Assembly: GCF_001886955.1 (NCBI RefSeq) | Contig: NZ_CP016804.1 | Coordinates: forward strand, 1,612,001-1,676,000 | Source: Halodesulfurarchaeum formicicum | GTDB taxonomy: Archaea; Halobacteriota; Halobacteria; Halobacteriales; Halobacteriaceae | Length of the DNA: 64,000 nucleotides | Direction of reading: 5' to 3' | Part shown: one piece after another, positions 1 through 64,000 of the stretch | Position numbering within the stretch: the stretch's first letter is position 1 | How the letters are laid out: each line of letters begins with the position of its first letter | The notes under the pieces: generated by a model | What the model was told of the DNA's origin: nothing | Database searches by the model: none | The model's input: the letters and a program-made list of their open reading frames with translations, nothing else | Translations under genes and position numbers: made by a program

Positions 1-94
1 ACTCTTCTTTGCGATCCTCTACGGGAAACTGAGCCGGTATCGCCGGACCTTCGAGTCGGTCGGCGCGGGGGCCTTTTACGACAGGTCGCCCTGA
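1..94 (+). CDS. C-terminal end of a probable membrane protein (5' truncated)
   Basis: An open frame enters from the left edge and stops at TGA 92-94, giving about 30 residues that begin LFFAILYGKL and end with Arg- and Tyr-rich residues. The hydrophobic run followed by basic residues resembles the last membrane helix and cytoplasmic tail of a membrane protein. The family cannot be named from this fragment. It overlaps the convergent riboflavin synthase gene by 19 nt, which is normal for this compact genome. Confidence 0.45.
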   Translation, partial: LFFAILYGKLSRYRRTFESVGAGAFYDRSP

Positions 95-678
95 CTCGCG
101 AGCCGCTTTACGTACTTCGCGATCACGTCGACCTCCAGGTTGACCCGATCTCCGACGGCGTACTCGCCAAAGCGAGTCTCCGCGTAGGTTGTCGGAATGA
201 TCGCGATGTCGAAGGTCCCCGCCGTGTCGTCGATGTCCGCGACCGTGAGGCTCACGCCATCGATGGTGACAGAGCCCTTCGAGGCGATGTAGCCCTCGTA
301 GCCGGCCGGCTGGGCGAAGGTAAACGTCCAGTCCTCCCCGACCTGCTCGATTTCCTCGACGGTCGTGGTGGTGTCCACGTGGCCCTGCACGACGTGGCCG
401 TCGAACCGGCCGTCCGCGGCGAGCGGCCGTTCGAGGTTGACCGTCCAGCCCGTGCTGACCTGCTCGAAGGTCGTCTTGTCCAGGGTTTCACTCGCCGTGA
501 AGACCGAAAACCAGTCCGAACCGTACTCCTCGACGGTGAGACAGACGCCGTTGACCGCGATGCTCTCGCCGTGCTCGAAGGGGCCAAAACCCTCGGCCTC
601 GATGGTGAGCCGCCGGCCGTCCGCATCTGAGGTCACGTCGGTGACCGTGCCGGTCCCCGTGACGATCCCGGTAAACAT
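76..678 (-). CDS. ribE: Riboflavin synthase, alpha type (lumazine-binding)
   Basis: This 200-residue protein should dismutate two 6,7-dimethyl-8-ribityllumazine molecules to riboflavin, the last step of vitamin B2 synthesis. The start is set at ATG 678 because the protein then begins MFTGIV, the family's hallmark N-terminus; an upstream in-frame start would add nine untypical residues. Two lumazine-binding beta-barrel repeats are visible: residues 1 to about 95, and from about 96 on with GHVVQGHVDTTTTV and SLTV motifs. Many archaea use a different, RibC-type riboflavin synthase; haloarchaea carry this bacterial-like form. Confidence 0.93.
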   Translation of the reverse strand: MFTGIVTGTGTVTDVTSDADGRRLTIEAEGFGPFEHGESIAVNGVCLTVEEYGSDWFSVFTASETLDKTTFEQVSTGWTVNLERPLAADGRFDGHVVQGHVDTTTTVEEIEQVGEDWTFTFAQPAGYEGYIASKGSVTIDGVSLTVADIDDTAGTFDIAIIPTTYAETRFGEYAVGDRVNLEVDVIAKYVKRLASQGDLS

Positions 679-723
679 GGGACTTGCTCGGGCTGTCGGG
701 GCCAAAGCCCTGTCCCTTCCGAC

Positions 724-2556
724 CTACTGGATCAGCGAGACCTGGCTCTTGGCCTCGACTGAGTCCGCCAGGGTTTCGCCCGTTGGCTCGCCGTGGAGCA
801 GGACGTCGATCGGGAGGGTCGGGGCCCCGTCGATCAGGTTCTGAAGGAGGACCAGTCGGTTTCGGGCCCGACTCATCCCGACGTAGAACACCCGGCGCTC
901 GTTGTCCGTGAGATACGGGACGGTGCCGCCACGCTTGGGGAATTCCAGGCCCTCCGGGAGGTCATCGCCGACAGAGGCGGCCATCTGTTCGACGACTTTC
1001 TCGGTGAGGTCGGTCGCCACGAAGACGTGATCGGCCTCGCGGCCCTTGGCGCTGTGAATCGTGCCGACCCGGACCTGGTTGGGGTCGGCCCCACCGTAAT
1101 CGCCGCGGAAGTACGCGTCGATGGACTGACGCTGATAGCGGGTGACTTTCCGCAGCATGTCCGCCGCGGCGGCCGGGGCCGGAACGAAGGGCGCGTAGTC
1201 TCGCACCACGTCCGGTTCGATCTCTAATTTCCGGATGTCCTCGACATCGGCGGCCTCCTCACGCTCGTCGAGTTCGTCACGCATGTCGTTGCGGTCGCCG
1301 GTGCCAAACGCCGAGGCCTGCAGCATATCCACCAGTCGGCGAGCCTGCAGGCCATCGACAGGTTCGTCGCGGTCCAGGGCCTCGATGGCCCGGACGTAGT
1401 CGGTGAGTCGGTCGGTCCAGAGCCGCTGGTCGGTGAGCGCCCGGAAGGGGATGCCCTCGTCGATAAACTCCTCGACGAAGTCAAAGAGCTGGTAGCGGGC
1501 CCGGAAGAGGACCATCACCGTCTCGTCCTCGCCCGTCTCGACCGTGCGGCGAACGTTCCGAACCAGATCGAGCACGGAGGGACTCTCCACGGCCTCGACC
1601 GAGCCGCCCTCGGTCCGGGGGTTCAGGTCCTTCTCCTGGCGCTCGTCGATGTGTTCGATCTCCTGTTGCACGACTTCCAGCACGTTCGAGGGAAGCCGGT
1701 AGGAGTTCTCCAGAATGACGTCCTCGCCCTCCTCTTCGAGGAGGAGTTTCGGGTCCGCGCCCTGCCAGGCGTAGACGACCTGGTCGTCGTCGCCGGCGAT
1801 GAAGACGGTGTCCATGTGGGGTTTCCACTCGTCATAAACCGCATACTGGAGCTGGGTGATGTCCTGAAATTCGTCGATCACCAGGTGGTCCACGTTGGGC
1901 AAAAGCGAGCGCTCGGCGACCCGTTCGAGCATGTCGGCGAAGCCGACCAGGCCGTGCTCGCCCTTGTAGGCCCGCCAGGCACGGATCGCTTCCGGGATGT
2001 CTACGCGGTCATCGGAACTGGGCCAGGTCGGAGTGTACTTGTTGCCGACCTGCGCGTTGGGGTCGATGTCGGGCGGGAGACGAACCTCCTCGTCGTTCCA
2101 CTGGAAGGGAATGTCATACCAGTCGGCAACGTCCCGCTGAGTTCGCTGGAGCCACTGGCTGGTCGCGATGATCTTGTTGCCAAGCGTGGTCGAGCGGGCC
2201 GTCCGCCGGGAGCCCGAGGCGTACTCGTCCTCGTAGGGAATGCCATACTCCTCACAGAACTCCTCCTTCTCGGATTCGCCCACGACGTCCCCTCGCGAGA
2301 GGTTGAGGAGGTCATAGGCTTTCGCGTGCATCGTCGAGACGTTGCCCTTCAACGCCCGAGGATTCTTGTCGAGACGTTCGGCCAGCCGCTCGCGAACCTC
2401 CGCGGCGGCCGCTCGCGTGTACGAGACGACCAGAACGTCCCGCATCGTCACGCCGTCCCGGTCGAGTAAGTCCTCGACGCGATCGAGGAGTGCCGTCGTC
2501 TTGCCGCTCCCGGGGCCCCCGAAGAGACGGGTGACCACCGGCTCCGTGTCGGTCAT
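724..2556 (-). CDS. UvrD/Rep-like superfamily 1 DNA helicase
   Basis: A 610-residue ATP-dependent 3'-5' DNA helicase of the UvrD/PcrA/Rep family. Motifs in order: Walker A GGPGSGKT near residue 14; motif II DEFQD; motif III GDDDQVVYAWQGA; motif V GTIHSAKG; and motif VI FYVGMSRARNRL near the C-terminus. It is shorter than bacterial UvrD (about 720 residues). ATG 2556 is preferred over a GTG one codon upstream. Likely roles are repair or replication-fork processing; the specific pathway is not shown by context. Confidence 0.9.
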   Translation of the reverse strand: MTDTEPVVTRLFGGPGSGKTTALLDRVEDLLDRDGVTMRDVLVVSYTRAAAAEVRERLAERLDKNPRALKGNVSTMHAKAYDLLNLSRGDVVGESEKEEFCEEYGIPYEDEYASGSRRTARSTTLGNKIIATSQWLQRTQRDVADWYDIPFQWNDEEVRLPPDIDPNAQVGNKYTPTWPSSDDRVDIPEAIRAWRAYKGEHGLVGFADMLERVAERSLLPNVDHLVIDEFQDITQLQYAVYDEWKPHMDTVFIAGDDDQVVYAWQGADPKLLLEEEGEDVILENSYRLPSNVLEVVQQEIEHIDERQEKDLNPRTEGGSVEAVESPSVLDLVRNVRRTVETGEDETVMVLFRARYQLFDFVEEFIDEGIPFRALTDQRLWTDRLTDYVRAIEALDRDEPVDGLQARRLVDMLQASAFGTGDRNDMRDELDEREEAADVEDIRKLEIEPDVVRDYAPFVPAPAAAADMLRKVTRYQRQSIDAYFRGDYGGADPNQVRVGTIHSAKGREADHVFVATDLTEKVVEQMAASVGDDLPEGLEFPKRGGTVPYLTDNERRVFYVGMSRARNRLVLLQNLIDGAPTLPIDVLLHGEPTGETLADSVEAKSQVSLIQ

Positions 2557-2606
2557 CACACAGTAACAGGGCCCAGGGGCCTATAAGTGCCGTGTCTCGG
2601 TGCCGG

Positions 2607-2765
2607 TCACGATCTGCGGGTCGAGCGGGCCTCACGCACCTCCGCGCCGTCCCGTATCTTGTCCTCGCAGTTCGGGCAGACACGTGGTTGCGCCACTCCG
2701 TCAGGGGTGAACACCCGGACGTACGCCTCGGTTACGAAGGATCCACAGTTTTGGCACTCCGGCAT
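2607..2765 (-). CDS. Small zinc-ribbon protein (52 aa)
   Basis: A 52-residue protein starting MPECQNCGSFVTEAYVRVF with two CxxC pairs (CQNC near residue 4 and CPNC near residue 30), the spacing of a compact zinc ribbon. The C-terminal 15 residues are basic and charged. Tiny one-domain zinc proteins of this kind are a known haloarchaeal class (DUF7563-like). The partner is unknown; nucleic-acid or protein binding is likely. It lies 50 nt upstream of the UvrD-like gene on the same strand. Confidence 0.8.
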   Translation of the reverse strand: MPECQNCGSFVTEAYVRVFTPDGVAQPRVCPNCEDKIRDGAEVREARSTRRS

Positions 2766-2885
2766 CGTTCACTGGATTGTTGTGAGTCATCTAACTTAGA
2801 TGTGCCGACTACCCGAATTTTTCCGGGGGCTAAGATGCGGCTATCCCTACCCGCCAATTCCAAAAACCGGCGTCGTGTCAGTTTG

Positions 2886-3056
2886 CTACGGTGCCCAGCC
2901 ACAGACCGAGCACTGTGTCGCCGCTACCTCATGGAGGCCCCCACATTTCGGGCACTGCTTTTTGTTATAGTTCTGGTCCCACGATGCCGTGTCGTGACCT
3001 CTGGATTCGAGGAACTGGTCGATGAGACCGTCGTCGGGAGCCTCTGCACTCGACAT
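2886..3056 (-). CDS. HVO_0416-like small zinc finger protein (56 aa)
   Basis: A 56-residue protein beginning MSSAEAPDDGLIDQFLES and ending with CPKCGG...CSVCGWAP, that is, two CxxC knuckles about 17 residues apart. The DxxIDQFLxxRGH region and the CSVCGW end match the haloarchaeal HVO_0416 zinc finger family as I know it. ATG 3056 was chosen because the upstream extension is untypical. It is divergent from the PIN-ATPase gene across 119 nt. Function is unknown. Confidence 0.82.
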   Translation of the reverse strand: MSSAEAPDDGLIDQFLESRGHDTASWDQNYNKKQCPKCGGLHEVAATQCSVCGWAP

Positions 3057-3175
3057 ACAAGGTGTGTTATGGCATACCACCCACTTAACTGTATCGACCA
3101 GTTGGATAGCTTGCCGTCTCGATCCCAATTTTGCGGTTGAACATCCTTTTCAACGCGCCGACGCTATCTCCCGGT

Positions 3176-4999
3176 ATGGAAATCGTCCCGGACACGAGTG
3201 TCATCATCGACGGCCGGGTTTCGGAGCGGGTGCGAGCCGGCACGTACGCCGGGGCGACGATCGTCGTCCCCGAGGCGGTCGTCGGCGAACTCGAATATCA
3301 GGCCAACGCCGGCCGGGACACCGGCTGGGACGGCCTCGAAGAGCTCCAGACCCTGATCGAACTCGAAGCGGACGGCGAGATCGAGGTCGAGTACGTCGGC
3401 GAGCGGGCCGAGAAAAGCGAGATCGAGCGGGCCGCCGCGGGCGCGATAGACGCCCTGATTCGTGACGTCGCCCAGGAGCGGGGCGCGACCCTGTTCACCT
3501 CCGACATCGTCCAGGCCGAGGTCGCCGAGGCCAAAGGCATCGACGCGGAGTACGTCGAGCCGAAGGGCCGGGACACCGAGTCCCTGCAGATCGAGTCCTT
3601 CTTCGACGAGGAGACGATGTCGGTCCACCTCAAGGCCGGCACGCGACCGATGGCCAAACGCGGGGCCATCGGCGAGATGCACTACGAGATCATCGACGAG
3701 ACCGTCTCGACCGAGGACGACCTCAAGGAGTGGAGCCACGACATCGAGGAGACCGCCCGCGCGAGCCCCGACGGATTCATCGAGATCGACGAGGTGGGGA
3801 TGAAGATCGTCCAGTTCCGGGACTACCGGATCGCCCTCGCCCGCCCGCCCTTTGCGGATGGCTGGGAGATCACCGCGGTCCGACCGATCGCGAAGACCGA
3901 TCTCGCCGACTACGATCACGCCGAGGAGCTTCGATCGCGACTGCTGGAACGCCAGCGGGGCGTACTCGTCGCCGGCTCGCCCGGGGCCGGAAAGTCGACC
4001 TTCGCCCAGGCGGTCGCGGAGTTCCTCGTCGAGAACGACAACGCCGTCAAGACCATGGAGCGACCCCGCGACCTCCAGGTTGGCCCCGAGATCACCCAGT
4101 ACACGGCCCTCGATGGCGATATGGCCGCGACGGCGGACTCCCTGTTGATGGTGCGGCCGGATTACACCATCTACGACGAGGTGCGCAAGACCGAGGACTT
4201 CGAGGTCTTTGCCGACATGCGACTGGCGGGCGTGGGCATGATCGGCGTCGTCCACGCCACGCGGGCCATCGACGCCCTCCAGCGGCTGGTCGGCCGGGTC
4301 GAACTCGGGATGATCCCGCAGGTCGTCGACACGGTCGTCTTCATCGAGGCCGGGGCGGTCGAAACGGTCTATGACGTGACGACCGAGGTCAAGGTCCCGT
4401 CGGGGCTGATGGAGGAGGACCTCGCCAGGCCGGTCATCGTCATCCGGGACTTCGAGACCGGGACGCCGGCCTACGAGATCTACACCTTCAACCGGCAGGT
4501 CGTCACCGTCCCGCTTGATGGCGCTGAGGCGTCGAAATCGGGCGTGGATCAGCTGGCCGAGGGCGAGATCGAACGGGAGATCCGCGCGGCCGCCGAGGGC
4601 CCGGTCGAGGTCGACGTACAGAGCCCGAACTCGGCGATCGTCTACGTCGATACGAACGACATCTCACACGTCATCGGCCGGGACGGAAAGCGCATTCGGG
4701 AGATCGAGAACCGCCTGGGGATCGACATCGACGTGCGAACCTTCGAGGACCAGCCGAGTACCGAATCCGAATCGAAAACTCAGGGCGAGATCGTTACCCC
4801 GGAGATCACCACCCAGCACATCATCGTGCCGGTGGAGGAGCGCGGGTCCGGGGAGACGGTGGAGGTTCAGGCCAACGGCGAATATCTCTTCACGGCGACA
4901 GTCGGGCGTGGCGGCGAGATTCAGGTCTCCCGGGGGAGTGCCATCGCGGAGGAACTCGAACGGGCGATCGATCGGGAAGAGATGATCACCGTGCAGTGA
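3176..4999 (+). CDS. PIN domain - PilT-like ATPase - KH domain protein
   Basis: A 607-residue protein with an N-terminal PIN nuclease-like domain (DTSVIIDGR at residues 6-14 with the first acidic residue, further acids about residues 95-120), a T2SS/PilT-type secretion ATPase core with Walker A GSPGAGKST near residue 270 and Walker B-like region TIYDEVRKTEDF, and a KH RNA-binding segment (HVIGRDGKRIREIE) near residue 505. The combination is conserved in archaea (COG1855 type). It is probably an RNA-handling ATPase; substrate unknown. Start ATG 3176 gives MEIVPDTSV, the expected N-terminus. Confidence 0.9.
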   Translation: MEIVPDTSVIIDGRVSERVRAGTYAGATIVVPEAVVGELEYQANAGRDTGWDGLEELQTLIELEADGEIEVEYVGERAEKSEIERAAAGAIDALIRDVAQERGATLFTSDIVQAEVAEAKGIDAEYVEPKGRDTESLQIESFFDEETMSVHLKAGTRPMAKRGAIGEMHYEIIDETVSTEDDLKEWSHDIEETARASPDGFIEIDEVGMKIVQFRDYRIALARPPFADGWEITAVRPIAKTDLADYDHAEELRSRLLERQRGVLVAGSPGAGKSTFAQAVAEFLVENDNAVKTMERPRDLQVGPEITQYTALDGDMAATADSLLMVRPDYTIYDEVRKTEDFEVFADMRLAGVGMIGVVHATRAIDALQRLVGRVELGMIPQVVDTVVFIEAGAVETVYDVTTEVKVPSGLMEEDLARPVIVIRDFETGTPAYEIYTFNRQVVTVPLDGAEASKSGVDQLAEGEIEREIRAAAEGPVEVDVQSPNSAIVYVDTNDISHVIGRDGKRIREIENRLGIDIDVRTFEDQPSTESESKTQGEIVTPEITTQHIIVPVEERGSGETVEVQANGEYLFTATVGRGGEIQVSRGSAIAEELERAIDREEMITVQ

Positions 5000-5269
5000 T
5001 CAGGCCAGTTCGGCCTCGGCACTGGACTCCTCGGTCCGTTCGGCCGGGGATCGCAACTGATAGAGGCTCTGTCTGGCGTCCTGGAAGTACACCTGCTCCT
5101 CGATCTGCTGGCAGTCATCGAGGCGGTCGAGCGCGTACCGGACCGTCCGGGCCGAAAGCATCGATTCCTCGACGATGCGCTTCTGGGTCAGCGGGCCGTC
5201 GTACTCCAGGACCTTGTAGACCAGCTTGGCACTGGGGGGCAGTTCGTCGAGGCAGGGTTGGTCTGTCAT
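5000..5269 (-). CDS. Winged helix-turn-helix transcriptional regulator
   Basis: An 89-residue DNA-binding protein with a MarR/TrmB-like winged helix covering nearly the full length: LPPSAKLVYKVL, then GPLTQKRIVEESMLSARTVRYALDRL as helices 2-3, then a wing and a charged C-terminus rich in Glu and Ala. No ligand domain is present. The start at ATG 5269 gives MTDQPCLDELPPSAKLV, a common haloarchaeal layout. Its stop is directly back-to-back with that of the PIN-ATPase gene. Target genes are unknown. Confidence 0.82.
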   Translation of the reverse strand: MTDQPCLDELPPSAKLVYKVLEYDGPLTQKRIVEESMLSARTVRYALDRLDDCQQIEEQVYFQDARQSLYQLRSPAERTEESSAEAELA

Positions 5270-5370
5270 AGATGAACAAAGCAGTGAGAAGCGAATAAGA
5301 AACGGGCCCAATTGATATGGTGGAAAGCGGGAACGAACGGCTTTTGGGCCGGCACACCGAGTACACAGAC

Positions 5371-5670
5371 ATGAGTACCGAGAATGCGGGGATGACCGGC
5401 CACCTCCGGTCGGTCGTCATCACGACCGAGACCGCACTCGGCGGGGTCCTCGCCGGCGTGGCATCGGCGGCCCTCGCGACGAGTGCGACCGATCAGCTCG
5501 GCCTGGCGATCATGGTGGGGGCGCTGATCGCCAACATCGGCGTGTTGCGGCTGCTCGGCATCGACGTGAGCGAGTTCGGCGCGAAAGACCACCTGTTCAA
5601 CGCCTTCATGACCTTCTCGCTGTGGTTCGTGACCTGGGGGGTCTTCCTGACGACCGGCGTCACACTCTAG
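5371..5670 (+). CDS. EMC6-like membrane protein
   Basis: A 99-residue protein with three predicted membrane helices (about residues 16-38, 42-64 and 76-98). Archaeal EMC6 homologues are reported in this size range and topology, and the position next to the Rli gene fits that family. It is probably involved in membrane-protein insertion. The start at ATG 5371 (MSTENAGMTGHL) avoids an unlikely polar extension. It ends one base before rli, so the two genes are likely cotranscribed. Confidence 0.68.
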   Translation: MSTENAGMTGHLRSVVITTETALGGVLAGVASAALATSATDQLGLAIMVGALIANIGVLRLLGIDVSEFGAKDHLFNAFMTFSLWFVTWGVFLTTGVTL

Positions 5671-5671
5671 C

Positions 5672-7501
5672 ATGGCGAGTGACAGTATCGCCACCGTCGA
5701 CCTCGAGCGGTGTCAGCCCGATCGGTGTAACTACGAGTGCATCGATTACTGCCCCCCGAACCGCACCGGCAAGGACTGTATTCTGGCCCGTTCGGAGCGC
5801 TACGACGAGGACGAGCCCTTCGACGGCGAACCGGATCAGGTCTGGATCTCCGAGGAGATCTGTCTGGGCGAGACCTGTGGGATCTGCGTACAGAAGTGTC
5901 CCTTCGACGCGATCGAGATCCTCAATCTGCCACAGGAACTCGACGAGGAACCAACCCACCGCTACGGCGACAACGCCTTTGCCCTGTACGGGCTGCCGAT
6001 GCCCGAAAGCGGTACAGTGACCGGGCTGCTGGGGCCGAACGGGATCGGGAAGTCCACCGCGGTCAAGGCCCTGGCCGGCGAGATCACGCCCAACCTGGGG
6101 CGGATCGGCGACCCGCCGGACTGGGAGGCCGTGATCGACGAGTACCGGGGGACGGCACTCCAGGACTACCTCGTCGCCGTCCGGGACGGCGACGTGACCG
6201 TCTCGCGCAAGCCCCAGTACATCGACCGCATCCCCGATCAGTTCTCGGGGACCGCCCGGGAGCTGCTCGCGGCGACCGACGAACGGGGCGAACTGGAATC
6301 GATCGCCGACCGGCTCTCGGTCACCCCGGTCCTCGACCAGGCGGTTGAGAGTCTCTCCGGCGGCGAACTCCAGCGCGTGGCCATCGCGGCCGCGCTGTTG
6401 CGCGATGCCGATTTCTACTTCCTCGACGAGATCACCCCGTACCTCGACATCACCCAGCGGATCGCCGTGGCTCGGCTGGTTCGGGAACTCGCCGAGGAGG
6501 AAGACCGGGCGGTCCTGGTGGTCGAACACGACCTGGCGGTCCTCGATCTCCTGGCTGACAACCTCCACGTGGCCTACGGTGAACCGTCGGTCTTCGGGGT
6601 CATTACGCCCCCCAAACCGGTTCGCAACGGCATCAACGAGTACCTCGACGGCTACCTGGAGAACGAGAACATGCGGGTCCGGCCGGAGGCCATCGAGTTC
6701 GAGTCTCACGCTCCTCGGCCGGTCTCGAACGCCGACGTGCTCGTGGAGTACCCGGACCTGGAGAAGTCCTACGGCGACGGGGAGTTCTCCCTCTCGGTCG
6801 ATGGCGGGGTCGTCCACCAGAACGAGGTGCTTGGCATCGTGGGCCCGAACGGCATCGGGAAGTCGACCTTCGCGAAGCTCCTCGCGGGCCGACTCGAACC
6901 CGATTCCGGGAGCGTGGACCTGGATCTGGACATCGCCTATAAGCCCCAGTACGTCGAGGCCAACCAGCACATTCCCGTCGAGACGTTCCTCCGGGACATC
7001 TCCACGGACGTGGGCAGCTCCTACTGGCAGACCGAGATCGGCGACCCGCTCAGTCTCGGGGACATCATGGATCAGCTACTGGTCGATCTCTCCGGCGGGG
7101 AACGCCAGCGGGTCGCGATCGCGGCCACGCTCTCCCGGGACGCCGACCTCTACCTGCTCGACGAGCCGTCCGCGCACCTCGACGTCGAACAGCGAGTGCT
7201 CGCGACCAGGGCGATCCGCCGCTACGCGGAGAACCACGAGACGACGGTCATGGTCATCGACCACGACATCTACGTGATCGACCTGCTGGCGGATCGCCTG
7301 CTCGTCTTCGACGGCGAGCCCGCCGAACGGGGGCACGCCAGCCCGGCAATGAACATGCGCGAGGGGATGAACACGTTCCTCGAAAACCTCTCGGTCACCT
7401 TCCGTCGCGACGAGCGGATGGGCCGGCCACGGATCAACAAGCCGGGCAGTCAACTCGACCGGCAGCAGCGCCGGGACGGCGAGTACTACTACACCGGGTG
7501 A
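5672..7501 (+). CDS. rli: Ribosome-recycling ATPase ABCE1/Rli
   Basis: A 609-residue twin-ATPase that splits ribosomes after termination. The N-terminal Fe-S domain shows two cysteine sets (CQPDRCNYECIDYC and CLGETCGICVQKC) for two 4Fe-4S clusters. It is followed by two ABC domains, each with Walker A GPNGIGKST (about residues 121 and 393) and a signature LSGGE (about 228 and 472). Length and domain order match archaeal ABCE1. It follows the EMC6-like gene by one base. Confidence 0.97.
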   Translation: MASDSIATVDLERCQPDRCNYECIDYCPPNRTGKDCILARSERYDEDEPFDGEPDQVWISEEICLGETCGICVQKCPFDAIEILNLPQELDEEPTHRYGDNAFALYGLPMPESGTVTGLLGPNGIGKSTAVKALAGEITPNLGRIGDPPDWEAVIDEYRGTALQDYLVAVRDGDVTVSRKPQYIDRIPDQFSGTARELLAATDERGELESIADRLSVTPVLDQAVESLSGGELQRVAIAAALLRDADFYFLDEITPYLDITQRIAVARLVRELAEEEDRAVLVVEHDLAVLDLLADNLHVAYGEPSVFGVITPPKPVRNGINEYLDGYLENENMRVRPEAIEFESHAPRPVSNADVLVEYPDLEKSYGDGEFSLSVDGGVVHQNEVLGIVGPNGIGKSTFAKLLAGRLEPDSGSVDLDLDIAYKPQYVEANQHIPVETFLRDISTDVGSSYWQTEIGDPLSLGDIMDQLLVDLSGGERQRVAIAATLSRDADLYLLDEPSAHLDVEQRVLATRAIRRYAENHETTVMVIDHDIYVIDLLADRLLVFDGEPAERGHASPAMNMREGMNTFLENLSVTFRRDERMGRPRINKPGSQLDRQQRRDGEYYYTG

Positions 7502-7502
7502 G

Positions 7503-9500
7503 TCAGTGGTCGATGTGTTCCCGGATCCGTTCGGGGACACTCGGGTCCCGCAGGGTCGTCGTGTTGCCCAGTTCCTCGTCGTTCGAGATGTCCTCCAGGA
7601 GCCGCCGCATGATCTTCCCCGAGCGGGTCTGGGGGAGTTCCTCGACCAGCCAGACGTTGGCCGGGCGGGCGAACTTCCCGATCTGATCCTCGATCGACGC
7701 GACGATTTCCGCACGTACCGCCTCGCTCTCCTCGTACCCGTCCCGCAGCGTGACATATACGTCCGGGACGGTGCCTTTCTGTGGGTCCTCACGGCCCGCG
7801 ACCGCAGCGTTGGCCACGGCCTCGACCTCCGCGACCGCACTCTCTAGCTCCATCGTCCCGAGTCGGTGGCCGGCGACGTTCATCACGTCGTCCAGCCGCC
7901 CGAGGATACGGAAGTACCCGTCGTCGGCCTGTACAGCCCCGTCACCGGCCTTGTAGACCCAGTCCGCGGGGTCATCACTGTCCGTCTCGGAGAACTCCCG
8001 CCAGTACTCGTCGATGAACCGCTCGTCGTTGCCATAGACCGTCTGGAGCATGCCCGGCCAGGGCCGCTCGATGACGAGGTTGCCGGCCCGCGCCGAGCCC
8101 TTCTCGATCGGGTGGCCCTGGTCGTCGTAGACCGCGGGCTTGATACCCGGGACGGGATGGCCGGCCGAGCCGGGTTTCATGTCCTTGAGCGCGGGCAGGT
8201 TCGTGATGAGGTGGCCGCCGGTCTCGGTCTGCCACCAGGTGTCCACGATGACCGCGTCCCCGCCGCCGATGTGCTCGTAGTACCAGAGCCAGGCCTCGGG
8301 CTGGATCGGCTCCCCGACCGTGGTCATGTGCCGGAAGTCAAAGTCATACTGCGCGGGGATCTCCTCGCCCCACTCCATGAACATCCGCACGGCGGTCGGG
8401 GAGGTGTGGAAGATGTCCACGTCGTACTTCTCGGCGATCTCCCAGATTCGGCCCTTGTCCGGGGCGTCCGGCGCGCCCTCGTACATCACGCTGGTCGTTC
8501 CCAGCGAGAGCGGCCCGTAGACGATGTAGGAGTGCCCGGTGATCCACCCGATGTCGGCCGAACACCAGTAGGTGTCCTCGGGTTCGATGTCCAGGACGTA
8601 CTTCGAGGTCGCGGTGGCATGAGCCAGATAGCCGCCGGTCCGGTGCTGGGTCCCCTTGGGCTGGCCGGTCGTCCCCGAGGTGTACATCAGGAACAGCGGG
8701 TCCTCGGCGTCCCGCTCGACCGGATCCACGCGTGCACCCTGCTTTTGCTCCAGCACTTCATCGACCAGGACGTAGGGATCGTCACTCGTGATCTCGACGT
8801 CGGGGTGGAGTTCGTCCTCCCGCTTGAAGAGCAGGACCGTCTCGACGTCGGTCTCCGCGAGTTCGAGGGCCTCGTCGGCTTTCGCCTTATGATCCAGGAA
8901 CTCCCCGCGGCGGTAGTAGCCGTCGATCGTCACGACCACGTCAGAGTCGGCGTCGTCGATCCGATCCGCCAGGGCCTGGGCGGAGAACCCGCCGAAGACC
9001 GCCGAGTGTGGGGCCCCGATGCGGGCCGCCGAGAGCATCGAGATCGGCAGGGCCGGAACCATCGGCAGGTGCAGCGTGACGATGTCGTCCTCGCGGACGC
9101 CGACCTCCTGATAGACCGCCGCCATCTCGTTGACGCGGCGATAGAGGTCCTGATAGGCGATGCGTTCGGTGTCGCCCGGCTCACCCTCCCAGAGCAGGGC
9201 CGTCTGGTCCTTTCGCTCGGGGAGGTGTCGGTCGATGGCGTTGACCGAGGCGTTGAGCGTCCCGCCTTTGAACCACTCGTAGAAGGGCGGATTCGAATCA
9301 TCGAGGACCGTGTCCCACCGTGAATCCCACTCCAGCAGGTCGGCCCACTCGGCGTAAGCCTCGGGGTAATTCTCCTCGAAGCGGTCATAGACCGCCGGAT
9401 CGGTCTCGTTTGCCTGGCCGACAAAGCGGGTCGGCGGCCGGAAGTACTCCTGTTCGGCGAGACGGGCTTCGATTGCGCCGTCGGATTCGTCTTCGGGCAT
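7503..9500 (-). CDS. acs: Acetyl-CoA synthetase (AMP-forming)
   Basis: A 665-residue acyl-adenylate enzyme that converts acetate, ATP and CoA to acetyl-CoA, AMP and PPi. Visible motifs: YTSGTTGQPKGTQH (A3 P-loop), WWQTETGGHL (A5), YKAGDGAVQADDGYFRILGRLDDVMNVAGHRLG (A7-A8) and RSGKIMRR near the C-terminus with the adenylation-cycle Lys. ATG 9500 (MPEDES) is preferred to an upstream start. It faces rli across one base. Substrate range beyond acetate cannot be read from sequence alone. Confidence 0.93.
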   Translation of the reverse strand: MPEDESDGAIEARLAEQEYFRPPTRFVGQANETDPAVYDRFEENYPEAYAEWADLLEWDSRWDTVLDDSNPPFYEWFKGGTLNASVNAIDRHLPERKDQTALLWEGEPGDTERIAYQDLYRRVNEMAAVYQEVGVREDDIVTLHLPMVPALPISMLSAARIGAPHSAVFGGFSAQALADRIDDADSDVVVTIDGYYRRGEFLDHKAKADEALELAETDVETVLLFKREDELHPDVEITSDDPYVLVDEVLEQKQGARVDPVERDAEDPLFLMYTSGTTGQPKGTQHRTGGYLAHATATSKYVLDIEPEDTYWCSADIGWITGHSYIVYGPLSLGTTSVMYEGAPDAPDKGRIWEIAEKYDVDIFHTSPTAVRMFMEWGEEIPAQYDFDFRHMTTVGEPIQPEAWLWYYEHIGGGDAVIVDTWWQTETGGHLITNLPALKDMKPGSAGHPVPGIKPAVYDDQGHPIEKGSARAGNLVIERPWPGMLQTVYGNDERFIDEYWREFSETDSDDPADWVYKAGDGAVQADDGYFRILGRLDDVMNVAGHRLGTMELESAVAEVEAVANAAVAGREDPQKGTVPDVYVTLRDGYEESEAVRAEIVASIEDQIGKFARPANVWLVEELPQTRSGKIMRRLLEDISNDEELGNTTTLRDPSVPERIREHIDH

Positions 9501-9574
9501 GCTGATCGTTCTCACTCATTCGAGAGGGACCCTTAGGTCTTGTTCCATGGATCGCGGCAAGTTTTCGCACCGAC

Positions 9575-10096
9575 TCAGAAGAGTTCGCGCTGACAGGTGC
9601 CACAGAGGGTCTCTTCTTTCCGGTCGACCTCCTGGACCGTCGGCGAGAAACTCATCGCACAGCGGTTGTTGTCACAGTGATCGAGCCCGAGCATGTGGCC
9701 CACCTCGTGGACGACCTCCTTCCGGACCCGGTCACCGAACACGGCCTCCGGCGATCGCTGGGAGAAGCCGCCGTCCGAGGACGTTCCGAGCCGGTTCGTC
9801 GAGACCACACAGCTTCGACCGTCCAGATAGGCCAGGCCGAAGACGTAGTTCCGCCGACGGTAATAGAGGTCCTCGGTCGTCAGCCCGACGGCCCGGTCCC
9901 CCGGAGCGGCGTCGGCCGCCAGGTCGATGAACGCCTCGGCGCGGTACTGGTCGCGCCCGCTGTCGTAGGCGTCCCGGGGGAGGTCCTGGTCGGTCGCGAT
10001 AGACACGGAGGCATCGTAGACTGAGCGAAGAACCGCGGAGGCCTCTCGCTTGACCGGCGCGGGGACCTCCCCGATCGGGACCAGATCGACGCGCAT
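9575..10096 (-). CDS. amzA: Archaemetzincin family zinc metalloprotease
   Basis: A 173-residue metalloprotease. The active site HEVGHMLGLDHC gives zinc ligands H130, H134 and H140, followed by the structural cysteines C141, C146, C165 and C168 that define archaemetzincins (a second zinc site). The Met-turn Met is in CAMSFS. ATG 10096 gives MRVDLVPIG, the usual N-terminus. The natural substrate is unknown. It is divergent from the UPF0146 gene with 39 nt between start codons. Confidence 0.93.
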   Translation of the reverse strand: MRVDLVPIGEVPAPVKREASAVLRSVYDASVSIATDQDLPRDAYDSGRDQYRAEAFIDLAADAAPGDRAVGLTTEDLYYRRRNYVFGLAYLDGRSCVVSTNRLGTSSDGGFSQRSPEAVFGDRVRKEVVHEVGHMLGLDHCDNNRCAMSFSPTVQEVDRKEETLCGTCQRELF

Positions 10097-10135
10097 GGGA
10101 AGGGTTTTCGCCCCATCGGCCATAAACATCCCGCC

Positions 10136-10549
10136 GTGAGTCGATTGCCGACCGGCCTGCTGAAATTGCTCGACGGTCATGACCGGCTGGTCGAGGTGGG
10201 GATCGGTTTCCGAACCACGGTCGCGGCGGAACTCGTCGATCGCGGGGTCGCCGTGACCGCCGTCGACCGAGTTCGACGGGACGTACCGCCGGGCGTGGAC
10301 TTCGTCCAGGACGACGTGACCGACCCGACCTGGACGGGGTATGGCGACGCGGACGCGATCTACGCCCTGCGACTGCCGCCCGAACTCCAGCGACCGGCAG
10401 CCGATCTCGCCGACGCCGCCTCGATCCCGCTCTATTTCACCACGCTCGGGGGCGATCCCGTCCTCATCTCGGCTCGCATGCAGGAGACCGAGTCCGGGCC
10501 AGTGTACGTCCACAACACGTCGGCCCGACGCGACCGGACCCACAACTGA
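10136..10549 (+). CDS. UPF0146 family protein
   Basis: A 137-residue protein starting with GTG at 10136. The sequence resembles a small Rossmann fold: LVEVGIGFRTTVAAELVDRG as the first strand-loop-helix, VTAVDR, then ADAIYALRLPPELQ. This matches the archaeal UPF0146 family, which looks like a minimal SAM-dependent methyltransferase, but no activity has been assigned as far as I know. It is upstream of the HAD hydrolase gene by 27 nt. Confidence 0.8.
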   Translation: MSRLPTGLLKLLDGHDRLVEVGIGFRTTVAAELVDRGVAVTAVDRVRRDVPPGVDFVQDDVTDPTWTGYGDADAIYALRLPPELQRPAADLADAASIPLYFTTLGGDPVLISARMQETESGPVYVHNTSARRDRTHN

Positions 10550-10576
10550 TTTCGGCCATCCCCGCCAGGCTCGGGT

Positions 10577-11473
10577 ATGCAGGTCGACGCGGTCGTCCTC
10601 GACATCGACGGGGTCCTCGTGGACGTCTCGAACTCGTATCGGCGGGCCATCGTCCGGAGTGTCGAAATCCTGGTGGGCGAGACGATTCCCCGAGCCGCAG
10701 TCCAATCGTTCAAAGACGCCGGCGGGTTCAACAACGACTGGGTCCTTTCAGACGCCGTCGCGCTGTTCGTGCTGGCCCGGGATCGGGGCCTCGACCAGGA
10801 CGTGGAAGACTTTACTGAGCACGTCGCCGAGCAGGGCGGCGGTCTCGACGGCGCGAAGGGCGTCGTTCGTGACGCGCTCGGCGACGCGGCGACCGCGGTG
10901 TTCGAGGCGTGGGACCCGGATCGGCTCCGGGACGTGTTCCAGCAACTGTACCTCGGGCCGTCGGGGTACCGCGACCTGGAAGGCGGCGAGCCGGACCTTT
11001 ATGAAGGATCGACGGAGGATCTGGAGCTACCCCCGGCAGGGTTCATGGCGGACGAGCCGATTCTGATCGAACCGGCGACGATCGAGTCCCTGACAGCGGA
11101 CTTCGAGATCGGAGTCGTGACGGGACGCCCCCGGGCCGAGGCGCATCTGGCCCTCGACAGGGTGGGGCTCTCGGTGCCCGCCGATCGGCTCTACGCGATG
11201 GAGGACTGGACGGGCAAACCCGACCCCACGGCACTGATCCAGGTCGCCGAACGGACGGGCGCCGAAACACTCGCCTTCGCCGGGGACACCCGGGACGACG
11301 TGCGAACGGCCGTGAACGCGACCGAGCGCGATCAGCGACGCGAGTACTACGGAATCGGGGTCCTCACGGGCGGGCTCGCGGGCGAGAGTGGGCGAGCAGC
11401 CTTCGAGTCGGTCGGGGCCGCGGCGGTGGTGGAGACGGTCAACGAGTTGCCGACGATCCTGGAATCGGTCTGA
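10577..11473 (+). CDS. HAD superfamily hydrolase (TIGR01548-like)
   Basis: A 298-residue phosphohydrolase. HAD motif [12 protein letters not shown] starts at residue 6, with the nucleophile Asp and the +2 Asp. Motif II is VTGRPRAEA, the Lys region is [10 protein letters not shown], and motif IV is [13 protein letters not shown]. An insert of about 100 residues after motif I forms the cap. The overall arrangement fits the TIGR01548 HAD family of haloarchaea. Substrate unknown. Confidence 0.83.
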
Positions 11474-11515
11474 GTCGCCGCCACGCTTTTCGCCGGTGGG
11501 CCAGTGAGTCGGAGC

Positions 11516-12172
11516 ATGCAAATCGCGCTGCTCGGTGGGACTGGTGACCTCGGTGCGGGACTCGCCCTCCGGTGGGGTCGGGATACGGACCACGACCTGC
11601 TCGTGGGGTCCCGGGACCCGGACCAGGCTCGCGAGGCCGCGAGTGACTACGCGGCCCGACTCGATGGGACCGCCTCGATCTCGGGCGTCCAGAACGGAGA
11701 CGCCGCCGCGCAGGCCGACATCGTCGTCCTGGCCGTCTCACCCTATCATCTCGGCGACCTCCTTTCGACGATCGGTGATCGGCTTTCCGAGACGGCCATC
11801 GTGGTGACCCCAGCGGTCGGAATGGAACGCGGCGAGGACGGCATGAGCTACGCACCACCACCGCAGGGAAGTGTCGCCGCACTCGTTCGAGAGCGGACGC
11901 CCGACCCGAACCCGGTCGTCGGGGCCTTCCACACGCTTCCGGCGGGTCGACTCGCCGACCTGGATACCACCCTAGATTTCGACACGCTCGTCTTCGGTGA
12001 TCGTGCGGACGCCGTCGCACAGGTCAGGGAGGTAGCCGAATCTATCGACGGACTGGGAACGCTCACAGCGGGTGGGCTCGGGAACGCCGCGGCGGTGGAG
12101 TCACTCACGCCGCTGTTGCTCACGCTGGGTGCGGAAAACGACGCCCACGGGCTCGGCCTGAAAATCCAGTAG
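11516..12172 (+). CDS. npdG: NADPH-dependent F420 reductase
   Basis: A 218-residue enzyme transferring hydride between NADPH and coenzyme F420. The N-terminal Rossmann motif is LLGGTGDLGAGLALR, followed by LVGSRDP (NADP 2'-phosphate recognition), VVLAVSPYH and VTPAVGM. ATG 11516 gives MQIALLGGTG as expected. Together with cofE in this window it shows active F420 metabolism. Its stop abuts the convergent thioredoxin stop (hexamer TAGCTA). Confidence 0.9.
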   Translation: MQIALLGGTGDLGAGLALRWGRDTDHDLLVGSRDPDQAREAASDYAARLDGTASISGVQNGDAAAQADIVVLAVSPYHLGDLLSTIGDRLSETAIVVTPAVGMERGEDGMSYAPPPQGSVAALVRERTPDPNPVVGAFHTLPAGRLADLDTTLDFDTLVFGDRADAVAQVREVAESIDGLGTLTAGGLGNAAAVESLTPLLLTLGAENDAHGLGLKIQ

Positions 12173-12445
12173 CTACGCGCCGGCGGACTGCAGGGCCTCC
12201 TCGATCGGTTCGCGCTGGGTCACGCCGACGAAGCGTTCAATTACCTCGTCGCCAGCCGTGACGACCACCGTGGGGATCGAGCGGACCTGATACTCGTTTG
12301 CCATGTCGGGATTCGCATCGACGTCGACGAACTCGAAGGTCACCGAATCGGCGTAATCCGCTTCGAGCTCCTCGATGATCGGGTCCTGGGTCTTGCAGGG
12401 CCCACACCAGTCGGCGTGAAAGTCGATCAGGGTTACCTCGGCCAT
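12173..12445 (-). CDS. Thioredoxin
   Basis: A 90-residue thioredoxin with active site WCGPC at residues 13-17 and the cis-Pro region SIPTVVV. It is shorter than E. coli thioredoxin (108 residues), lacking part of the N-terminal strand-helix. ATG 12445 ([17 protein letters not shown]) gives a sensible start. It probably acts as a cytosolic disulfide reductant. Confidence 0.92.
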
Positions 12446-12533
12446 CGATCCGTGGTACCTCCGCCGCTCGCATAAGGGTTGCCGTCGCCCCCAGCCCGAA
12501 AGCTTTAGGCCCGTCTCTCGCTTTTCTCTGTCT

Positions 12534-12698
12534 ATGAGCAGCGGACAGAACTCCGGCGGCCTGATGTCCAGTGCCGGCCTGGTCCGGTACTTCGACTCGG
12601 AGGGTTCGAATGCGATCACGATGGACCCGAAGACCATCGTCGCCTTCGGCGCTCTCTTTGGCATTCTCGTCCGGATTTTGACCATCGTCTCCCTCTGA
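12534..12698 (+). CDS. Preprotein translocase subunit Sec61-beta
   Basis: A 54-residue single-pass membrane protein: a polar N-terminus with [22 protein letters not shown] (shown here split as [14 protein letters not shown] and ITMDP), then a C-terminal membrane helix about residues 34-52. The RYFD and DP motifs before the helix are typical of archaeal Sec61-beta/SecG. It would complete the SecYE-beta channel. A TATA-like gctttagg about 33 nt upstream suggests a short leader. Confidence 0.92.
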
Positions 12699-12738
12699 GA
12701 ACGGGCATCATTTCTACCTGGGACTCCCAGGGGCTGTC

Positions 12739-13185
12739 ATGGATGCGTATATCGACGGGGTGCGGGTCGCCGGGACGGCGGAGGGGCCGGTTCCGGTGGT
12801 ACTGCTGGGAGTCGAGGACCAAACCGACGTGCTCCCCATCTTCATCGGCTTCGACGAAGCGGTCAGCATCGCCCGCGGCCTGGACGCCCGGGACATCGGC
12901 CGGCCGCTGACCCACGACCTCACGCTCGACATCATCGAGGAGCTCGGTGGCCGGGTCGAGAAGGTAGTCGTCACCGGCCTGGAGGAGGGAACCTACATCG
13001 CCGATCTGCACCTGAACACGCCCCGTGCAGACGCGGTCATCGACGCCCGGCCGAGCGACTCCCTGGCCCTTGCGGCCCGAACCGACGCGCCAATCGCCAT
13101 CGCGGAATCGGTCTTCGAGACCGGCGGGCGGGCTCCCGAGGAGTTCGACGACCTGGAGGACATCCGGGAGGTCACGGACATATGA
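12739..13185 (+). CDS. Bifunctional nuclease (BFN/DUF151) family protein
   Basis: A 148-residue protein with the DUF151 pattern: VVLLGVEDQTDVLPIFIGFDEAVSIARGL, then THDLTLDIIEELGG and ARPSDSLALAARTDAPI. Plant and bacterial relatives have been described as nucleases, but archaeal function is untested. The last codon overlaps the start of hisE by 4 nt, so the two are likely translated from one message. Confidence 0.86.
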   Translation: MDAYIDGVRVAGTAEGPVPVVLLGVEDQTDVLPIFIGFDEAVSIARGLDARDIGRPLTHDLTLDIIEELGGRVEKVVVTGLEEGTYIADLHLNTPRADAVIDARPSDSLALAARTDAPIAIAESVFETGGRAPEEFDDLEDIREVTDI

Positions 13186-13472
13186 GCGACGCGATCCTCG
13201 AGGCCCTCTTCGAGACCATCGAGGACCGGAAAGCGCGCCTGCCCGAGGACTCCTACACGGCGTCGCTTTTCACCCACGAGAAGGGCGAGAACGCGGTGCT
13301 GGAGAAACTGGGCGAGGAGACCACCGAACTCATTCTGGCCGCCAAGGACGAGGACGAAACGGAGATCGCCCACGAGTCCGCCGACCTGGTCTATCACCTG
13401 CTCGTGTTGCTCGCCATGCAGGACATGGAGCTTGCAGACCTGCTCGCGGAGCTCGAAACCCGCCGAGAGTAA
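13182..13472 (+). CDS. hisE: Phosphoribosyl-ATP diphosphatase
   Basis: A 96-residue enzyme for the second step of histidine synthesis (PR-ATP to PR-AMP plus PPi). The MazG-like all-alpha fold shows the metal-binding pattern EKLGEETTELILAAKDED and HESADLVYHLLVLL. It overlaps the BFN gene by 4 nt. No other his genes are nearby, which is usual for scattered haloarchaeal his genes. Confidence 0.93.
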   Translation: MSDAILEALFETIEDRKARLPEDSYTASLFTHEKGENAVLEKLGEETTELILAAKDEDETEIAHESADLVYHLLVLLAMQDMELADLLAELETRRE

Positions 13473-13518
13473 CGGGCAATAAACGGGCTTATACGTGCCC
13501 GGCGGCTATCCCGGATAC

Positions 13519-14499
13519 ATGATTTTCGAGGACCTCCAGACCACGCCCACCGCCTCGGAGCTCCTCGACACGGCGTTCTCGCGGGCGGCCCGGGCCGGCC
13601 GGGCCAAGCACGGCGTCGAGGCCCAGCAGTCGATGTTGCAGACGGCTTCGAACGTCCTCAGCGACAACCTCGAGTACGTCGTCCGGGACTGGCCGGACTT
13701 CGAGACCCTCGATCCGTTCTACTACGAGCTCGCCGACGCGCTCGTGGGTGTCGATGAGCTCCGCCAGCATCTCTCCGAGGTCTCCTGGGCCGGGCGCAAG
13801 ACACACGAACTCGGCCGCGAATACATCGGTCGGCTCCCCAAAGGGGACGCCGACGCCGCGAAGAAGATCCGGCAGCAGGCCTTCGCCCGAATGGGCTCGG
13901 TCATGAACGAGGTCGCTGCGGACCTCGAAGCCATCGGTGAGGCCCGGAACACGCTCTCGAAACTCCCCGACATCGACCCCGAGGTCCCGACCATCGCGGT
14001 CGCAGGCTACCCCAACGTCGGGAAGACGGCCTTCGTCAACAGCGTGACCCGCGCCCACAACGAGACCGCCGCCTACCCCTTTACCACCACGGGAATCAAC
14101 GTCGGCCACGTCGAGCGGGACCACCTGACCTACCAGATCGTCGATACGCCGGGGCTCCTGGACCGGCCGGAAAATGAGCGAAACGAGATCGAGTCCCAGG
14201 CCACGAGCGCGCTCGCCCACGTCGCCGATCTGGTGCTTTACTTCTATGACCCGAGTGAGACCTGTGGCTATCCCCTGGAGGATCAGCAGGCGCTGCAGGC
14301 CGAGATCGAGGCGACCGTCGACGCGCCGATGATCGTTGTCTGTAGCAAGGCCGACCTCTCAGAAGCAATCGAGGCCGATCACTACCTGACGATCCCGAGT
14401 GAGACTGCGGGCGAGGCCGTGGGCGAGACACCCATGGAAGTCCTCGAGGCCGCGATCGAACGACTCGACGTGGACATCGAGTTGCCCTTCGAGCGCTGA
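13519..14499 (+). CDS. NOG1-family GTPase (OBG superfamily)
   Basis: A 326-residue GTPase, probably in large-subunit ribosome assembly. The N-terminal 155 residues form the NOG1 helical bundle; the G domain has G1 GYPNVGKTAF, G3 DTPGLLDRP and G4 SKAD. ATG 13519 (MIFEDLQTTPTA) is preferred to a GTG eight codons upstream. Its stop is back-to-back with the DUF389 gene (hexamer TGATCA). Confidence 0.9.
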   Translation: MIFEDLQTTPTASELLDTAFSRAARAGRAKHGVEAQQSMLQTASNVLSDNLEYVVRDWPDFETLDPFYYELADALVGVDELRQHLSEVSWAGRKTHELGREYIGRLPKGDADAAKKIRQQAFARMGSVMNEVAADLEAIGEARNTLSKLPDIDPEVPTIAVAGYPNVGKTAFVNSVTRAHNETAAYPFTTTGINVGHVERDHLTYQIVDTPGLLDRPENERNEIESQATSALAHVADLVLYFYDPSETCGYPLEDQQALQAEIEATVDAPMIVVCSKADLSEAIEADHYLTIPSETAGEAVGETPMEVLEAAIERLDVDIELPFER

Positions 14500-15795
14500 T
14501 CAGCCGGCCCGTTCGATCGCCAGGTATCGCACTTCGATGGGTACCGACTGGCCCGTCTCCGTTTCGATCCGGGTGGAGAGTTCCGCTGCAAGGCCTTCCG
14601 GTGGGGAGTCCCCTGCCCTGACCCCGACCGAGACGACGACGCTGTCGACGTCACGGTAGAGCAGCGTCTGTCGGTGCTTGAACTCGACTTCGAGCAGTTC
14701 CGCGTCTTCGATTCCTGCGAGCGTGCCCTCGACTTCCGTCTGTACCTGATCCTCGAAGGTCGCGTTCTGGTAGGTCGCCAGCGTGGTCGCGCCCAGGAAC
14801 ACCGAGAGGGCGGCGATCGCGACGGCCAGGACGGCGATCCGCTTGAGCGTGGCCGTCCGCGCTTCGGATAGCTGGAACCAGTCCTCCGGCTGGTACCCCT
14901 CGTACCACAACACGAGAAGCGCAGCCAGGTTGATCGAGAGGACGTTCACCAGAACCAGGACCGACGCCCCGAGGACGGCCTGGGGCATCGCCCAGGCGAT
15001 ACCGATCCCGATGACCGCGGTCGGGGGAATCAACGCCGCGGCGATCATGACACCGACCAGGGCCGTCGACACGCCGGTCGAGAGGCTCAACGCCCCGGCC
15101 ACCCCTGCTCCCAGTGCGACCGCCAGCGAGAGGAAGTCCGGCGAGAGCCGGCCGCTTACCTGCTCGATCGCCAGCAGATCGATCCCTGGCGGGACGAGGT
15201 TGACCGACTTCGCAAAGAGCGCAAACAGCGCGGCCGCGGGAATGGCGACGCCGAACCCGATCGCCTGGCGGGTCACCCCGCGGACGAAGATCTCCCGGTC
15301 CGCAACGACTGAACCCACGCTCGTGGCCATCGCCGGACCGATGAGTGGGGCGATCACCATCGAGCCGACGACCACCGCCGGCGAGTCGAGCAGGATCCCT
15401 GCGGTGGCGACGATGGCGCTGATAATCGACATCACCACGTAAGTCGAAATGTCGGGCGCAAGTCCGTCGACCGTGGCCACGAGTTCCTCGCGGGCGATCT
15501 TGGCCGGGTCCTCCTTGTTCGCCTCCTCGTATCGGTCCTTCAGCGCGTCGAACTTCCGAGAAATGACGGTCTGGGCCTCGATGACCACGGTGATGGCCTC
15601 TTCGTCCACCCCTACCTCGCGCAGTTCGTCGAGCACGTCCTCGACGGCCGACGCCGGGAGCGGGAATTCCACGACGGCGGCGATGTTTCGGGAGCCGGTC
15701 TCCTCGGAGACGACGTACTCGATGTCGAGGGAGTCGAGGGTCTCGAGGACCGTCCCTCGTTTCCCCGTCGGCACCGCGATCTGGACCAGGCGCAC
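14500..15795 (-). CDS. TIGR00341/DUF389 family membrane protein
   Basis: A 431-residue protein with a cytoplasmic N-terminal domain of about 135 residues (ACT-like pattern LVQIAVPTGKRGTVLETL) and about seven membrane helices between residues 140 and 345, then a soluble C-terminal tail of about 80 residues. VVGSMVIAPLIGPAMA in the second helix is typical of DUF389 proteins. Function is not established. Confidence 0.87.
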   Translation of the reverse strand: MRLVQIAVPTGKRGTVLETLDSLDIEYVVSEETGSRNIAAVVEFPLPASAVEDVLDELREVGVDEEAITVVIEAQTVISRKFDALKDRYEEANKEDPAKIAREELVATVDGLAPDISTYVVMSIISAIVATAGILLDSPAVVVGSMVIAPLIGPAMATSVGSVVADREIFVRGVTRQAIGFGVAIPAAALFALFAKSVNLVPPGIDLLAIEQVSGRLSPDFLSLAVALGAGVAGALSLSTGVSTALVGVMIAAALIPPTAVIGIGIAWAMPQAVLGASVLVLVNVLSINLAALLVLWYEGYQPEDWFQLSEARTATLKRIAVLAVAIAALSVFLGATTLATYQNATFEDQVQTEVEGTLAGIEDAELLEVEFKHRQTLLYRDVDSVVVSVGVRAGDSPPEGLAAELSTRIETETGQSVPIEVRYLAIERAG

Positions 15796-15881
15796 GCCCC
15801 CAAAATCGGCGGTCGGGGGCTTAAGCCTTCAGTCGATGAGCGGGCCACAACCCGTAAACCCCCCGAGCGGATAGCGGAGGT

Positions 15882-16502
15882 ATGTTCGAGACGCGACCGG
15901 ACCGCTCGATGGAGGTGGTACTCGTGGGCCGGTCCAACGTGGGGAAATCGACACTCATGCGGCAGCTAACCGGCCACACCTTCGACACCGGCCGCAACCC
16001 GGGGGTCACCCGCCGCCCCAACCACTACGACTGGGCGAGCGAGGACTTCGTCATCACCGACCTGCCGGGTTTTGGCTTCATGTCGGGCGTGCCCGAGGAG
16101 ACCCGCGAGCAGATCAAAACCGACGTGGTCCGGTACCTGGAGGCCCACGCCGAGAAGATCCTCGTGGGCGTACTCGTCCTCGACGGGAAGGCCGCCGTGG
16201 ACATCATCGACCGCCACCTGGAACGAGAGGAACTCCCACACGACGTAGAGTTTTTCTCCCTGCTCGAGGAACTCGGCATCCAGCCGGTCGTGGCGGTGAA
16301 CAAGATCGACAAGGTCGAGGATCGGGACCAGCGGCTGGACGAGATCGCCGACCGGCTTGGGATGATGCCCCCCTGGACCCAGTGGCAGGACGTCATCGCC
16401 CCGATCTCGGCGAAACAGGGCCGGATTCAGGCCCTCCAGGACGCCGTGAACGCACAGTTCGAGGCGGCAAAGCAGGAAGAGCTCAAACAGTTCTTCTCGT
16501 AA
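15882..16502 (+). CDS. engB: EngB-family GTPase
   Basis: A 206-residue GTP-binding protein of the YihA/EngB family, likely in ribosome large-subunit assembly. G1 GRSNVGKST at residues 13-21, G3 DLPGFGF and G4 NKIDKVED are visible. An archaeal-type extra segment follows G4 (the MMPPWTQW region). A single standalone transcript is likely; the downstream convergent gene is 61 nt away. Confidence 0.9.
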
Positions 16503-16563
16503 ATCGAGGGGCGACTCGGGTGAAAAGCCTCGTCACAAGGGGCTCGGAGGGGGTAACTCCTCG

Positions 16564-17865
16564 TCACTGTCGCCCCGGCCCGTCGTTGGCACTCGGGCCG
16601 GTTAACGATTGCTTCCAGGCGGCGGCCTGTGTGTGATCCGCTGCGTACTCCGAGATGGCATCCGCATCGAGAACACCGTCCTCAGTAAGATACCCGTCGA
16701 CCAGGGCCGCCGACGTGCGCTCGAAGACCGGATCGACGACGGTGACCGACTCGGGGGCCGACAACTGTTCGTGGCCGGCCTCGCCGTCCGACAGGTCGGG
16801 AGGGTGTTCTGACGGGCTGATTTTCGCGGTCGCGGCGATGACAGAGACAGGGACATCGAAGTGATTCCCAGCAAGTGCGGCCGCCGTCGTCCCGACCTTG
16901 TTGATGACATCGCCGTTCGCGAGCAGGGTGTCCGCGCCGAGCAGCACCACGTCTGCCTCGTGGACGGCTCCAGAGATGTTGGCGTCGCTCGTGAGCCGAA
17001 CGTCCAGGCCCGCCTCCGCCAGGTCACTCGCTAATTCCCGACCTTCCCCACCCGGACGGGAGACGGGTACCCAGACGGTCTCGGGGGAGCCGCGTTCGAG
17101 GGCCTGCTCGACCGTCCCGGACCGGGAGAGTGTGAGGACGGTCTGGCCCTCGACTCGCTCCGCGGCCAGTTCGGCGGCGGCCCGGTCCGCAACTTCCGCC
17201 TGGGAGAGCGCTTCGATCGCGGCCTCGCGGACCGCGTCCGGAGTTCGATCGTCCCTGGCCTCGGCCATGACCTGATCGACGCGCACCTGCAGGACAACCA
17301 TCGCCTCGCGAGCCGTCCGGAGGTCGAGGGCGACCTGCGCGATGTCGTCCCAGTCGCCGCCGTCAGCCGCGATCAGCGTCGCTTCGTCCCGGAGGACTTC
17401 GAGGGCGCGTTTCGAAAGCGTCGCCGATCCGGATTCGGAGTCCGCACGAACCTGCTCGACCGTGGGACGAACCCGGTCCCAGGACCGCCAGAGGTCGGGC
17501 ACCGTCTCCCGGTCACAGATTGCCGGCGGCGGGACCCAGGCGGTCTCCGTGGTCTCCCAGTTCGACTGCACGTCCCGGCTCCCCGTCTCGAATCGGAACG
17601 GGTGAACCGTCCACTCCATGTCGAGGTCAGGGTCGGTGACAGGGAATGGCTCGCCCGAGGAGACGAGCGTGACGGCCTGGGTATCGAGGCCCGTCTCTTC
17701 GCGGATTTCTCGCTTCGCGGCCGAAAGCGGGGTGTCTCCGGGTTCGACGTGACCGGCGACCCCACCCCAGCGGCCCGGATAGGAGCCAACTGCCTCGCTG
17801 CGCCGGAGGAGCAACACCTCCCCGCCGTTCGTTAGAAAGACGGTGACGACCGATCGCGTCTCCAT
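16564..17865 (-). CDS. NUDIX hydrolase fused to eIF-2B alpha-like domain
   Basis: A 433-residue two-domain protein. Residues 1-135 hold a NUDIX domain with the complete box G-x5-E-x7-REIREETGL; residues about 150-430 match the eIF-2B alpha / ribose-1,5-bisphosphate isomerase-like fold (VLTLSRSGTVEQALE, VVLLGADTLLANGDVINKVGTTAAAL). ATG 17865 gives METRSVVTVFL; a longer start at 17943 is possible but would overlap cofE. The fusion suggests processing of a nucleotide or sugar phosphate, perhaps linked to AMP/ribose salvage. Substrate unknown. Confidence 0.86.
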   Translation of the reverse strand: METRSVVTVFLTNGGEVLLLRRSEAVGSYPGRWGGVAGHVEPGDTPLSAAKREIREETGLDTQAVTLVSSGEPFPVTDPDLDMEWTVHPFRFETGSRDVQSNWETTETAWVPPPAICDRETVPDLWRSWDRVRPTVEQVRADSESGSATLSKRALEVLRDEATLIAADGGDWDDIAQVALDLRTAREAMVVLQVRVDQVMAEARDDRTPDAVREAAIEALSQAEVADRAAAELAAERVEGQTVLTLSRSGTVEQALERGSPETVWVPVSRPGGEGRELASDLAEAGLDVRLTSDANISGAVHEADVVLLGADTLLANGDVINKVGTTAAALAGNHFDVPVSVIAATAKISPSEHPPDLSDGEAGHEQLSAPESVTVVDPVFERTSAALVDGYLTEDGVLDADAISEYAADHTQAAAWKQSLTGPSANDGPGRQ

Positions 17866-17941
17866 GGGCGGGGCTACGGGCCCCAGCAGGTACTCGTTTC
17901 GGACCGGCAGGCTTTCACCCGACCCGAGAGTGAGCCCCTCC

Positions 17942-18793
17942 ATGGAGGTCTTTGCCGTGCCGGGGTTGCCGGAGTTCGAACCCGGCGACGACCTCGCGGC
18001 GGCGATCGAGGCGCAGGTCGACCTGCGGCCCGATGACGTGGTCTGTGTGGCGAGCACGGTCGTCTCCAAGGTGGAGGATCGGAGACAGCCCCTCGCTCGC
18101 TTCGAGCCGACCGAACGGGCCCGTTCGATCGCCGAGCGGCTGGCGTCGATCACCGGGTCGACCAAGGACCCGCGCTTTGCCCAGGCCGTGCTGGAGGAGT
18201 CAACGTCACTGGTGCTCGACGCCCCGTTCTTGCTCGCCGTTACCCGATTCGGACACGTTGGTGTCAACGCCGGCATCGATCGCTCGAACACGGGCGGCCA
18301 AGGGGTGTTGCTCCTGCCGGAGGCCCCCAGCGAGTCCGCCGCCCGGATCCGGGCGGGGCTCTCAGAATCACCCGGTGTGATCGTCACCGACACCTCGGGT
18401 CGGCCCTTCCGGACGGGCCAGCGTGGCGTGGCGATCGGCTGGGACGGTGTGCCCGTGGGCCGGGACTGGCGGGGGGAGCGGGACCGGGACGGCACCGAAC
18501 TCGCCGTGACGGTCGAGAACGTGGCGGACGAACTCGCCGCGGCGGCGAACCTGGTGAGCGGCGAGGGGGCTGGCGGGAAACCCGTGGTCGTGGTCCGGGA
18601 CTTCGAGTTCGGCGATCACGGGACGACCGAGCAGCTGTTCCGTGACCGGGAGACGGATTACGTCAGGCAGGCCCTCGAAGCGTGGGAGTACGGACAATCA
18701 GGGCCAGCCGAAAAGGGTGTTCGAGAGGGCGCCGAACCCAAGGACACCGCCGACGCCGACGATCACGGCGAACACGAGCGCGGCGGCGAGTAA
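17942..18793 (+). CDS. cofE: F420-0:gamma-glutamyl ligase
   Basis: A 283-residue enzyme adding glutamates to F420-0. Family segments are VVCVASTVVSKVEDR near residue 35, GHVGVNAGIDRSN, VIVTDTSGRPFRTGQ and ADELAAAANLVSGEG. Related enzymes end near residue 250 (after LEAWEYG); here about 32 extra residues, rich in Asp, Glu, His and Gly, run on to TGA 18791-18793. These extra codons overlie, antisense, the 59-residue membrane protein gene. The divergent NUDIX gene begins 76 nt away. Confidence 0.9.
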   Translation: MEVFAVPGLPEFEPGDDLAAAIEAQVDLRPDDVVCVASTVVSKVEDRRQPLARFEPTERARSIAERLASITGSTKDPRFAQAVLEESTSLVLDAPFLLAVTRFGHVGVNAGIDRSNTGGQGVLLLPEAPSESAARIRAGLSESPGVIVTDTSGRPFRTGQRGVAIGWDGVPVGRDWRGERDRDGTELAVTVENVADELAAAANLVSGEGAGGKPVVVVRDFEFGDHGTTEQLFRDRETDYVRQALEAWEYGQSGPAEKGVREGAEPKDTADADDHGEHERGGE

Positions 18794-18877
18794 CAGGAGG
18801 GCGGAGATGGGGTCGGTCGCGGCGACATTCCCGAAGGTCTCCAGGGCCGCACGCAGATCCTCGAGGAGCCAGACCAT
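18698..18877 (-). CDS. Small membrane protein (59 aa)
   Basis: A 59-residue protein starting MVWLLEDLRAALETFG with one strong membrane segment of about 25 residues (about 25-50) ending LSNTLFGWP. The ATG is at 18877 and the stop at 18698-18700. A TATA-like cttaag lies about 25 nt upstream (18900-18906). Protein-like composition and a promoter support it as a real gene. It overlaps the 3' extension of cofE by 96 nt on the opposite strand. Family not recognised. Confidence 0.68.
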   Translation of the reverse strand: MVWLLEDLRAALETFGNVAATDPISALLLLAAALVFAVIVGVGGVLGFGALSNTLFGWP

Positions 18878-18979
18878 ACGTTCCGTTGATCGGGCCGGTG
18901 CTTAAGTCTCACCCGTCTCGTCGGGCCTCGATCCCGACTGCCGGCTCGCCCAGGGATGGCGATTTCCCCGTCGACAGGG

Positions 18980-18989
18980 TTTAATATAT
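18980..18989 (+). promoter_or_regulatory. TATA box of the SUI1 gene
   Basis: The motif tttaatatat is centred about 27 nt upstream of the start codon at 19012. This spacing places the transcription start at or next to the ATG, so the mRNA is probably leaderless, the common haloarchaeal arrangement. Confidence 0.75.
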
Positions 18990-19011
18990 CGCTTGTGTAT
19001 CTGTGGCCGTA

Positions 19012-19305
19012 ATGTCGGAAGTCTGCTCGACGTGCGGATTGCCCGAGGAACTCTGTGTCTGTGAGGACGTCGCCAAGGAGTCCCAGGAGATCTCGATCCG
19101 CATCGACGAGCGCCGTTACGGAAAGGAAGTCACCGTCATCGAAGGATTCGACCCCACCGACGTCGACCTCGACTCGCTATCCTCGGACCTGAAATCGAAG
19201 ATGGCCTGCGGGGGTACCGTCGACGACGGGGAGATCGAACTCCAGGGCAATCACCGCGACCGCGTCGAGGACTTCCTGCTCGACCGGGGATTCAACGTCG
19301 CCTGA
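19012..19305 (+). CDS. Translation initiation factor aIF1 (SUI1)
   Basis: A 97-residue SUI1/eIF1 protein that checks start-codon choice on the small ribosomal subunit. The N-terminus has the archaeal zinc-like [13 protein letters not shown]; the core holds [30 protein letters not shown] and [15 protein letters not shown]. The start ATG 19012 fits a leaderless transcript from the TATA box at 18980-18989. Confidence 0.95.
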
Positions 19306-19317
19306 TTTTCGGCCGGG

Positions 19318-19662
19318 TCACGCGGTTTCACTTTCGAACGCCGCGAGCCCCTCGGCCGCGATCTGTCCCGTGGGCGTGAGCTCGTAGGTCACGTAATTCC
19401 CCTCACGATCGGTCGCGACCAGCCCCGCCTCGCGGAGCTGCTTGAGGTGATAGGAAAGCTTCGAGTACTCCAGATCGAAGATCTCGACCAGATCACAGAC
19501 ACACAGTTCAGTCTCGACGAGCAGCCGGAGGATCCGGAGCCGGCGCTCGTCCGCGAGGGCCTTGTAGATCGTCACTGACTCGGTGACCTCCTCGGCCGCG
19601 ATCGACTGCAGGCGGGCCATCGTGTCCGAATCCACCCGGTAGGCGTCGGCGTCCTGGGCCAT
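19318..19662 (-). CDS. ArsR-family winged-helix metalloregulator
   Basis: A 114-residue ArsR/SmtB-type repressor. The core is ALADERRLRILRLL, then ELCVCDLVEIF, YSKLSYHLKQLREAGLV and the wing REGNYVTYELT. The ELCVCDL motif in the third helix carries the two Cys used by ArsR proteins to sense As(III)/Sb(III), so a thiol-reactive metalloid or redox signal is likely. It lies 40 nt downstream of the small redox gene on the same strand, so both may share a transcript. Confidence 0.87.
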   Translation of the reverse strand: MAQDADAYRVDSDTMARLQSIAAEEVTESVTIYKALADERRLRILRLLVETELCVCDLVEIFDLEYSKLSYHLKQLREAGLVATDREGNYVTYELTPTGQIAAEGLAAFESETA

Positions 19663-19702
19663 TCGATCGGGGAGAGGAGTTAGAGCGTAAAGAGTGTGTT
19701 TC

Positions 19703-19942
19703 TCAGGCGGCGGCCAGCAGTTCGGTCAACTCCTCGACGTCGGGGACCTCCCCCTCGATCACGATTTCGCCGTCGATGGCGACCGCTGGGGTGTGCATGA
19801 CCCCGCGATCGATGATCTCCATGTCGTCCTCGACCTTCGAGATCGACTCGGGACCCGCCGCGAGTTGGTCGGCCGCACGGTTCACGTTCCGCTCGACTTT
19901 CTTGCACCGGGGACAGCCCGGACCGATGATTTCGACGTGCAT
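19703..19942 (-). CDS. Thioredoxin-like small redox protein (TM0996/MTH895 type)
   Basis: A 79-residue protein with a thioredoxin fold and active site CPRC at residues 10-13 and the cis-Pro segment HTPAVAIDGE. This is the small redox-active disulfide protein family, often beside ArsR-type regulators. ATG 19942 (MHVEIIGPGCPRC) gives the family's N-terminus. It sits between arsR and cysK. Confidence 0.88.
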   Translation of the reverse strand: MHVEIIGPGCPRCKKVERNVNRAADQLAAGPESISKVEDDMEIIDRGVMHTPAVAIDGEIVIEGEVPDVEELTELLAAA

Positions 19943-20015
19943 GGCTGGCTTTGGGTGGCCCACGTGGAGCCATTCCAAATTATCCTTGAACGGCTGGCGG
20001 CTTAATCGTGGTGGT

Positions 20016-20032
20016 TTCAAATGTATTTAGAA
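20016..20032. promoter_or_regulatory. Imperfect inverted repeat upstream of the redox gene
   Basis: TTCAAATGTATTTAGAA has near-symmetrical arms (TTC-AAAT and ATTTAGAA, one base offset). It lies between cysK and the redox/arsR pair and is AT-rich in a GC-rich region. It could be a promoter element or an ArsR operator; nothing beyond symmetry and position supports this. Confidence 0.3.
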
Positions 20033-20075
20033 CAGGTGGTCGGGGCCCGGCTCTCGATGAGTTGCTGGAAACGGT

Positions 20076-21011
20076 TCACTGGAACAGGTCAGTCGAGAGA
20101 TACCGCTCGCCGGAGTCCGGCAAGATGGTCACCACGGTCCGGTCCGCGTACTCGGGACGGTTCGCAACCTCGATCGCCGCGTGGAGTGCCGCACCGCCGG
20201 AGATCCCGGTCAGCAGCCCGGTCTCCTGGCTCAGTTCGCGGGTTGTGGCTTTTGCTTCCTCGGTCGTGACGGTGAGGACCTCGTCCAGCAGGTCCACCGC
20301 CAGGATGTCCGGAACGAATCCCGCGCCGATGCCCTGGATCCCGTGGCTGCCCGACTCCTCGCCCGAGAGCACCGCCGAATCCGCCGGCTCGACCGCGACC
20401 ACCTCGAAATCCTCGCGACCCAGCTCCTCCTTGTAGTACTGTGCGACGCCGGTGACGGTCCCGCCGGTGCCCACGCCCGCAACAAAAACGTCCGCGTCGC
20501 CGTCGGTGGCGGCCTCGATCTCCGGGCCGGTCGTCTCGCGGTGCACCCCCGGATTCGCCGGGTTCTCGAACTGCTGGGGGACGAACGCGGGCTCGTTGGC
20601 TTCGGCGAGTTCCGTGGCCCGGTCGATCGCACCTGTCATGCCCCCGTCCGCGGGGGTCAATTCGAGGTCCGCGCCCAGGGCCCGCAGCAGCGTGCGGCGC
20701 TCTTCGCTCATCGATTCGGGCATCGTCAGCACCAGGTCATACCCCTTCGCCGCGGCGGCGTAGGCCAGCCCGATGCCCGTGTTCCCGCTAGTCGGTTCGA
20801 TGATCGTCGTCCCGGCTTCGAGTTCGCCCGCTTCCTCGGCGGCCTCCAGCATCGCAACCGCGACTCGGTCCTTCACCGAGGAGAGCGGGTTAAACGACTC
20901 GACCTTGGCGAGGAGATTGGGCGCAAATGAGTCCAGACGCAATAGTGGCGTGTTTCCGACGAGATCCGTCGAGGACTCGACGATGCGGGCGGCGGGCTCT
21001 GAATCGGACAT
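20076..21011 (-). CDS. cysK: Cysteine synthase A (O-acetylserine sulfhydrylase)
   Basis: A 311-residue PLP enzyme that makes cysteine from O-acetylserine and sulfide. The PLP lysine is in [11 protein letters not shown]; the substrate loop is [15 protein letters not shown]; the phosphate-binding loop is [10 protein letters not shown]; and the C-terminal region holds [14 protein letters not shown] 21011 (MSDSEPAAR) was chosen over an upstream Met. It likely shares regulation with the nearby redox protein and ArsR, but a 133-nt gap separates them. Confidence 0.93.
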
Positions 21012-21400
21012 TCTAGGATGTCCCAAAAACGTGGCGGTACATAATTATCGATTCCGTTATCGGATGCTGGGAACTAGTGGGTCGGTATTGGATGTTCCCT
21101 GAAGCGGTCCCAAGGAGAGTCCAGGGAGAAAGACCGGGACGACATCGGGGCCGCGAAGTGCTTCGAAAGGTCGTCGACATGCCCCTCGAGTGAGGCCTCG
21201 CATACCTTCCGCCGAGGTGGAATCACGCACTACTTCTCCAGTAACTCCCCCAGGACATAGTCACCGACCGGGCAGCGGTGAGTGGCGAGAATAAGAAACT
21301 CATTCCGACGGACGGACGGACGGGAAAAGGACAAGATGGAGCAGCGGCGGCAGTATCTGGATCGGTTCTCAGAACGGGAGAGACGCGTCGGTTCGTTCAT
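21012..21400. other. Non-coding stretch with a tRNA-Arg-tail relic, no convincing gene
   Basis: No convincing gene was seen. The stretch holds a 60-nt direct repeat copy at 21101-21160 and, further on, a plus-strand run from about 21335 with a codon pattern like a short basic peptide (EQRRQYLDRFSER), which could be a decayed fragment of something mobile but has no intact frame. Base use is mixed compared with flanking genes. Confidence 0.5.
21101..21160 (+). repeat. 60-nt direct repeat, left copy
   Basis: Matches 22143-22202 at 53 of 60 positions without gaps; the copies are 1042 nt apart. The first 17 nt resemble the complement of the tRNA-Arg 3' end plus its flank (gaagcgg-ccc-gagggga). 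With the right copy it brackets the HicAB genes. Confidence 0.85.
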
Positions 21401-21652
21401 TTACCGATTCTCATCGATCCATTCACAAAAGGTATCGAAATCATTGGCACCCGCCTGATCCGCTATCTCGCGGAGAGTTCCGACCCGTAATTCGTCGTGA
21501 AGAGGGACAGTGACGTGCCTCCGATCGTTCTCGTTCGTGGGATGCTCATAGTAGAGTTGGGCGTGGTCTCCTGTCGTTCGACGCCATTCGAAATCGCCAA
21601 CATTCACTAACACCTTCACGACCGCTTGCCCCGAGAACGTCCGTCGACTCAT
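21401..21652 (-). CDS. hicA: HicA-type toxin (mRNA interferase)
   Basis: An 83-residue HicA/YcfA family protein. The dsRBD-like fold pattern is AVVKVLVNVGDFEWRRTTGDHAQLYYEH with the catalytic-position His in TGDHAQ, and VTVPLHDELRVGTLREIADQAG following. HicA toxins cleave mRNA. It follows hicB by one base, in antitoxin-first order, less common than toxin-first. ATG 21652. Confidence 0.85.
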   Translation of the reverse strand: MSRRTFSGQAVVKVLVNVGDFEWRRTTGDHAQLYYEHPTNENDRRHVTVPLHDELRVGTLREIADQAGANDFDTFCEWIDENR

Positions 21653-21653
21653 T

Positions 21654-21923
21654 CTACTTCAAGATGTCCGGCGGTTCCTGGTCCCCGGTCGTGTTCGCCG
21701 CTGGATCGATCCCCATCGCTTCCAATTCGGTTTCTGTTGGAGAATGTCCAGTTTCGTCTTCGAAAAGTTGCACGGCATCATCGAGATTCGCGAGGGCTAC
21801 TTCCCGGGTTTCTCCCTGAGTAGAGACTCCAGTATCGACATCTTTCGCAATCCACCACCCCTCTTCACGCCACAGGCGGATCTCGCCATTGTGGGAGTCG
21901 GCATTGCGACTCGAACTAGCCAT
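21654..21923 (-). CDS. hicB: HicB-type antitoxin
   Basis: An 89-residue HicB-like protein with GWWIAKDVDTGVSTQGETREVALANLDDAVQLF, the typical degenerate RNase H-like antitoxin core. No clear DNA-binding domain follows, so autoregulation is not evident. ATG 21923 is preferred because an AT-rich TATA-like motif (21950-21956, minus) is about 30 nt upstream. With hicA it makes a type II toxin-antitoxin pair located beside tRNA-Arg. Confidence 0.83.
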   Translation of the reverse strand: MASSSRNADSHNGEIRLWREEGWWIAKDVDTGVSTQGETREVALANLDDAVQLFEDETGHSPTETELEAMGIDPAANTTGDQEPPDILK

Positions 21924-21949
21924 CTCACATGTAATTACGGGAAGGACTG

Positions 21950-21958
21950 CATAAACAT
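21950..21958 (-). promoter_or_regulatory. TATA-like box of hicBA
   Basis: On the minus strand TGTTTATGC lies about 30 nt before the hicB ATG at 21923, in an AT-rich patch. This fits a leaderless promoter for hicBA. Confidence 0.5.
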
Positions 21959-22142
21959 TTGGCCCTGCAATTTTTCCCAATCGAGATATTTTCAAATCGA
22001 CGTCTCATTTGCCAGATTCCGCAATTCTTCCCAGATGGAAGCGATTCAGTTGTGACCGATCCGCCGGTCTCCAGATACTCGATGAGCAGCATATGGCGGC
22101 TGAGCTGCTCGGGGGAGAGTTCAATTAGTTCTACGGATCGCA

Positions 22143-22202
22143 GAAGCGGCCCCGAGGGGAGTCTCGGGAGGAAGACCGGGACGAAATCGGGGCCGCGAAG
22201 TG
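22143..22202 (+). repeat. 60-nt direct repeat, right copy
   Basis: The right-hand partner of 21101-21160 (53 of 60 identical). It begins with the tRNA-Arg-tail-like string gaagcggccccgagggga, close to the true tRNA-Arg flank at 22563. The pair suggests an integration or duplication event that trapped hicBA. Confidence 0.85.
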
Positions 22203-22471
22203 TCCGACGGAACCTGAGCGGACCCGAGGGGACTCCCGCGAGCGGCGAGGGCGACCAGCGGGAGCCTTCGAAATGGACGAACGGTGAGCGGAGCGACGTG
22301 AGTCAGCGAGCGGGAGGTTGTCAGGAGGTGAGCGGAGCGAACGAACTGACAGAATTTGAACCACGCCCGAGAACCTGCGTTTCGCAGAACCTCGGTCTCA
22401 TTCAAATCCCTTGCTCCGTTCACTCTGCCGAGCGCGGTGCCTTCCGGCACACGCGCTGAGTTCCGTAGAAG

Positions 22472-22566
22472 CGGACCCGAGGGGATTTGAACCACGGTCG
22501 GAGCAAAGCTCCTCCCTGATTCAAATCCCCGTCCGCTTCGCTCCTCACCGTCGTTCGTCGCAGAAG
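22472..22566 (-). repeat. tRNA-tail palindromic unit at tRNA-Arg (95 nt)
   Basis: Directly 3' of tRNA-Arg (minus strand). It reads: CTTCTGCGACGAACG, a hairpin flank GGTGAGGAGCGAAGCGG, an inverted T-arm GGATTTGAA, a hairpin GGAGC-TTT-GCTCC, then a copy of the tRNA-Arg T-arm and acceptor tail. A 47-nt part (22482-22528) is identical to 47457-47503 in the tRNA-Lys array. Confidence 0.88.
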
Positions 22567-22641
22567 CGGACCCGAGGGGATTTGAACCCCTGACATCTTG
22601 GTCCGGAACCAAGTACTCTATCCAAACTGAGCTACGGGCCC
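22567..22641 (-). tRNA. tRNA-Arg (anticodon CCG)
   Basis: A 75-nt cloverleaf: acceptor GGGCCCG pairs with CGGGTCC (one G-U), discriminator G; D-arm GCTC...GAGT; anticodon stem CTTGG/CCAAG with loop TTCCGGA giving anticodon CCG (CGG codon, Arg); T-arm GGGGTTCAAATCCCC. No intron and no encoded CCA. A TATA-like GTTAAACG lies about 30 nt upstream on the minus strand (22667-22676). Repeat units follow at the 3' side. Confidence 0.95.
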
Positions 22642-22749
22642 TCGGAACAATCTCACACGCCGATCCGTTTAACCGTTCTGTCTCGGGTCCACCAAAGGGC
22701 GATTTGAGGCTTCGGCGGCTATACCTCCATCCCCATCCACAGGCCCACT

Positions 22750-23493
22750 ATGGATCGTGGATCAATCCTCGCAATCGCAATCGCCATGGCCGTAATCGCC
22801 GGTGCCGGGACCGCCGGCCTGGCCATGGCCGTCTCGGACCAACCCGAACAGACCAACACCGACCAGAACCGAACGATCACCGTCACGGGGAGCGCCAGCG
22901 AGTCGGCCGCTCCCGACAAGGCAGTCCTCCGACTCGCCGTCGAGAAAACCGCCGCTGACTCCAACACCGCCCGGGCCGCCGTCGCAAGCAACGTCTCGGC
23001 TGTCACCGACCGGCTTGCTGAGTTGGGCATCCCCGAGGACCAGGTCCGCACCACCGATTACCGGATCGGTGAACGCATGCGACCCCCCACTGACGGCGGC
23101 GAAAGCGAGACACCGACCTACGTCGCCAGGCAGACCATCGAAGTCCACCTGAGTGACACCGAGGCCGTGGGCGAAACCATCGACGCGGCCGTCGCGGCCG
23201 GGGCCACAGACATCCAGGACGTCCGGTTCACGCTCGGCGACGAAACCCGGTCGGAGCTCCGGAACACCGCGCTCGACGCCGCGATGAGCGACGCTCGCGT
23301 GCAAGCCGAGACCCTCGCCGGGAGTGCCAATCTGACTGTTACGGGCACCCAGAAGATCACCACCGAGGCGAACTCGGGACCGGTGGTTCCCTATACCCTC
23401 CAGACGGCCGCCGCTGCGGACAGCGGCACGGAAATCGACGCCGGCCCGGTCAGCGTCTCCGCGCAGGTGACCGTGACCTACACGGCCGCCTGA
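22750..23493 (+). CDS. SIMPL domain (DUF541) secreted/membrane-anchored protein
   Basis: A 247-residue protein with an N-terminal signal or anchor helix (residues about 5-28), then a SIMPL/DUF541 domain: ITVTGSASESAAPDKAVLRLAVE, DQVRTTDYRIGE, and ALDAAMSDARVQAETLAGS. SIMPL proteins are periplasmic or surface proteins of unclear function. Start ATG 22750. Confidence 0.85.
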   Translation: MDRGSILAIAIAMAVIAGAGTAGLAMAVSDQPEQTNTDQNRTITVTGSASESAAPDKAVLRLAVEKTAADSNTARAAVASNVSAVTDRLAELGIPEDQVRTTDYRIGERMRPPTDGGESETPTYVARQTIEVHLSDTEAVGETIDAAVAAGATDIQDVRFTLGDETRSELRNTALDAAMSDARVQAETLAGSANLTVTGTQKITTEANSGPVVPYTLQTAAAADSGTEIDAGPVSVSAQVTVTYTAA

Positions 23494-23538
23494 TCGGCCA
23501 CCCGCGAACTTTTCCCCGTTCGGAACCCAACGGCGATT

Positions 23539-23898
23539 ATGACGAACTGGCGTGCGGTTGGCATCGGATTCGGCGTCGAGTTCCTGCTGGGTATCTTCGG
23601 GTTTCTCCTCCCGGGCATCGGTCACATCGGCGCGGGGCTGATCGGTGGCTTCGTGGCGGGGTACATCGCCGCCTCGGGCACCTGGAGTGGGGCCTGGCAC
23701 GGCCTGCTGGCCGGCGCGATCGGCGGAATCATCCTGGCCATAATCGCTGCGGCCCTGGTGACCGTCGTGGGCTCGCTCGGCTTCGGGATCCTTGGGCCGC
23801 TGGCTGGAGGGGGCGTGTTCATCCTGGCCCTCAGCATCGCCCTGTTGCTCGCCATCGACAGCGCGATCGGCGGCGCGATCGGCGGCCTCCTCGCCTGA
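23539..23898 (+). CDS. DUF5518-like membrane protein
   Basis: A 119-residue, Gly-, Ala- and Ile-rich protein with about four membrane helices (roughly residues 7-25, 28-45, 54-80, 86-118). Glycine-zipper-like repeats (GIGHIGAGLIGGFVAGY) match the haloarchaeal DUF5518 family. Function unknown. Its stop is back-to-back with that of the adenosyltransferase gene (hexamer TGATCA). Confidence 0.72.
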   Translation: MTNWRAVGIGFGVEFLLGIFGFLLPGIGHIGAGLIGGFVAGYIAASGTWSGAWHGLLAGAIGGIILAIIAAALVTVVGSLGFGILGPLAGGGVFILALSIALLLAIDSAIGGAIGGLLA

Positions 23899-24552
23899 TC
23901 AGAACTCGGTTCCTTTTCGCCCGGTCGTCCCCTCGTCGAAGGGGTGTTTCACCAGCGAGACGTTGCTGATCAGGTCGGCATGCTCGGTGAGAAAGTCCGG
24001 TGACTCGTGACCGCCGGTGAGTACCAGTTCGAGGGAGTCCGGTTTGGTCTCGATGAGTTCGAGCACTGCGTCCTGGGAGAGTAGCTCCCGGTTCGCCGCG
24101 TAGATGAGTTCGTCCAGGATCAGCATGTGGACCCCCGATTCGGGATCGCTGTCGGGATCGAAGGGCGTCGAGAGATCCGCGTCAGCGGCCCCATCGATGA
24201 TCTCGTTCGCTCGCTCCAAGCCTGCTTGGGCCTTCCCGGCGTGTTCATCGTCGTTCAACTGGCCGTGATGCCAGCCGTAGTGACCCAGGTTCTCGTACGT
24301 GTAGCCGGGCAGGGCCGCGATGGCGTTGTACTCCCCGCGGATGTCCTCGACGCTCTGGGTACCGCCCTTCATGAACTGCAGCAGATGGACCCGATAGCCG
24401 TGGCCGGCCGCCCGCATCCCCATCCCCATCGCCGCCGTCGTCTTACCCTTGCCGTTCCCCCACCAGACCTGCACCAGCCCGAACTCCTCGGGGGCACTCG
24501 GCTCGATGGGCTTGGCGGTCAGGGCCTCACCATCCGAATCGGATTGTGACAT
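23899..24552 (-). CDS. Cob(I)yrinic acid a,c-diamide adenosyltransferase
   Basis: A 217-residue corrinoid adenosyltransferase (CobA/CobO/BtuR family) that adds the 5'-deoxyadenosyl ligand to cobalamin precursors. The P-loop WWGNGKGKTTAAMGMGMRAAGHG starts near residue 30; HMLILDELIYA carries the Walker B Asp; and LVLTGGHESP follows. ATG 24552. No other cobalamin genes are in this window. Confidence 0.9.
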   Translation of the reverse strand: MSQSDSDGEALTAKPIEPSAPEEFGLVQVWWGNGKGKTTAAMGMGMRAAGHGYRVHLLQFMKGGTQSVEDIRGEYNAIAALPGYTYENLGHYGWHHGQLNDDEHAGKAQAGLERANEIIDGAADADLSTPFDPDSDPESGVHMLILDELIYAANRELLSQDAVLELIETKPDSLELVLTGGHESPDFLTEHADLISNVSLVKHPFDEGTTGRKGTEF

Positions 24553-24600
24553 TACCCCATAGAAGACCAGCGATTACTTTGGTGGTTCCGATCCCACCAC

Positions 24601-25494
24601 TCACTGCCGTTTGATCTCGTGTCGACCGAAGCCGTAGCGCAGTCGATTGGCCAGCCGGCGGGAGAGCCGCGGCCCGGAGCGGGAGTTGAATCGCTCGGCC
24701 AGCGCCTGGTAGATCAGGGGCAACGGGACCTCCTGCTCCAGGGACTCCTGGACCGTCCAGGTGCCGGTCGAGCCACCGGCGACGTGGTCGGCCACGTCAC
24801 CCAGATCCGACCCCTCCTCGCGGAAGGACTCTTCGGCCAGTTCGAGCAGCCAGGAGCGCACGACCGCCCCGTTGGTCCAGGTGCGGGCGATGTCTTCCAG
24901 ATCGAGATCGTAGCGGCCCTCGGCCAGAAGTTCGAACCCCTCGCCGTAAGCCTGCATGAGCGCGTACTCGATGCCGTTGTGGACCATCTTCACGTAGTGA
25001 CCGGCCCCCGAGGGCCCCATCAGTTCGTGGCCCTCCGGACCCGTCGCGACCGCGTCGAAGACCGGTTCGAGGTCGTCGTAGGCCCCTTTTTCGCCGCCGA
25101 CCATGAGCGAGAAGCCGAGTTCGGCCCCGGCCGGCCCGCCGCTGGTGCCACAATCGAGGTAGGTCGGTTCGATGCGCTCGGCCCGGTCGACGGAGTCTTT
25201 GAAGTTCGAGTTGCCACCGTCGATTACCACGTCATCGGCGTCGAGATGCGGCGTGAGTTCGGCAAGCGCGGCGTCGACCGGATCACCGGCCGGGACCATC
25301 AGCCAGACGTGTCGCGTCGGGGACAGCGACTCGGCCACGGCCGGGATCGAGTCGACGGTCTCGGCCCCCATCTCGGCGGCACTCGCCCGAGCGACCTCGT
25401 CGATGTCGAAGGCCACCACGTCGTGTCCGGCGTCGAGGACCCGGTCCACGACGATCTGCCCCATGCGTCCGAGTCCGATTACCCCAAGTTCCAT
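24601..25494 (-). CDS. gnd: 6-phosphogluconate dehydrogenase, decarboxylating (short type)
   Basis: A 297-residue enzyme oxidising 6-phosphogluconate to ribulose 5-phosphate and CO2. The dinucleotide motif is GVIGLGRMGQIV at residues 4-15; substrate residues are in DGGNSNFKDS, DCGTSGGPAGAE and KMVHNGIEYALMQAYGEG. It is the short YqeC/GndA-like form common in haloarchaea. ATG 25494 is chosen for the family N-terminus MELGVIGLGRMG. Confidence 0.92.
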   Translation of the reverse strand: MELGVIGLGRMGQIVVDRVLDAGHDVVAFDIDEVARASAAEMGAETVDSIPAVAESLSPTRHVWLMVPAGDPVDAALAELTPHLDADDVVIDGGNSNFKDSVDRAERIEPTYLDCGTSGGPAGAELGFSLMVGGEKGAYDDLEPVFDAVATGPEGHELMGPSGAGHYVKMVHNGIEYALMQAYGEGFELLAEGRYDLDLEDIARTWTNGAVVRSWLLELAEESFREEGSDLGDVADHVAGGSTGTWTVQESLEQEVPLPLIYQALAERFNSRSGPRLSRRLANRLRYGFGRHEIKRQ

Positions 25495-25553
25495 GGCTCT
25501 CCGTGTGGGGGCCACTCCGTTAGCGATTTCGATCGGAGACCGGGCGGAGAGCA

Positions 25554-25561
25554 ACCTTTTT
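25554..25561 (+). promoter_or_regulatory. Candidate promoter of the valS leader
   Basis: The T-rich element acctttttc sits about 27 nt before the mini-ORF ATG at 25587, the normal spacing for a leaderless haloarchaeal transcript. It is a weak TATA match, so this is a suggestion only. Confidence 0.35.
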
Positions 25562-25586
25562 CAACCGAGACACGCCTGGCTCACAT

Positions 25587-25616
25587 ATGCGCGTCGTCGC
25601 CGTAGTACGTGAGTAG
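25587..25616 (+). other. Valine-rich leader mini-ORF upstream of valS
   Basis: ATG CGC GTC GTC GCC GTA GTA CGT GAG TAG encodes MRVVAVVRE, four valines in nine codons, ending 69 nt before the valS ATG. Downstream, ACAC-GAG (25617-25625, with a 2-nt bulge) can pair with CTCGTGT (25635-25641); an alternative GGCCCGA/TCGGACC pairing (25628-25634 with 25654-25660) would exclude it. This looks like an attenuation-style leader; no expression evidence is available. Confidence 0.42.
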
Positions 25617-25685
25617 ACACGCGAGCAGGCCCGACTCGTGTCCTTCTCGTGATTCGGACCCACAGCGACGACTCCATACTGATCC

Positions 25686-28310
25686 ATGACAGCAGACATT
25701 CCCGAGAACTACGACCCCGAGCGAATCGAGTCCAGGTGGGCGGACTACTGGCTCGAGGAGTCGGTCTACGAGTACGAAGACACGAACGCCACCGACTACG
25801 TGATCGACACCCCGCCGCCCTACCCGACGGGGAACCTCCACATCGGGAACGCCCTGGGCTGGTGTTACATGGACTTTTTGGCCCGCTATCACCGGATGCA
25901 GGGCGAGGACGTCCTCTTCCCGCAGGGCTGGGACTGCCATGGCCTCCCGACGGAGGTCAAAGTCGAGGAAAACGAGGGCATCCACCGCACGGAGGTCCCT
26001 CGCGACGAGTTCCGGCAGATGTGCATCGATCACACCGAGGACCAGATCGACGCGATGCGCAGCCAGATGCGCCAGCTGGGCTTCTCCCAGGACTGGGACC
26101 ACGAGTTCCGGACGATGGACCCGAGCTACTGGGGGAAGACTCAGCGCTCCTTTGTCGAGATGGCCGAGAAGGAGTACGTCTACCGGGACGAGCACCCGGT
26201 CAACTGGTGTCCCCGGTGTCAGACGGCCATCGCCGACGCCGAGGTCGAGACCGAGGATCGGGAGGGGACCCTCTATTACATCACCTTCCCCGGGATCGAC
26301 AACGACGATATCGAGATCGCGACGACCCGGCCCGAACTGCTGGCGGCCACGGGCGCGGTCGCGGTCCACCCCGAGGACGAGCGGTACGCCGACCGGGTCG
26401 GGGACACCTTCGAGGTGCCCCCGGTCGGACAGGAGGTCGAGTTGCTCGCCGACGAGGAGGTCGATCCCGAGTTTGGGACCGGCGCGGTGATGATCTCGAC
26501 CTTCGGCGACAAACAGGACGTCGACTGGTGGGCCCAGTATGACCTGGAACTGCGACCCGTGCTCACCGAGGACGGCCGGCTGACCGAACTCGCGGGGGAG
26601 TACGAGGGACTCACTGTCGAGGAGGCCAAAGACCGGATTCCGGCCGACTTGGAAGAGCAGGGACTCCTGAACGACACCGAACCCGTCGAGCAGTCGGTGG
26701 GGGTCTGCTGGCGGTGTGACACCCCGATCGAGATCCTCTCGAAGGATCAGTGGTTCGTGGAGGTCCGCCAGGACGAGATCCTGGAGAAAGCAAAAGAGGT
26801 CGAGTGGATCCCCGAGCACATGTACGCCCGCCTGGAGGAGTGGACCGAGGGGATGGACTGGGACTGGGTCATCTCCCGCCAGCGGGTCTTTGCGACCCCG
26901 ATCCCGGCCTGGCAGTGTGAATCCTGTGGCCACTGGGAGATCGCGGACGAGGCGGAACTCCCGGTCGAACCGACCGAAACTGGCCCCGAAATCGAGGCCT
27001 GTCCGGAATGTGGCGGCACCGAGTGGACCGGCGAAACCGACGTGATGGACACCTGGATGGACTCCTCGATCTCCGCGATGCACGTCGCCGGCTGGCCCGA
27101 GGCGGAGTTCGAGCCGGTCGCGCTGCGCGAGCAGGGCCACGACATCATCCGGACCTGGGCCTTCTACACCCTGCTCCGGACGGCCGCGCTGGAGGACGAG
27201 CGACCGTGGGACACGGCGCTGATCAACGGCATGGTCTTCGGTCCGGACGGCAACAAGATGTCCAAATCCCGGGGCAACGTCGTCGCGCCGGACGAGGTGA
27301 TCGAGGAGGAGAGCGCCGACGCCTTCCGGCAGGCCATGGCCGTCGGGGGGCGACCGGGGGCCGACGTGCAGTTCCAGTGGAAGGAAGTCACCGCTGCCTC
27401 CCGATTTTTGACCAAGCTCTGGAACGTCTTCCGCTTTGCCGAGAGTCATCTCGAAGCGGACACCCCCGAGGTCACGGCCCCGGCCTACCGGGACACCGAC
27501 AAGTGGATCCTGGGTCGCCTTGCGGCGGTCTCCGAGGAGATGGAGACGGCAATGGACGAGGAACGCTTCGACACCGCCGTGCGGGCTCTTCGGGAGTTCG
27601 TCTGGGAGGACCTCGCCGATGACTACCTCGAACTGGTCAAGGGCCGACTGTACAACGGCCGACCCGGCGAACGGGACGCCGCCCGGTCGGCACTTTACGA
27701 CGTGCTCTCGGCGGTCGTGCGCCTGCTCGCCCCGTTCAGCCCGTTCATGGCGGAGGAGGTCTGGCAGCACCTGCCCGGAACCGAGGGCAGCGTCCACCAG
27801 GCGTCGTGGCCAGCAATCGACGTGCCCGACGACGAGGGGGCCGTCGGCGAGGTTATCGCCGAAGCCGCCCGGACAGTCCGGGCCTGGAAGTCCGAACAGG
27901 GCATCGCCCTGAACGAGGACCTCGAACGGGTGGAACTGTACTTCGACGAACAGCCCGAACACGGCGTCGACACGTACGACCTGAGCGAGACCGTCGCCGC
28001 CCCGATCAGGACGGCCGTCGGCCGGCCGGACCTGGCGGAAGTCGCCACGGGCGTCGACCCCGACGAGGCCCAGATCGGGCCGACCTTCCGTGATCAGGCC
28101 GGGGCCGTGATGGCTGCCCTGGAGGACGCGGATCCGGACACGATCAAGGCGCAACTCGACTCCGGCGGACCGGTCGAGGTCACCGTCGACGGCGAACCGA
28201 CCGAGATCGATCCCGAAATGGTTTCCGTGCCGACCGAGTTCCGCACCGAGGCCGGCGAGGAGGTCGCTGTGCTCGAAGCCACGTTCGGCACGATCGTCGT
28301 CGTCCCGTAG
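25686..28310 (+). CDS. valS: Valyl-tRNA synthetase
   Basis: An 874-residue class I aminoacyl-tRNA synthetase. Catalytic motifs: HIGN in NLHIGNALG near residue 54, and KMSKS in [10 protein letters not shown] near residue 522. A zinc-binding cysteine set is seen in [12 protein letters not shown] and in CESCGHW / CPECGG. The CP1 editing domain lies between about residues 190 and 330. ATG 25686. A valine-rich mini-ORF lies 69 nt upstream. Confidence 0.96.
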
Positions 28311-29207
28311 TCAGTGCAGGCCGATTTTCGCGAGGAGCCAGCGACGATGGCGTCGGGTCGTCTGGACGAGCGTGACCCCGCCGAGAATGAGAACCGCCCC
28401 GAGTACCGTTCGCAGGGTGAGTGATTCGCCCAGGATCGTCACACCCAAAAGCACCGTCGCCACTGGCTCGGCCGTCCCGAGGATGCTAGCGTGAGTCGCT
28501 TCGATCCGTGTCAGTCCCTCGTAGAGCAAGAGCAACGGCATGCCGGTGCCGAGCACCCCGATTCCCAGGACGATCCCCCAGTGGGTCGGTCCCTGGGGCG
28601 GGTGGAAGCCGGCCCGGGCCCAGACCAGCCCGATCGTCGCGGCGGTCACCACCAGCACATGGGCGGTCAGGTGGGTGGGATCGGTATCGGCAACCAGGAT
28701 TCGGCCCGCGACGTTGTAGATGCCGTAACCAGCCGCGGCACTCGTCACCAGCAGGATCCCCAAAAGCGAGACCTGACTGGCGTCGAGTCCGACGACCATG
28801 ACGACCCCAGCGAGCGCGAGCCCCAGCGCCCCCAGCGCGGTTCGGGTCACCTGTTCCTCGAGCAGCGGCACCGAGAGCCCGAAGACGAAGATCGGGTAGG
28901 TGTAGAAGACGATGGCCGTGAGACTCGCGGTCATGAAGGCGAGCCCGCGGAAATAGGCCAGCGTGAGCGCGGCATAGAGCAGCCCAAGCACCACCGTCGC
29001 ATAGAGCGGTCGCCCCGAGAGTACGGTTAGGTCGTTCCGGACGAGGAGCACGCCCCAGACGATGGCCGCGCCGATGCTAAACCGGAAGAAGAGCAGCGTC
29101 GGTCGACTCAACCCCGTCGCTTCGGCGAACTTCCCGAAGATGGCGAGCGTCCCGAGTCCCGTCGCCGCGATCAGGACCATCAGCCCGCCGACAGTGACCT
29201 CTCGCAT
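28311..29207 (-). CDS. EamA/DMT-family transporter
   Basis: A 298-residue membrane protein with ten predicted helices in two EamA repeats (drug/metabolite transporter superfamily); a repeat-type EPVATVLLGVTILGE near residue 247 is characteristic. It ends in a short basic tail. The substrate is unknown; amino acids or nucleotides are typical. Its stop abuts that of valS. A TATA-like ctttaaga lies about 30 nt upstream. Confidence 0.86.
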   Translation of the reverse strand: MREVTVGGLMVLIAATGLGTLAIFGKFAEATGLSRPTLLFFRFSIGAAIVWGVLLVRNDLTVLSGRPLYATVVLGLLYAALTLAYFRGLAFMTASLTAIVFYTYPIFVFGLSVPLLEEQVTRTALGALGLALAGVVMVVGLDASQVSLLGILLVTSAAAGYGIYNVAGRILVADTDPTHLTAHVLVVTAATIGLVWARAGFHPPQGPTHWGIVLGIGVLGTGMPLLLLYEGLTRIEATHASILGTAEPVATVLLGVTILGESLTLRTVLGAVLILGGVTLVQTTRRHRRWLLAKIGLH

Positions 29208-29280
29208 TGTCGGTGACTTTTGGCGGGGTCGTCTTAAAGTGGCGCCTCCACGAAGAGTGCCGTCGCTTCGAGTTCGAACG

Positions 29281-29620
29281 CTGGGTTGCGGTTCGTAAGC
29301 CCCCTTCTGTTTCGACCCGACATTCGGCTACGCGTCCGCGCAGACTGCCGGACTACCATTCACGCGGACTTGCACCGGCGAGGGGTGGCCGTTCCATCGC
29401 TGCTTCGCCGTCGTCCCTCGGTGGGGTCGCTCCAGGGCTTTTTCGGGAATCCTTTTTCGCCCCGGATCCGCACACCTCATCGGTCGAGCGAAGCCGTGTC
29501 GTTTCTGTTCCATGGCCCGACGGTCTCCCGTCCCGGGCGTGTGCCCGATCGCCTGTCCGGCGGTGGGGGGACTTTCCTCATGCCCACTCGGGGCACGGGG
29601 GTCGGGCGGCCGCTACCCAG
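29281..29620 (-). ncRNA. rnpB: RNase P RNA (archaeal type)
   Basis: About 340 nt on the minus strand with RNase P signatures: CR-I GAGGAAAGTCCCCCC near 29571-29585, CR-II-like ACAGAAACGACAC near 29499-29511, GGTGCAAGTCCGCGTGAATGG near 29355-29375 and the 3' CR-V GACAGAA-type CAGAAGGGGGCTTAC near 29296-29310. The ends form helix P1: CTGGGTAGCGG (5') pairs with CCGCAACCCAG (3') with one mismatch, which sets the limits used here. It processes tRNA 5' ends. Ends are accurate to a few nt. Confidence 0.92.
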
Positions 29621-29732
29621 TGAGTGTAGCCGATGGGGCCACCTAAGGGGTTCGGTCACCCCGGGCGGTAGTGATTTTGGTTGTATTGGGCCGAGCGTGG
29701 GACAAAATGTTACCCTCGGCGGTTTCTAAAAA

Positions 29733-29740
29733 GGTATAAG
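29733..29740 (+). promoter_or_regulatory. TATA box of the tungstate/molybdate transporter operon
   Basis: ggtataag lies about 28 nt upstream of the ATG at 29765, preceded by A-rich sequence (ctaaaaa). Spacing predicts a leaderless transcript. The rnpB promoter lies in the same divergent region. Confidence 0.72.
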
Positions 29741-29764
29741 AAACCGAAGTCCGTTACATCAAAC

Positions 29765-30739
29765 ATGACGAGTCCGGTATCGGATACGGTCCGGAGCAGG
29801 TGGGCTGGAACCGGCCACGACGGTGGAACACTTTCGAGACGCGGATTTCTCCGGGCCGCCGGTGCGGCCGGCCTGGGCACCCTCGCTGGCTGTCTCGGCG
29901 GCCGTTCCGACGTTTCGGTGCTTTCAGCGGGGAGTCTCGCGACGCTCTTCGAGAACACCATCGGCCCGGCGTTCGATGACGCCCACGAGTACGGGTACCG
30001 GGGCGAGTTCCACGGTTCGAACGCGGTGATGCGGATGGTCCTCGACGAACAGAAACAGCCCGACGTGATCGTCAGCGCGGACGCCGAGTTGCTCCGCACG
30101 CGCTTGCCTGAGGACATCGCCCCCTGGGACGTGGTCTTCGGGTCGAACGCACTCGTGATTGCCTATGGGCCCGACACGGCGGTCGGTGAACGGCTGGAGG
30201 GCGAGGAACCCTGGTTTGAGGTCCTCAGCGAGGCCGACGCGGAGATCGCCCGCTCGGACCCCGACCTGGATCCGCTGGGTTACCGGGCCCTCCAGCTGTT
30301 CGATCTTGCGGAGCAGTACTACGACCGGGACGGGCTAGCCCCAGCCCTCACCGAGAACCTGGTGATCGACCCACAGGAGGCCCATATTCTGGCCCGCGTC
30401 GAGGCCCAGGAGCGGGCCGCGGCGATCGTCTACAAGAACATGGCCGTGGACCACGGCCTGCCCTACGTCGAACTCCCCGAGAAACTGGACTTCTCGAACC
30501 CCGAACACGCCGACTACTACGCGCAGGCGACCTACACGACCGAGGACGGAACTACCGTCGAGGGCGCGCCAGTGCTCTACAACGCCACCGTCCCGAGCAC
30601 GGCCCCCAACCCCGAAGCCGGGCGGGCCTTTCTCAAATTCCTGCTCTCGAACCCGGAGATGCTGACGGAGAACGGCCTGGTCGTCACCGACGCCTTCCCA
30701 CGACCCCATGGCCCGGTACCCGAGGAGATCGTGCCATGA
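29765..30739 (+). CDS. wtpA: Tungstate/molybdate ABC transporter, substrate-binding lipoprotein
   Basis: A 324-residue extracellular binding protein. A Tat signal with twin Arg (SRRGFLRAAGAAGLGTLAGC) ends in a lipobox Cys near residue 40, so the protein is exported folded and lipid-anchored. The mature part has the ModA/WtpA family pattern (LSAGSLATLFENTIGPAF, RSDPDLDPLGYRALQLFDLAE, YKNMAVDHGLPYVELPEKLDFSN). ATG 29765 is supported by the TATA box. First gene of wtpABC. Confidence 0.9.
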   Translation: MTSPVSDTVRSRWAGTGHDGGTLSRRGFLRAAGAAGLGTLAGCLGGRSDVSVLSAGSLATLFENTIGPAFDDAHEYGYRGEFHGSNAVMRMVLDEQKQPDVIVSADAELLRTRLPEDIAPWDVVFGSNALVIAYGPDTAVGERLEGEEPWFEVLSEADAEIARSDPDLDPLGYRALQLFDLAEQYYDRDGLAPALTENLVIDPQEAHILARVEAQERAAAIVYKNMAVDHGLPYVELPEKLDFSNPEHADYYAQATYTTEDGTTVEGAPVLYNATVPSTAPNPEAGRAFLKFLLSNPEMLTENGLVVTDAFPRPHGPVPEEIVP

Positions 30740-31569
30740 GCTACGCCGAATCGGTCCGACGGTTCTCCCGTGGTCAATACGGCGTTGGCAGCCGGATCCT
30801 CCACGAAAACGGCGTCTTCGCGCTGCTGGGGGCGGTGCTTTTCGTCTACCTCCTCTATCCCTTCCTCTCCTTTTTCCTGTGGGGACAGGGACTGGGAACG
30901 GGGGCCTTCTTCGACCCCAAGGTCGTCTCGGCGGTGAAGTTCTCGCTTTTGTCGGCGCCGGTCTCGACCGCACTGGCGACGGTCTTCGGGGTTCCCCTGG
31001 CATACGTGCTGGCCCGGACCACGTTTCCCGGGAAGGTCGTCGTCGACGCGCTTGTCGTGCTCCCGCTCGTGATGCCCCCGGTCGTCGGCGGCGTAATGCT
31101 CCTCTCGGGCTTCGGCAGTTTTACCCCGATCGGGGCGGCCGCCGCCTCGCTCGGCCTCCCGCTCACCGACAGCTACCTCGGAATCGTCCTCGCCCAGACC
31201 TTCGTCTCCTCGCCGTTCGTTGTCATCACGGCCCGGTCCGGCTTCGCGTCGGTCGACCGCGAGATCGAGCAGGCCGCGCGAAGCCTCGGTAAGGGCCCCA
31301 TCGAGACCTTCCGCCTCGTCTCCTTGCCCCTCGCCCGGGGAAGCATCCTCGCTGGCGTGGTCCTGACCTTCGCCCGGGCGATGGGCGAGTTCGGAGCCAC
31401 GATGATGACGGCCTACCACCCGAGCACGATGCCCACCCAGATCTGGGTCACGTTCATCTCGGAGGGCATCGCAGCGACGACCCCGCTGGTGATCGTCCTC
31501 CTGACGCTGGGCTTTCTGGTCGTCCTGGCACTGCAACTGGCCGGCAAGCGGATCACCCTCACCGGATGA
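30736..31569 (+). CDS. wtpB: Tungstate/molybdate ABC transporter, permease
   Basis: A 277-residue permease with about six membrane helices and the conserved EAA loop region AARSLGKGPIETFRLVSLPLARGSILAGVVL for ATPase contact. It overlaps the wtpA stop by 4 nt and wtpC by 4 nt, showing an operon. Confidence 0.9.
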   Translation: MSYAESVRRFSRGQYGVGSRILHENGVFALLGAVLFVYLLYPFLSFFLWGQGLGTGAFFDPKVVSAVKFSLLSAPVSTALATVFGVPLAYVLARTTFPGKVVVDALVVLPLVMPPVVGGVMLLSGFGSFTPIGAAAASLGLPLTDSYLGIVLAQTFVSSPFVVITARSGFASVDREIEQAARSLGKGPIETFRLVSLPLARGSILAGVVLTFARAMGEFGATMMTAYHPSTMPTQIWVTFISEGIAATTPLVIVLLTLGFLVVLALQLAGKRITLTG

Positions 31570-32603
31570 CCCTGGAGTGTTCCCGCCTGGAACGGCGGTA
31601 CGACGATTTCACCTTCGGGCCGGTCGATCTCACGGTCGAACCGGGCGTGACTGCCGTCCTCGGCCCGTCGGGAAGCGGCAAGTCAACGCTGCTCTCGCTG
31701 GTCGCCGGGTTCGAGCCGCCTGATGGCGGTACTATCACCGTGGATGGCGCCGGGATCGACCAGCGCCCCCCGGAGGACCGGTCGGTCGGGATGGTCTTTC
31801 AGAACTACGCGCTCTTCCCGCATCTCTCGGTTCGGGAGAACCTGGAGTTCGGTGCGGTCAAAGCGGGGTCGATCGACTCGACGGCCCAGCTATTGGAGAT
31901 CGAACCCCTCCTCGACCGGGATCCGAAGACCCTCTCGGGTGGCGAAGCGCAACGGGTCGCGTTGGCCCGGGCGCTCGTCTCCGACCCTTCGGTACTGTTG
32001 CTCGACGAACCGCTCAGTAGCCTCGACGCCCCGATTCGCCGGCGGCTCCGGGTGGAGTTGCGCGACATTCTCGCCGACCTGGACATTCCAGTTGTGTACG
32101 TGACTCACGACCAGGAGGAGGCCGCAGTCGTCGGCGACCGGCTGGCAGTCCTTGCGGACGGTCGGCTGGTCCGGGAGGGGCCCGTCGAATCAGTCTTCGA
32201 TCAACCTGAGAGTGCCTTCGTCGCGGCGTTCCTGGGAATCGAGAACGTCTACCCGGCGACGGTGCGTACCGAATCCAGAAATGGGACTGTCGTGGCGGTC
32301 GACGGGACCGAACTCCTGGCTGCGGGCGAGCCACCGGACGGCGACCTGGCGGTGGCGATACACCCGGAATCGATCAGCCTGAACGGCCAGTCACGGACCA
32401 CCGGCGACTCGAACAGTCTGGACTGCACCGTCTCGCGGGTTCTCACCCAGCACACCGACGCCACAGTCCTGCTTGACTGGCCCGGTCCGGACTATCTCAC
32501 AGCCACCGTGGACAGGCAGATCGCGGGCCAGCTTCGGGTGGGCGACACCTGCCGGGCGTCGATTGCGCCCGATGCGGTGCACCTCACGCGTCGGGATCGC
32601 TGA
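31566..32603 (+). CDS. wtpC: Tungstate/molybdate ABC transporter, ATPase
   Basis: A 345-residue ABC ATPase: Walker A GPSGSGKST at residues 33-41, Q-loop VFQNYALFP, signature LSGGEAQRVALARAL, Walker B LLLDEPLSSLD and H-loop VYVTHDQEEA. A C-terminal domain of about 110 residues is TOBE/MOP-like, suited to oxyanion sensing. The 3' end overlaps pncB by 20 nt on the opposite strand. Confidence 0.9.
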   Translation: MTLECSRLERRYDDFTFGPVDLTVEPGVTAVLGPSGSGKSTLLSLVAGFEPPDGGTITVDGAGIDQRPPEDRSVGMVFQNYALFPHLSVRENLEFGAVKAGSIDSTAQLLEIEPLLDRDPKTLSGGEAQRVALARALVSDPSVLLLDEPLSSLDAPIRRRLRVELRDILADLDIPVVYVTHDQEEAAVVGDRLAVLADGRLVREGPVESVFDQPESAFVAAFLGIENVYPATVRTESRNGTVVAVDGTELLAAGEPPDGDLAVAIHPESISLNGQSRTTGDSNSLDCTVSRVLTQHTDATVLLDWPGPDYLTATVDRQIAGQLRVGDTCRASIAPDAVHLTRRDR

Positions 32604-33744
32604 CCGGATCGACCCGCTCGATGTCCCGAGCGGCCCGGTCGATCGTCGCGTCCAGATCGAACTCGCGGGTGACCGTTCCGTCCTCGATCACCGGTTCCAG
32701 GAGTGGCGTCCCGCCGGAGGGGCCCACCCGGTCGACGAGGGCGACGTGGTGGCCCCCGTCAGGGGTCCGATAGACCTGCTTGGTGCCGGAGAGTTTCCCG
32801 CGCTTGGCCGCCGGTTCGCCCTCGACCTCGACGATGTCGAGAGCGAAGTCAACTGGGTCGGCGTTGCTCACGAACCCGCCCACACCGAAGCCGTCGACGT
32901 GCTCGCGGAGCCGCCTGAGGTCCGCCGGCCCCAGCCCACCGCTGACGAAGATGTCGATGTCGTCCAGGCCTCGAGCTTCGAGTTCCCAGCGAACTTCACG
33001 GACGATCTGCTCGAAGTCGCCCCGTCGCGAGGAGGTGGTATCGAGTCGCACGCTATCCAGATCCTCGCCCAGTTCCGCGGCGGCCCGGAGGACCTCATCA
33101 ACCTCGTCCGAATAGGTGTCACAGAGCGCGACCCGCGGGGCCGCCGAAGGCATCGTCTCGTCGTAGGCTCGCCAGGCCGCCTCCTGGTTGCCCCGGCCGA
33201 AACAGATCAGCAGCGCGTGTGGCATCGTTCCGCCGGCCTCGCGGTCGAGCACCTCGCCCGCAGCCACGTGGGAGAAGCCGTCCAGGCCACCGACGAGCGC
33301 CGAGCGCTCGACGACGGCAGCGATCGAGGGGTGGACGTGTCGCGCCCCGAAGCTCAGGACCGTGGTCTCCGGGGCCGCTTGTCTCGCCCGCATCGCGTTC
33401 GTCGCGATTCCGCTGGCGTGTGAGAGAAAGCCCAAAAGCGAGGTCTCGTAGCGGGCGAAATCGAGGTAGTTCCCCTCGATTCGCATGACCGGTCCGCCGT
33501 CGAACAGCGTCCCTTCGGGGAGTGTCCACACGTCGATCGGCAGCCCCGAGAGGAGTTCGACGGCGTCTTTGACGCCGGCGAGGAGTTCGAACTCCCCGTC
33601 GGAGAACTGATCGGCCGTCACCTCCGCGACGACGTGGGGATTCGTGTCGGTCGCTTCGAGTGTCTCGACCGTGCGGTCGAAGTAGGCGTCCGTCGCCTTC
33701 CCCGACGCGATCGTTTCCGGCGGGATGATGTCGAAGGCGGTCAC
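32584..33744 (-). CDS. pncB: Nicotinate phosphoribosyltransferase
   Basis: A 386-residue enzyme converting nicotinate and PRPP to nicotinate mononucleotide in NAD salvage. Family segments include ASGIATNAMRARQAAP, SFGARHVHPS, DTYSDEVDEVLRA and IFVSGGLGPADLRRLREH. This is the short archaeal form. Start ATG 33744. It overlaps the convergent wtpC end by 20 nt. Confidence 0.9.
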   Translation of the reverse strand: MTAFDIIPPETIASGKATDAYFDRTVETLEATDTNPHVVAEVTADQFSDGEFELLAGVKDAVELLSGLPIDVWTLPEGTLFDGGPVMRIEGNYLDFARYETSLLGFLSHASGIATNAMRARQAAPETTVLSFGARHVHPSIAAVVERSALVGGLDGFSHVAAGEVLDREAGGTMPHALLICFGRGNQEAAWRAYDETMPSAAPRVALCDTYSDEVDEVLRAAAELGEDLDSVRLDTTSSRRGDFEQIVREVRWELEARGLDDIDIFVSGGLGPADLRRLREHVDGFGVGGFVSNADPVDFALDIVEVEGEPAAKRGKLSGTKQVYRTPDGGHHVALVDRVGPSGGTPLLEPVIEDGTVTREFDLDATIDRAARDIERVDPVSDPDA

Positions 33745-33869
33745 CGTGTGACCCTCCGAACTGTGTGCATAATCGGTCTACCACGGCCCGGGCGAAAAAC
33801 CCTACCGCTCTCCGGTCGCCCCGAGGACGAAACGGTCTTCTCTACCCCAGTGTGAACTGTCCACCGTCG

Positions 33870-35081
33870 ATGAATCCACTCCAGTCTATCGCTCGTTCGA
33901 TCGCCGCCCTGCGAGGCGAGGGCCGGGGCCGAATCCTCGCCACCGTGGCGTCGGGCTGGGGGCTCCTCGTCGGGACACGGATGAGCTATCCCGTCCTGCT
34001 TCCCTACATTCGCCAGAGCTTCGACCTCTCGCTTTCTGTCGCCGGACTGCTCGTCACGATCATCTGGCTGGGCTCCGCGCTCGGCCAGCTTCCCGGCGGG
34101 ATCCTGGCCGACCGGTTCAACGAGCGCTATGTCATGACCGCTGGGCTAGGGGTCGTGGCGGTGGCACTCGCGATCGTGGCCCTGATCGGAAATCCCGTCG
34201 CTGTCTTCGTCGGAACCGGGCTGGTCGGGATCGGCCTGTCGCTGTATCCGATCGCACGCATCACCGTCCTCTCTGACATTTACCCCGACAACATCGGGAG
34301 TGCCCTCGGGGTGACGATGGCGACGGGAGATACCGGCCAGACGGTGGTTCCACCCGCAGCCGGCTTCGTCGCCGGGGCCATCGCCTGGCAGATGGGCTTT
34401 GGAATACTCGTGCCACTCTTCCTCCTGCTCGCGGGGCTGGTGTGGGCGGTCGTTCCGGACAGCGATCCCTCGGCCGGGACGGAAGCCGGCGAGCGTGCCA
34501 TCTCCCTGGAGCGTGCCCGGGCGGTGATCGAAGAGTTGCGAACCCGAACGATGGTGCTCACCACCGTCGTGCTCTTCGTCTACCTGCTGGTCTGGCAGTC
34601 CTTCACCGCCTTCTACCCGACATACCTGGTCAACGTGAAAGATCTCTCACCGGGGGTGGCCGGGACGGTGTTTGCCCTGTTCTTCGGGGTCGGGGTGCTG
34701 GTCAAACCAGTCGCGGGGGCCGCCTACGACCGATACGGGATGCGCGCGTCGCTCCTGGCTGTCCTGATCGGCCCGGTCTTCGCCCTCGCGGTGCTCCCGG
34801 CTGTCGAAGGGCTCTGGACGCTCGTCGGGTTGACGGCCGTTATCAGCACCATGCTCGGGTCCGGCGCGATTACCCAGTCCTATCTCGCGGATACGATTCC
34901 CGAGCGAATCCGTGGCACCGGCCTGGGCGTGGTTCGAACCACGGCCGCCACGCTGGGGTCGGCGGGCCCAGTACTCTTCGGCGTCGTCGCCGATAACGGC
35001 TACTTCGACGAGGGGTATCTCCTCCTTGCCGGCCTGATGGTGCTGGTCGTGGCGCTCACCGCGCTGATGCCACGCTCCTGA
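33870..35081 (+). CDS. MFS-family transporter
   Basis: A 403-residue transporter with about 12 membrane helices. Signature motifs: GGILADRFNERYVM after helix 2 (major-facilitator motif A) and a matching DRYGMRAS in the second half. ATG 33870 avoids a basic upstream extension. The substrate cannot be deduced; the family includes anion and drug exporters. It ends near a TATA-rich gap before the lipoprotein gene. Confidence 0.86.
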   Translation: MNPLQSIARSIAALRGEGRGRILATVASGWGLLVGTRMSYPVLLPYIRQSFDLSLSVAGLLVTIIWLGSALGQLPGGILADRFNERYVMTAGLGVVAVALAIVALIGNPVAVFVGTGLVGIGLSLYPIARITVLSDIYPDNIGSALGVTMATGDTGQTVVPPAAGFVAGAIAWQMGFGILVPLFLLLAGLVWAVVPDSDPSAGTEAGERAISLERARAVIEELRTRTMVLTTVVLFVYLLVWQSFTAFYPTYLVNVKDLSPGVAGTVFALFFGVGVLVKPVAGAAYDRYGMRASLLAVLIGPVFALAVLPAVEGLWTLVGLTAVISTMLGSGAITQSYLADTIPERIRGTGLGVVRTTAATLGSAGPVLFGVVADNGYFDEGYLLLAGLMVLVVALTALMPRS

Positions 35082-35113
35082 GCTGGCAAACATGTAATTT
35101 CAAAGTCATATAG

Positions 35114-35124
35114 AACTATTATAA
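35114..35124 (+). promoter_or_regulatory. TATA box of the lipoprotein gene
   Basis: The AT-rich string aactattataa (35114-35124) precedes ATG 35145 by about 25 nt in an AT-rich patch, fitting a leaderless haloarchaeal promoter. Confidence 0.6.
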
Positions 35125-35144
35125 TGAAGAACCTAACATGATGT

Positions 35145-35813
35145 ATGGAAAGACGCCGTTTCATCGCCTCCAGCGTGGCGGTCGGCCTGAGCCTCCTCGC
35201 TGGCTGTAGCAGCGACCAGGAGCCCAGCAACGGCACGACTACCACGACGCCCCAGGCGACGACCACCGCCGCGGACGGGTCAAACGGGGACGAAACCGTC
35301 CAGTTCGGGGCGGTCTATCAACTCGAATCGGATTATGCGGTCGACATCCAGTACGACGACCCGGAGCGTGGACTCACCGGATCGGCAACAGCCAGGTTCG
35401 AGGGGGATGACTACTACCAGCGAATCGAAGACTCCTCGACCGGCGACGTCTACGAGCTGTATCACGTCGACGGGACCGACTACGTCGTGATCAACGACGA
35501 GACCTGCATCAAGAACCCCGGCCCGAGCGTGGAACCCGAGGAATCAGACGTCGACACAGAGGCAGACACCTACGCCGAGAAGCCCGACGCCGACCTCACC
35601 GCGAAGGGCACCACGACCATCGACGGCGAGACCGTCTACGTCTTCGAGGTGACCGGCGAGGACGTGGACGGCACTCTGACGATCTACGTGAGCCAGGCGA
35701 CTGGCTACCTGCGCCGGGTCGAGTCCGACTGGGGCCGCCTGGACTTTCACTCCTGGGGCGACGTCGAGCCCATTACCGCCCCTGATATGGAGTGTCAGGA
35801 CTTCTCGAATTAA
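35145..35813 (+). CDS. Haloarchaeal lipoprotein, LolA-like
   Basis: A 222-residue secreted protein. Residues 1-22 (MERRRFIASSVAVGLSLLAGC) form a Tat-type signal with a lipobox Cys at 21. A Thr-rich linker follows, then a beta-rich domain with DYYQRIEDSSTGDVYELYHVDG resembling haloarchaeal DUF4382/LolA-like lipid-binding folds; I cannot fix the family. It probably binds a lipid or lies at the cell surface. Its stop overlaps that of the convergent gene (TTAA). Confidence 0.72.
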   Translation: MERRRFIASSVAVGLSLLAGCSSDQEPSNGTTTTTPQATTTAADGSNGDETVQFGAVYQLESDYAVDIQYDDPERGLTGSATARFEGDDYYQRIEDSSTGDVYELYHVDGTDYVVINDETCIKNPGPSVEPEESDVDTEADTYAEKPDADLTAKGTTTIDGETVYVFEVTGEDVDGTLTIYVSQATGYLRRVESDWGRLDFHSWGDVEPITAPDMECQDFSN

Positions 35814-37279
35814 CTCGCGTGTACCGCGTCCAGTTCTTCGACCGTGGGCGCGTTCACGATGGTCACGGTACTTCCGGATCGAGTGACCCGGAAGGCGTCG
35901 GCAAATTTCCCCTCGTCGATCCGGTAGGTGTCGGATCGACCCTCGACAGCACTGGCACCGTGATAGTCCAGTAACTCCTCGTAGGCGGCCTGGAACTCCC
36001 GGGCGTCGCTGTTCGATTCCCAGGCGATCTTCCAGACGTAGCCCGTCTCGTTGGTGGCCGCCGAATCGTTTCGCACGTAGGGGACGAGCCGCTCACCCGC
36101 CCAGCCAGTCGTCGCCGGGTGAGAGTAGTTGTACATGTCGAGTGGGTCCTCGGTGCGGAAGAAATGGCGATAGGGGACCACCACGTCGGTCACCTCGTTC
36201 CGTTCGGTAGTCTCGACGTGGCTTGGATACCAGAGCATGACGTACAGACCACCCTCGCCGAACTGGGCGTAATCGATCGCGCCCTCGCCCTGGTCTGGCA
36301 CTGACCAGTCCGGTCCGGATCGGTCCTGGACGATGACGTGTCGGGGTTTGTTGTCCGGATACCGTTCGGGGTGGATCGTCTGCTCGGTGCTCTCCGGCGG
36401 GCGGTCGTAGACCGCGTTCACGCCGGCCCAGCCGGATTGCTGGCGGATCGACTCGACGAAGACCGGCCCGTCGCTGTAGGGCTGGAGACGCAGGGCGAGC
36501 ATGCCCAGGTGCGTGCTCGAATCGCCGCCTCCGCCGCCGCTCCCGTCGGGCATGACCAGGGCCTCGCTGTAGCGTTTCTCGTAGAGGTAATCGACGTAGT
36601 TGCCGTCCCCTTCGATGATCCCCAACTTCGCGTTGTGACGCTCCTCGGTGTCACCGGAGAGTTTTGAGACCTCGAAGGTCGACTCCTGGACGGCGTGGAA
36701 GAGTTCCTGGGCCAGCGTGACCTCGTTCAACTGGAGCGGTGGCCCGCTATCCGAGACGATGGTGATGCTGTGATTTCCCGGGGCGTAGTAGCCCATCACG
36801 GCCGAGGCGGTGTTCGCGGAGCGCTGCTGGATCGCGCTCTCGTCCTCGCCGAGGAAGAACGTCGCCTCGAACTTGACGTTCTGGTGGAGCCGCTGGGCCG
36901 TCGAGTGATTGGAATCGGAGAGACTCCGATTACGGAAGGTCGCCCGATCGATGATCTCGACCGGGACCGGTTCCTCGAACTCCAGGCCACGGATCGCCTC
37001 GACCCGGGCCATGCCCCGGGCGACCACAGCGTCGAGTTCCGAGCGGTTGAGGCCGTCGCTCGGATCGACATCCAGGGTCTCGTTGTGCCAGTAGCCGTCT
37101 TCCCACCCGAGCCTGTCGGTCTCCGGATCCGGCGGCGGATTCGAGGTCGGGGTCGGGTCGAGTCCGGTGGCGGTCGGGTCCTCGCCACCGGGTTCGAACT
37201 GCTGTGGTGTCGGGGCCCCGACACAGCCAGCCGTGACGAGCAACACGGCCAGCGCGAGCGCCCCGAGTCGACGACGCAT
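35810..37279 (-). CDS. Hvo_1808-like surface protein
   Basis: A 489-residue secreted lipoprotein: signal peptide with lipobox TAGC (Cys near 18), a Pro/Thr-rich linker, then a domain with ALAQELFHAVQESTFEVS (an HExxH-like AQELFHAV with no full zinc motif), and LWYPSHVETTERN. This matches the Hvo_1808 surface protein family I know from haloarchaea. Function is unknown. Start ATG 37279. Confidence 0.68.
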   Translation of the reverse strand: MRRRLGALALAVLLVTAGCVGAPTPQQFEPGGEDPTATGLDPTPTSNPPPDPETDRLGWEDGYWHNETLDVDPSDGLNRSELDAVVARGMARVEAIRGLEFEEPVPVEIIDRATFRNRSLSDSNHSTAQRLHQNVKFEATFFLGEDESAIQQRSANTASAVMGYYAPGNHSITIVSDSGPPLQLNEVTLAQELFHAVQESTFEVSKLSGDTEERHNAKLGIIEGDGNYVDYLYEKRYSEALVMPDGSGGGGGDSSTHLGMLALRLQPYSDGPVFVESIRQQSGWAGVNAVYDRPPESTEQTIHPERYPDNKPRHVIVQDRSGPDWSVPDQGEGAIDYAQFGEGGLYVMLWYPSHVETTERNEVTDVVVPYRHFFRTEDPLDMYNYSHPATTGWAGERLVPYVRNDSAATNETGYVWKIAWESNSDAREFQAAYEELLDYHGASAVEGRSDTYRIDEGKFADAFRVTRSGSTVTIVNAPTVEELDAVHAS

Positions 37280-37327
37280 GGCTGCCGGTCGGTGAGCCAG
37301 GGGTAAAATGCTGCCGCCCGCGGCGGC

Positions 37328-38149
37328 TCAGGAGACGGTGACGGTGACCGACTCGCCGACCGAACAGGCCAGGTCCGGACAGATGAGTTTGGCACCGAAT
37401 CGGTCACGACCGAGGAGCAAGGAGAGGCCGGTGATCGGCTGGCCGTTCACCCGCACCGTCAGGTCGGGCCACTCGACGGTACCAGTCCCTGGAGTGAGTT
37501 CGGTCCCGAGCAGGCTGGCTGCACCGTCTCCCTCCCGGCCATGGACGGGATGGACGCCGCCGGTCTCGTAGTGTGGCAGGCCGCCGTCGAGGACGTACTG
37601 GCCGGTGTCGTCGGCGAGCCCCACGAACCGGTCGCCGGGGGTGGGATGGGGTGGCGAATCCAGGATGGCATAGGTCTCCCCGGCCTCCCGGATCGTGCCG
37701 GTCCCGTCCCAGCCCACGCCAGCGACCGGGACCCCAAGCTCGACCGGGAGTGACCCACTGGCGCGAACGGGATCAGTGCCGTATTCGCGAAATCCGAGGT
37801 GGACGTGGTTGTCGACCCAGGGGGCGAAATACCCCGATCGGACGAGACTTCCCAGGGGGTCCCCGATCTCGACAGTCTCGCCTGCCTCGACGTCGGGATC
37901 GACGTGGAGGATCCGGGCGAGTTCGGAGCCGGTGTCGATCACGATCAAGTAGTCGTGTTCGGCGGCGTAGGGCCGGCTGGGCGCCCCGGCCTGCCGGGTC
38001 ATCGTGACCGTCCCGGCGACCGGGCTCGGGGCCACCGCGGTCCCCGGATAGAGATCGATGGCCCGGCCCCCACGATGGGCCCGATACGGGGAGTTGTAGC
38101 GAGCGACGCGCGGAAACGGCTCCAGGGCGGCGGCCCCCAGCGTGACCAT
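37328..38149 (-). CDS. M23-like (lysostaphin-fold) domain protein
   Basis: A 273-residue protein. Segments YRAHRGGRAIDLYPGTAVAPSPVAGTV and DNHVHLGFREYGTD fit an M23/LytM-type barrel with candidate zinc ligands (H in AHRGG, D in AIDLY, and HVH), but archaea lack peptidoglycan, so activity on a cell-wall bond is unlikely. No signal peptide is evident. It may bind carbohydrate or be a relic. ATG 38149. Confidence 0.62.
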   Translation of the reverse strand: MVTLGAAALEPFPRVARYNSPYRAHRGGRAIDLYPGTAVAPSPVAGTVTMTRQAGAPSRPYAAEHDYLIVIDTGSELARILHVDPDVEAGETVEIGDPLGSLVRSGYFAPWVDNHVHLGFREYGTDPVRASGSLPVELGVPVAGVGWDGTGTIREAGETYAILDSPPHPTPGDRFVGLADDTGQYVLDGGLPHYETGGVHPVHGREGDGAASLLGTELTPGTGTVEWPDLTVRVNGQPITGLSLLLGRDRFGAKLICPDLACSVGESVTVTVS

Positions 38150-38241
38150 GGGGCGACTTTGCGGGCCGCAAAATTCACCCCTTCGGTCGCGGCCACCTGG
38201 GATCCCGGGAGCTTTAGGCCCGTTCCGAGAGAGTTACCGGT

Positions 38242-39528
38242 ATGCAGGTATTCCGCAACGCGACCTTACCCGACGGGCGGGAGCGGGACGTCGCCATCGA
38301 CGGGGAGAAAATCGAAGCGGTGGGCACCGACCTGGACGGCGAGACGGTCATCGACGCGAGCGAGAAGTGGCTGTTCCCGGGCATGATCGACGTTCACGTG
38401 CACTTCCGGGAACCGGGCTTCCCCGAGAAGGAGACCTGGGCGACCGGGAGTAAAGCGGCCGCAGCCGGGGGCGTGACGACCGCCGTCGACCAGCCGAACA
38501 CGGACCCGCCGACCATCGACGGCCCGAGTTTCGACCGGAAGGCGGAGCTGGCCGCCGCCTCGCTGATCGACTGGGGGATCAACGGCGGCGTGACACCGTC
38601 CTGGGACCCCGAGACGCTGTTCGAGCGCCCGCTCTTTGCACTCGGCGAGGTCTTTCTGGCCGACTCGACCGGGGACATGGGAATCGATCGATCGCGCTTC
38701 GAGGACGCACTAAAGCGGGGCAAGGAGGCCGAGACAACCGTCACCGTCCACGCCGAGGACGCCACGAAGTTCGACGAGAGCGTTCGTGACCGGACGGACG
38801 CCCCAGCCTGGAGCGACTATCGCCCCCCGGAAGCCGAAATCGCGGCGATCGACGTGGCCGCAGAACTGGCCGTCGAGATCGGGGGGCCAGTGCACATCGC
38901 CCATACCAGCACGGCCGCGGGGATCGATCGGGCCGCCGAGGCCGGGCTGACCACTGAAGTCACGCCCCATCACCTGTTCCTCTCGCGGGACGACCTCCCC
39001 GAATTAGGCACGTTCGGGCGAATGAATCCGCCGCTCCGGGCGGAATCCACTCGCCGGGACGTGTTCGAGCGGGTCGCGGACGGAACCGTCGACGTGATCG
39101 CGACCGATCACGCCCCCCACACTCGCGCCCAGAAGGACACGGACATCTGGTCGGCCCCGAGTGGCGTGCCGGGCGTCGAGACGGCCTTGCCGCTCCTGCT
39201 GGGGGAAGTCGCCGCCGATCGCCTGGATCCCAAGCGAGTCCGGGACCTCACGGCTCGCAACCCGGCCCGGATCTTCGACCTGCCCGAAAAAGGACGAATC
39301 GAGGCGGGGGCCGACGCCGACCTCGTGTTAGTTGATTTCGACGCGACGCGGAAGATCCGGGGCGAGGACCTGCACGGAAAGACCGACTGGACGCCCTTCG
39401 AGGGGAAATCCGCGGTGTTCCCGGAACTCACGCTGGTGCGGGGGCAGGTCGTCTGGGAGACCGAAGATCCAGCAGGGCCAGCGGGGGAGTTCGGTGCGCC
39501 TGTCGGTGAGAACGTCCGGACCGACTAG
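38242..39528 (+). CDS. pyrC: Dihydroorotase
   Basis: A 428-residue class I dihydroorotase of pyrimidine synthesis. Metal ligands: HVH in DVHVHFREPGF near residue 52, H in VTVHAEDATK, and H in HIAHTS; the binding Asp is in ATDHAPHTRAQKD. A TATA-like gctttagg is about 30 nt upstream. Its TAG stop overlaps the stop of DUF5806 (CTAG). Confidence 0.94.
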   Translation: MQVFRNATLPDGRERDVAIDGEKIEAVGTDLDGETVIDASEKWLFPGMIDVHVHFREPGFPEKETWATGSKAAAAGGVTTAVDQPNTDPPTIDGPSFDRKAELAAASLIDWGINGGVTPSWDPETLFERPLFALGEVFLADSTGDMGIDRSRFEDALKRGKEAETTVTVHAEDATKFDESVRDRTDAPAWSDYRPPEAEIAAIDVAAELAVEIGGPVHIAHTSTAAGIDRAAEAGLTTEVTPHHLFLSRDDLPELGTFGRMNPPLRAESTRRDVFERVADGTVDVIATDHAPHTRAQKDTDIWSAPSGVPGVETALPLLLGEVAADRLDPKRVRDLTARNPARIFDLPEKGRIEAGADADLVLVDFDATRKIRGEDLHGKTDWTPFEGKSAVFPELTLVRGQVVWETEDPAGPAGEFGAPVGENVRTD

Positions 39529-40157
39529 GCGTCGCCACCGAAGCTGTGGCCACAATTCGGGCAGGTGTGTTCCTCCTCGCGGAGTTTTTCACTCGCCTCC
39601 CGGACCTCCCTCATCACCGAGGAGATGCGTTCCTCGCCGGCTAACTCCTCCTCGACGGCCAGATCCACGCCCTCGACTTCGAGGAGGAACTTCGCGACCT
39701 CGGTGGCCTCGTACATCACCTCGTCGAGTTCGTCGGCGGTGAAAAAGCCGCTCATCGCCCCGTAGAGGAAGGTTGCCCCGGCCATCCGGACCTTCTCCTC
39801 GAAGGCCGATCGGGCCTGGTTGACCGCCTGGGGCGAGTAGGTATCGGTCATAAACGGCACCAGCTCGGGCAGGTTCTCGCCGATCTTGGTCATCTCGACG
39901 CCGGTCTCGGTCCGGAAGTCCGCACAGAGCCGGGCGATCGCCCACTCGCGGGCCGTGATGTAGGTGCGATCGCGCAGAAACTCGTTGACCCGCTCGTAGG
40001 TCGCCCCGTCGACTTTCTTGAAGCGCTCGTACTTCGCGACGTCGTCCGGAACGGCTGCTGTCTCCGCCGGCTCGACTGCGAGCAGCGATCGAACCGCGTC
40101 CGGCCCGGCGGCGACCCGGCGATTCGGCGGCGCAGACGCCACCGGATCCTCGTCCAT
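39525..40157 (-). CDS. DUF5806 family protein
   Basis: A 210-residue soluble, mainly helical protein with KYERFKKVDGATYERVNEFLRDRTYITAREWAIARLC and a C-terminal zinc-like CPNCGHSFGGD. It matches the haloarchaeal DUF5806 family, of no known function. One CxxC pair at the end suggests a metal or nucleic-acid contact. ATG 40157. Confidence 0.7.
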   Translation of the reverse strand: MDEDPVASAPPNRRVAAGPDAVRSLLAVEPAETAAVPDDVAKYERFKKVDGATYERVNEFLRDRTYITAREWAIARLCADFRTETGVEMTKIGENLPELVPFMTDTYSPQAVNQARSAFEEKVRMAGATFLYGAMSGFFTADELDEVMYEATEVAKFLLEVEGVDLAVEEELAGEERISSVMREVREASEKLREEEHTCPNCGHSFGGDA

Positions 40158-40234
40158 ACCGCCCGTTATGAGTGGGTCCGCAAAAGGGTGACGGGGAGCG
40201 ACATATATTTTAGACGGTGCGGCGATGAACGGCT

Positions 40235-40603
40235 ATGAAGGTCCTCTTCGGGATCAGCACCGGGTCGGACTCCCTCGAAGCGCTCCACCGAACCGTCGAG
40301 CGAGCCCGCGACGTCGGCGACGAACTGACCGTCGCCGTCCTCGAACATCCCGACGACGAGGGCCCGATCGACGAGTTCGAACAGTCCGTTCGCGACGCGA
40401 TCGCCGAGGAGTTGCCGGCGATCGACCTGCGCCGGGTCGAGGGGCATCCGGGGAGTCGACTCGTAGAACTCGCCGAATCGGAGAACTTCGATCGCATCGT
40501 CCTGGGGGGTGGCGAACAGAGCCCGATGGGCAAGATCCGGATCGGGTCCATCGCCGAGTTCGTCCTCCTCAACTCCCACGTGAGCGTGACCTTGCTCAGA
40601 TGA
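40235..40603 (+). CDS. Universal stress protein (UspA) family
   Basis: A 122-residue UspA-fold protein: start MKVLFGISTGSDS, and C-terminal nucleotide-binding G-x2-G-x9-G(S/T)-like motif (IVLGGGEQSPMGKIRIGSIAEFVL). It is near the minimal Usp size. It overlaps the next gene by 4 nt (ATGA), so the two are likely cotranscribed. Ligand (ATP or AMP) probable. Confidence 0.84.
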   Translation: MKVLFGISTGSDSLEALHRTVERARDVGDELTVAVLEHPDDEGPIDEFEQSVRDAIAEELPAIDLRRVEGHPGSRLVELAESENFDRIVLGGGEQSPMGKIRIGSIAEFVLLNSHVSVTLLR

Positions 40604-41133
40604 CCGACCGCCGTTATCCAGACGCGCCGGCCGGTCCGTTCCCGACTCCACCCCAGACCTGGACGGACGAGGACGGTCGGCCGATCGAGATCGAAGTCTG
40701 CCAGGGGGACCGGGCGGCGCTCCTGGAGATGTACGCCGACTTCGATCCCGCCGAGCGCGCCCAGGGGATCCCCCCGGTCGGCGAAAGCGCGATCCGGGAC
40801 TGGCTCGATCACCTCCTCTGTGAGAACTGCTACAACGTGATCGCCGAACACGAGGACCGGATCGTCGGTCACGCGACCCTGGTTGGGGACGGGAACGGGG
40901 CCTACGAGCTGGCGATCTTCGTCCACCAGGACTACCAGGGCGCTGGCATCGGGACCACGTTGCTCGAAGCCCTCCTGGGTCACGCCGCGGCTGACGGGGT
41001 CGAGTACGTCTGGCTGACCGTCGAGCGCTGGAACAAGCCGGCGATCCGGCTCTACCGGAAGGTCGGGTTCGAGGGCACGGGCGCGGAGGACTTCGAGCGG
41101 GAGATGAGCATCCGACTGGGCGATCCTGCCTAG
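40600..41133 (+). CDS. GNAT-family N-acetyltransferase
   Basis: A 177-residue acetyltransferase. The acetyl-CoA loop is QDYQGAGIGTTLLEALLGHA (residues about 108-128); WNKPAIRLYRKVGFEG forms the C-terminal core. ATG 40600 overlaps the Usp stop. The acceptor is unknown: it could acetylate a protein or small amine. Confidence 0.86.
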   Translation: MTDRRYPDAPAGPFPTPPQTWTDEDGRPIEIEVCQGDRAALLEMYADFDPAERAQGIPPVGESAIRDWLDHLLCENCYNVIAEHEDRIVGHATLVGDGNGAYELAIFVHQDYQGAGIGTTLLEALLGHAAADGVEYVWLTVERWNKPAIRLYRKVGFEGTGAEDFEREMSIRLGDPA

Positions 41134-41174
41134 TGGACCGGGTCATTCTTACCGCGTGGTGCCGTCCCACGAGT

Positions 41175-42254
41175 ATGCAAGATTGGGTCATCGACGACCA
41201 GAACCTCTCGCCCGAGCGGAAGTCCCTGTTACCCGGCAAGGGGTTTTTCATCCCCGACACGGTCGAAGACGAAGTCAAAGAACGGGAGATCGAGTCCCGA
41301 GTCAGCGGCGCGTCGGTGCTGGCTGTCGTCGATCCCGACGCCGACGGCCTGGGCTGTGTGGCGATCCTGCGGGATGTCCTCGGCGAAGCGGCGTTCATCC
41401 CCGCGAGCCCCCACGAACTCGCCGACGGGATCGAACAGGCCGCCGAGTTCGGCGAGGCGGGTGGCGAGGTCTTCATCTGTGATCTGGCCCCGGACGATCC
41501 CGAGGAGATAAACGAGGCGCTCGCGGGCCTCACCGAGCACGCCGGCTCAGTTACCTGGTACGATCACCACCAGTGGACCGATGCGGCCAAAGAAGCAGTC
41601 CGAGATGCGGGTGTGGAACTGGTCGTGGGGGACTCGGAGACCGAATGCACCGCCGACGTCGCTGCCCGCTCACTCGATGAGGACATTTCCCCGCACCTCG
41701 AAGAACTCGCGGCAGTCACCCGCGATCACGACCTCTGGATCAAGGAGGACGACCGCTCGGACGACCTGGCCGATTTCTCCCACTGGAGCGAACCCGAGGA
41801 GTACCTGGAGGTCATCGAGGAACACGGCGTCGACTTCCCCGAGGAGGTTCGGGAATTCCTCGCCGAGCGACGGGTCGAGAAGGAAGATCGGATCGAACGG
41901 GCCGTCGCGCGGGCCGAAATGCACGAGATCCGGGACTGGACGGTCGGGGTGACCTACGGCCGGTGTTCGCAAAACGAGGTCGCAGAGACACTTCGCGAAC
42001 AGGGTGCGGACGCGGCGGTCATCGTCAAGCCCGCCGGCAGCGCCTCGATCCGGGGGAGCGAGGACTTCGAGCGTGCCCACGAGGTCGCCCGACAGGTCGG
42101 CGGTGGCGGTCATCCCCGAGCCGCAGGCTGCAAGCCGCGCATCTACGAGGACATGCTGGATTACGCCCACCACTGGACGACCCGGGGGGCTCCGGCCAAG
42201 CAACTGCTCATGAAGGCCTTCTGGAACCTCCCCGAGGAACCGGCCGAGGAGTAG
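41175..42254 (+). CDS. DHH-family phosphoesterase
   Basis: A 359-residue DHH/DHHA1 protein (RecJ/NrnA superfamily). Motif I is VLAVVDPDADGLGC, motif III YDHHQWTD (the DHH motif, near 135), and the DHHA1 C-terminal GGGHPRAAGCK near residue 313. Activity is probably on short DNA/RNA or cyclic-di-nucleotide bonds. ATG 41175 (MQDWVIDDQNL) is chosen over an earlier Met. Its stop is back-to-back with DUF1641 (TAGCTA). Confidence 0.85.
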   Translation: MQDWVIDDQNLSPERKSLLPGKGFFIPDTVEDEVKEREIESRVSGASVLAVVDPDADGLGCVAILRDVLGEAAFIPASPHELADGIEQAAEFGEAGGEVFICDLAPDDPEEINEALAGLTEHAGSVTWYDHHQWTDAAKEAVRDAGVELVVGDSETECTADVAARSLDEDISPHLEELAAVTRDHDLWIKEDDRSDDLADFSHWSEPEEYLEVIEEHGVDFPEEVREFLAERRVEKEDRIERAVARAEMHEIRDWTVGVTYGRCSQNEVAETLREQGADAAVIVKPAGSASIRGSEDFERAHEVARQVGGGGHPRAAGCKPRIYEDMLDYAHHWTTRGAPAKQLLMKAFWNLPEEPAEE

Positions 42255-42722
42255 CTACCGCTCGTCGAGATCGTCTAGGGCGGCGAGTTCCGACTCGAAG
42301 TCATAGCGGTCGGCCCGCTGTTCGAGTTGATCGCCGATCTCGTGTAGCAGGCGGAACGTGAACCCGAGCCCACGCTGGACTTTGGGGTCACCCATTTTCC
42401 CGATGGCACCGAACCGGCCGACCTTCCCCGGCGGATCCGCGGGATCGGGGGCCGCCTCCGTCATTGCCGCGGTGAAGACCTCCAGGTTCCGGAGGGCTTC
42501 GGGTTCGCCGGCGGCGGTGTCGAACAGTTCCCCAGCCCGCACGGCGGCCCGCATCGTCGACTTGACCATGTCGTCATCGACCGCTTCGGCGGCCAACGAG
42601 ACCAGATTGGCAGCCTCCGCGAGGTCATCGAGGGTTCCGGTCTCCTCGAGTTCCACGAGCGTTTCGAGCGCGTTTTGAACGGATTCTGCCTCCGGATCGA
42701 TCGGTTCGTCTGTGTCGGTCAT
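42255..42722 (-). CDS. DUF1641 protein paired with the SQR-like gene
   Basis: A 155-residue helical protein with DUF1641-type features (ALETLVELEETGTLDDLAEAANLVS). DUF1641 genes lie next to sulfide:quinone reductase-like genes in bacteria and archaea. Here it follows the flavoprotein gene by 2 nt on the same strand. Its role is unclear; membrane docking or assembly is possible. Confidence 0.8.
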   Translation of the reverse strand: MTDTDEPIDPEAESVQNALETLVELEETGTLDDLAEAANLVSLAAEAVDDDMVKSTMRAAVRAGELFDTAAGEPEALRNLEVFTAAMTEAAPDPADPPGKVGRFGAIGKMGDPKVQRGLGFTFRLLHEIGDQLEQRADRYDFESELAALDDLDER

Positions 42723-42724
42723 GG

Positions 42725-43870
42725 TTATGCGAGCCCCCGTGCCGTAAGCCAGTACATCTCGTTATAGGCGAACTTGGCCCAATGCACGAACTCGGTCTGA
42801 TCACGAACCACGGGGTCGGTGTCGTAATCGAAGCTGATGTGTGACCCCTCCTCCATTCCCGCCTCGAGAAAGCAGATGGTGTCGCCGGCGAACCGGGCCC
42901 GTGGTTCGTGGCCGCGGACACGGGCCGCGATCCGGTCGACGACGGTTCCGGCGGCGTAGTGAGCGACACTGCCGGCCTTGCTGGTCGGGATGTTCGTGAC
43001 GTCACCCAGTCCGTAGACGTCCGCGGCATGGTCGGATTCGAGAGTATGTTTGTCGACCTCCATCCACTCCTCGCCCAGCCCCGCGGCCTGGATCAGGTCC
43101 CCGGAACGGAACTCGGGAATCCCGACGAGCAGGTCGTACTCCAGGTCGGTCCCCTCCAACGAGTGGATGACGTTTGCATCGTTGTCGACGGTCTCTGGAT
43201 TGAACGACGTCTGTGTTTGGATATCCCGCTCCTCGAATCGCGGCTCGGCCCAGTCGGCAACTGGCCTGACGCTGTGAAGCCGCGGCAGCGGATAGGTGTA
43301 GGTGATCGTCACGTCGTCCCGAATCCCCCGTTCGCGGAACTCGGCGTCCGCGAGCATCGTAAACTCCACCGGCGCGGCCGGACAGACGTGTGGCGTGCCC
43401 ATCACCGAGAGCACCAGATGCCCCTCGTCGAAATCGGCGAGTTCGCGGCGGAGCGCTGTCGCGGCCGCCCCGTCGTAGAAGTGCTGGGCGTCGCCGTCGG
43501 GGCCGAACCCGGGTGTCGACTCCAGATCCGGGATCGCACCGGTCGCGACCACCAGGTAGTCGTAGCCGAACTGGCCGTTCGAGGCCAGATCGAGTGTCTT
43601 CGCGTCCGTATCGATCATATTGACCCGGTCGTAGATCAGATCGACCCGACGGTTGACCAGGTCGGCCAGCGGTCGCTCCGCGTCTTCGGGTTCTTTCTCC
43701 CCGAACGGGACGTAGAAGAACGTGGGCTTGTAGATGTGTTTGGGATTGTCCGAGATCAACGTGATCTCGACCGCCCCCGTCGCCAGCTCACGTTCGAGCC
43801 GTTTCAACAGCCGATTCGCCGTGACGGTGCCACCGACGCCGCCGCCAACGATGGCGATCTCTGTCGTCAT
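42725..43870 (-). CDS. Sulfide:quinone oxidoreductase-like FAD flavoprotein
   Basis: A 381-residue NDH-2/SQR family flavoprotein. N-terminal FAD motif IVGGGVGGTVTANRL (residues 7-21), second FAD motif GLGDVTNIP (288-296). Cys163 (VCPAAP) and Cys333 (TICFLEAG) are in positions used for the sulfide-reacting cysteine pair of SQR, but a third Cys of classic SQR is not obvious. Electrons would go to menaquinone. It could also be a persulfide-related or type II NADH dehydrogenase variant. ATG 43870. Confidence 0.8.
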   Translation of the reverse strand: MTTEIAIVGGGVGGTVTANRLLKRLERELATGAVEITLISDNPKHIYKPTFFYVPFGEKEPEDAERPLADLVNRRVDLIYDRVNMIDTDAKTLDLASNGQFGYDYLVVATGAIPDLESTPGFGPDGDAQHFYDGAAATALRRELADFDEGHLVLSVMGTPHVCPAAPVEFTMLADAEFRERGIRDDVTITYTYPLPRLHSVRPVADWAEPRFEERDIQTQTSFNPETVDNDANVIHSLEGTDLEYDLLVGIPEFRSGDLIQAAGLGEEWMEVDKHTLESDHAADVYGLGDVTNIPTSKAGSVAHYAAGTVVDRIAARVRGHEPRARFAGDTICFLEAGMEEGSHISFDYDTDPVVRDQTEFVHWAKFAYNEMYWLTARGLA

Positions 43871-44169
43871 CGCGTTCTCACCCCACCTTCAGCCAGGGCT
43901 GGCTCCCCGCACTGGACGCGTACAGCCCCACCGCTGGGCCCGGCCATCGGCTCACCGTCAGTCGGGATAGTCTTGGTATTGGTACGCACAGTTTATGTGT
44001 CACACACAAACAATATAAAAACTCCGCAAAATAAGTTAAAGAACCAACAGTTAAGCGCAACTATCCCCACGTTATTTTGGGCAACTAAAGATTAGTAACC
44101 GCGATTATCGGCCAGTCAAGCGGAAATCCGAAATGGTGCCCTCAAAATATTGGTTTTCGTTTCGTCACC
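43871..44169. promoter_or_regulatory. AT-rich upstream region of the SQR operon
   Basis: No gene is visible. The far part (43980-44160) is AT-rich with a minus-strand TATA-like TTTATATTG near 44010-44018, about 140 nt upstream of the SQR ATG, implying a leader of about 115 nt. Just downstream is TGTG-T-CACA at 43996-44004, an inverted repeat that could be an operator. A hairpin AGCCAG-CC-CTGGCT lies in the leader. Confidence 0.5.
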
Positions 44170-44604
44170 CTATCGGCCGTCGGCCACCCACTTATCGGCG
44201 TAGGCCAACCCACACGAGCACTGGGCGTACGCGTGAATCACGTCCCCTTCCGCGTAGAGCCCATCGACGTCCTCGTTCTGTTCCTCGGCGAAGGCAAAGA
44301 GCAATCGCAGTTCGTGTGTCTCGCCGTCACCCTCGTCCGGGCAGTCTGCATCCGTGAGCGAGCGGTCGATGTGCCCGTCCGTGGCCATCGCCTCGCTCGC
44401 GAACGCCATCGGGTCGGTGCCAGTCGCGGATTGGAACGCACTCCGACCCGCATCCCCTGGAACCACCAGCAAGACGCCATTGTCGGTTGGCGACGCATAG
44501 GGCTGGTCGGCGAGCGAATCGACGTCGGTCGCGTCCCTCGAGAGGTACGCGGCGACGTGATCGGGTCGGTCACCCGAGAGAAACGCCTCGATGTCCGTGT
44601 TCAT
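44170..44604 (-). CDS. DUF5807 family protein
   Basis: A 144-residue soluble acidic protein matching the haloarchaeal DUF5807 family: DIEAFLSGDRPDHVAAYLSRDAT at the N-terminus, DNGVLLVVPGDAG, and a C-terminal zinc-like pair YAQCSCGLAYADKW. Function unknown. ATG 44604. Confidence 0.68.
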   Translation of the reverse strand: MNTDIEAFLSGDRPDHVAAYLSRDATDVDSLADQPYASPTDNGVLLVVPGDAGRSAFQSATGTDPMAFASEAMATDGHIDRSLTDADCPDEGDGETHELRLLFAFAEEQNEDVDGLYAEGDVIHAYAQCSCGLAYADKWVADGR

Positions 44605-44668
44605 GCCCGCTACTTGGCGAGCGCGGGGAAAAGGTCGGCGGAGTCAGACAGACCCCAAATCCGGAGAC

Positions 44669-45103
44669 TTACTCCTCGTCGTCTTCGTCCGCTTCGTCGT
44701 CCTCGTCCGCTTCGTCTTCGGGCTCTTCCTCGCCCAGCGCGACGGCGACCGAGCCCTCGCCTTCCGTGACCTGCACGTTCAGCTGGGCGACGGCCTCGGA
44801 GACCTCCCGTCCACGGACGGTGACACGACGGCGCTCGCCGTCCCGGTCGGGGTTGAACCCGACACCGCCTTCCATCAGGATTTCGGAGAGATTCGGGCCT
44901 TTGACATCGCCGCGCATCGGGCGGCCGGCGTCGTCGGAGCCACCGGTGATCTCGACGGAGAACCCGTCGAGACCGACGGCGGTTCCATCGACGGTGTCGC
45001 CGATTTCGCGACCCATGAATCGGTTTGCGTCCTGCCCCTCGACTTCGCGCGTGAACGATCGCCCCGTCTCCGGGTCGGAGACGACGACGCTGAACGTAGC
45101 CAT
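44669..45103 (-). CDS. rps6e: 30S ribosomal protein S6e
   Basis: A 144-residue ribosomal protein: MATFSVVVSDPETGRSFTREVEGQ, DGFSVEITGGSDDAGRPMRG and RRRVTVRGREVSEAVAQLN. This is longer than many archaeal S6e proteins because of a C-terminal run of Asp and Glu (about 25 residues), a typical halophile addition. ATG 45103 chosen over an upstream start because MATFSVVVSD is the family N-terminus. Confidence 0.94.
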   Translation of the reverse strand: MATFSVVVSDPETGRSFTREVEGQDANRFMGREIGDTVDGTAVGLDGFSVEITGGSDDAGRPMRGDVKGPNLSEILMEGGVGFNPDRDGERRRVTVRGREVSEAVAQLNVQVTEGEGSVAVALGEEEPEDEADEDDEADEDDEE

Positions 45104-45159
45104 AGTCGTGTGGACTGCTCCGGGCGTCAAAAGGGCATCGAACCCGTCTGCCGGTCGAA

Positions 45160-45693
45160 CTACTCCTCGGAAAAGGCCGCCTGCACCTTCTTGACCTTCG
45201 GCTCGACGTAAAGCGTGCAGTACCGATCTTCGGGGTTCTCCTCGTAGTAGTCCTGATGGTACGCTTCAGCCGGATAGAAGGCATCCAGATCCTCGATTTC
45301 GGTGACGATCTCCTCATCGTAGGCGTCCTCGGCGAGCAGGATCTCGATGAACTCCGCGGCGGTCTCCCGCTGTGTCGTATCGTGGGCGAAGATCGCGGAG
45401 CGATACTGGGATCCCACGTCGGGCCCCTGTCGATTCAACTGGGTCGGGTCGTGCACGCGGAAGAAGACCCCAAGAAGGTCGACATAGGAGACGGTATCGG
45501 GGTCGTACTCGATCTGTACGCACTCGGCGTGGCCGGTTTCGCCGGTCGAAACCTCCTCGTAAGACGGGTCAGGCACGTCCCCACCGGCGTAGCCGGCGGT
45601 CACCGACTGCACACCGGGGACTTCCTTGAAGGCCGCTTCGGTACACCAGAAGCAGCCGCCGGCGAACGTCGCCAGTTCGGGATCGGTTGGCAT
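45160..45693 (-). CDS. msrA: Peptide-methionine (S)-S-oxide reductase
   Basis: A 177-residue MsrA. The catalytic motif AGGCFWCTEA holds the active Cys near residue 14; GYAGG and QYRSAIF are other conserved parts. It repairs oxidised methionine with a thioredoxin. ATG 45693 (MPTDPELATF) preferred to a GTG two codons upstream. Confidence 0.93.
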   Translation of the reverse strand: MPTDPELATFAGGCFWCTEAAFKEVPGVQSVTAGYAGGDVPDPSYEEVSTGETGHAECVQIEYDPDTVSYVDLLGVFFRVHDPTQLNRQGPDVGSQYRSAIFAHDTTQRETAAEFIEILLAEDAYDEEIVTEIEDLDAFYPAEAYHQDYYEENPEDRYCTLYVEPKVKKVQAAFSEE

Positions 45694-45792
45694 ACACACA
45701 GTTCGGGCGATCGAGCCAAAAGGCCACCGGCAGGGGCAGGCAAGGCAGTCGAACCGACGAGTGCAAACCCGCGGCCCGAATACGCAGACTCG

Positions 45793-47076
45793 ATGGAGCT
45801 ACGCTTCCTCGGTGGGGCCCGCGAGGTCGGCCGGAGTGCCCTCCTCGTCAACGACCGGCTCCTCCTCGATTTCGGTATTCTGGCGGGGGAGCCACTGCAA
45901 TTTCCACTGGAGACCCCGACCGTCGAGGCGATCGTCGCCAGTCACGGCCACCTGGACCACGTCGGGAACGTCCCGACCCTCATGCGGGGCGATGACTGGC
46001 CCGAAATCCACTGGACACCACCGACCGGGGAGTTAGCACGAACGCTCGCCCACGACACGCTCAAGCTCCACGGCGTGCCGGAAAGCGGGGCGGCGACGGG
46101 CCGATTCCAGCCCCGCGAACTGGGCGGTACCTACAACTGCCCGTTTACCGAGACCCACGTCAAGCGAACGACTCAGCAGTCACGGAGTCACGGCTATCGG
46201 GAGCCATTCACGGCGGCGGGTCACGAAATCACCTTCTTCGATGCCGGTCACATCCCGGGCAGCGCCCACGTGCTCGTCGACGACGGCGACACGCGACTGC
46301 TCTACACCGGGGACTTCCACACGGACGACCAGCGCCTGGTGGCCGGCACGACGGCCCGTCCGGAGGCGGATCTCCTCGTCGTTGAGAGCACGTATTCTGA
46401 TGTCGAACACGAGGATCGGGGCACCGTCGAGGAGCGGTTCGTGCGGAGTGTCGAGCAGACTCTCTGGGAGGGCGGAACCGTCGTGATCCCCGCGTTCGCG
46501 ATCGGCCGGACCCAGGAGATGCTCCTGCTCTGTGCGGCCCACGACATCCCATGTTACGTCGACGGGATGGGGAAAGCGGTGACCGACATGCTCCTGCAGT
46601 ACCCGGAGTTCGTTCGGGATCCGGAGGCCCTCAGACGGGCGCGATCACACGCCCGGTTCGTCACCGGCCGGGACGGCCAGCGGCGGCGGATCGCCGAGAA
46701 GTCGACTGCGATCGTCACGACAAGCGGGATGCTCACGGGCGGGCCGGCGATGACCTACATTCCGGCGATCAAGGGCGATCCGACGAACAAGATCGCGCTT
46801 ACCGGGTATCAGGTCGCGGACACGCCCGGCCGGGACCTGCTGGAGACCGGAAGTGCCGAGATCGACAACCGGCGGATGCGGGTCAGCGCCCAGGTCGAGC
46901 AGTACGACTTTTCAGCCCACGCGGATCGCGATGGGTTGCTGGCCTTCCTCGATTCCTATCGGGACACACCGGTGTTGGTGAACCACGGCGATCGATGTGA
47001 GAGCTTTGCGGCGGAATTACGGGAAGCAGGGTTCGAGGCGACGGCACCGAGAAACGGGGACTCGGTCGCGTTCTGA
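45793..47076 (+). CDS. Beta-CASP metallo-beta-lactamase ribonuclease
   Basis: A 427-residue nuclease of the CPSF73/aRNase family without a KH domain. MBL motifs: LDFG, SHGHLDHVG (HxHxDH), GHIPGSAHVL, TGDFH; beta-CASP motifs: VESTYSD, IPAFAIGRTQEMLL, TTSGMLTGG, SAHADRDGL and VNHGD near the end. It is expected to act on RNA 5' or 3' ends. ATG 45793 chosen for MELRFLGGAREVGRS. It ends 53 nt before tRNA-Lys. Confidence 0.92.
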   Translation: MELRFLGGAREVGRSALLVNDRLLLDFGILAGEPLQFPLETPTVEAIVASHGHLDHVGNVPTLMRGDDWPEIHWTPPTGELARTLAHDTLKLHGVPESGAATGRFQPRELGGTYNCPFTETHVKRTTQQSRSHGYREPFTAAGHEITFFDAGHIPGSAHVLVDDGDTRLLYTGDFHTDDQRLVAGTTARPEADLLVVESTYSDVEHEDRGTVEERFVRSVEQTLWEGGTVVIPAFAIGRTQEMLLLCAAHDIPCYVDGMGKAVTDMLLQYPEFVRDPEALRRARSHARFVTGRDGQRRRIAEKSTAIVTTSGMLTGGPAMTYIPAIKGDPTNKIALTGYQVADTPGRDLLETGSAEIDNRRMRVSAQVEQYDFSAHADRDGLLAFLDSYRDTPVLVNHGDRCESFAAELREAGFEATAPRNGDSVAF

Positions 47077-47129
47077 TGGTCGTCGCGGAGGGAAAGGGTT
47101 TAACCGGACAGTCACGACGGTGTAGGTGT

Positions 47130-47203
47130 GGGCCGGTAGCTCAGGTAGGCAGAGCGTCTGGCTTTTAACCAGACGGACGGGGGTTCAAATCCCTCCCGGC
47201 CCG
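47130..47203 (+). tRNA. tRNA-Lys (anticodon TTT)
   Basis: A 74-nt cloverleaf: acceptor GGGCCGG pairs with CCGGCCC, discriminator G; D-arm GCTC...GAGC; anticodon stem TCTGG/CCAGA with loop CTTTTAA giving TTT; T-arm GGGGGTTCAAATCCCTC. No intron, no encoded CCA. TATA-like tttaacc about 30 nt upstream (47099-47105). A tandem array of tail-copy repeats follows. Confidence 0.95.
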
Positions 47204-47513
47204 TGAAATCTCCGAGCGAAGCGAGGAGTACGAACGGCGAGGGATTTGAACTAGAGAAACGCGAGCGGAGCGAGCGTTTCACGTTGTTCAAATCCCTCCC
47301 GGCCCGTGTTTTCCTGCGAACGAAGTGAGCAGAAAACCGGCTGCGGTTTTGAACCCAGGAAACCGAGCGAGCGAATGCGAGCGAGGTTTGCGTTGGTTCA
47401 AATCCCTCCCGGCCCGCTTCTGCGACGAACGTAGGTGAGGAGCGAAGCGGCCAGGAGGATTTGAATCAGGGAGGAGCTTTGCTCCGACCGTGGTTCAAAT
47501 CCCTCCCGGCCCG
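47204..47513 (+). repeat. Tandem tRNA-tail palindromic array (3 units)
   Basis: Three units, 47204-47306 (103 nt), 47307-47416 (110) and 47417-47513 (97). Each has a first hairpin, an inverted T-arm (GGGATTTGAA, TTTTGAAC, GGATTTGAA), a second hairpin, and finally an exact 21-nt copy of the tRNA-Lys tail (T-arm through acceptor) at 47286-47306, 47396-47416 and 47493-47513. The tRNA itself holds the fourth copy (47183-47203). Second hairpins differ in sequence (GAAACGC/GCGTTTC; AAACC/GGTTT; GGAGC/GCTCC) but keep pairing. Confidence 0.92.
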
Positions 47514-47587
47514 CTTCTGCGACGAACGAACGTGGGGAGCAAGGCGCTCTCGAACGACAGAACGGTCAGTAGGAATCGCCACACGAG
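47514..47587. other. Gap between array and Fic gene
   Basis: The continuation of the array: the string cttctgcgacgaacg (also at unit starts) recurs at 47514-47528, then unrelated sequence up to the Fic stop codon. No gene seen. Confidence 0.6.
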
Positions 47588-48763
47588 TCAGTAGGTCTGG
47601 GGTGGTTGCTCCAGAATCTCGAAAATCTCGCTGGCTCGATATTCCTTGTTGCGTCCCTTCCCGGTCACTTCCTCAAGGACCCCTTCCTCGACGAGGTCGT
47701 TGATTACTCGCGACGCCGTCGGTTGCTTGACATCGAAGAGCCGTTGAACAGTCTTGCTCGTGACGTAGGGCTGTTCGAAGAGCTTCAATGCGAGTTGGTT
47801 TTTCGTGTACGACTTGCCCCCGTATTCGGCGTCGTACTGACCCTTGAGGTCGGCAAGCGAGCGTGTTCGGTCGACGGACTCGTGGGCCTGCCGAGCAATG
47901 CCCTCGATAACGAACGAAACCCACGCTTCCCAATCGCCACCGTATCGAACGGCCTCCAACCGATCGACGTACGTCGGCTTGTTTCGATTGAAGTATTCAC
48001 TGAGGTAGAGATTCGGGCGTTCGAGATAGCCAGCGTCGTACAACTGGAGCGTGATGAGAAGCCGACCGAGACGACCGTTCCCGTCGCCGTACGGATGGAT
48101 GGTCTCGAATTGATAATGGAAGAGCGCGATGTCGACGAGGGAGTGGTAGCTCCCGCCAGTTCTGTAGTAAGTGAAAAGCGCATCCATCAAGCCGTCGACC
48201 TTGTCTGGAACCGGTGGCAGGAAGTCACCGATATGGTTCGGTTTCGTCTTGTACGCACCGAGAGTATCGGTATCGACGCGGTCGTCTGGAACGCCAGTGA
48301 GAAGCGTCTCGTGGAGTTGGTGTACCCATTCGACGGTCAGGGCTTCGCCTCGGTCGAGTGCCTCGATACCATCCTCGATAGCGGCTTCGTAGTTGAGAAC
48401 TTCCTGTGTGTCCTTCGTTTGGTCCGGCGCGGATTCGCCGCGAATCTTGTCTCCGCCGGCGTCAAACGAGCGTGTTTCGAGACTGTAAAGCGCGTTGTAG
48501 TCGACATCAGCGCCTTCGATTGCAGCTGATTCCATGGCTTCCTTCCGGAGAAGTGACGTGTAGAGTACTGGCGGGAAATCGAGTTCGAGACTCACGCCAC
48601 TGAGTTTCCCGAGCCAGAACGTCGCGTCCGAAAGCCTCTCGCAGAAGTCGTCCCCGAGATCGAGATCCGGAGATGGCGGCAGCGGATCGGGCTCGTAGTA
48701 CGACCGCTGGCCGTACGAGATGAGTTCGCCAGGAGCGTTAGAATCGAGTTCGGACTGTTGCAT
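47588..48763 (-). CDS. Fic-domain protein (class II, with C-terminal winged helix)
   Basis: A 391-residue Fic enzyme. The Fic motif HPYGDGNGRLGR lies at residues 223-234; a regulatory inhibitory helix with S-x-x-x-E-G (SAAIEG, residues 79-84) marks a class II AMPylator with an autoinhibitory Glu. The C-terminal 90 residues look like a winged helix-turn-helix (TSKTVQRLFDVKQPTASRVINDL), so it could bind DNA. Codon and base use are more AT-rich than neighbours, and the gene is beside tRNA-Lys, which suggests horizontal transfer. Target unknown. Confidence 0.87.
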   Translation of the reverse strand: MQQSELDSNAPGELISYGQRSYYEPDPLPPSPDLDLGDDFCERLSDATFWLGKLSGVSLELDFPPVLYTSLLRKEAMESAAIEGADVDYNALYSLETRSFDAGGDKIRGESAPDQTKDTQEVLNYEAAIEDGIEALDRGEALTVEWVHQLHETLLTGVPDDRVDTDTLGAYKTKPNHIGDFLPPVPDKVDGLMDALFTYYRTGGSYHSLVDIALFHYQFETIHPYGDGNGRLGRLLITLQLYDAGYLERPNLYLSEYFNRNKPTYVDRLEAVRYGGDWEAWVSFVIEGIARQAHESVDRTRSLADLKGQYDAEYGGKSYTKNQLALKLFEQPYVTSKTVQRLFDVKQPTASRVINDLVEEGVLEEVTGKGRNKEYRASEIFEILEQPPQTY

Positions 48764-48934
48764 GCATACGCAACCAGTAGAGCTCTCTATAAATTAATCT
48801 ATTGGCGGCGAATGAATATACTAGACGTGGAATTTTCCCATAGATGATTTTAATCGTCGTGCACGAATTTCAAGCGGTGAGATGGTGGTGGCAAATACAA
48901 CTCACAGGGGCAGGCGGTTGAACTGGGCCCTGAA

Positions 48935-50011
48935 TCACTCGACGATATCCAACTCGACTACGAACACCGCACCCCGGGGCTCGTTGTCCTCGACCCAGAC
49001 GTCCCCGCCGAACTGCGTCACCAGGTTCTCGACGAGATAGAGCCCGATACCGGTCCCGTCGCTCTCCAGCCCGCGATCGCCTTTCCCGAAGATCGACCAC
49101 TTCTGTGCCTCCGGAATCCCAGGGCCGTCGTCCGCGACCGAGACCCGGAGGCGGTCATCCTGGACCGTGGCCGAAACCGTCACTGTCGGAGCCTCCTGGT
49201 CGGAGTGATCGATCGCGTTGGAGAGGAGGTTCCGGAAAACTGAGTCGAGGAGGTCAGTCCCACGGACCGAAACGGTGGGGATCGAGCCCTCGATTCGAAC
49301 CGTCGCGTCGGGGGTGCCCTCCCGGACCATCGCCACCTCCTCTTCCAGAATCGGCGCGACCTCGATCGGGTCGAGTTCGGGCGGTTCGGTCGCCGTGACG
49401 ACTTCCATGAGGTCCCGGGCGGTCTTCGTGATCGACACCACGTGGTCCCCGGCCTGCTGAGCGCGTTCGAGGTTCGTCATGGTGTCCGGGTCGGACACCT
49501 GATCCACGGCGGTCTCGATCGAGCCGAGCACCACCGCCATCTCGTTGCGGATGTCGTGACGCACGACCCGGTTGAGCACCTCCAGCTGCCGGGTCATGAC
49601 TTCGAGTTCGCGCTCGCGCTCCCGGCGTTCGGTGATATCCTCGAAGGCAAAGACGATCCGGGCCACCGTTCCGTCCGCAGTGATCGGCGCACCCGAAATC
49701 GAGACCACGATCGGATCGGCGTGGGGGCGCTCTATCCGGTACACCTGGCCGAAGATCGGCCCACCGGAGTCCCGGACCCGAACGAACGGGTGCTCGGATT
49801 CGAGAATCGGGCTCCCGTCCTCGTCGGTGAATTGCCACTCGGGTTCGACGTACCGCTTGCCCTCGATATCCGACTCTTCGAGCCCAAGCAGTTCCTCCGC
49901 CCGGTCGTTACACCGGGTGATGTCTCCCCCGGGAGTCAACACCACCAGTCCGGTCGGGCTCGTCTCGAAGATGCGATCGAGGAGTTGTGAGTCCGAACTG
50001 GGACGGTCCAT
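48935..50011 (-). CDS. PAS-domain sensor histidine kinase
   Basis: A 358-residue cytosolic kinase. Residues about 5-130 are one PAS domain (LVVLTPGGDITRCNDRAEELLG). The H-box is RVVRHDIRNEM with His152; the N-box region NLLSNAIDHS and G-box DDGPGIP, GTGIGLYLVENL form the ATPase. No membrane helices. A cognate response regulator is not adjacent. Start ATG 50011. Confidence 0.89.
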   Translation of the reverse strand: MDRPSSDSQLLDRIFETSPTGLVVLTPGGDITRCNDRAEELLGLEESDIEGKRYVEPEWQFTDEDGSPILESEHPFVRVRDSGGPIFGQVYRIERPHADPIVVSISGAPITADGTVARIVFAFEDITERRERERELEVMTRQLEVLNRVVRHDIRNEMAVVLGSIETAVDQVSDPDTMTNLERAQQAGDHVVSITKTARDLMEVVTATEPPELDPIEVAPILEEEVAMVREGTPDATVRIEGSIPTVSVRGTDLLDSVFRNLLSNAIDHSDQEAPTVTVSATVQDDRLRVSVADDGPGIPEAQKWSIFGKGDRGLESDGTGIGLYLVENLVTQFGGDVWVEDNEPRGAVFVVELDIVE

Positions 50012-50062
50012 CAGTTAGCAGATCCTTCGTGGGCACGGGTTTAGGCTATGTCGGTCCCCCGG

Positions 50063-50266
50063 TCAGGCCCCAACTCGGCTGAGGGACACGAGAAAGCCGC
50101 CGATCACGAGGGCCCCAAGCGCGCCGAGTAATTGGAGACCCATGACCGGCGCGCCACCAGCCGCGTACTGCCAGGGCTGACCCAAAAGCGTCCCCAGTCC
50201 CACGACGAGGACGAACGCACCCACCAACAAACCGACGACCGTCAGTCGGTCCTGATACCGTGTCAT
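50063..50266 (-). CDS. Small two-helix membrane protein
   Basis: A 67-residue protein with two hydrophobic segments (residues about 9-28 and 40-62). It is a haloarchaeal-type small membrane protein of unknown function. ATG 50266. It lies upstream of the sensor kinase on the same strand, 51 nt away. Confidence 0.62.
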   Translation of the reverse strand: MTRYQDRLTVVGLLVGAFVLVVGLGTLLGQPWQYAAGGAPVMGLQLLGALGALVIGGFLVSLSRVGA

Positions 50267-50314
50267 ACCTCCGGCTGTGAGCGGGACCCATCTAACGGTG
50301 ACGGTCCCGGCCGA

Positions 50315-50485
50315 CTACTGTGTCTCGAACACCACGTTCGCGGCCCACGCCTCGGCCCCGCAATGGTCGCACCGAAACATCGTCCCGTCGTCGTAGTGCT
50401 CCAGGGTGACCGTGTCCCGTCCACAGTCCGGACAGCGCAGAAACGACCGCCAGTCGTGGTACCGTCCCGTGGAATCTGAAGCCAT
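50315..50485 (-). CDS. Zinc-ribbon protein (56 aa)
   Basis: A 56-residue protein with two CxxC knuckles (CPDCG near 19 and CDHCG near 40), a compact zinc ribbon with central acidic linker EHYDDG. ATG 50485, stop 50315-50317. This is the third tiny zinc-ribbon protein in the window. Function unknown; haloarchaeal DUF7838-like. Confidence 0.72.
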   Translation of the reverse strand: MASDSTGRYHDWRSFLRCPDCGRDTVTLEHYDDGTMFRCDHCGAEAWAANVVFETQ

Positions 50486-50728
50486 GATCGACTTGAACTA
50501 CGGGGCCGAGAACCTTCGTTGTTCCGCTGCCGTCCAGCGATTTAGGTCCGTCGAATCGAGGGGCGAGCACAAAACACTCATACCCCTACCTCCGAGTATC
50601 AAATGCCCTCGTCGAGGGAACGTACCGAGCGCCCGGGGAGCACCCATCCACCCCCATTTCCTGCTTGCGCGACAGCCGAAGAGTCCACACTCTATCCGTC
50701 GATTCGAAAGCGAGATCGAAACGGCCAG

Positions 50729-51418
50729 TTACGGCCGGAAGGTCTTCTCCTCCGGGACGCCCTCTATGCCGTCCTCGACGCGACTGAGCATCGTCTGGAC
50801 GGTTTCTGTATCCGGTTCCTCGATACCGAGATCCTGGCGGACCGCCCGGACGACGGCGTCGGTGACTGTAACATACCGGCGGTGGAACGGCGCATCAGCG
50901 GCGGCATCCGCGACCAGCTTTCGGAAAGCCGGGAGCCAATCGAGATGGTCCGCGACGAACACCCGGTGTTGCTCCTCGGTTCCGGCCTCGACGAGGAGCG
51001 AGGCGTACTCAAGCAGGAGTGCCAGATGATCCGGCATGTACGCGTCGGGAATCTCGATGTCGAGTGTGGCATAGCGCTCGCGCATGTCATCGGCAGGCGG
51101 GCCATCCAACAGCCCGTCGCCGGCGACCCCATCGTGCCACTCCTTGTACGGTGATTCGACCGCCGGGGCGTAGGGCGTCTCGAAGGCCTCGAACAGCGAG
51201 ATGTACTCGTTGTCGAAGGCCGCGGCCGACTCGGGCACGAGGTCCGGATCGACCCCGGTCTCGTACTCGATATCGAGGGCCTCGGCCACCGGCTCCAGTT
51301 CGGCCTCCAGCGCGCCCGCGGCGACGTCCTCGTAGAACTGCTCGTCCGGGTGTTTGAAACACTCCGAGAGCAGCCCGTAAATCCGGCCGAGATCGACATC
51401 CTCGAGCGGTTCGGTCAT
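50729..51418 (-). CDS. TorD/DmsD-family molybdoenzyme chaperone
   Basis: A 229-residue all-helical chaperone of the TorD/DmsD/NarJ group, with segments VESPYKEWHDGVAGDG (the EPxDxxxxxxxx-type loop), MPDHLALLLEYASLLVEAG and DHLDWLPAFRKLV. It binds the Tat-exported molybdoenzyme before cofactor insertion. It lies 3' of the reductase operon by 114 nt. ATG 51418. Confidence 0.87.
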   Translation of the reverse strand: MTEPLEDVDLGRIYGLLSECFKHPDEQFYEDVAAGALEAELEPVAEALDIEYETGVDPDLVPESAAAFDNEYISLFEAFETPYAPAVESPYKEWHDGVAGDGLLDGPPADDMRERYATLDIEIPDAYMPDHLALLLEYASLLVEAGTEEQHRVFVADHLDWLPAFRKLVADAAADAPFHRRYVTVTDAVVRAVRQDLGIEEPDTETVQTMLSRVEDGIEGVPEEKTFRP

Positions 51419-51532
51419 GCGTTCCTCCCACTCGTCGCTCGGGTCATCTGCACATCCACTCGTGTGGGCTGTACCGGGGGCGGTTCGTGTCGGAAACGAA
51501 ACGAGTAGGACATAATTACGTATAAATTCGGC

Positions 51533-52483
51533 TCATTCGGCAACAGTCCATCGATCGTAGAACCCGTATGCCAGGGCCACGATCGCCGCAAAGACGACCA
51601 ACATTGCGATGTTGAGGCCGATCGCGTAGATAGTTCCCAGCACCCCGCCGGGCATCGCGTTCGGTGCCACGTCCTGAGCGACGCTCAGCCCGCCGGTCGG
51701 AACCGGGGAGAGAACGTACTCCAGAATGATCCCCGTCCAGACGACACCGAAGAGGATCATCCCGACGATGACACTCGTGGTGAGTGCGGTAGTGTGGGTC
51801 TCTTCCGAGCAGGACACGTCGAAGTACCCGACGGAGGTCTCGACCCAGCCCTCCCACTCATCGCAGGCCCGACCCAGCGTGACGTTCCCGGTGAACATCG
51901 AGCGGTCGAGCGGGAACTCCTTGGCGTGGGTCATGAAGAGGTGGAAGGTCACCCCCACCAGCATCGTTACGGCGACGATGGCGTGGATGTCCCGGGTGAT
52001 GAGGAAGGCCGGGGCCGGCGACGCACCGTTCAACGTGCCCGCGTACAGGATCACGCCCGTCGCGATCATGACCGTCGTCTCGGCGACGATGATCCAGACT
52101 TCGGCCTTCTGGAGGAAAGTATACTTCCCCGAGGCGGGCTGCCCGCGACGCCCGGCGAGGTACTTCATGTGCTCGATCGCTTCGCGGATGTCCCCCAGAC
52201 CGGGCAGGATGTTCGAGAGTGTCGTCACGCCACCGACCATCCCCAGCAGCCCGTAGACGAGGTAGAACACCGACGTGAGGATCAACACCGCCCCCGCGGC
52301 GACGTGAACCAGCACGACGTTGTCATACCCCACGATAGTCATGAGCCACGCAAAGGGGTCGTGGAACGTGATCGGCAGGCCGGTCACCCACAGGAGGAGG
52401 ATCGAGAGGGCGAGTAAGCCGTGGGCGTAGACCTGCACGTCGGTGAACCGGGTCAGCGTGCTCTCGCCGGTCATCGTCGACAT
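51533..52483 (-). CDS. Membrane cytochrome b subunit of S-compound reductase
   Basis: A 316-residue integral membrane protein with about five to six helices and histidines that could bind heme b: H in VYAHGLLAL, VLVHVAAG, DIHAIVAV, GVTFHLFMTH. It resembles the FdnI/PhsC-type cytochrome b gamma subunit and should pass electrons from the quinone pool to the Fe-S subunit. It has an added segment near residues 195-225 (DEWEGWVETSVGYFDVSCSEETHT). Overlaps the next gene by 1 nt. Confidence 0.86.
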   Translation of the reverse strand: MSTMTGESTLTRFTDVQVYAHGLLALSILLLWVTGLPITFHDPFAWLMTIVGYDNVVLVHVAAGAVLILTSVFYLVYGLLGMVGGVTTLSNILPGLGDIREAIEHMKYLAGRRGQPASGKYTFLQKAEVWIIVAETTVMIATGVILYAGTLNGASPAPAFLITRDIHAIVAVTMLVGVTFHLFMTHAKEFPLDRSMFTGNVTLGRACDEWEGWVETSVGYFDVSCSEETHTTALTTSVIVGMILFGVVWTGIILEYVLSPVPTGGLSVAQDVAPNAMPGGVLGTIYAIGLNIAMLVVFAAIVALAYGFYDRWTVAE

Positions 52484-52800
52484 CAGGACTCACCTCCGGC
52501 GTCCACGATGAGCCGACGCCAGGTCCCGATCAGCTGGAGGGCCACCACGAGCAGCACGAACGTGATGTACGCCCCGAGCAGGACACGGACCAGCAGCCAG
52601 AGGTCGTTGTACGTCGAGTACGCGACCTCGAGCCCGACGAGTCCGACGGCGCTCGGAACCCACTCGGTTACCGGAGGATGGTATCCCGTTACCCCGATGA
52701 AGATCCCGAAAGTCACCACGATGGCGACCACCGTGGCGATCGCTGCCCGGTATTCGGGCTTGAACAGGCTCCGTTGAGTTGTCTGTGTAGTTTCTGCCAT
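52483..52800 (-). CDS. Small membrane protein in the reductase operon
   Basis: A 105-residue protein with two to three hydrophobic segments (about 18-40 and 68-95). It sits between the Fe-S and cytochrome b genes, separated by 10 nt and overlapping the cytochrome b start by 1 nt. It is not part of the usual three-subunit Psr/Phs enzymes and may be an added membrane or assembly subunit. Family not recognised. Confidence 0.78.
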   Translation of the reverse strand: MAETTQTTQRSLFKPEYRAAIATVVAIVVTFGIFIGVTGYHPPVTEWVPSAVGLVGLEVAYSTYNDLWLLVRVLLGAYITFVLLVVALQLIGTWRRLIVDAGGES

Positions 52801-52810
52801 GGTATTCGTC

Positions 52811-53413
52811 TTAGTCTGACTCGCTCTCGAAGGTCACCGTGGGTCCGCCAGTCTCGATGATGACGTTGCCCTTTCGCTTGGTGGCTCTATTGACGGCGTC
52901 CTCTGTTGCTTCCTTCGTCAACTCGTCCATCGGACCGGCTTTGAGCGCCCCACCGACACACGTATCGACACAAGCCGGCTTCTCGCCACCGTCGTCTTCG
53001 TGCTTTTTTGCGGGCGAGCCGTATCCCTCGCCAGCACCTTTGCCAAGACACATGTGACACTTCTGCATCTTGTTGTCGCCGTCGAACTTCGGCGCGCCGT
53101 ACGGGCAACTCCAGGCGCAGTAGTGACAGCCAATACACTTATCACGATTGACAGTCACGATACCGTCGCTGTCGCGCTTCTCGATGGCCCCCGTCGGACA
53201 CACCGTTTCACAGGGTGGGTCCTCACAGTGCATACAGGAGATGGACACGCTGATCTCCTCGTAATCGGGGAACTCACCCTGCCCGGACTGCACGACCCGT
53301 CGCCAGGTGGCCGATTCGGGGTCGAGGTCGTTCTGATTCTTGCAAGCGACCGTGCAGGCGTGACAGCCAATGCACTTGTTCGCGTCGAAGTAGAAGGCCC
53401 ACTGTTCGCCCAT
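52811..53413 (-). CDS. Four-cluster ferredoxin subunit (PsrB/PhsB/DmsB-like)
   Basis: A 200-residue electron-transfer subunit with four cysteine sets for 4Fe-4S clusters: CIGCHACTVAC, CMHCEDPPCETVC, CIGCHYCAWSC and CHMCLGK with CVDTC. It carries electrons between cytochrome b and the molybdenum subunit. Start ATG 53413 overlaps the catalytic gene stop by 1 nt (TGATG). Confidence 0.92.
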   Translation of the reverse strand: MGEQWAFYFDANKCIGCHACTVACKNQNDLDPESATWRRVVQSGQGEFPDYEEISVSISCMHCEDPPCETVCPTGAIEKRDSDGIVTVNRDKCIGCHYCAWSCPYGAPKFDGDNKMQKCHMCLGKGAGEGYGSPAKKHEDDGGEKPACVDTCVGGALKAGPMDELTKEATEDAVNRATKRKGNVIIETGGPTVTFESESD

Positions 53414-55719
53414 CAGGCATCACCTCCTTTCGTAACCTCGACTTTGATGTGCCGGGCCACCTGCCCACTGATCGGTTCGATTTGATCGGCGTTATGTAAC
53501 ATCATGGAGTTCCCTCCTTCCTCGTTGGGCGTGATGGAGCCCTTCCCCCAGCCGAGGGTCGTCGCCGTGTATCCTGGTTTGATGCCCTCGGTCACGTGAG
53601 CCATCAGCGAAATCGAGCCCTCGGGCGATTCGACGGTTACCATGTCACCATCCTCGATACCCCGGGGTTCGGCGTCATCGGGGTTGAGCAACAGGTAATT
53701 GCCCCGGTAATCCTTGTGATCGAGCCCCCATCGCTCGGCGAGGAGTTGGCGGGAGTGATCGAGCGTCTGATCGCCGCCACGTGAGATCTGTTCGACGAAG
53801 GCGTCAGTAAAGTCGAGTGGATACTCCTCGTCCGGCATCTGGCCGAACTTTTCTGGTGGGACGTACTCGGGTGCCGTCGAGATCCCGGCCTGTTCGGCAG
53901 CGGCGGCATAATCCTCGACGTTGTCCAGGACGAACTCGAACTTGCCAGTTGCCGTGTCGAACCCGTCTTCCTTCCAGGATTCATAGCCATACTCGCCCTG
54001 GATGACGTAGTTCTTCTCGTCTAGCTCATCGAGTGTGAGCCCCATGCCGGAGAGTGCGTCGTTGATCTTCTCCTCTTTGGAATCCCACGGGACGTACTCG
54101 CCGTAGCCCATCGCCTCGGCAAGCCCCTTGAGGATGTCAAAGCCGGGCTTGGTGTCCCACTGGGGCTCGATCGCGGCCTTCGATCCGGTGACCCAGCCCT
54201 GTGTCGAGTAAGATCCCGATCCGCCCGCGCCAAGCATCGGCTTCTCCAGCTGAGAGGATTCGGGGAAGACGACATCCGCTCGGCGCGTCATTCCGTTCCA
54301 GTAGGCGTCGATGGCGATCAAGAGGTCCATCTCCTCCAGGGCCTCGATCCAGTCCTGCGTGTTGGAGTTTTTCAGCGGACTGAACCAGTACATGAAGGCC
54401 CCGGCGACGTCGCCGTTTTCCACGGCCTCCGGGAACTGGGCGTGTGCAAGCCCGCGGACGTGGTGGAACGGGTACTCCTCATAGTCCGAAAGAGGCTGTG
54501 AACGTCCGTCCTGGTTGGACGGGAACTCGACGCCCTGCACCTCGTATGGGTCTGCCAGATCGACCGGTGACTCCCAGTACCGGAGTCCACCGGGCCGGTC
54601 CAGGTTGCCAACGAGGCCGTTCAGCACGTGGATGTTCTGCGCGTTTTTCTGTCCGTTCGACTGGTTCGTGATACCAGTCCAAACCGTCGCATAGCAGTTC
54701 GGCGCGGCCTCGGCGAACCCGCGGGCGACCTTCCTGATCTTTGTCGCGTCGATGTCAGTGATCTCGGCTGCCCACTCGGGCGTTTTGTCACTGACCTGTT
54801 GTCGCAATTCGTTGAACCCGTAAGTGTAGTTCTCGACGAAGTCCTCGTCGTAAAGCCCCTCCTCGATGATGACATTGGCCATCGCCAGCGCGAGTGCGCC
54901 ATCCGTCCGGGGCTCGATTGGGAGCCACTCGTCGGAGTGCTGGGCCGTCTTGGTGTACCGTGGATCGATGGTCACCAGGGTCGCGTCGTTCTCCTCGATC
55001 GCATCCAGAATGCCCATCGGTTCCCACTGCCCGTTGAACGCCTCGAGCAGATTCCGACCCCAGCTGATGATGTACTCGCTGTTCTTGTGGTCCGGCGCGG
55101 GCCGCCCCCGACCGCCCATCCAGTCCCACGTGTAGGACCACGGCCCGTGACAGATCGTCTTATGGCCCACCTTGTTCGGACTCCCGTAGATGTCCATGAT
55201 AAGGTGTTTCCACATGTCATCGGTATCATACCCCTCCGCCATGAGGAGTTTCTCCGGCCCGTGTTCGTCCTTGAAGGTCGCGAGTTTGTCGGCGGCGACC
55301 TGGAAGGCCTCCTCCCAGGAGGCCTTCTGTAGTTCGCCGTCCTTGCGGACGTAGGGCTCCTTGATCCGGTGTGGGTCGTAGGCCTTCTCGATCTGGGCGT
55401 GGGCCTTCGAACAGAGCCGACCCTCGCGGCCCTCGCCCGGGCTCCCCCGGGGATGTCCGTCGACGCCCTTGAGTTCGACGGCGGTGCCGTTTTTCATCCG
55501 CACCCGCTGGCCACACAGTTGGTGGCAGTCCCAGCAAGTCCCGGAAGCGACCCAACCGTCGGACCCCGCCTCCGATTCGGTACTCCCCTGGACAACCTGG
55601 GAAACCCCAGCACCACCGATACCCGCCGATAGTGCGGCCGCAGCACTTCCTTTCAGGAACGTGCGGCGCTCGATTCGCGAACCGTCGGATTCGTTCGTGG
55701 TCGATGTAGAGTTACTCAT
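53413..55719 (-). CDS. Molybdopterin oxidoreductase catalytic subunit (PsrA/PhsA-like)
   Basis: A 768-residue catalytic subunit. Twin-Arg signal ERRTFLKG (Arg18-Arg19) sends it through Tat. A 4Fe-4S cluster motif C62-x2-C65-x3-C69-x33-C103 follows. Cys190 in TICHGPW is the likely Mo ligand, as in polysulfide and thiosulfate reductases. A C-terminal molydopterin-binding domain holds NPDDAEPRGIEDGDMV. Closest class is PsrA/PhsA/ArrA; thiosulfate, polysulfide, sulfur or arsenate are possible substrates. Confidence 0.9.
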   Translation of the reverse strand: MSNSTSTTNESDGSRIERRTFLKGSAAAALSAGIGGAGVSQVVQGSTESEAGSDGWVASGTCWDCHQLCGQRVRMKNGTAVELKGVDGHPRGSPGEGREGRLCSKAHAQIEKAYDPHRIKEPYVRKDGELQKASWEEAFQVAADKLATFKDEHGPEKLLMAEGYDTDDMWKHLIMDIYGSPNKVGHKTICHGPWSYTWDWMGGRGRPAPDHKNSEYIISWGRNLLEAFNGQWEPMGILDAIEENDATLVTIDPRYTKTAQHSDEWLPIEPRTDGALALAMANVIIEEGLYDEDFVENYTYGFNELRQQVSDKTPEWAAEITDIDATKIRKVARGFAEAAPNCYATVWTGITNQSNGQKNAQNIHVLNGLVGNLDRPGGLRYWESPVDLADPYEVQGVEFPSNQDGRSQPLSDYEEYPFHHVRGLAHAQFPEAVENGDVAGAFMYWFSPLKNSNTQDWIEALEEMDLLIAIDAYWNGMTRRADVVFPESSQLEKPMLGAGGSGSYSTQGWVTGSKAAIEPQWDTKPGFDILKGLAEAMGYGEYVPWDSKEEKINDALSGMGLTLDELDEKNYVIQGEYGYESWKEDGFDTATGKFEFVLDNVEDYAAAAEQAGISTAPEYVPPEKFGQMPDEEYPLDFTDAFVEQISRGGDQTLDHSRQLLAERWGLDHKDYRGNYLLLNPDDAEPRGIEDGDMVTVESPEGSISLMAHVTEGIKPGYTATTLGWGKGSITPNEEGGNSMMLHNADQIEPISGQVARHIKVEVTKGGDA

Positions 55720-55725
55720 GAGTGG

Positions 55726-55953
55726 TCAGTCAACAGCCAGTGGTCGATCGTCACGTCCGAACTCCTCGAGTACTTCCTCGTGGTACTTCTCGTGGAACTC
55801 GGCCTCGGACAGCTCCCCATCCGAGACCCGCCTGGCGTCGCGGGCCATCCGCCGACCCAGGTCCTCGTCGTAGTCCTGCCGGCCGCCGAGGTTCCCCATC
55901 TCGTCCCCTGAGAGCGGGCGGCGTTGCCCACCCGCACCATCTGTATTTGTCAT
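55726..55953 (-). CDS. Short soluble protein heading the reductase operon
   Basis: A 75-residue charged protein: MTNTDGAGGQRRPLSGDEM, then RRMARDARRVSDGELSEAEFHEKYHEEVLEEFG. No metal motif. It ends 6 nt before the molybdoenzyme start and is the first gene after the promoter. It could be a small assembly factor or a detached ferredoxin N-terminal segment. I do not recognise the family. Confidence 0.7.
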   Translation of the reverse strand: MTNTDGAGGQRRPLSGDEMGNLGGRQDYDEDLGRRMARDARRVSDGELSEAEFHEKYHEEVLEEFGRDDRPLAVD

Positions 55954-56026
55954 CTGGACGGTCACCAGTATCCAGTTATCCGTAACCGCCAGACAGGGGA
56001 GAGACCTATTCTTTCAGAGACAAGCT

Positions 56027-56075
56027 CTTTTTATACCAGCGTGAGGAAGTGACAATCAAATGTCGTGTGAACACA
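56027..56075 (-). promoter_or_regulatory. Promoter and candidate operators of the S-compound reductase operon
   Basis: On the minus strand TATAAAAAG lies at 56027-56035, about 75 nt upstream of the operon's first ATG, giving a leader of about 50 nt. Immediately upstream are two inverted repeats: GACA-N6-TGTC at 56051-56064 and GTGTG-AA-CACAC at 56065-56076. Location next to the TATA box suits a regulatory site for the nearby Cys-rich regulator. Confidence 0.58.
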
Positions 56076-56117
56076 CCCCACGATAGCGGCGTCACTGCGA
56101 GACCGGAAATCGAACGA

Positions 56118-56729
56118 TCAGGCGTCCGTAAAGAGTTGCGTGATGAGCTTCTCCTCGACAGCGCCGAGACGCTGTGAGAGCGCCTGCTGGGAAATGTCGA
56201 GTTCCGCGGCCATCTCCTCCAGAGAAGTCTCACGGGGCCGCTGATAGTAGCCCATCTCGATCGCGAGCTTCGCCGCCGAGCGCTGTTTCTCCGTCAGCGA
56301 GGAGAGGTCCACCTCTTCGACCCGCTTGTCGATATTGCCGTCGTAGTTCGAGGTGATCTCGACGAGGCGGACCGAATCGCCCACGTTGTTGAGGTCTTCG
56401 ATGAGCTCCTCTAGGACCGTCCGATCCCGCACGTAGGTCGTGATCGTGAGCCCCCGTTCGCCGGCGTCAGTGATGTCCGCGACACAGGCGTTTTCGTGGA
56501 ACACCGAACAGACACAGGGATCGGAGACGTCCTTGGTAGTGTGTTCGACCCGGGTATCCGCGTCCTCGACGATCGCCTCGCAGTGACAGATGTCCCCCGA
56601 AAGCTGTGATTTGAGCGTTTCCGACCGGCCCTCGAACTCGACGAGTGGACAACCAGTCTCCGGCTGAACCTGGATGACGACCCGGAGCTCACGCTCCTCC
56701 GGTTCGGGCACTTGTGTGAAACGGGTCAT
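56118..56729 (-). CDS. Cys-rich bacterio-opsin-activator-like (HTH-10) regulator
   Basis: A 203-residue regulator. The C-terminal 60 residues form the HTH-10 domain (LTEKQRSAAKLAIEMGYYQRPRETSLEEMAAELDISQQALSQRL). The N-terminal 120 residues hold six cysteines (C27, C48, C50, C72, C74, C82), including CHC and CVC pairs, which could bind a metal, Fe-S cluster or a redox thiol. DmsR-type regulators of haloarchaeal anaerobic respiration have this layout. It lies directly upstream of the operon. Confidence 0.85.
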   Translation of the reverse strand: MTRFTQVPEPEERELRVVIQVQPETGCPLVEFEGRSETLKSQLSGDICHCEAIVEDADTRVEHTTKDVSDPCVCSVFHENACVADITDAGERGLTITTYVRDRTVLEELIEDLNNVGDSVRLVEITSNYDGNIDKRVEEVDLSSLTEKQRSAAKLAIEMGYYQRPRETSLEEMAAELDISQQALSQRLGAVEEKLITQLFTDA

Positions 56730-56871
56730 CTGACGCTCACCTCCCGATCCGGTTCAGATTGCCCCAGCGACACGGCCATTCAGCAGTCATGTACGCGGTT
56801 CTCCTTCAAAAGGTTGGCTACACGTGCGCTGAGCCGTCACGAACGGCCATTGTTGACCCATCACAATCGAA

Positions 56872-57498
56872 TCAGTGCTCGACCGTTTCGAGCAGCTGTT
56901 CGGCCCGTTCGAGGTCCGCCTGCGTGTTCACGTTGAAAAAGGTTCGCTCCGCTGTCAGCCGCCGAAGCCGCTCGCCCTCGACCGTGACTACGTCGAGGTC
57001 GAGGGCCGGTTTGATCGGTCGCTCCACCCCGTTTTCGACGGCCGCACGGATCGAGGCGACCATCGCGTCAGCGTGATAGACCGCCTGCAGTGGTTGATAC
57101 CAGTTGCCCTCTCCGTGTCGGGGTAGCACCGCTTCGTGGTCCGCCGCGATCTCGAAGAGCGAGGCCACGAAGTCGGGGTCGACGAAGGGCATATCACAGG
57201 CCACGACGACGGCGTACTCGGACTCGGTCGCGGCGAGCCCCTGCTCCATCCCGTGCATCGGACCGGCGTCCTCGATCTCGTCCAGGGCGAACCGAACCGG
57301 CCTGGAGTACCCCGAGAGGACAGCGTCGAGGCACTCGGCCTGGGCCGCCCGGCAGTTGACGATGAGTTCGTCGACGATCGGCTCGATCCGATCGGCCACG
57401 TGGCGCACGAGCGGGCGACCCGCGAGGTCCGCACAGACCTTATCGCGGTCCCCGAACCGGGTCGATCCCCCGCCACAGACGAGTACTCCCGCACCCAT
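56872..57498 (-). CDS. mobA: Molybdenum cofactor guanylyltransferase
   Basis: A 208-residue nucleotidyltransferase that adds GMP to molybdopterin. The N-terminal LVCGGGSTRFGDRDKVCADLAGRPL (GGxSxRxGxDK-like) is the nucleotide loop; ACDMPFVDPDFV carries the metal-binding Asp. Needed for the bis-MGD cofactor of the reductase. Start ATG 57498. Confidence 0.88.
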   Translation of the reverse strand: MGAGVLVCGGGSTRFGDRDKVCADLAGRPLVRHVADRIEPIVDELIVNCRAAQAECLDAVLSGYSRPVRFALDEIEDAGPMHGMEQGLAATESEYAVVVACDMPFVDPDFVASLFEIAADHEAVLPRHGEGNWYQPLQAVYHADAMVASIRAAVENGVERPIKPALDLDVVTVEGERLRRLTAERTFFNVNTQADLERAEQLLETVEH

Positions 57499-57586
57499 TG
57501 GGCAAGTGTAGGAGCGCGACGCTATAGGAGTCCTTGGATCGAGCCGGGAGAAAAACGTTCACAACGGCTGGCACCCTATCCCCCAC

Positions 57587-58144
57587 ATGCGCGTCGCACT
57601 TCCGTCGACGAACCGAGACGAACGGAGCGCCCCCGTCGCGACTCACTTCGGCCGGACAGCCGTCTTCACGGTCATCAACACCGAGACCGACGAAATCGAA
57701 CTTCTGGAACACGAAGGCGGTCACGGCCACGATTCGAGTCCGCCCCCGGTGACGATCGCGAACGCTAACGTGGATGTCGTCATCGCCGGCGACATCGGTC
57801 GTGGGGCGGTTTCACGTCTGCAGGACGCCGGCATCGAGGTCTTCCGCGGGGCCGACGGAACCGTGGATGAAGCCCTCACCCAGTGGGAAGCAGGGGAGCT
57901 AGAGGCTGTCGATCCCGGGGACGTTCACGGTCACGACCACGGCGATCACGACCATGACCATGGCGACCACGAACACGGACACGGCCATGGCGACCACGAA
58001 CACGGACACGGCCATGGCGACCACGAACACGGACACGGCCATGGCGACCACGAGCACGGACACGAACACGAATCAGACGAGCACGAACACAATCACGGCC
58101 TGCACCACGGCCACGGACAGGGCACCGACTCCGACGAGAACTGA
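57587..58144 (+). CDS. NifX/NafY-like Fe-Mo cofactor domain protein with His-rich tail
   Basis: A 185-residue protein. Residues 1-105 match the dinitrogenase iron-molybdenum cofactor biosynthesis fold (MRVALPSTNRDERSAPVATHFGRTAVF and ANVDVVIAGDIGRGAVSRLQDAGIEVF). Residues about 110-180 are a histidine-rich tail of HGDHEHGHG repeats, encoded by a 27-nt DNA repeat: three perfect copies at 57959-58039 and one degenerate at 58040-58066. A metal store, metallochaperone or metal-binding role (Ni, Zn, Mo-linked) is possible. Neighbours MobA and SufT-like protein fit metal handling. Confidence 0.85.
   Translation: MRVALPSTNRDERSAPVATHFGRTAVFTVINTETDEIELLEHEGGHGHDSSPPPVTIANANVDVVIAGDIGRGAVSRLQDAGIEVFRGADGTVDEALTQWEAGELEAVDPGDVHGHDHGDHDHDHGDHEHGHGHGDHEHGHGHGDHEHGHGHGDHEHGHEHESDEHEHNHGLHHGHGQGTDSDEN
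57959..58066 (+). repeat. 27-nt in-frame tandem repeat (4 copies, the last degenerate)
   Basis: The unit starts catggcgaccacgaacacgg. Copies at 57959-57985, 57986-58012 and 58013-58039 are identical; 58040-58066 differs at a few positions. It encodes repeated HGDHEHGHG in the protein, so length changes keep frame. Confidence 0.9.
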
Positions 58145-58178
58145 TCGATCAGTAGCCGGTCAAAAATAGCGCCGACAC

Positions 58179-58550
58179 TCAGAACGGTGTCTCGGGGCCG
58201 GCCGGGTCCTCTTCGCCCTCGTCGTCGTAGTTCGGGACCCGGATCCCCATCGATTCGAGCTTGGCCTTGCCGGATTCGGTCGCCTTCTCCGGGCCCCACG
58301 GTGGCTCCCAGACGAGTTCGACCTCGACGTCCGAGACCCCCTCGACCGATTCGGCGGCCACGGTGACGTTCCGTTTGATGCTGTCCGCGATCGGACAGCC
58401 CATGCTCGTCAGCGTCATCTCGATGTGTGCCGAACCGGTGTCCTCCTCGACCTCGATGGTGTACACCAATCCGAGGTCCACGATGTTGACGGGAATCTCC
58501 GGATCGTACACCTCCGAGAGAGCGTCCCGAATGTCCTCGCTGAGTGCCAT
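58179..58550 (-). CDS. MIP18/SufT-like metal-sulfur cluster assembly factor
   Basis: A 123-residue DUF59 protein: VYDPEIPVNIVDLGLVYTI and MTLTSMGCPIADSIKRNV with the conserved Cys. Such proteins support Fe-S cluster delivery. An acidic C-terminal tail of about 15 residues is a halophile feature. ATG 58550. Confidence 0.86.
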   Translation of the reverse strand: MALSEDIRDALSEVYDPEIPVNIVDLGLVYTIEVEEDTGSAHIEMTLTSMGCPIADSIKRNVTVAAESVEGVSDVEVELVWEPPWGPEKATESGKAKLESMGIRVPNYDDEGEEDPAGPETPF

Positions 58551-58687
58551 CTACCGGGACTTGGCCGTTGAGCGTCAAAAGGATTGTTCTACCCGCCCAA
58601 TTCTCCCCAGTCCGATGCTGTGCCCGCCAGACAACTGGCGTGCCGGAACACCGACCGCTTTCAGGCTGGCCGCCCAACCGGAGTCCA

Positions 58688-59212
58688 ATGGAATTCGACG
58701 TGGAACGGGAACTCGCTCGCTACGCGGACACCCAGGGTGTGTTGCCGGAGCGACTCGATGCGCTCGGTGAACGGTACCGGGAACAAGGACACCTGACCCG
58801 GGAGCAACTGTACGACCTGGCGTACGAGACCTCGACCCGCAGCGCCTATCACGTCCGGGAGAACCCGGCCGAGCGCTGTGTCGAGGTGACCGAAAACGTG
58901 CTCGCCGTCGACGGCGACTTCTCGAAGATCCACCTGCTGTCCGGGCTCCGGGGCTTCAAGGCCCCGACGGCCTCGGCCGTCCTCGCGGCACTGGCTCCCG
59001 AGCGGCACGCGGTCGTCGACACCCGGGTCTGGGCCAGCCTGGACCGGCTGGAGTACCTGGACGGGCGCAAGGAGTCCTTCGACGCCGCCGACTACGTCGA
59101 GATGATCGGGCCGATTCGAGAGTTGGCCGACGAGCGAGGCTATACCGCAGCCGAGGTCGGCTACGCGCTGTTCGCCGCGGATGTCGCAAACCGGGACGGA
59201 ACACTACACTGA
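58688..59212 (+). CDS. Haloarchaeal protein with HhH-GPD glycosylase-like segment
   Basis: A 174-residue helical protein, MEFDVERELARYADTQG start. The segment LSGLRGFKAPTASAVLAAL followed by PERHAVVDTRVWASLDRLEYL resembles the helix-hairpin-helix and Asp of HhH-GPD DNA glycosylases (endonuclease III fold). A catalytic Lys equivalent is uncertain and no Fe-S cysteines are present. DNA repair or an unrelated role both possible. ATG 58688. Confidence 0.62.
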   Translation: MEFDVERELARYADTQGVLPERLDALGERYREQGHLTREQLYDLAYETSTRSAYHVRENPAERCVEVTENVLAVDGDFSKIHLLSGLRGFKAPTASAVLAALAPERHAVVDTRVWASLDRLEYLDGRKESFDAADYVEMIGPIRELADERGYTAAEVGYALFAADVANRDGTLH

Positions 59213-59273
59213 TTCGAGCGAAGTTTGCGGGTACGCTTTTGCCCCGGTGGCCCCAAGGACCACCTGGAACACG

Positions 59274-60455
59274 ATGAGTAGCGAGGACACACAGTACCTG
59301 GCCGAGAAGCTGGAACAGATGCGAGAGCGAGGGGAGACCTGGGAGCTAAAGGAGCTCGAGACCCCCTCACAGCCCACCGTCACCGTGGAGGGCGAGGAGG
59401 CCATCCTGCTCGCGGCGAACAACTACCTCGATCTGGCAGCCGACTCGCGGGTCCGGGAGGCCGCCAAGGACGCCATCGACGAGTACGGCATGGGTGCGGG
59501 CTCGGACTGGTCGATCGCGGGCTACATGGAGGTCCAGGACGAGCTCAACGAGGCCATCGCGGACTTCAAAAACACCGAGGCGGGGGTCTCCTTCCAGACC
59601 GGCTTCGCCGTCAACGCGGGGGTCCTCCCCCAACTCCTGGAGGACGGAGACGTCTTCCTCTCTGACGAACTGAACCACGGGAGCATCATCGACGGAGTCC
59701 GGCTCTCCCCGGCGGACGTGAAGATCTACGGGCACACCGACATGGGCGACCTGGAGGACACCCTCCGGGAGGTCCACGACGAGTACAACCGCATGATCGT
59801 CGTGACCGACGGCGTGTTCTCCATGGACGGGGACATCGCCCCGATGGACGAGATCCAGTCCCTGGCAAACGAGTACGGCGCGATGACCTACGTCGATGAC
59901 GCCCACGGTGAAGGGGTCCTGGGCGGCGGCCACGGCATCGGCACGGAGTTCGACCTGGAGCAGGAGATCGACTTCCAGATGGGCACCTTCTCGAAGGCGG
60001 CCGGGGGCTTCGGCGGGATGTTCGCCGGCGACCAGCACGTGGTGGAGTACGCCTACAACACCGCCCGCACCTGGCTTTTGAGCGCGGGCTATCCGCCGGC
60101 GGTCGCGGCGGCCAACATGAAGGCCCTGGAGATCATCGAGAACGAGCCCGAGCGGGTCGAGAAGCTCTGGGAGAACCGCGAGTACTTCGCCAGCGAACTG
60201 GAGTCGATGGGCTGGGATACGGGGCGCAGCGAGACGCCGATCGTCCCGGCGATGGTCGGGGACAGCAACAAGGCCAAGGAGCTCGGCGAGCGACTCTTCG
60301 AGAACGGCGTCTTCGCGCTCCCCATCGTCTTCCCGATGGTGCCCCGGGGCGAGGCCCGGATCCGCAACCAGCTCAGCGCGGGCCACTCCAAGGAGGACCT
60401 GAACGAGGCGCTGCGTGTCTACGAGGAAGTCGGCCGTGACCTGGACCTGATCTGA
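59274..60455 (+). CDS. kbl: Glycine C-acetyltransferase-type alpha-oxoamine synthase
   Basis: A 393-residue PLP enzyme of the AOS family: substrate glycine ring SDWSIAGYMEVQDELNEAIA; PLP Lys in TFSKAAGGFGG; DDAHGEGVLGGGHG with the Asp and His stacking residues. With the epimerase-type Tdh nearby, the likely product is 2-amino-3-ketobutyrate CoA ligase (threonine to glycine plus acetyl-CoA); a serine palmitoyl-type role cannot be excluded. ATG 59274. Confidence 0.85.
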   Translation: MSSEDTQYLAEKLEQMRERGETWELKELETPSQPTVTVEGEEAILLAANNYLDLAADSRVREAAKDAIDEYGMGAGSDWSIAGYMEVQDELNEAIADFKNTEAGVSFQTGFAVNAGVLPQLLEDGDVFLSDELNHGSIIDGVRLSPADVKIYGHTDMGDLEDTLREVHDEYNRMIVVTDGVFSMDGDIAPMDEIQSLANEYGAMTYVDDAHGEGVLGGGHGIGTEFDLEQEIDFQMGTFSKAAGGFGGMFAGDQHVVEYAYNTARTWLLSAGYPPAVAAANMKALEIIENEPERVEKLWENREYFASELESMGWDTGRSETPIVPAMVGDSNKAKELGERLFENGVFALPIVFPMVPRGEARIRNQLSAGHSKEDLNEALRVYEEVGRDLDLI

Positions 60456-60677
60456 GCGGGTTGTGAACGTCGGGCGGGTCTCTCTAAACGAGGAATTCGG
60501 ATGGCCGAGGGGGAGCGACGGTTCGACTTGTGGGCGATTGGGTAGCGGTGGCGTGCTGAAGAGCTGGGACTGACGGCTTTCGTCTGAAAATGGATGTGAA
60601 GAGCTGTTCGTATTACGAAATCAGAATTATTAGTATTCCAAGGCTTCTTCCGTATGGGAACCGTATATACGATTGAA
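60456..60677. promoter_or_regulatory. Gap with TATA-like element before the unknown gene pair
   Basis: About 220 nt without a gene. AT-rich end with a TATA-like gaattattagtattcc (60623-60638) about 45 nt before ATG 60678. Otherwise no structure noticed. Confidence 0.4.
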
Positions 60678-60899
60678 ATGAGCGAAACAGGCGCGGACAC
60701 GGAGCAAATTGAAGAACCGACCGAGTGGTCTGACCTGGCGATGGGGCTCTATGAGAGGCTTACGGGCCGACACGCGGAGATCGTGTACGAGTTCGAAGAC
60801 ATGGAGATCCTGGTACCCAGTAAAGTCGGGAGCGACGCAGAACATACCCCCTGGCAGCTGAACGGCACGGTCAGCATCACGACTCGCGAGCGTGAGTAA
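60678..60899 (+). CDS. Unknown small protein, gene 1 of a two-gene cassette
   Basis: A 73-residue charged protein: MSETGADTEQIEEPTEWSDL then LAMGLYERLTGRHAEIVYEFEDMEILVPS. ATG 60678 (MSETGADT) is chosen; an earlier in-frame Met (60654) also exists. No recognised family or membrane segment. It overlaps gene 2 by 8 nt. Confidence 0.7.
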   Translation: MSETGADTEQIEEPTEWSDLAMGLYERLTGRHAEIVYEFEDMEILVPSKVGSDAEHTPWQLNGTVSITTRERE

Positions 60900-61278
60900 A
60901 CCACCCCGACCAGGCGGTTCGCTGACCGTCGAGACGGACCTCGATCTCTCGATCGGGGACGCCCAGGTAGACGTCCGCTCAACAGGTGATCGGCTGTTCC
61001 TCAACTTTCCGTCGCTCCGGGCCCTCTCCGAGGCGAAGCGGGGGTTACCCCCGACAGGAATCGAGGCCGTATCTGGGCTGGTCACCGCGTTTGACCTGAC
61101 GATGGAGGTCCGGGCTCGCGATCGAACGATTTTCGTCATCGAGCCGGGCGCACCTGCCGGTCCGCTGTCTCGGTGGGTGGGCTCCAGTCCGGTACAGCTT
61201 CGGGCGCTCGGGCTCCTCGCAGTGGTGGCCAAAGAGATCGAAAGCGGGATTCGAGTGATCCGGACCCTGCTTCATTAA
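60892..61278 (+). CDS. Unknown protein, gene 2 of the cassette
   Basis: A 128-residue protein starting with GTG 60892, overlapping gene 1 by 8 nt. LTVETDLDLSIGDAQVDVRS (shown as an abbreviated part) and LFLNFPSLRALSEAKRGL suggest a beta-then-helix domain; the C-terminal part LLAVVAKEIESGIRVI is helical. Not recognised. The tight overlap means the two proteins are coupled, possibly partners. Confidence 0.7.
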   Translation: MSKPPRPGGSLTVETDLDLSIGDAQVDVRSTGDRLFLNFPSLRALSEAKRGLPPTGIEAVSGLVTAFDLTMEVRARDRTIFVIEPGAPAGPLSRWVGSSPVQLRALGLLAVVAKEIESGIRVIRTLLH

Positions 61279-61329
61279 CCCAGCGCGGGAATCGATACCG
61301 GTCCGGCTGCGGTTGGATCGAGTCGTCCG

Positions 61330-62265
61330 CTATCCGAGTTTTTCTTCCAGGTGCTCCAGCATGTCCGCGGTCATCGTCTCCAAGTCATAGGTGTGCTCCC
61401 AGCCCCAGTCCTCGCGGGCCGCGGAGTCATCAACTGCGTCGGGCCAGGAGTCGGCGATGTCCTGGCGCTCGTCGGGTTCGTAGTGAGCCTCGAAATCGGG
61501 CAGGTGCTCCTGGATGGCCGCGGTCAGTTCGCCGGCGGTGAAACTCAGTGCGCCGACGTTGTACGAACAGGGGTACTCCAGGGACTCCCGGTCGGCGGTC
61601 GCGATTCCGATGAGCGCCCGGATGGCGTCTTGCATGTACATCATCGGGAGTTCGGTGTCCTCGCGCACGAAGTAGGTGTACTCACCTTCCTCGATAGCGT
61701 CGTAGAAGACCTCGACGGCGTAGTCGGTGGTGCCACCGCCGGGGAGAGTCTTGTGGCTGATGATGCCCGGGAGTCGCACGCCACGCACGTCCAGGTCGTA
61801 GTTCCAGCTGTAGTAATTCCCCATGTGCTCGCCGAAGACCTTCGAGATGCCGTAGATCGTCCGCGGCGCGAGCGTGGTCATCTCGCCGGGGTTCGTGGGC
61901 GTCTCGGGCCCGAAGACCGCGATGGAACTCGGAACGACGAGCCGATCGAGGCCGTGTTCCCGGCCGGCCTCGAGAACGTTGTGGAATCCCTCGATGTTCA
62001 CCTCGAAGGCCAGTTGTGGGTGATCCTCGCCGCGCGCGGAGAGGATCGCCGCGAGGTGAAAGACCGTATCCACGTCGTACTCCGAGAGCGCCGCCGCGAA
62101 GGCCTCGGCGTCTCGGACGTCGATCTCCTCCGTCGGGCCGCCGTCGTCATCGGGTTCTTCGATGTCGGTCGCGACGACAGTCTCCACGTCGTCCCGGGCC
62201 CGGAGTGCGGGAATGAGTTCGGAACCGATCTGACCACGCGCGCCAGTCACGAGGACATTTTGCAT
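61330..62265 (-). CDS. tdh: L-threonine 3-dehydrogenase, epimerase type
   Basis: A 311-residue SDR/epimerase-fold enzyme: NAD motif VTGARGQIGSELIPAL (residues 5-20), catalytic YGISK (YxxxK) and PSSIAVFGPETPTN, plus the segment DVDTVFHLAAILSARGE. It fits the short-chain threonine dehydrogenase, which makes 2-amino-3-ketobutyrate for Kbl. Sugar epimerase activity cannot be excluded. ATG 62265. TATA-like attatt on the minus strand near 62300. Confidence 0.84.
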   Translation of the reverse strand: MQNVLVTGARGQIGSELIPALRARDDVETVVATDIEEPDDDGGPTEEIDVRDAEAFAAALSEYDVDTVFHLAAILSARGEDHPQLAFEVNIEGFHNVLEAGREHGLDRLVVPSSIAVFGPETPTNPGEMTTLAPRTIYGISKVFGEHMGNYYSWNYDLDVRGVRLPGIISHKTLPGGGTTDYAVEVFYDAIEEGEYTYFVREDTELPMMYMQDAIRALIGIATADRESLEYPCSYNVGALSFTAGELTAAIQEHLPDFEAHYEPDERQDIADSWPDAVDDSAAREDWGWEHTYDLETMTADMLEHLEEKLG

Positions 62266-62392
62266 GGGTAGTCATTTGGCGGACATCGGTAATAATTGGC
62301 GTGTTTTTCCCGTGTTGCCATTCCCCAGTCACCCCACCGGTAGTAGTGACGCAGTCTAACCATTCAAGTCGGCCCGTCCCATACGCCGCCCC

Positions 62393-64000
<1,608 letters not shown>

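Follow-up and report, generated by a model that had tools for sequence, protein, structure and literature searches.

Tandem hairpin units with host-specific copies of the tRNA 3' end behind tRNA genes of Halodesulfurarchaeum formicicum and other Halobacteria

Introduction

Two short units that lie behind different tRNA genes of Halodesulfurarchaeum formicicum HSR6 share a long segment letter for letter and end each in a copy of its own tRNA; the question raised by this locus is how a common body comes to carry ends that match different hosts. The chromosome of strain HSR6 comprises 2,085,946 bp (PMC5437934), the genome being a single contig, and the stretch analyzed here, referred to as the window, covers 64,000 nt of it (NZ_CP016804.1, positions 1,612,001 to 1,676,000; coordinates are those of the window unless stated otherwise). 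A sequence-only reading of the window had proposed a tRNA-targeting element with a conserved body and a swapped target piece.

The units in the window

The Arg unit (22472-22566, minus strand) is located directly behind tRNA-Arg(CCG) (22567..22641, minus strand); tRNA-Lys(TTT) (47130..47203, plus strand) is followed by three units, the third of which is the partner of the Arg unit. The reverse complement of 22482-22528 matches 47457-47503 in 47 of 47 nt, exactly as had been read from the sequence, and represents the longest substring common to the two loci; a match of this length far exceeds what chance would produce. It had also been claimed that each unit ends in the tail of its own host tRNA, and exact 21-nt copies were found in both cases. 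The Arg tail GTTCAAATCCCCTCGGGTCCG occupies 22567-22587 in the 3' end of the tRNA gene and 22472-22492 in the unit, whereas the Lys tail GTTCAAATCCCTCCCGGCCCG occupies 47183-47203 in the gene, with exact copies starting at 47286, 47396 and 47493. The string CTTCTGCGACGAACG is present at 22552 (minus strand), 47417 and 47514 (both plus strand), and GGTGAGGAGCGAAGCGG at 22533 (minus strand) and 47434 (plus strand).

Read on the minus strand, Arg unit 1 is composed of spacer hairpin A (22528..22566; CTTCTGCGACGAACG..GGTGAGGAGCGAAGCGG), which continues into sequence antisense to the acceptor strand, the antisense T-arm GATTTGAA (22520..22527), core hairpin B TCAGGGAGGAGCTTTGCTCCGACCGTG (22493..22519) and the exact tail copy (22472..22492). 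Next to it lies a decayed Arg unit 2 (22346..22471, minus strand) with a spacer of the tRNA-Ser(tga) type, an antisense T-arm at 22401-22408, a hairpin B that starts with TGAGACCGAGGTTCTGCG and a degraded tail, TTCAAATTCTGTCAG. Regarding the three units behind tRNA-Lys(TTT), all on the plus strand, unit 1 (47204..47306) has its antisense T-arm at 47243-47250 and its tail at 47286-47306, unit 2 (47307..47416) has a variant antisense arm, GGTTTTGAACC, and its tail at 47396-47416, and unit 3 (47417..47513), the partner of Arg unit 1, consists of A (47417-47457), antisense T-arm (47458-47465), B (47466-47492) and tail (47493-47513). The beginning only of a further, decayed spacer A, CTTCTGCGACGAACGAACGTGGGGAGCAAGGCGC, occupies 47514..47550 on the plus strand.

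Just past the tRNA-Arg array a HicA-type toxin gene (PF07927) is located beside the gene of a DUF7387 protein in a toxin-antitoxin-like placement (21401-21995, minus strand). A Fic-domain protein (PF02661, PF13784) is encoded just past the tRNA-Lys array (47588-48763, minus strand).

Unit structure and agreement with the host tRNA

On the tRNA-sense strand the order within a unit is spacer hairpin A, antisense arm, core hairpin B and sense tail. Spacer A measures roughly 25-100 nt; the antisense arm, made up of GGATTYGAA and a portion of the acceptor complement, corresponds to the 3' end of the host tRNA in reverse complement; the tail extends over 21 nt from G53 to the discriminator base N73 of the host tRNA and ends without CCA. 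The units are about 90-160 nt long, are hairpin throughout, contain no gene and leave no coding space between tail copies. They are repeated head to tail behind the tRNA gene, with up to five in tandem in HSR6. The claim that only the end differs between the Arg and Lys units was right about the tails and incomplete as a whole: the antisense arm that separates A from B differs too and tracks the host acceptor.

A collection of 214 distinct units was obtained from fetched haloarchaeal loci, a T-arm-like antisense motif being required for inclusion. Base 57 forms a Watson-Crick pair with its antisense partner in 200 of the 214 units (A-T 132, G-C 68; the others are A.C 9 and G.T 5); because of this requirement, the strict conservation of the remaining T-arm positions in part reflects how the units were selected, but the covariation at base 57 is unaffected by it. 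The segment just 5' of the antisense T-arm fits the complement of the acceptor of its own host better than those of other tRNAs (p = 6e-15, a value that is indicative only, because related sequences are not independent), whereas a control segment showed no excess. Among the matches listed, the 11-nt acceptor part of the tail had on average 10.0 matches to its own tRNA versus 4.7 to other tRNAs, and the 21-nt tail copy was identical in 69 and matched at 18 nt or more in 105 of 120 cases. Both the sense and the antisense arms are host-specific.

Distribution in HSR6 and in the class

Units were found by a strict parser behind 19 of the 42 tRNA genes of HSR6, the genome holding some 30-50 units; in salt-loving archaea as a whole, about half of the tRNA genes are followed by such units. 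At every copy checked the core was anchored to a tRNA gene and joined to the tail of that host, in agreement with the view that like cores are attached to different tRNA tails; cores in places without a tRNA tail were not encountered. All core matches checked in HSR6 lay within tRNA arrays, including two apparent exceptions. The first, a match without a tRNA call, belongs to a tRNA-Trp gene with an intron. (This gene, at 2425-2597 of locus L274 on the minus strand, has an intron of about 100 nt; it was missed by the genome-wide tRNA search and found by cmscan.) The second belongs to the array of tRNA-Arg(tcg), which is displaced by 55 kb through a genomic island. This island of about 55 kb (chromosome positions 1166485-1221367, loci L014 and L275) apparently entered the chromosome at the 3' end of that tRNA gene and has a PF00589 integrase at its far end (1220286-1220840, minus strand).

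The island bears on the rival that corresponds to the sequence-only reading, in which the units would be the debris of attachment sites, left by an integrase that targets tRNA genes or by elements that were serially integrated and excised. Such debris would be expected at tRNA 3' ends, which are the usual archaeal attB (PMC8371274), and an island with an integrase at tRNA-Arg(tcg) speaks for it as well; that island, however, occupies the true tRNA end and merely pushes the array away. Nor is an antisense arm with conserved hairpin required of att sites, and viral contigs contain almost no cores: the core search of 2.9 million of these (IMG/VR) gave one match, on a contig that holds a whole tRNA-Glu together with a unit, and nothing was found in plasmid and phage records with the Arg unit as query. 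Attachment-site debris is considered very unlikely.

In public genomes the core TCAGGGA..GACCG was found in at least 120 stretches, which were haloarchaeal with the exception of one unspecified euryarchaeal MAG. Among the matches listed, 120 of 127 were located 33-327 nt behind a tRNA gene on the same strand, the tRNAs being of many identities, and the other seven were mostly at the edge of the fetched stretch. A broader related pattern was present in 61 of 65 Halobacteriales genomes and in none of 231 genomes of the phylum that belong to other groups; controls with the reversed pattern gave zero in nearly all genomes. Within the phylum, the family is present across Halobacteria and in none of the other sampled classes. 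Gene conversion between the Arg and Lys loci only, which the earlier reading had named as an alternative, is excluded, since the family spans the class.

Folding and strand preference

When the cores were folded with RNA parameters, the tRNA-sense strand was the better one in 195 of 214 units and the complement in 14 (p = 6e-35, likewise indicative only, given the relatedness of the sequences); with DNA parameters the figures were 184 and 16. One B family provided 95 distinct inner cores, of which 88 had a Watson-Crick pair at the first and 88 at the second inner position, and the exchanges observed (G-C/A-T and C-G/T-A/G-C) are compensatory; the positions that follow were mainly G.A/A.G or Watson-Crick. 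The better fold of the sense strand and the compensatory pairs show, taken together, that one strand, that of tRNA polarity, is structurally constrained, and the structure is maintained on the tRNA-sense strand.

Regarding the nature of that strand, the indications diverge. The apical loops are mostly of 3 nt, typically C-GNA-G (the majority) or C-YYY-G. Mini-hairpins of the type d(GCGNAGC) and GNA triloops are exceptionally stable DNA folds (PMC4686876), and the triloops of the units would lean towards single-stranded DNA as the working form. The core hairpins contain 219 G.T versus 91 A.C pairs, an excess that is partly due to one fixed pair and leans towards RNA, whereas the T-arm helix shows no preference for G.T at position 57 (5 G.T versus 9 A.C). 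The present evidence does not separate RNA from single-stranded DNA, and the latter is slightly preferred.

One rival explanation is a structured trailer RNA that serves the host. Transcripts reading through the tRNA gene would fold into these hairpins, and the antisense arm and the tail copy would govern folding, 3' processing or turnover of the tRNA, or yield a small RNA. Stability specific to the tRNA-sense strand, the surplus of G.T over A.C in the cores, the compensatory changes in B and the conservation across the class are in line with this, as is the finding that only 54 of 214 spacers begin with a run of four or more T, a potential transcription stop. About half of the tRNA genes, however, have no units, and the set that does varies between congeners; loops of 3 rather than 4 nt prevail, the tRNA-arm helix lacks the G.T preference, and the units had no Rfam match at the gathering threshold (in the window only tRNA and RNase P did). 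Such a trailer RNA is regarded as rather doubtful.

Turnover between congeners

HSR6 was compared with a congener at 42 orthologous tRNA loci; units were present in both genomes at 14 loci, in one only at 10 and in neither at 18. Where spacer A was retained (identity of at least 0.8), B was retained in nine units and replaced in eight. The Lys unit of the founding pair is among the replaced ones, its congener having a spacer of 0.90 identity and an unrelated tip (0.33). For several of the replaced tips, a match of 95-100% was found among the tips located under other tRNAs. At tRNA-Glu(ctc) one genome has exactly one more unit than the other, placed between N73 and the downstream sequence common to both. 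Gain or loss at the scale of a unit is thus observed, as is replacement of B under a retained A; the movement of units is slow, since many of them are orthologous between the congeners. Of the tRNA-targeting element with conserved body and swapped target, the anchoring to tRNA genes and the swapped target piece hold; targeting by an integrase is not supported, and neither is a single intact mobile element, because between congeners the spacer A and the tip B are shuffled independently of each other.

Change of this kind might also be a passive by-product without function or dedicated system, in which replication template switching at quasi-palindromes together with short-repeat recombination has made, and continues to correct, tandem, alternately inverted copies of tRNA ends. 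The alternation of tail, antisense and tail, the imperfect arms and a two-unit block duplicated in tandem at tRNA-Ser(tga) fit this explanation, and repeat-mediated deletions have been reported for haloarchaea (PMC3119063). It leaves unexplained the strand-specific stability and the recurring G.A and GNA motifs, the B families common to dozens of genera, and the confinement to tRNA genes and to one class, and is held to be unlikely.

Proposed mechanism and candidate enzymes

The reading preferred here, to which about an even chance is given, is that the units are haloarchaea-specific, non-coding, foldable cassettes anchored to tRNA genes and shuffled by recombination at their tRNA-tail arms. 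The sense strand would act folded and single-stranded, as nascent RNA or, slightly preferred, as single-stranded DNA. Nearly universal T-arm arms flank B on both sides, with the host-specific acceptor arms outside; judging from the patterns of replacement, recombination at the T-arm arms may swap tips B among tRNA loci and leave the acceptor arms unchanged, and recombination between identical tails may delete or duplicate whole units. The whole would then be a minimal array of hairpin cassettes with an attC-like architecture and no genes, and ordinary short-homology recombination may suffice for the shuffling. How a brand-new unit gains its host-specific arms is left unexplained by this mechanism. 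A more far-reaching version, in which class-wide cassettes that fold as single strands trade their tips at the T-arm and have their arms rewritten for each host in an integron-like, enzyme-run system without genes, is advanced only tentatively.

The sequence-only reading had suggested a trans-acting integrase elsewhere in the genome; no recombinase family tracks the arrays, and no mobilizing enzyme correlating with them was found among the families tested. Phage integrases were present in all ten genomes tested, unit-poor and unit-rich alike. The occurrence of the Y1 transposase does not follow that of the arrays: HSR6 has one copy, and the unit-rich genome G257 has none. The integron integrase IntI (TIGR02249) had no match above the cut-off in six genomes, the only signals being weak cross-matches to tyrosine recombinases. 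Retrotransposition or tRNA-primed copying was rejected, reverse transcriptase (PF00078) being found in none of six unit-bearing genomes and the tail copies being without CCA. Amplification by inverted triplication was considered and set aside, as core B does not resemble tRNA sequence from left of the T-arm. In the matches read, the tips all point the same way with respect to the tRNA, which is not in line with an inversion of B by a recombinase.

Comparison with known systems

When tested for membership, the units do not pass as integrons, IS605/REP repeats, integrase att sites or retroelements, although they resemble each in part. With integron attC arrays, for which the published features (PMC2727003) were used, they share the tandem arrangement, an imperfect stem formed by the pairing arms, a variable terminal structure and a structure that matters on one strand. 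In contrast to integron arrays, they are without a gene, no IntI was found above the cut-off, and their arms copy the adjoining tRNA instead of a common R/L box; strand bias and a variable tip are seen, but a clear unpaired central spacer is not distinct, so that a strict likeness to attC was rejected.

Short, non-coding, palindromic repeats are also known as REP, MITE and PATE, the latter being haloarchaeal repeats (PMC3119063), and from the ends of IS200/IS605 elements. Unlike these, the units are strictly anchored to tRNA genes and have host-specific arms; IS200/IS605, REP and PATE use a fixed short target without duplication, whereas the units carry an exact or near-exact 21-nt tail copy that varies with the host. 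Of the two genomes named above, HSR6 contains the Y1 (HUH) transposase and the unit-rich G257 lacks it.

The copy of a tRNA 3' end downstream of the tRNA or at a far boundary recalls attL/attR of integrated elements, which differ in that the units have a spacing of about 90-160 nt, an antisense arm and a structured core, and occur at many tRNAs at once; unlike a tRNA-targeting integrative element, a unit has no integrase within it, there being no coding space between the tails. The antisense arm complementary to the tRNA 3' end resembles a primer-binding site, as in tRNA-derived SINEs and tRNA-primed retroelements, from which the units are separated by the absence of PF00078 from the six genomes and by tails that stop at N73.

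No published description of the hairpin cassettes was found in the open-access literature. If the preferred reading is right, a structured, modular repeat system behind tRNA genes of a whole archaeal class has, as judged from the open-access literature, so far been undescribed. It would then become testable how repeat elements adopt the sequence of a host gene, and whether the 3' flanks of haloarchaeal tRNA genes are recombination hot spots or sources of structured RNA.

Two further observations concern the flanks of tRNA genes. A second hairpin repeat, likewise non-coding, CCCACTTTTTCCGAGGGGCTGC..GCAGCCCCTCGCAAAAACTTGGGGAAAAAGACCGCTAnCGGCTGTTGAA, was seen several times behind tRNA genes for Gly and Leu (L005, L006, L015, L043 and L046; in the congener L103 and L245). 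Longer 3' fragments of tRNA-Leu(caa) (L046, about +170 to +243) and tRNA-Phe (L016, about +300), which reach into the anticodon arm, are located downstream of the intact genes.

Follow-up and report, generated by a model that had tools for sequence, protein, structure and literature searches.

Why should a tRNA gene be followed by repeated copies of its own 3' end? The question arises directly downstream of tRNA-Lys(ttt) in the 64,000-nt stretch of the Halodesulfurarchaeum formicicum genome analysed here (the window), where a preliminary description had recognized three tandem units ending in the T-arm/acceptor tail of the tRNA. The 21-nt tail GTTCAAATCCCTCCCGGCCCG occurs in four exact copies, the first of them within the tRNA itself, and their start-to-start spacing bears out the claimed unit lengths of 103, 110 and 97 nt (Table 1). 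Each unit contains two distinct hairpins, A, which extends from the tail (T) to an inverted T-arm (T'), and B, which extends from T' to the next T. The stems named previously (GAAACGC/GCGTTTC, AAACC/GGTTT and GGAGC/GCTCC) are all found, although the description of two hairpins per unit is to be corrected, in that A and B are different modules and an additional, degenerate A (cttctgcgacgaacgaacgtggggagcaaggcg) follows the last tail. The inverted T-arm that had been claimed for each unit matches exactly along 9 nt in the first and third units but is degenerate (GGTTTTGAA) in the second. As RNA, the array region folds with z = -7.5 relative to shuffled sequences (0/100 shuffles were equally good).

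Table 1. Array-related and other RNA features of the window (positions count from the first letter of the 64,000-nt stretch).
Feature	Position	Strand	Components and remarks
tRNA-Lys(ttt) gene	47129..47204	+	ARAGORN limits; Rfam limits 47130-47203; first tail copy T 47183-47203
Lys unit 1, 103 nt	47183..47285	+	T 47183-47203, A1 47204-47241, T' 47242-47250, B1 47251-47285
Lys unit 2, 110 nt	47286..47395	+	T 47286-47306, A2 47307-47344, degenerate T' 47345-47353, B2 47354-47395
Lys unit 3, 97 nt	47396..47492	+	T 47396-47416, A3 47417-47456, T' 47457-47465, B3 47466-47492
Fourth exact tail T	47493..47513	+	Distal end of array
Degenerate fourth A module	47514..~47550	+	After final tail
tRNA-Arg(ccg) gene	22566..22641	-	Second array-bearing tRNA of the window
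Arg(ccg) unit 1	22472..22565	-	A, T', B and second exact tail copy (22472-22492)
Arg(ccg) second unit	22240..22471	-	Approximate limits; partly degenerate, plus further stretch ending GCGGGAGTCCCCTCGGGTCCG
Archaeal RNase P RNA gene	29284..29617	-	Rfam RF00373, 159 bits

The array of tRNA-Arg(ccg) contains a site that is letter-identical to T'-B3-T of Lys unit 3. Its distal stretch abuts a flank (ctcaggttccg) that is shared with a genome of the same genus (G002). There, tRNA-Arg(ccg) has no unit and the tail is followed directly by ctcaggttccg, so the site is filled in H. formicicum (the host genome) and empty in its relative.

We compiled 113 units from loci of the host, the same-genus genome and other haloarchaea. 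The order of parts is T (the tail of the unit's own tRNA), hairpin A, T' and hairpin B, and most units are non-coding and about 80-170 nt long. T' was found in 105 of the 113, with one mismatch at most in 83% (0.4% in shuffled units), and its sequence follows that of the tRNA: with few exceptions it reads TTTGAA at tRNAs with TTCAAA and TTCGAA at tRNAs with TTCGAA. In units whose leading T has a core different from that of the next T, T' matches the leading one (7/7 informative units), and thus T-A-T'-B is the natural unit. Beside T', the A module can pair approximately, apart from a few missing bases, with the acceptor part of its own tail. The joint reads GTTC[A/G]AATCC. Among the 46 tail copies of two genomes, 36 proved exact, and for 43 the unit's own tRNA was the best match or shared that rank. 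Of the remaining three, the copy at Leu(gag) was scored against a doubtful ARAGORN call of tRNA-Ser(cga). Such calls at two loci (L059 and L110) lie inside array sequence, lack counterparts in the Infernal lists and were rejected as false; annotation pipelines may misread these arrays as tRNAs.

The claim that pairing is kept while bases change, indicating selection for structure, holds well beyond the Lys array, both in the way T' tracks T and in the hairpins. In sets that were thinned for similar sequences, crudely, so that some relatedness remains, B halves pair at -12.6 kcal/mol with their own partner and at -8.8 kcal/mol with swapped partners, and 16/46 beat all 15 swaps (about 3 expected). 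The corresponding values for A halves are -19.1 and -14.6 kcal/mol, with 19/71 better than all 15 swaps (about 4 expected). With RNA parameters, folding is better on the tRNA-sense strand than on the complement in 39/46 B and 57/71 A modules, and DNA energy parameters likewise favor the sense strand in most modules. Hairpin tips with the pattern CGA-NY-GNA-RN-GAG, in which tandem G.A pairs flank a GNA loop, occur on the sense strand of 41 unique modules and on the complement of none. Counts of G.T versus A.C mismatches, considered as a strand test, were mixed and dominated by shared B types, and were dropped. The folded strand may be either RNA or single-stranded DNA.

If RNA, the T'-B-T and T-A-T' hairpins of the tRNA trailer could insulate the tRNA from the extra tails, or set processing or stability, with exchange at the DNA level being incidental. 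The better folding and hairpin tips of the sense strand, the tracking of T by T' and the location directly 3' of tRNAs are what such a function predicts. However, RNA is not singled out, because DNA parameters give the same strand preference. Furthermore, two species of the same genus differ erratically in which tRNAs are followed by units, and many tRNAs have none; thus, no single tRNA needs them. We consider a purely RNA-level function improbable.

When the 3' flanks of the host tRNA genes were inspected, tail copies or inverted T-arms were identified behind more than half of the approximately 42 genes, in arrays of 1 to 5 units each. The signature GGATTTGAA-n(14-44)-TTCAAATCC has 16 sites in the host genome and none when the pattern is read backwards. 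Fifteen of the 16 lie within 700 nt 3' of a tRNA, in regions that together account for 1.4% of the genome (P ~4e-27). On both counts, chance is excluded. The preliminary description had proposed a search of haloarchaeal genomes for such units 3' of tRNA genes. With both T-loop variants included, and with controls that gave no hits, this search revealed an order-wide pattern: sites are present in 156/195 sampled haloarchaeal genomes and 56/66 genera. Outside the order but within the phylum, 3/241 genomes have 1-2 signature matches, at least one of which is AT-rich and probably due to chance, and the arrays are essentially absent there. A scan for viral carriers of units returned mostly bacterial tRNA-Ser genes and chance matches. 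The one true unit, a genuine T'-B-T on an IMG/VR contig (L172:13864-13909), is close to the end of the available stretch and may mark the border of a provirus that integrated at such an array.

Other repeats were noted near tRNA genes. A second class, limited to a copy of the tail's final portion (CGGGA[C/G]TCCC plus acceptor), was seen at Arg-cct (L062), Ala-ggc (L072), Arg-ccg (L076) and Ala-cgc (L107); as only the tail end is duplicated, the joint lies further 3' than in the hairpin units. An element cccactttttccgaggggctgc..gcagcccctcgcaaaaacttggggaaaaagaccgctagcggctg recurs within or distal to arrays at Gly(tcc), Gly(ccc), Gly(gcc), Leu(taa) and Leu(tag), both in the host and in G002, and is terminator-like or represents another repeat family.

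Copy number and position of the units are not constant among relatives. In comparisons at the species level, with G002 as the main reference, array contents differ at most tRNAs. The Lys array has 3 units in the host and 2, with different B modules, in G002, and the Ser(tga) array has 5 and 2, respectively. G002 alone is filled at Glu(ctc) and the host alone at Glu(ttc), and each time an identical flank lies right behind the tail. At Leu(taa), one additional unit inside the array, its tail resembling that of Leu(tag), precedes the displaced original tail. As in tRNA-integrated elements, a duplicated 3' part of the tRNA flanks the insert and the tRNA is restored.

At tRNA-Arg(tct) the working end itself has been replaced. 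The tail is GTTCAAATCCCGTCGTGCCCG in the host and GTTCGAATCCCACCGTGCCCG in G002 and another genome (G006), and the latter, ancestral-looking version is found twice downstream in the host. The new tail also occurs in tRNA-Arg(tct) of distant haloarchaea. Base C50 of the 5' T-stem has changed to a donor-like state as well; thus, the exchange started upstream of the T core unless a compensatory mutation came after it, and the crossover is not fixed by this base. The G49.U65 pair of the host tRNA was considered as a fossil of the swap and withdrawn, as other lineages with the same tail also have it. The arrays come and go, and can give a tRNA a new end.

Exchange extends to the modules, with A and B assorting independently. 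In 65 pairs of units at different tRNAs, B is common to both members and A is unrelated; in 14 pairs A is common and B differs. B modules recur in arrays of different tRNAs and genera, whereas each tail matches that of the tRNA it follows. Exact copies of B3 from the Lys array are present in 7 other named haloarchaeal species of several genera, in every case (7/7) inside an array 3' of a tRNA and adjoining the tail of that tRNA. The tRNAs are of five kinds (Arg-tct twice, Ser-tga twice, Arg-cct, Gly-gcc and Phe-gaa). B has this freedom because both of its edges are the T-arm core common to nearly all tRNAs; A modules are bounded by tRNA-specific acceptor sequence. At tRNA-Val-gac of G002 (L089), a hybrid B combines the left half of one type with the right half of another and its hairpin is broken, perhaps through a deletion between neighbouring units.

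Given the separate assortment of A and B and the Val(gac) hybrid, general recombination is also an explanation. Slippage, unequal crossing-over and gene conversion between short repeats could turn arrays over passively, with the complementarity of T' to T maintained by template switching in quasi-palindromes, and with T and T' as mere shared homologies. Only 9-21 nt of shared sequence would be needed, and the joints between independently assorting modules do lie at T and T'. The host Ser(tga) array includes a nearly exact tandem copy of a two-unit block, and the hybrid B resembles a deletion between two B modules. On its own, however, passive turnover imports no A or B sequences that are missing from a related array. 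It does not readily account for the clean single-unit gains at Glu(ctc) and Glu(ttc), where the empty genome has no local donor array, for identical B modules at different tRNAs across genera, or for displacement of the ancestral Arg(tct) tail. Combined with RNA-level selection, passive recombination is a serious rival to mobility, although we think it less likely than not.

No dedicated recombinase was found for the arrays, either among the 5 integrase matches of the host genome or in a comparison of genomes of the family. Every near-complete genome of the family encodes integrases, but genomes with more arrays do not have more of them (Spearman -0.28, P 0.17). None of the 5 host matches adjoins an array at a tRNA. 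Two adjoin orphan units, and these candidates for a dedicated integrase were rejected because both are part of ordinary large elements whose integration, at tRNA-Arg(tcg) and tRNA-Lys(ctt), moved arrays away from the tRNA. Unit inserts contain no integrase gene, for which they are mostly too short. The host also has 1 Y1 transposase. Mobilization by Y1/IS605 enzymes was rejected in view of seven genomes of the family that have sites and no Y1_Tnp match (G007, G009, G016, G019, G022, G024 and G025); the enzyme may have been lost in these, but a Y1 transposase is not required. The element originally proposed, inserting at the tail and restoring the tRNA, is thus upheld as regards gain, loss and restoration (filled and empty sites, and the Arg(tct) tail exchange), but not as regards autonomous movement unit by unit, since A and B assort independently and no enzyme was found.

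The element at tRNA-Arg(tcg) (host 1166485-1221425; L157, L071) places about 55 kb between the tRNA and the displaced unit and tail, with an integrase at 1220286, and its own duplicated part is only TGCAACGCCC. That beside tRNA-Lys(ctt) (about 34 kb; host 899157-933654; L064, L156) has its integrase next to the orphan unit and is conserved in G002 (1660909-1687184; L117, L160); the T of the orphan unit is split by a short insert in both genomes.

Such elements suggest that each tail copy could be the attR scar of a decayed provirus or plasmid that had integrated at the tRNA. Proviruses and plasmids of this kind do use these tRNAs, as the integrases near the far ends of the two large elements indicate, and integrated elements of haloarchaea are reported to duplicate tRNA 3' parts (PMC7921747, PMC3119063). 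Decay, however, would leave varied coding remnants rather than short non-coding units with two hairpins and T'. The copy made by the Arg(tcg) element is shorter than the T of a unit, and no intermediates between full elements and 100-nt units were seen at one site. Integration scars are the least likely explanation, and we regard them as very improbable.

The most likely reading, to which we assign about an even chance, is that the arrays accumulate from an order-wide family of gene-free hairpin cassettes that restore the tRNA tail. The T-arm core (TTCRAATCC), whether in a tRNA gene or in an earlier tail copy, is the insertion site that we propose for the cassettes. Each T-A-T'-B cassette would bring a full 3' tail on its left, so that the tRNA stays whole and the old tail moves one unit downstream. 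Transfer of T-A-T'-B as one piece would be expected to yield the match of T' to the leading T. Every tail copy in an array would once have been a working tRNA end, which would explain the exact agreement of nearly all copies with their own tRNA. T' and the next T may enclose hairpin B as a folded single-strand site, the folded strand being the putative substrate, and the 9-nt cores of T and T' may serve as joints for module exchange. With joints at these positions, B would pass freely between tRNAs, while A would stay tRNA-specific through its pairing next to the acceptor part. The predicted catalyst is a tyrosine recombinase, or an enzyme like it, acting in trans.

Several known systems share features with these cassettes. 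Integrons hold tandem cassettes on a fixed platform, and their boundary hairpin forms in a single strand from an inverted core within the cassette and a direct core at the joint. By analogy, the arrays have tandem units and a hairpin between an inverted and a direct core; a single-strand fold with one preferred strand, serving as recombination site, and insertion at a fixed platform would be further parallels. Unlike integrons, they have no IntI and no ORF in the cassette, and the platform is a tRNA. The array joint also departs from attC (RYYYAAC / GTTRRRY) in having C rather than R at position 4. It is therefore only tentatively, and with less conviction than for any reading above that is not called improbable, that we suggest an integron-like system without genes, in which tRNAs are the platforms, folded cassettes are recombined at the T-arm core by a putative recombinase, modules are exchanged between species and tRNA 3' ends are rewritten. 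REP/RAYT and IS200/IS605 are single-strand elements with short hairpins and one preferred strand. The arrays are alike in both respects, but tail duplication is not part of the mechanism of those elements. T and T' form an inverted pair, reminiscent of a MITE, but it is the tRNA that supplies the repeats of a unit, and no transposon was identified that has ends of this kind. Unlike the spacers of a CRISPR-like array, the inserts consist of hairpin modules that units have in common.

Archaeal tyrosine recombinases integrate at tRNA 3' ends and, as a standard outcome, reconstitute the intact tRNA (PMC8371274); in contrast to elements mobilized in this way, the units are about 100 nt long, lack an integrase, occur in tandem and have inverted T-arms. 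In Haloquadratum, SMR-A small mobile repeats have been described together with PATEs; SMR-A are about 110 bp and non-coding and their mobilization is enigmatic (PMC3119063). The units resemble SMR-A in size, and in being non-coding repeats with inverted repeats, and insertion at palindromes would be a further likeness. However, SMR-A target IS605-type elements, without target duplication, tRNA tails or tandem tRNA arrays (PMC3119063). Partial tRNAs ("tRNA remnants") directly beside full copies were reported in Haloferax gibbonsii LR2-5 (PMC7921747) and are probably the same phenomenon; the account of them in that report, in the part relevant here, is of remnants only, with no unit anatomy, inverted T-arm, hairpin modules or turnover. 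In the open-access literature, no description was found of tRNA-tail arrays, GCGAAGC hairpins or miniature tRNA-targeted elements in haloarchaea, an absence that is weak evidence. The arrays look like an undescribed kind of tiny mobile cassette.

Across a large share of one archaeal order, these arrays stand beside essential genes. As mobile cassettes, if that is what they are, they would provide a route by which the working tRNA ends of one species give way to those of another, and would parallel integrons while carrying no genes. Without mobility, they would point to strong selection for single-strand structure in tRNA trailers.
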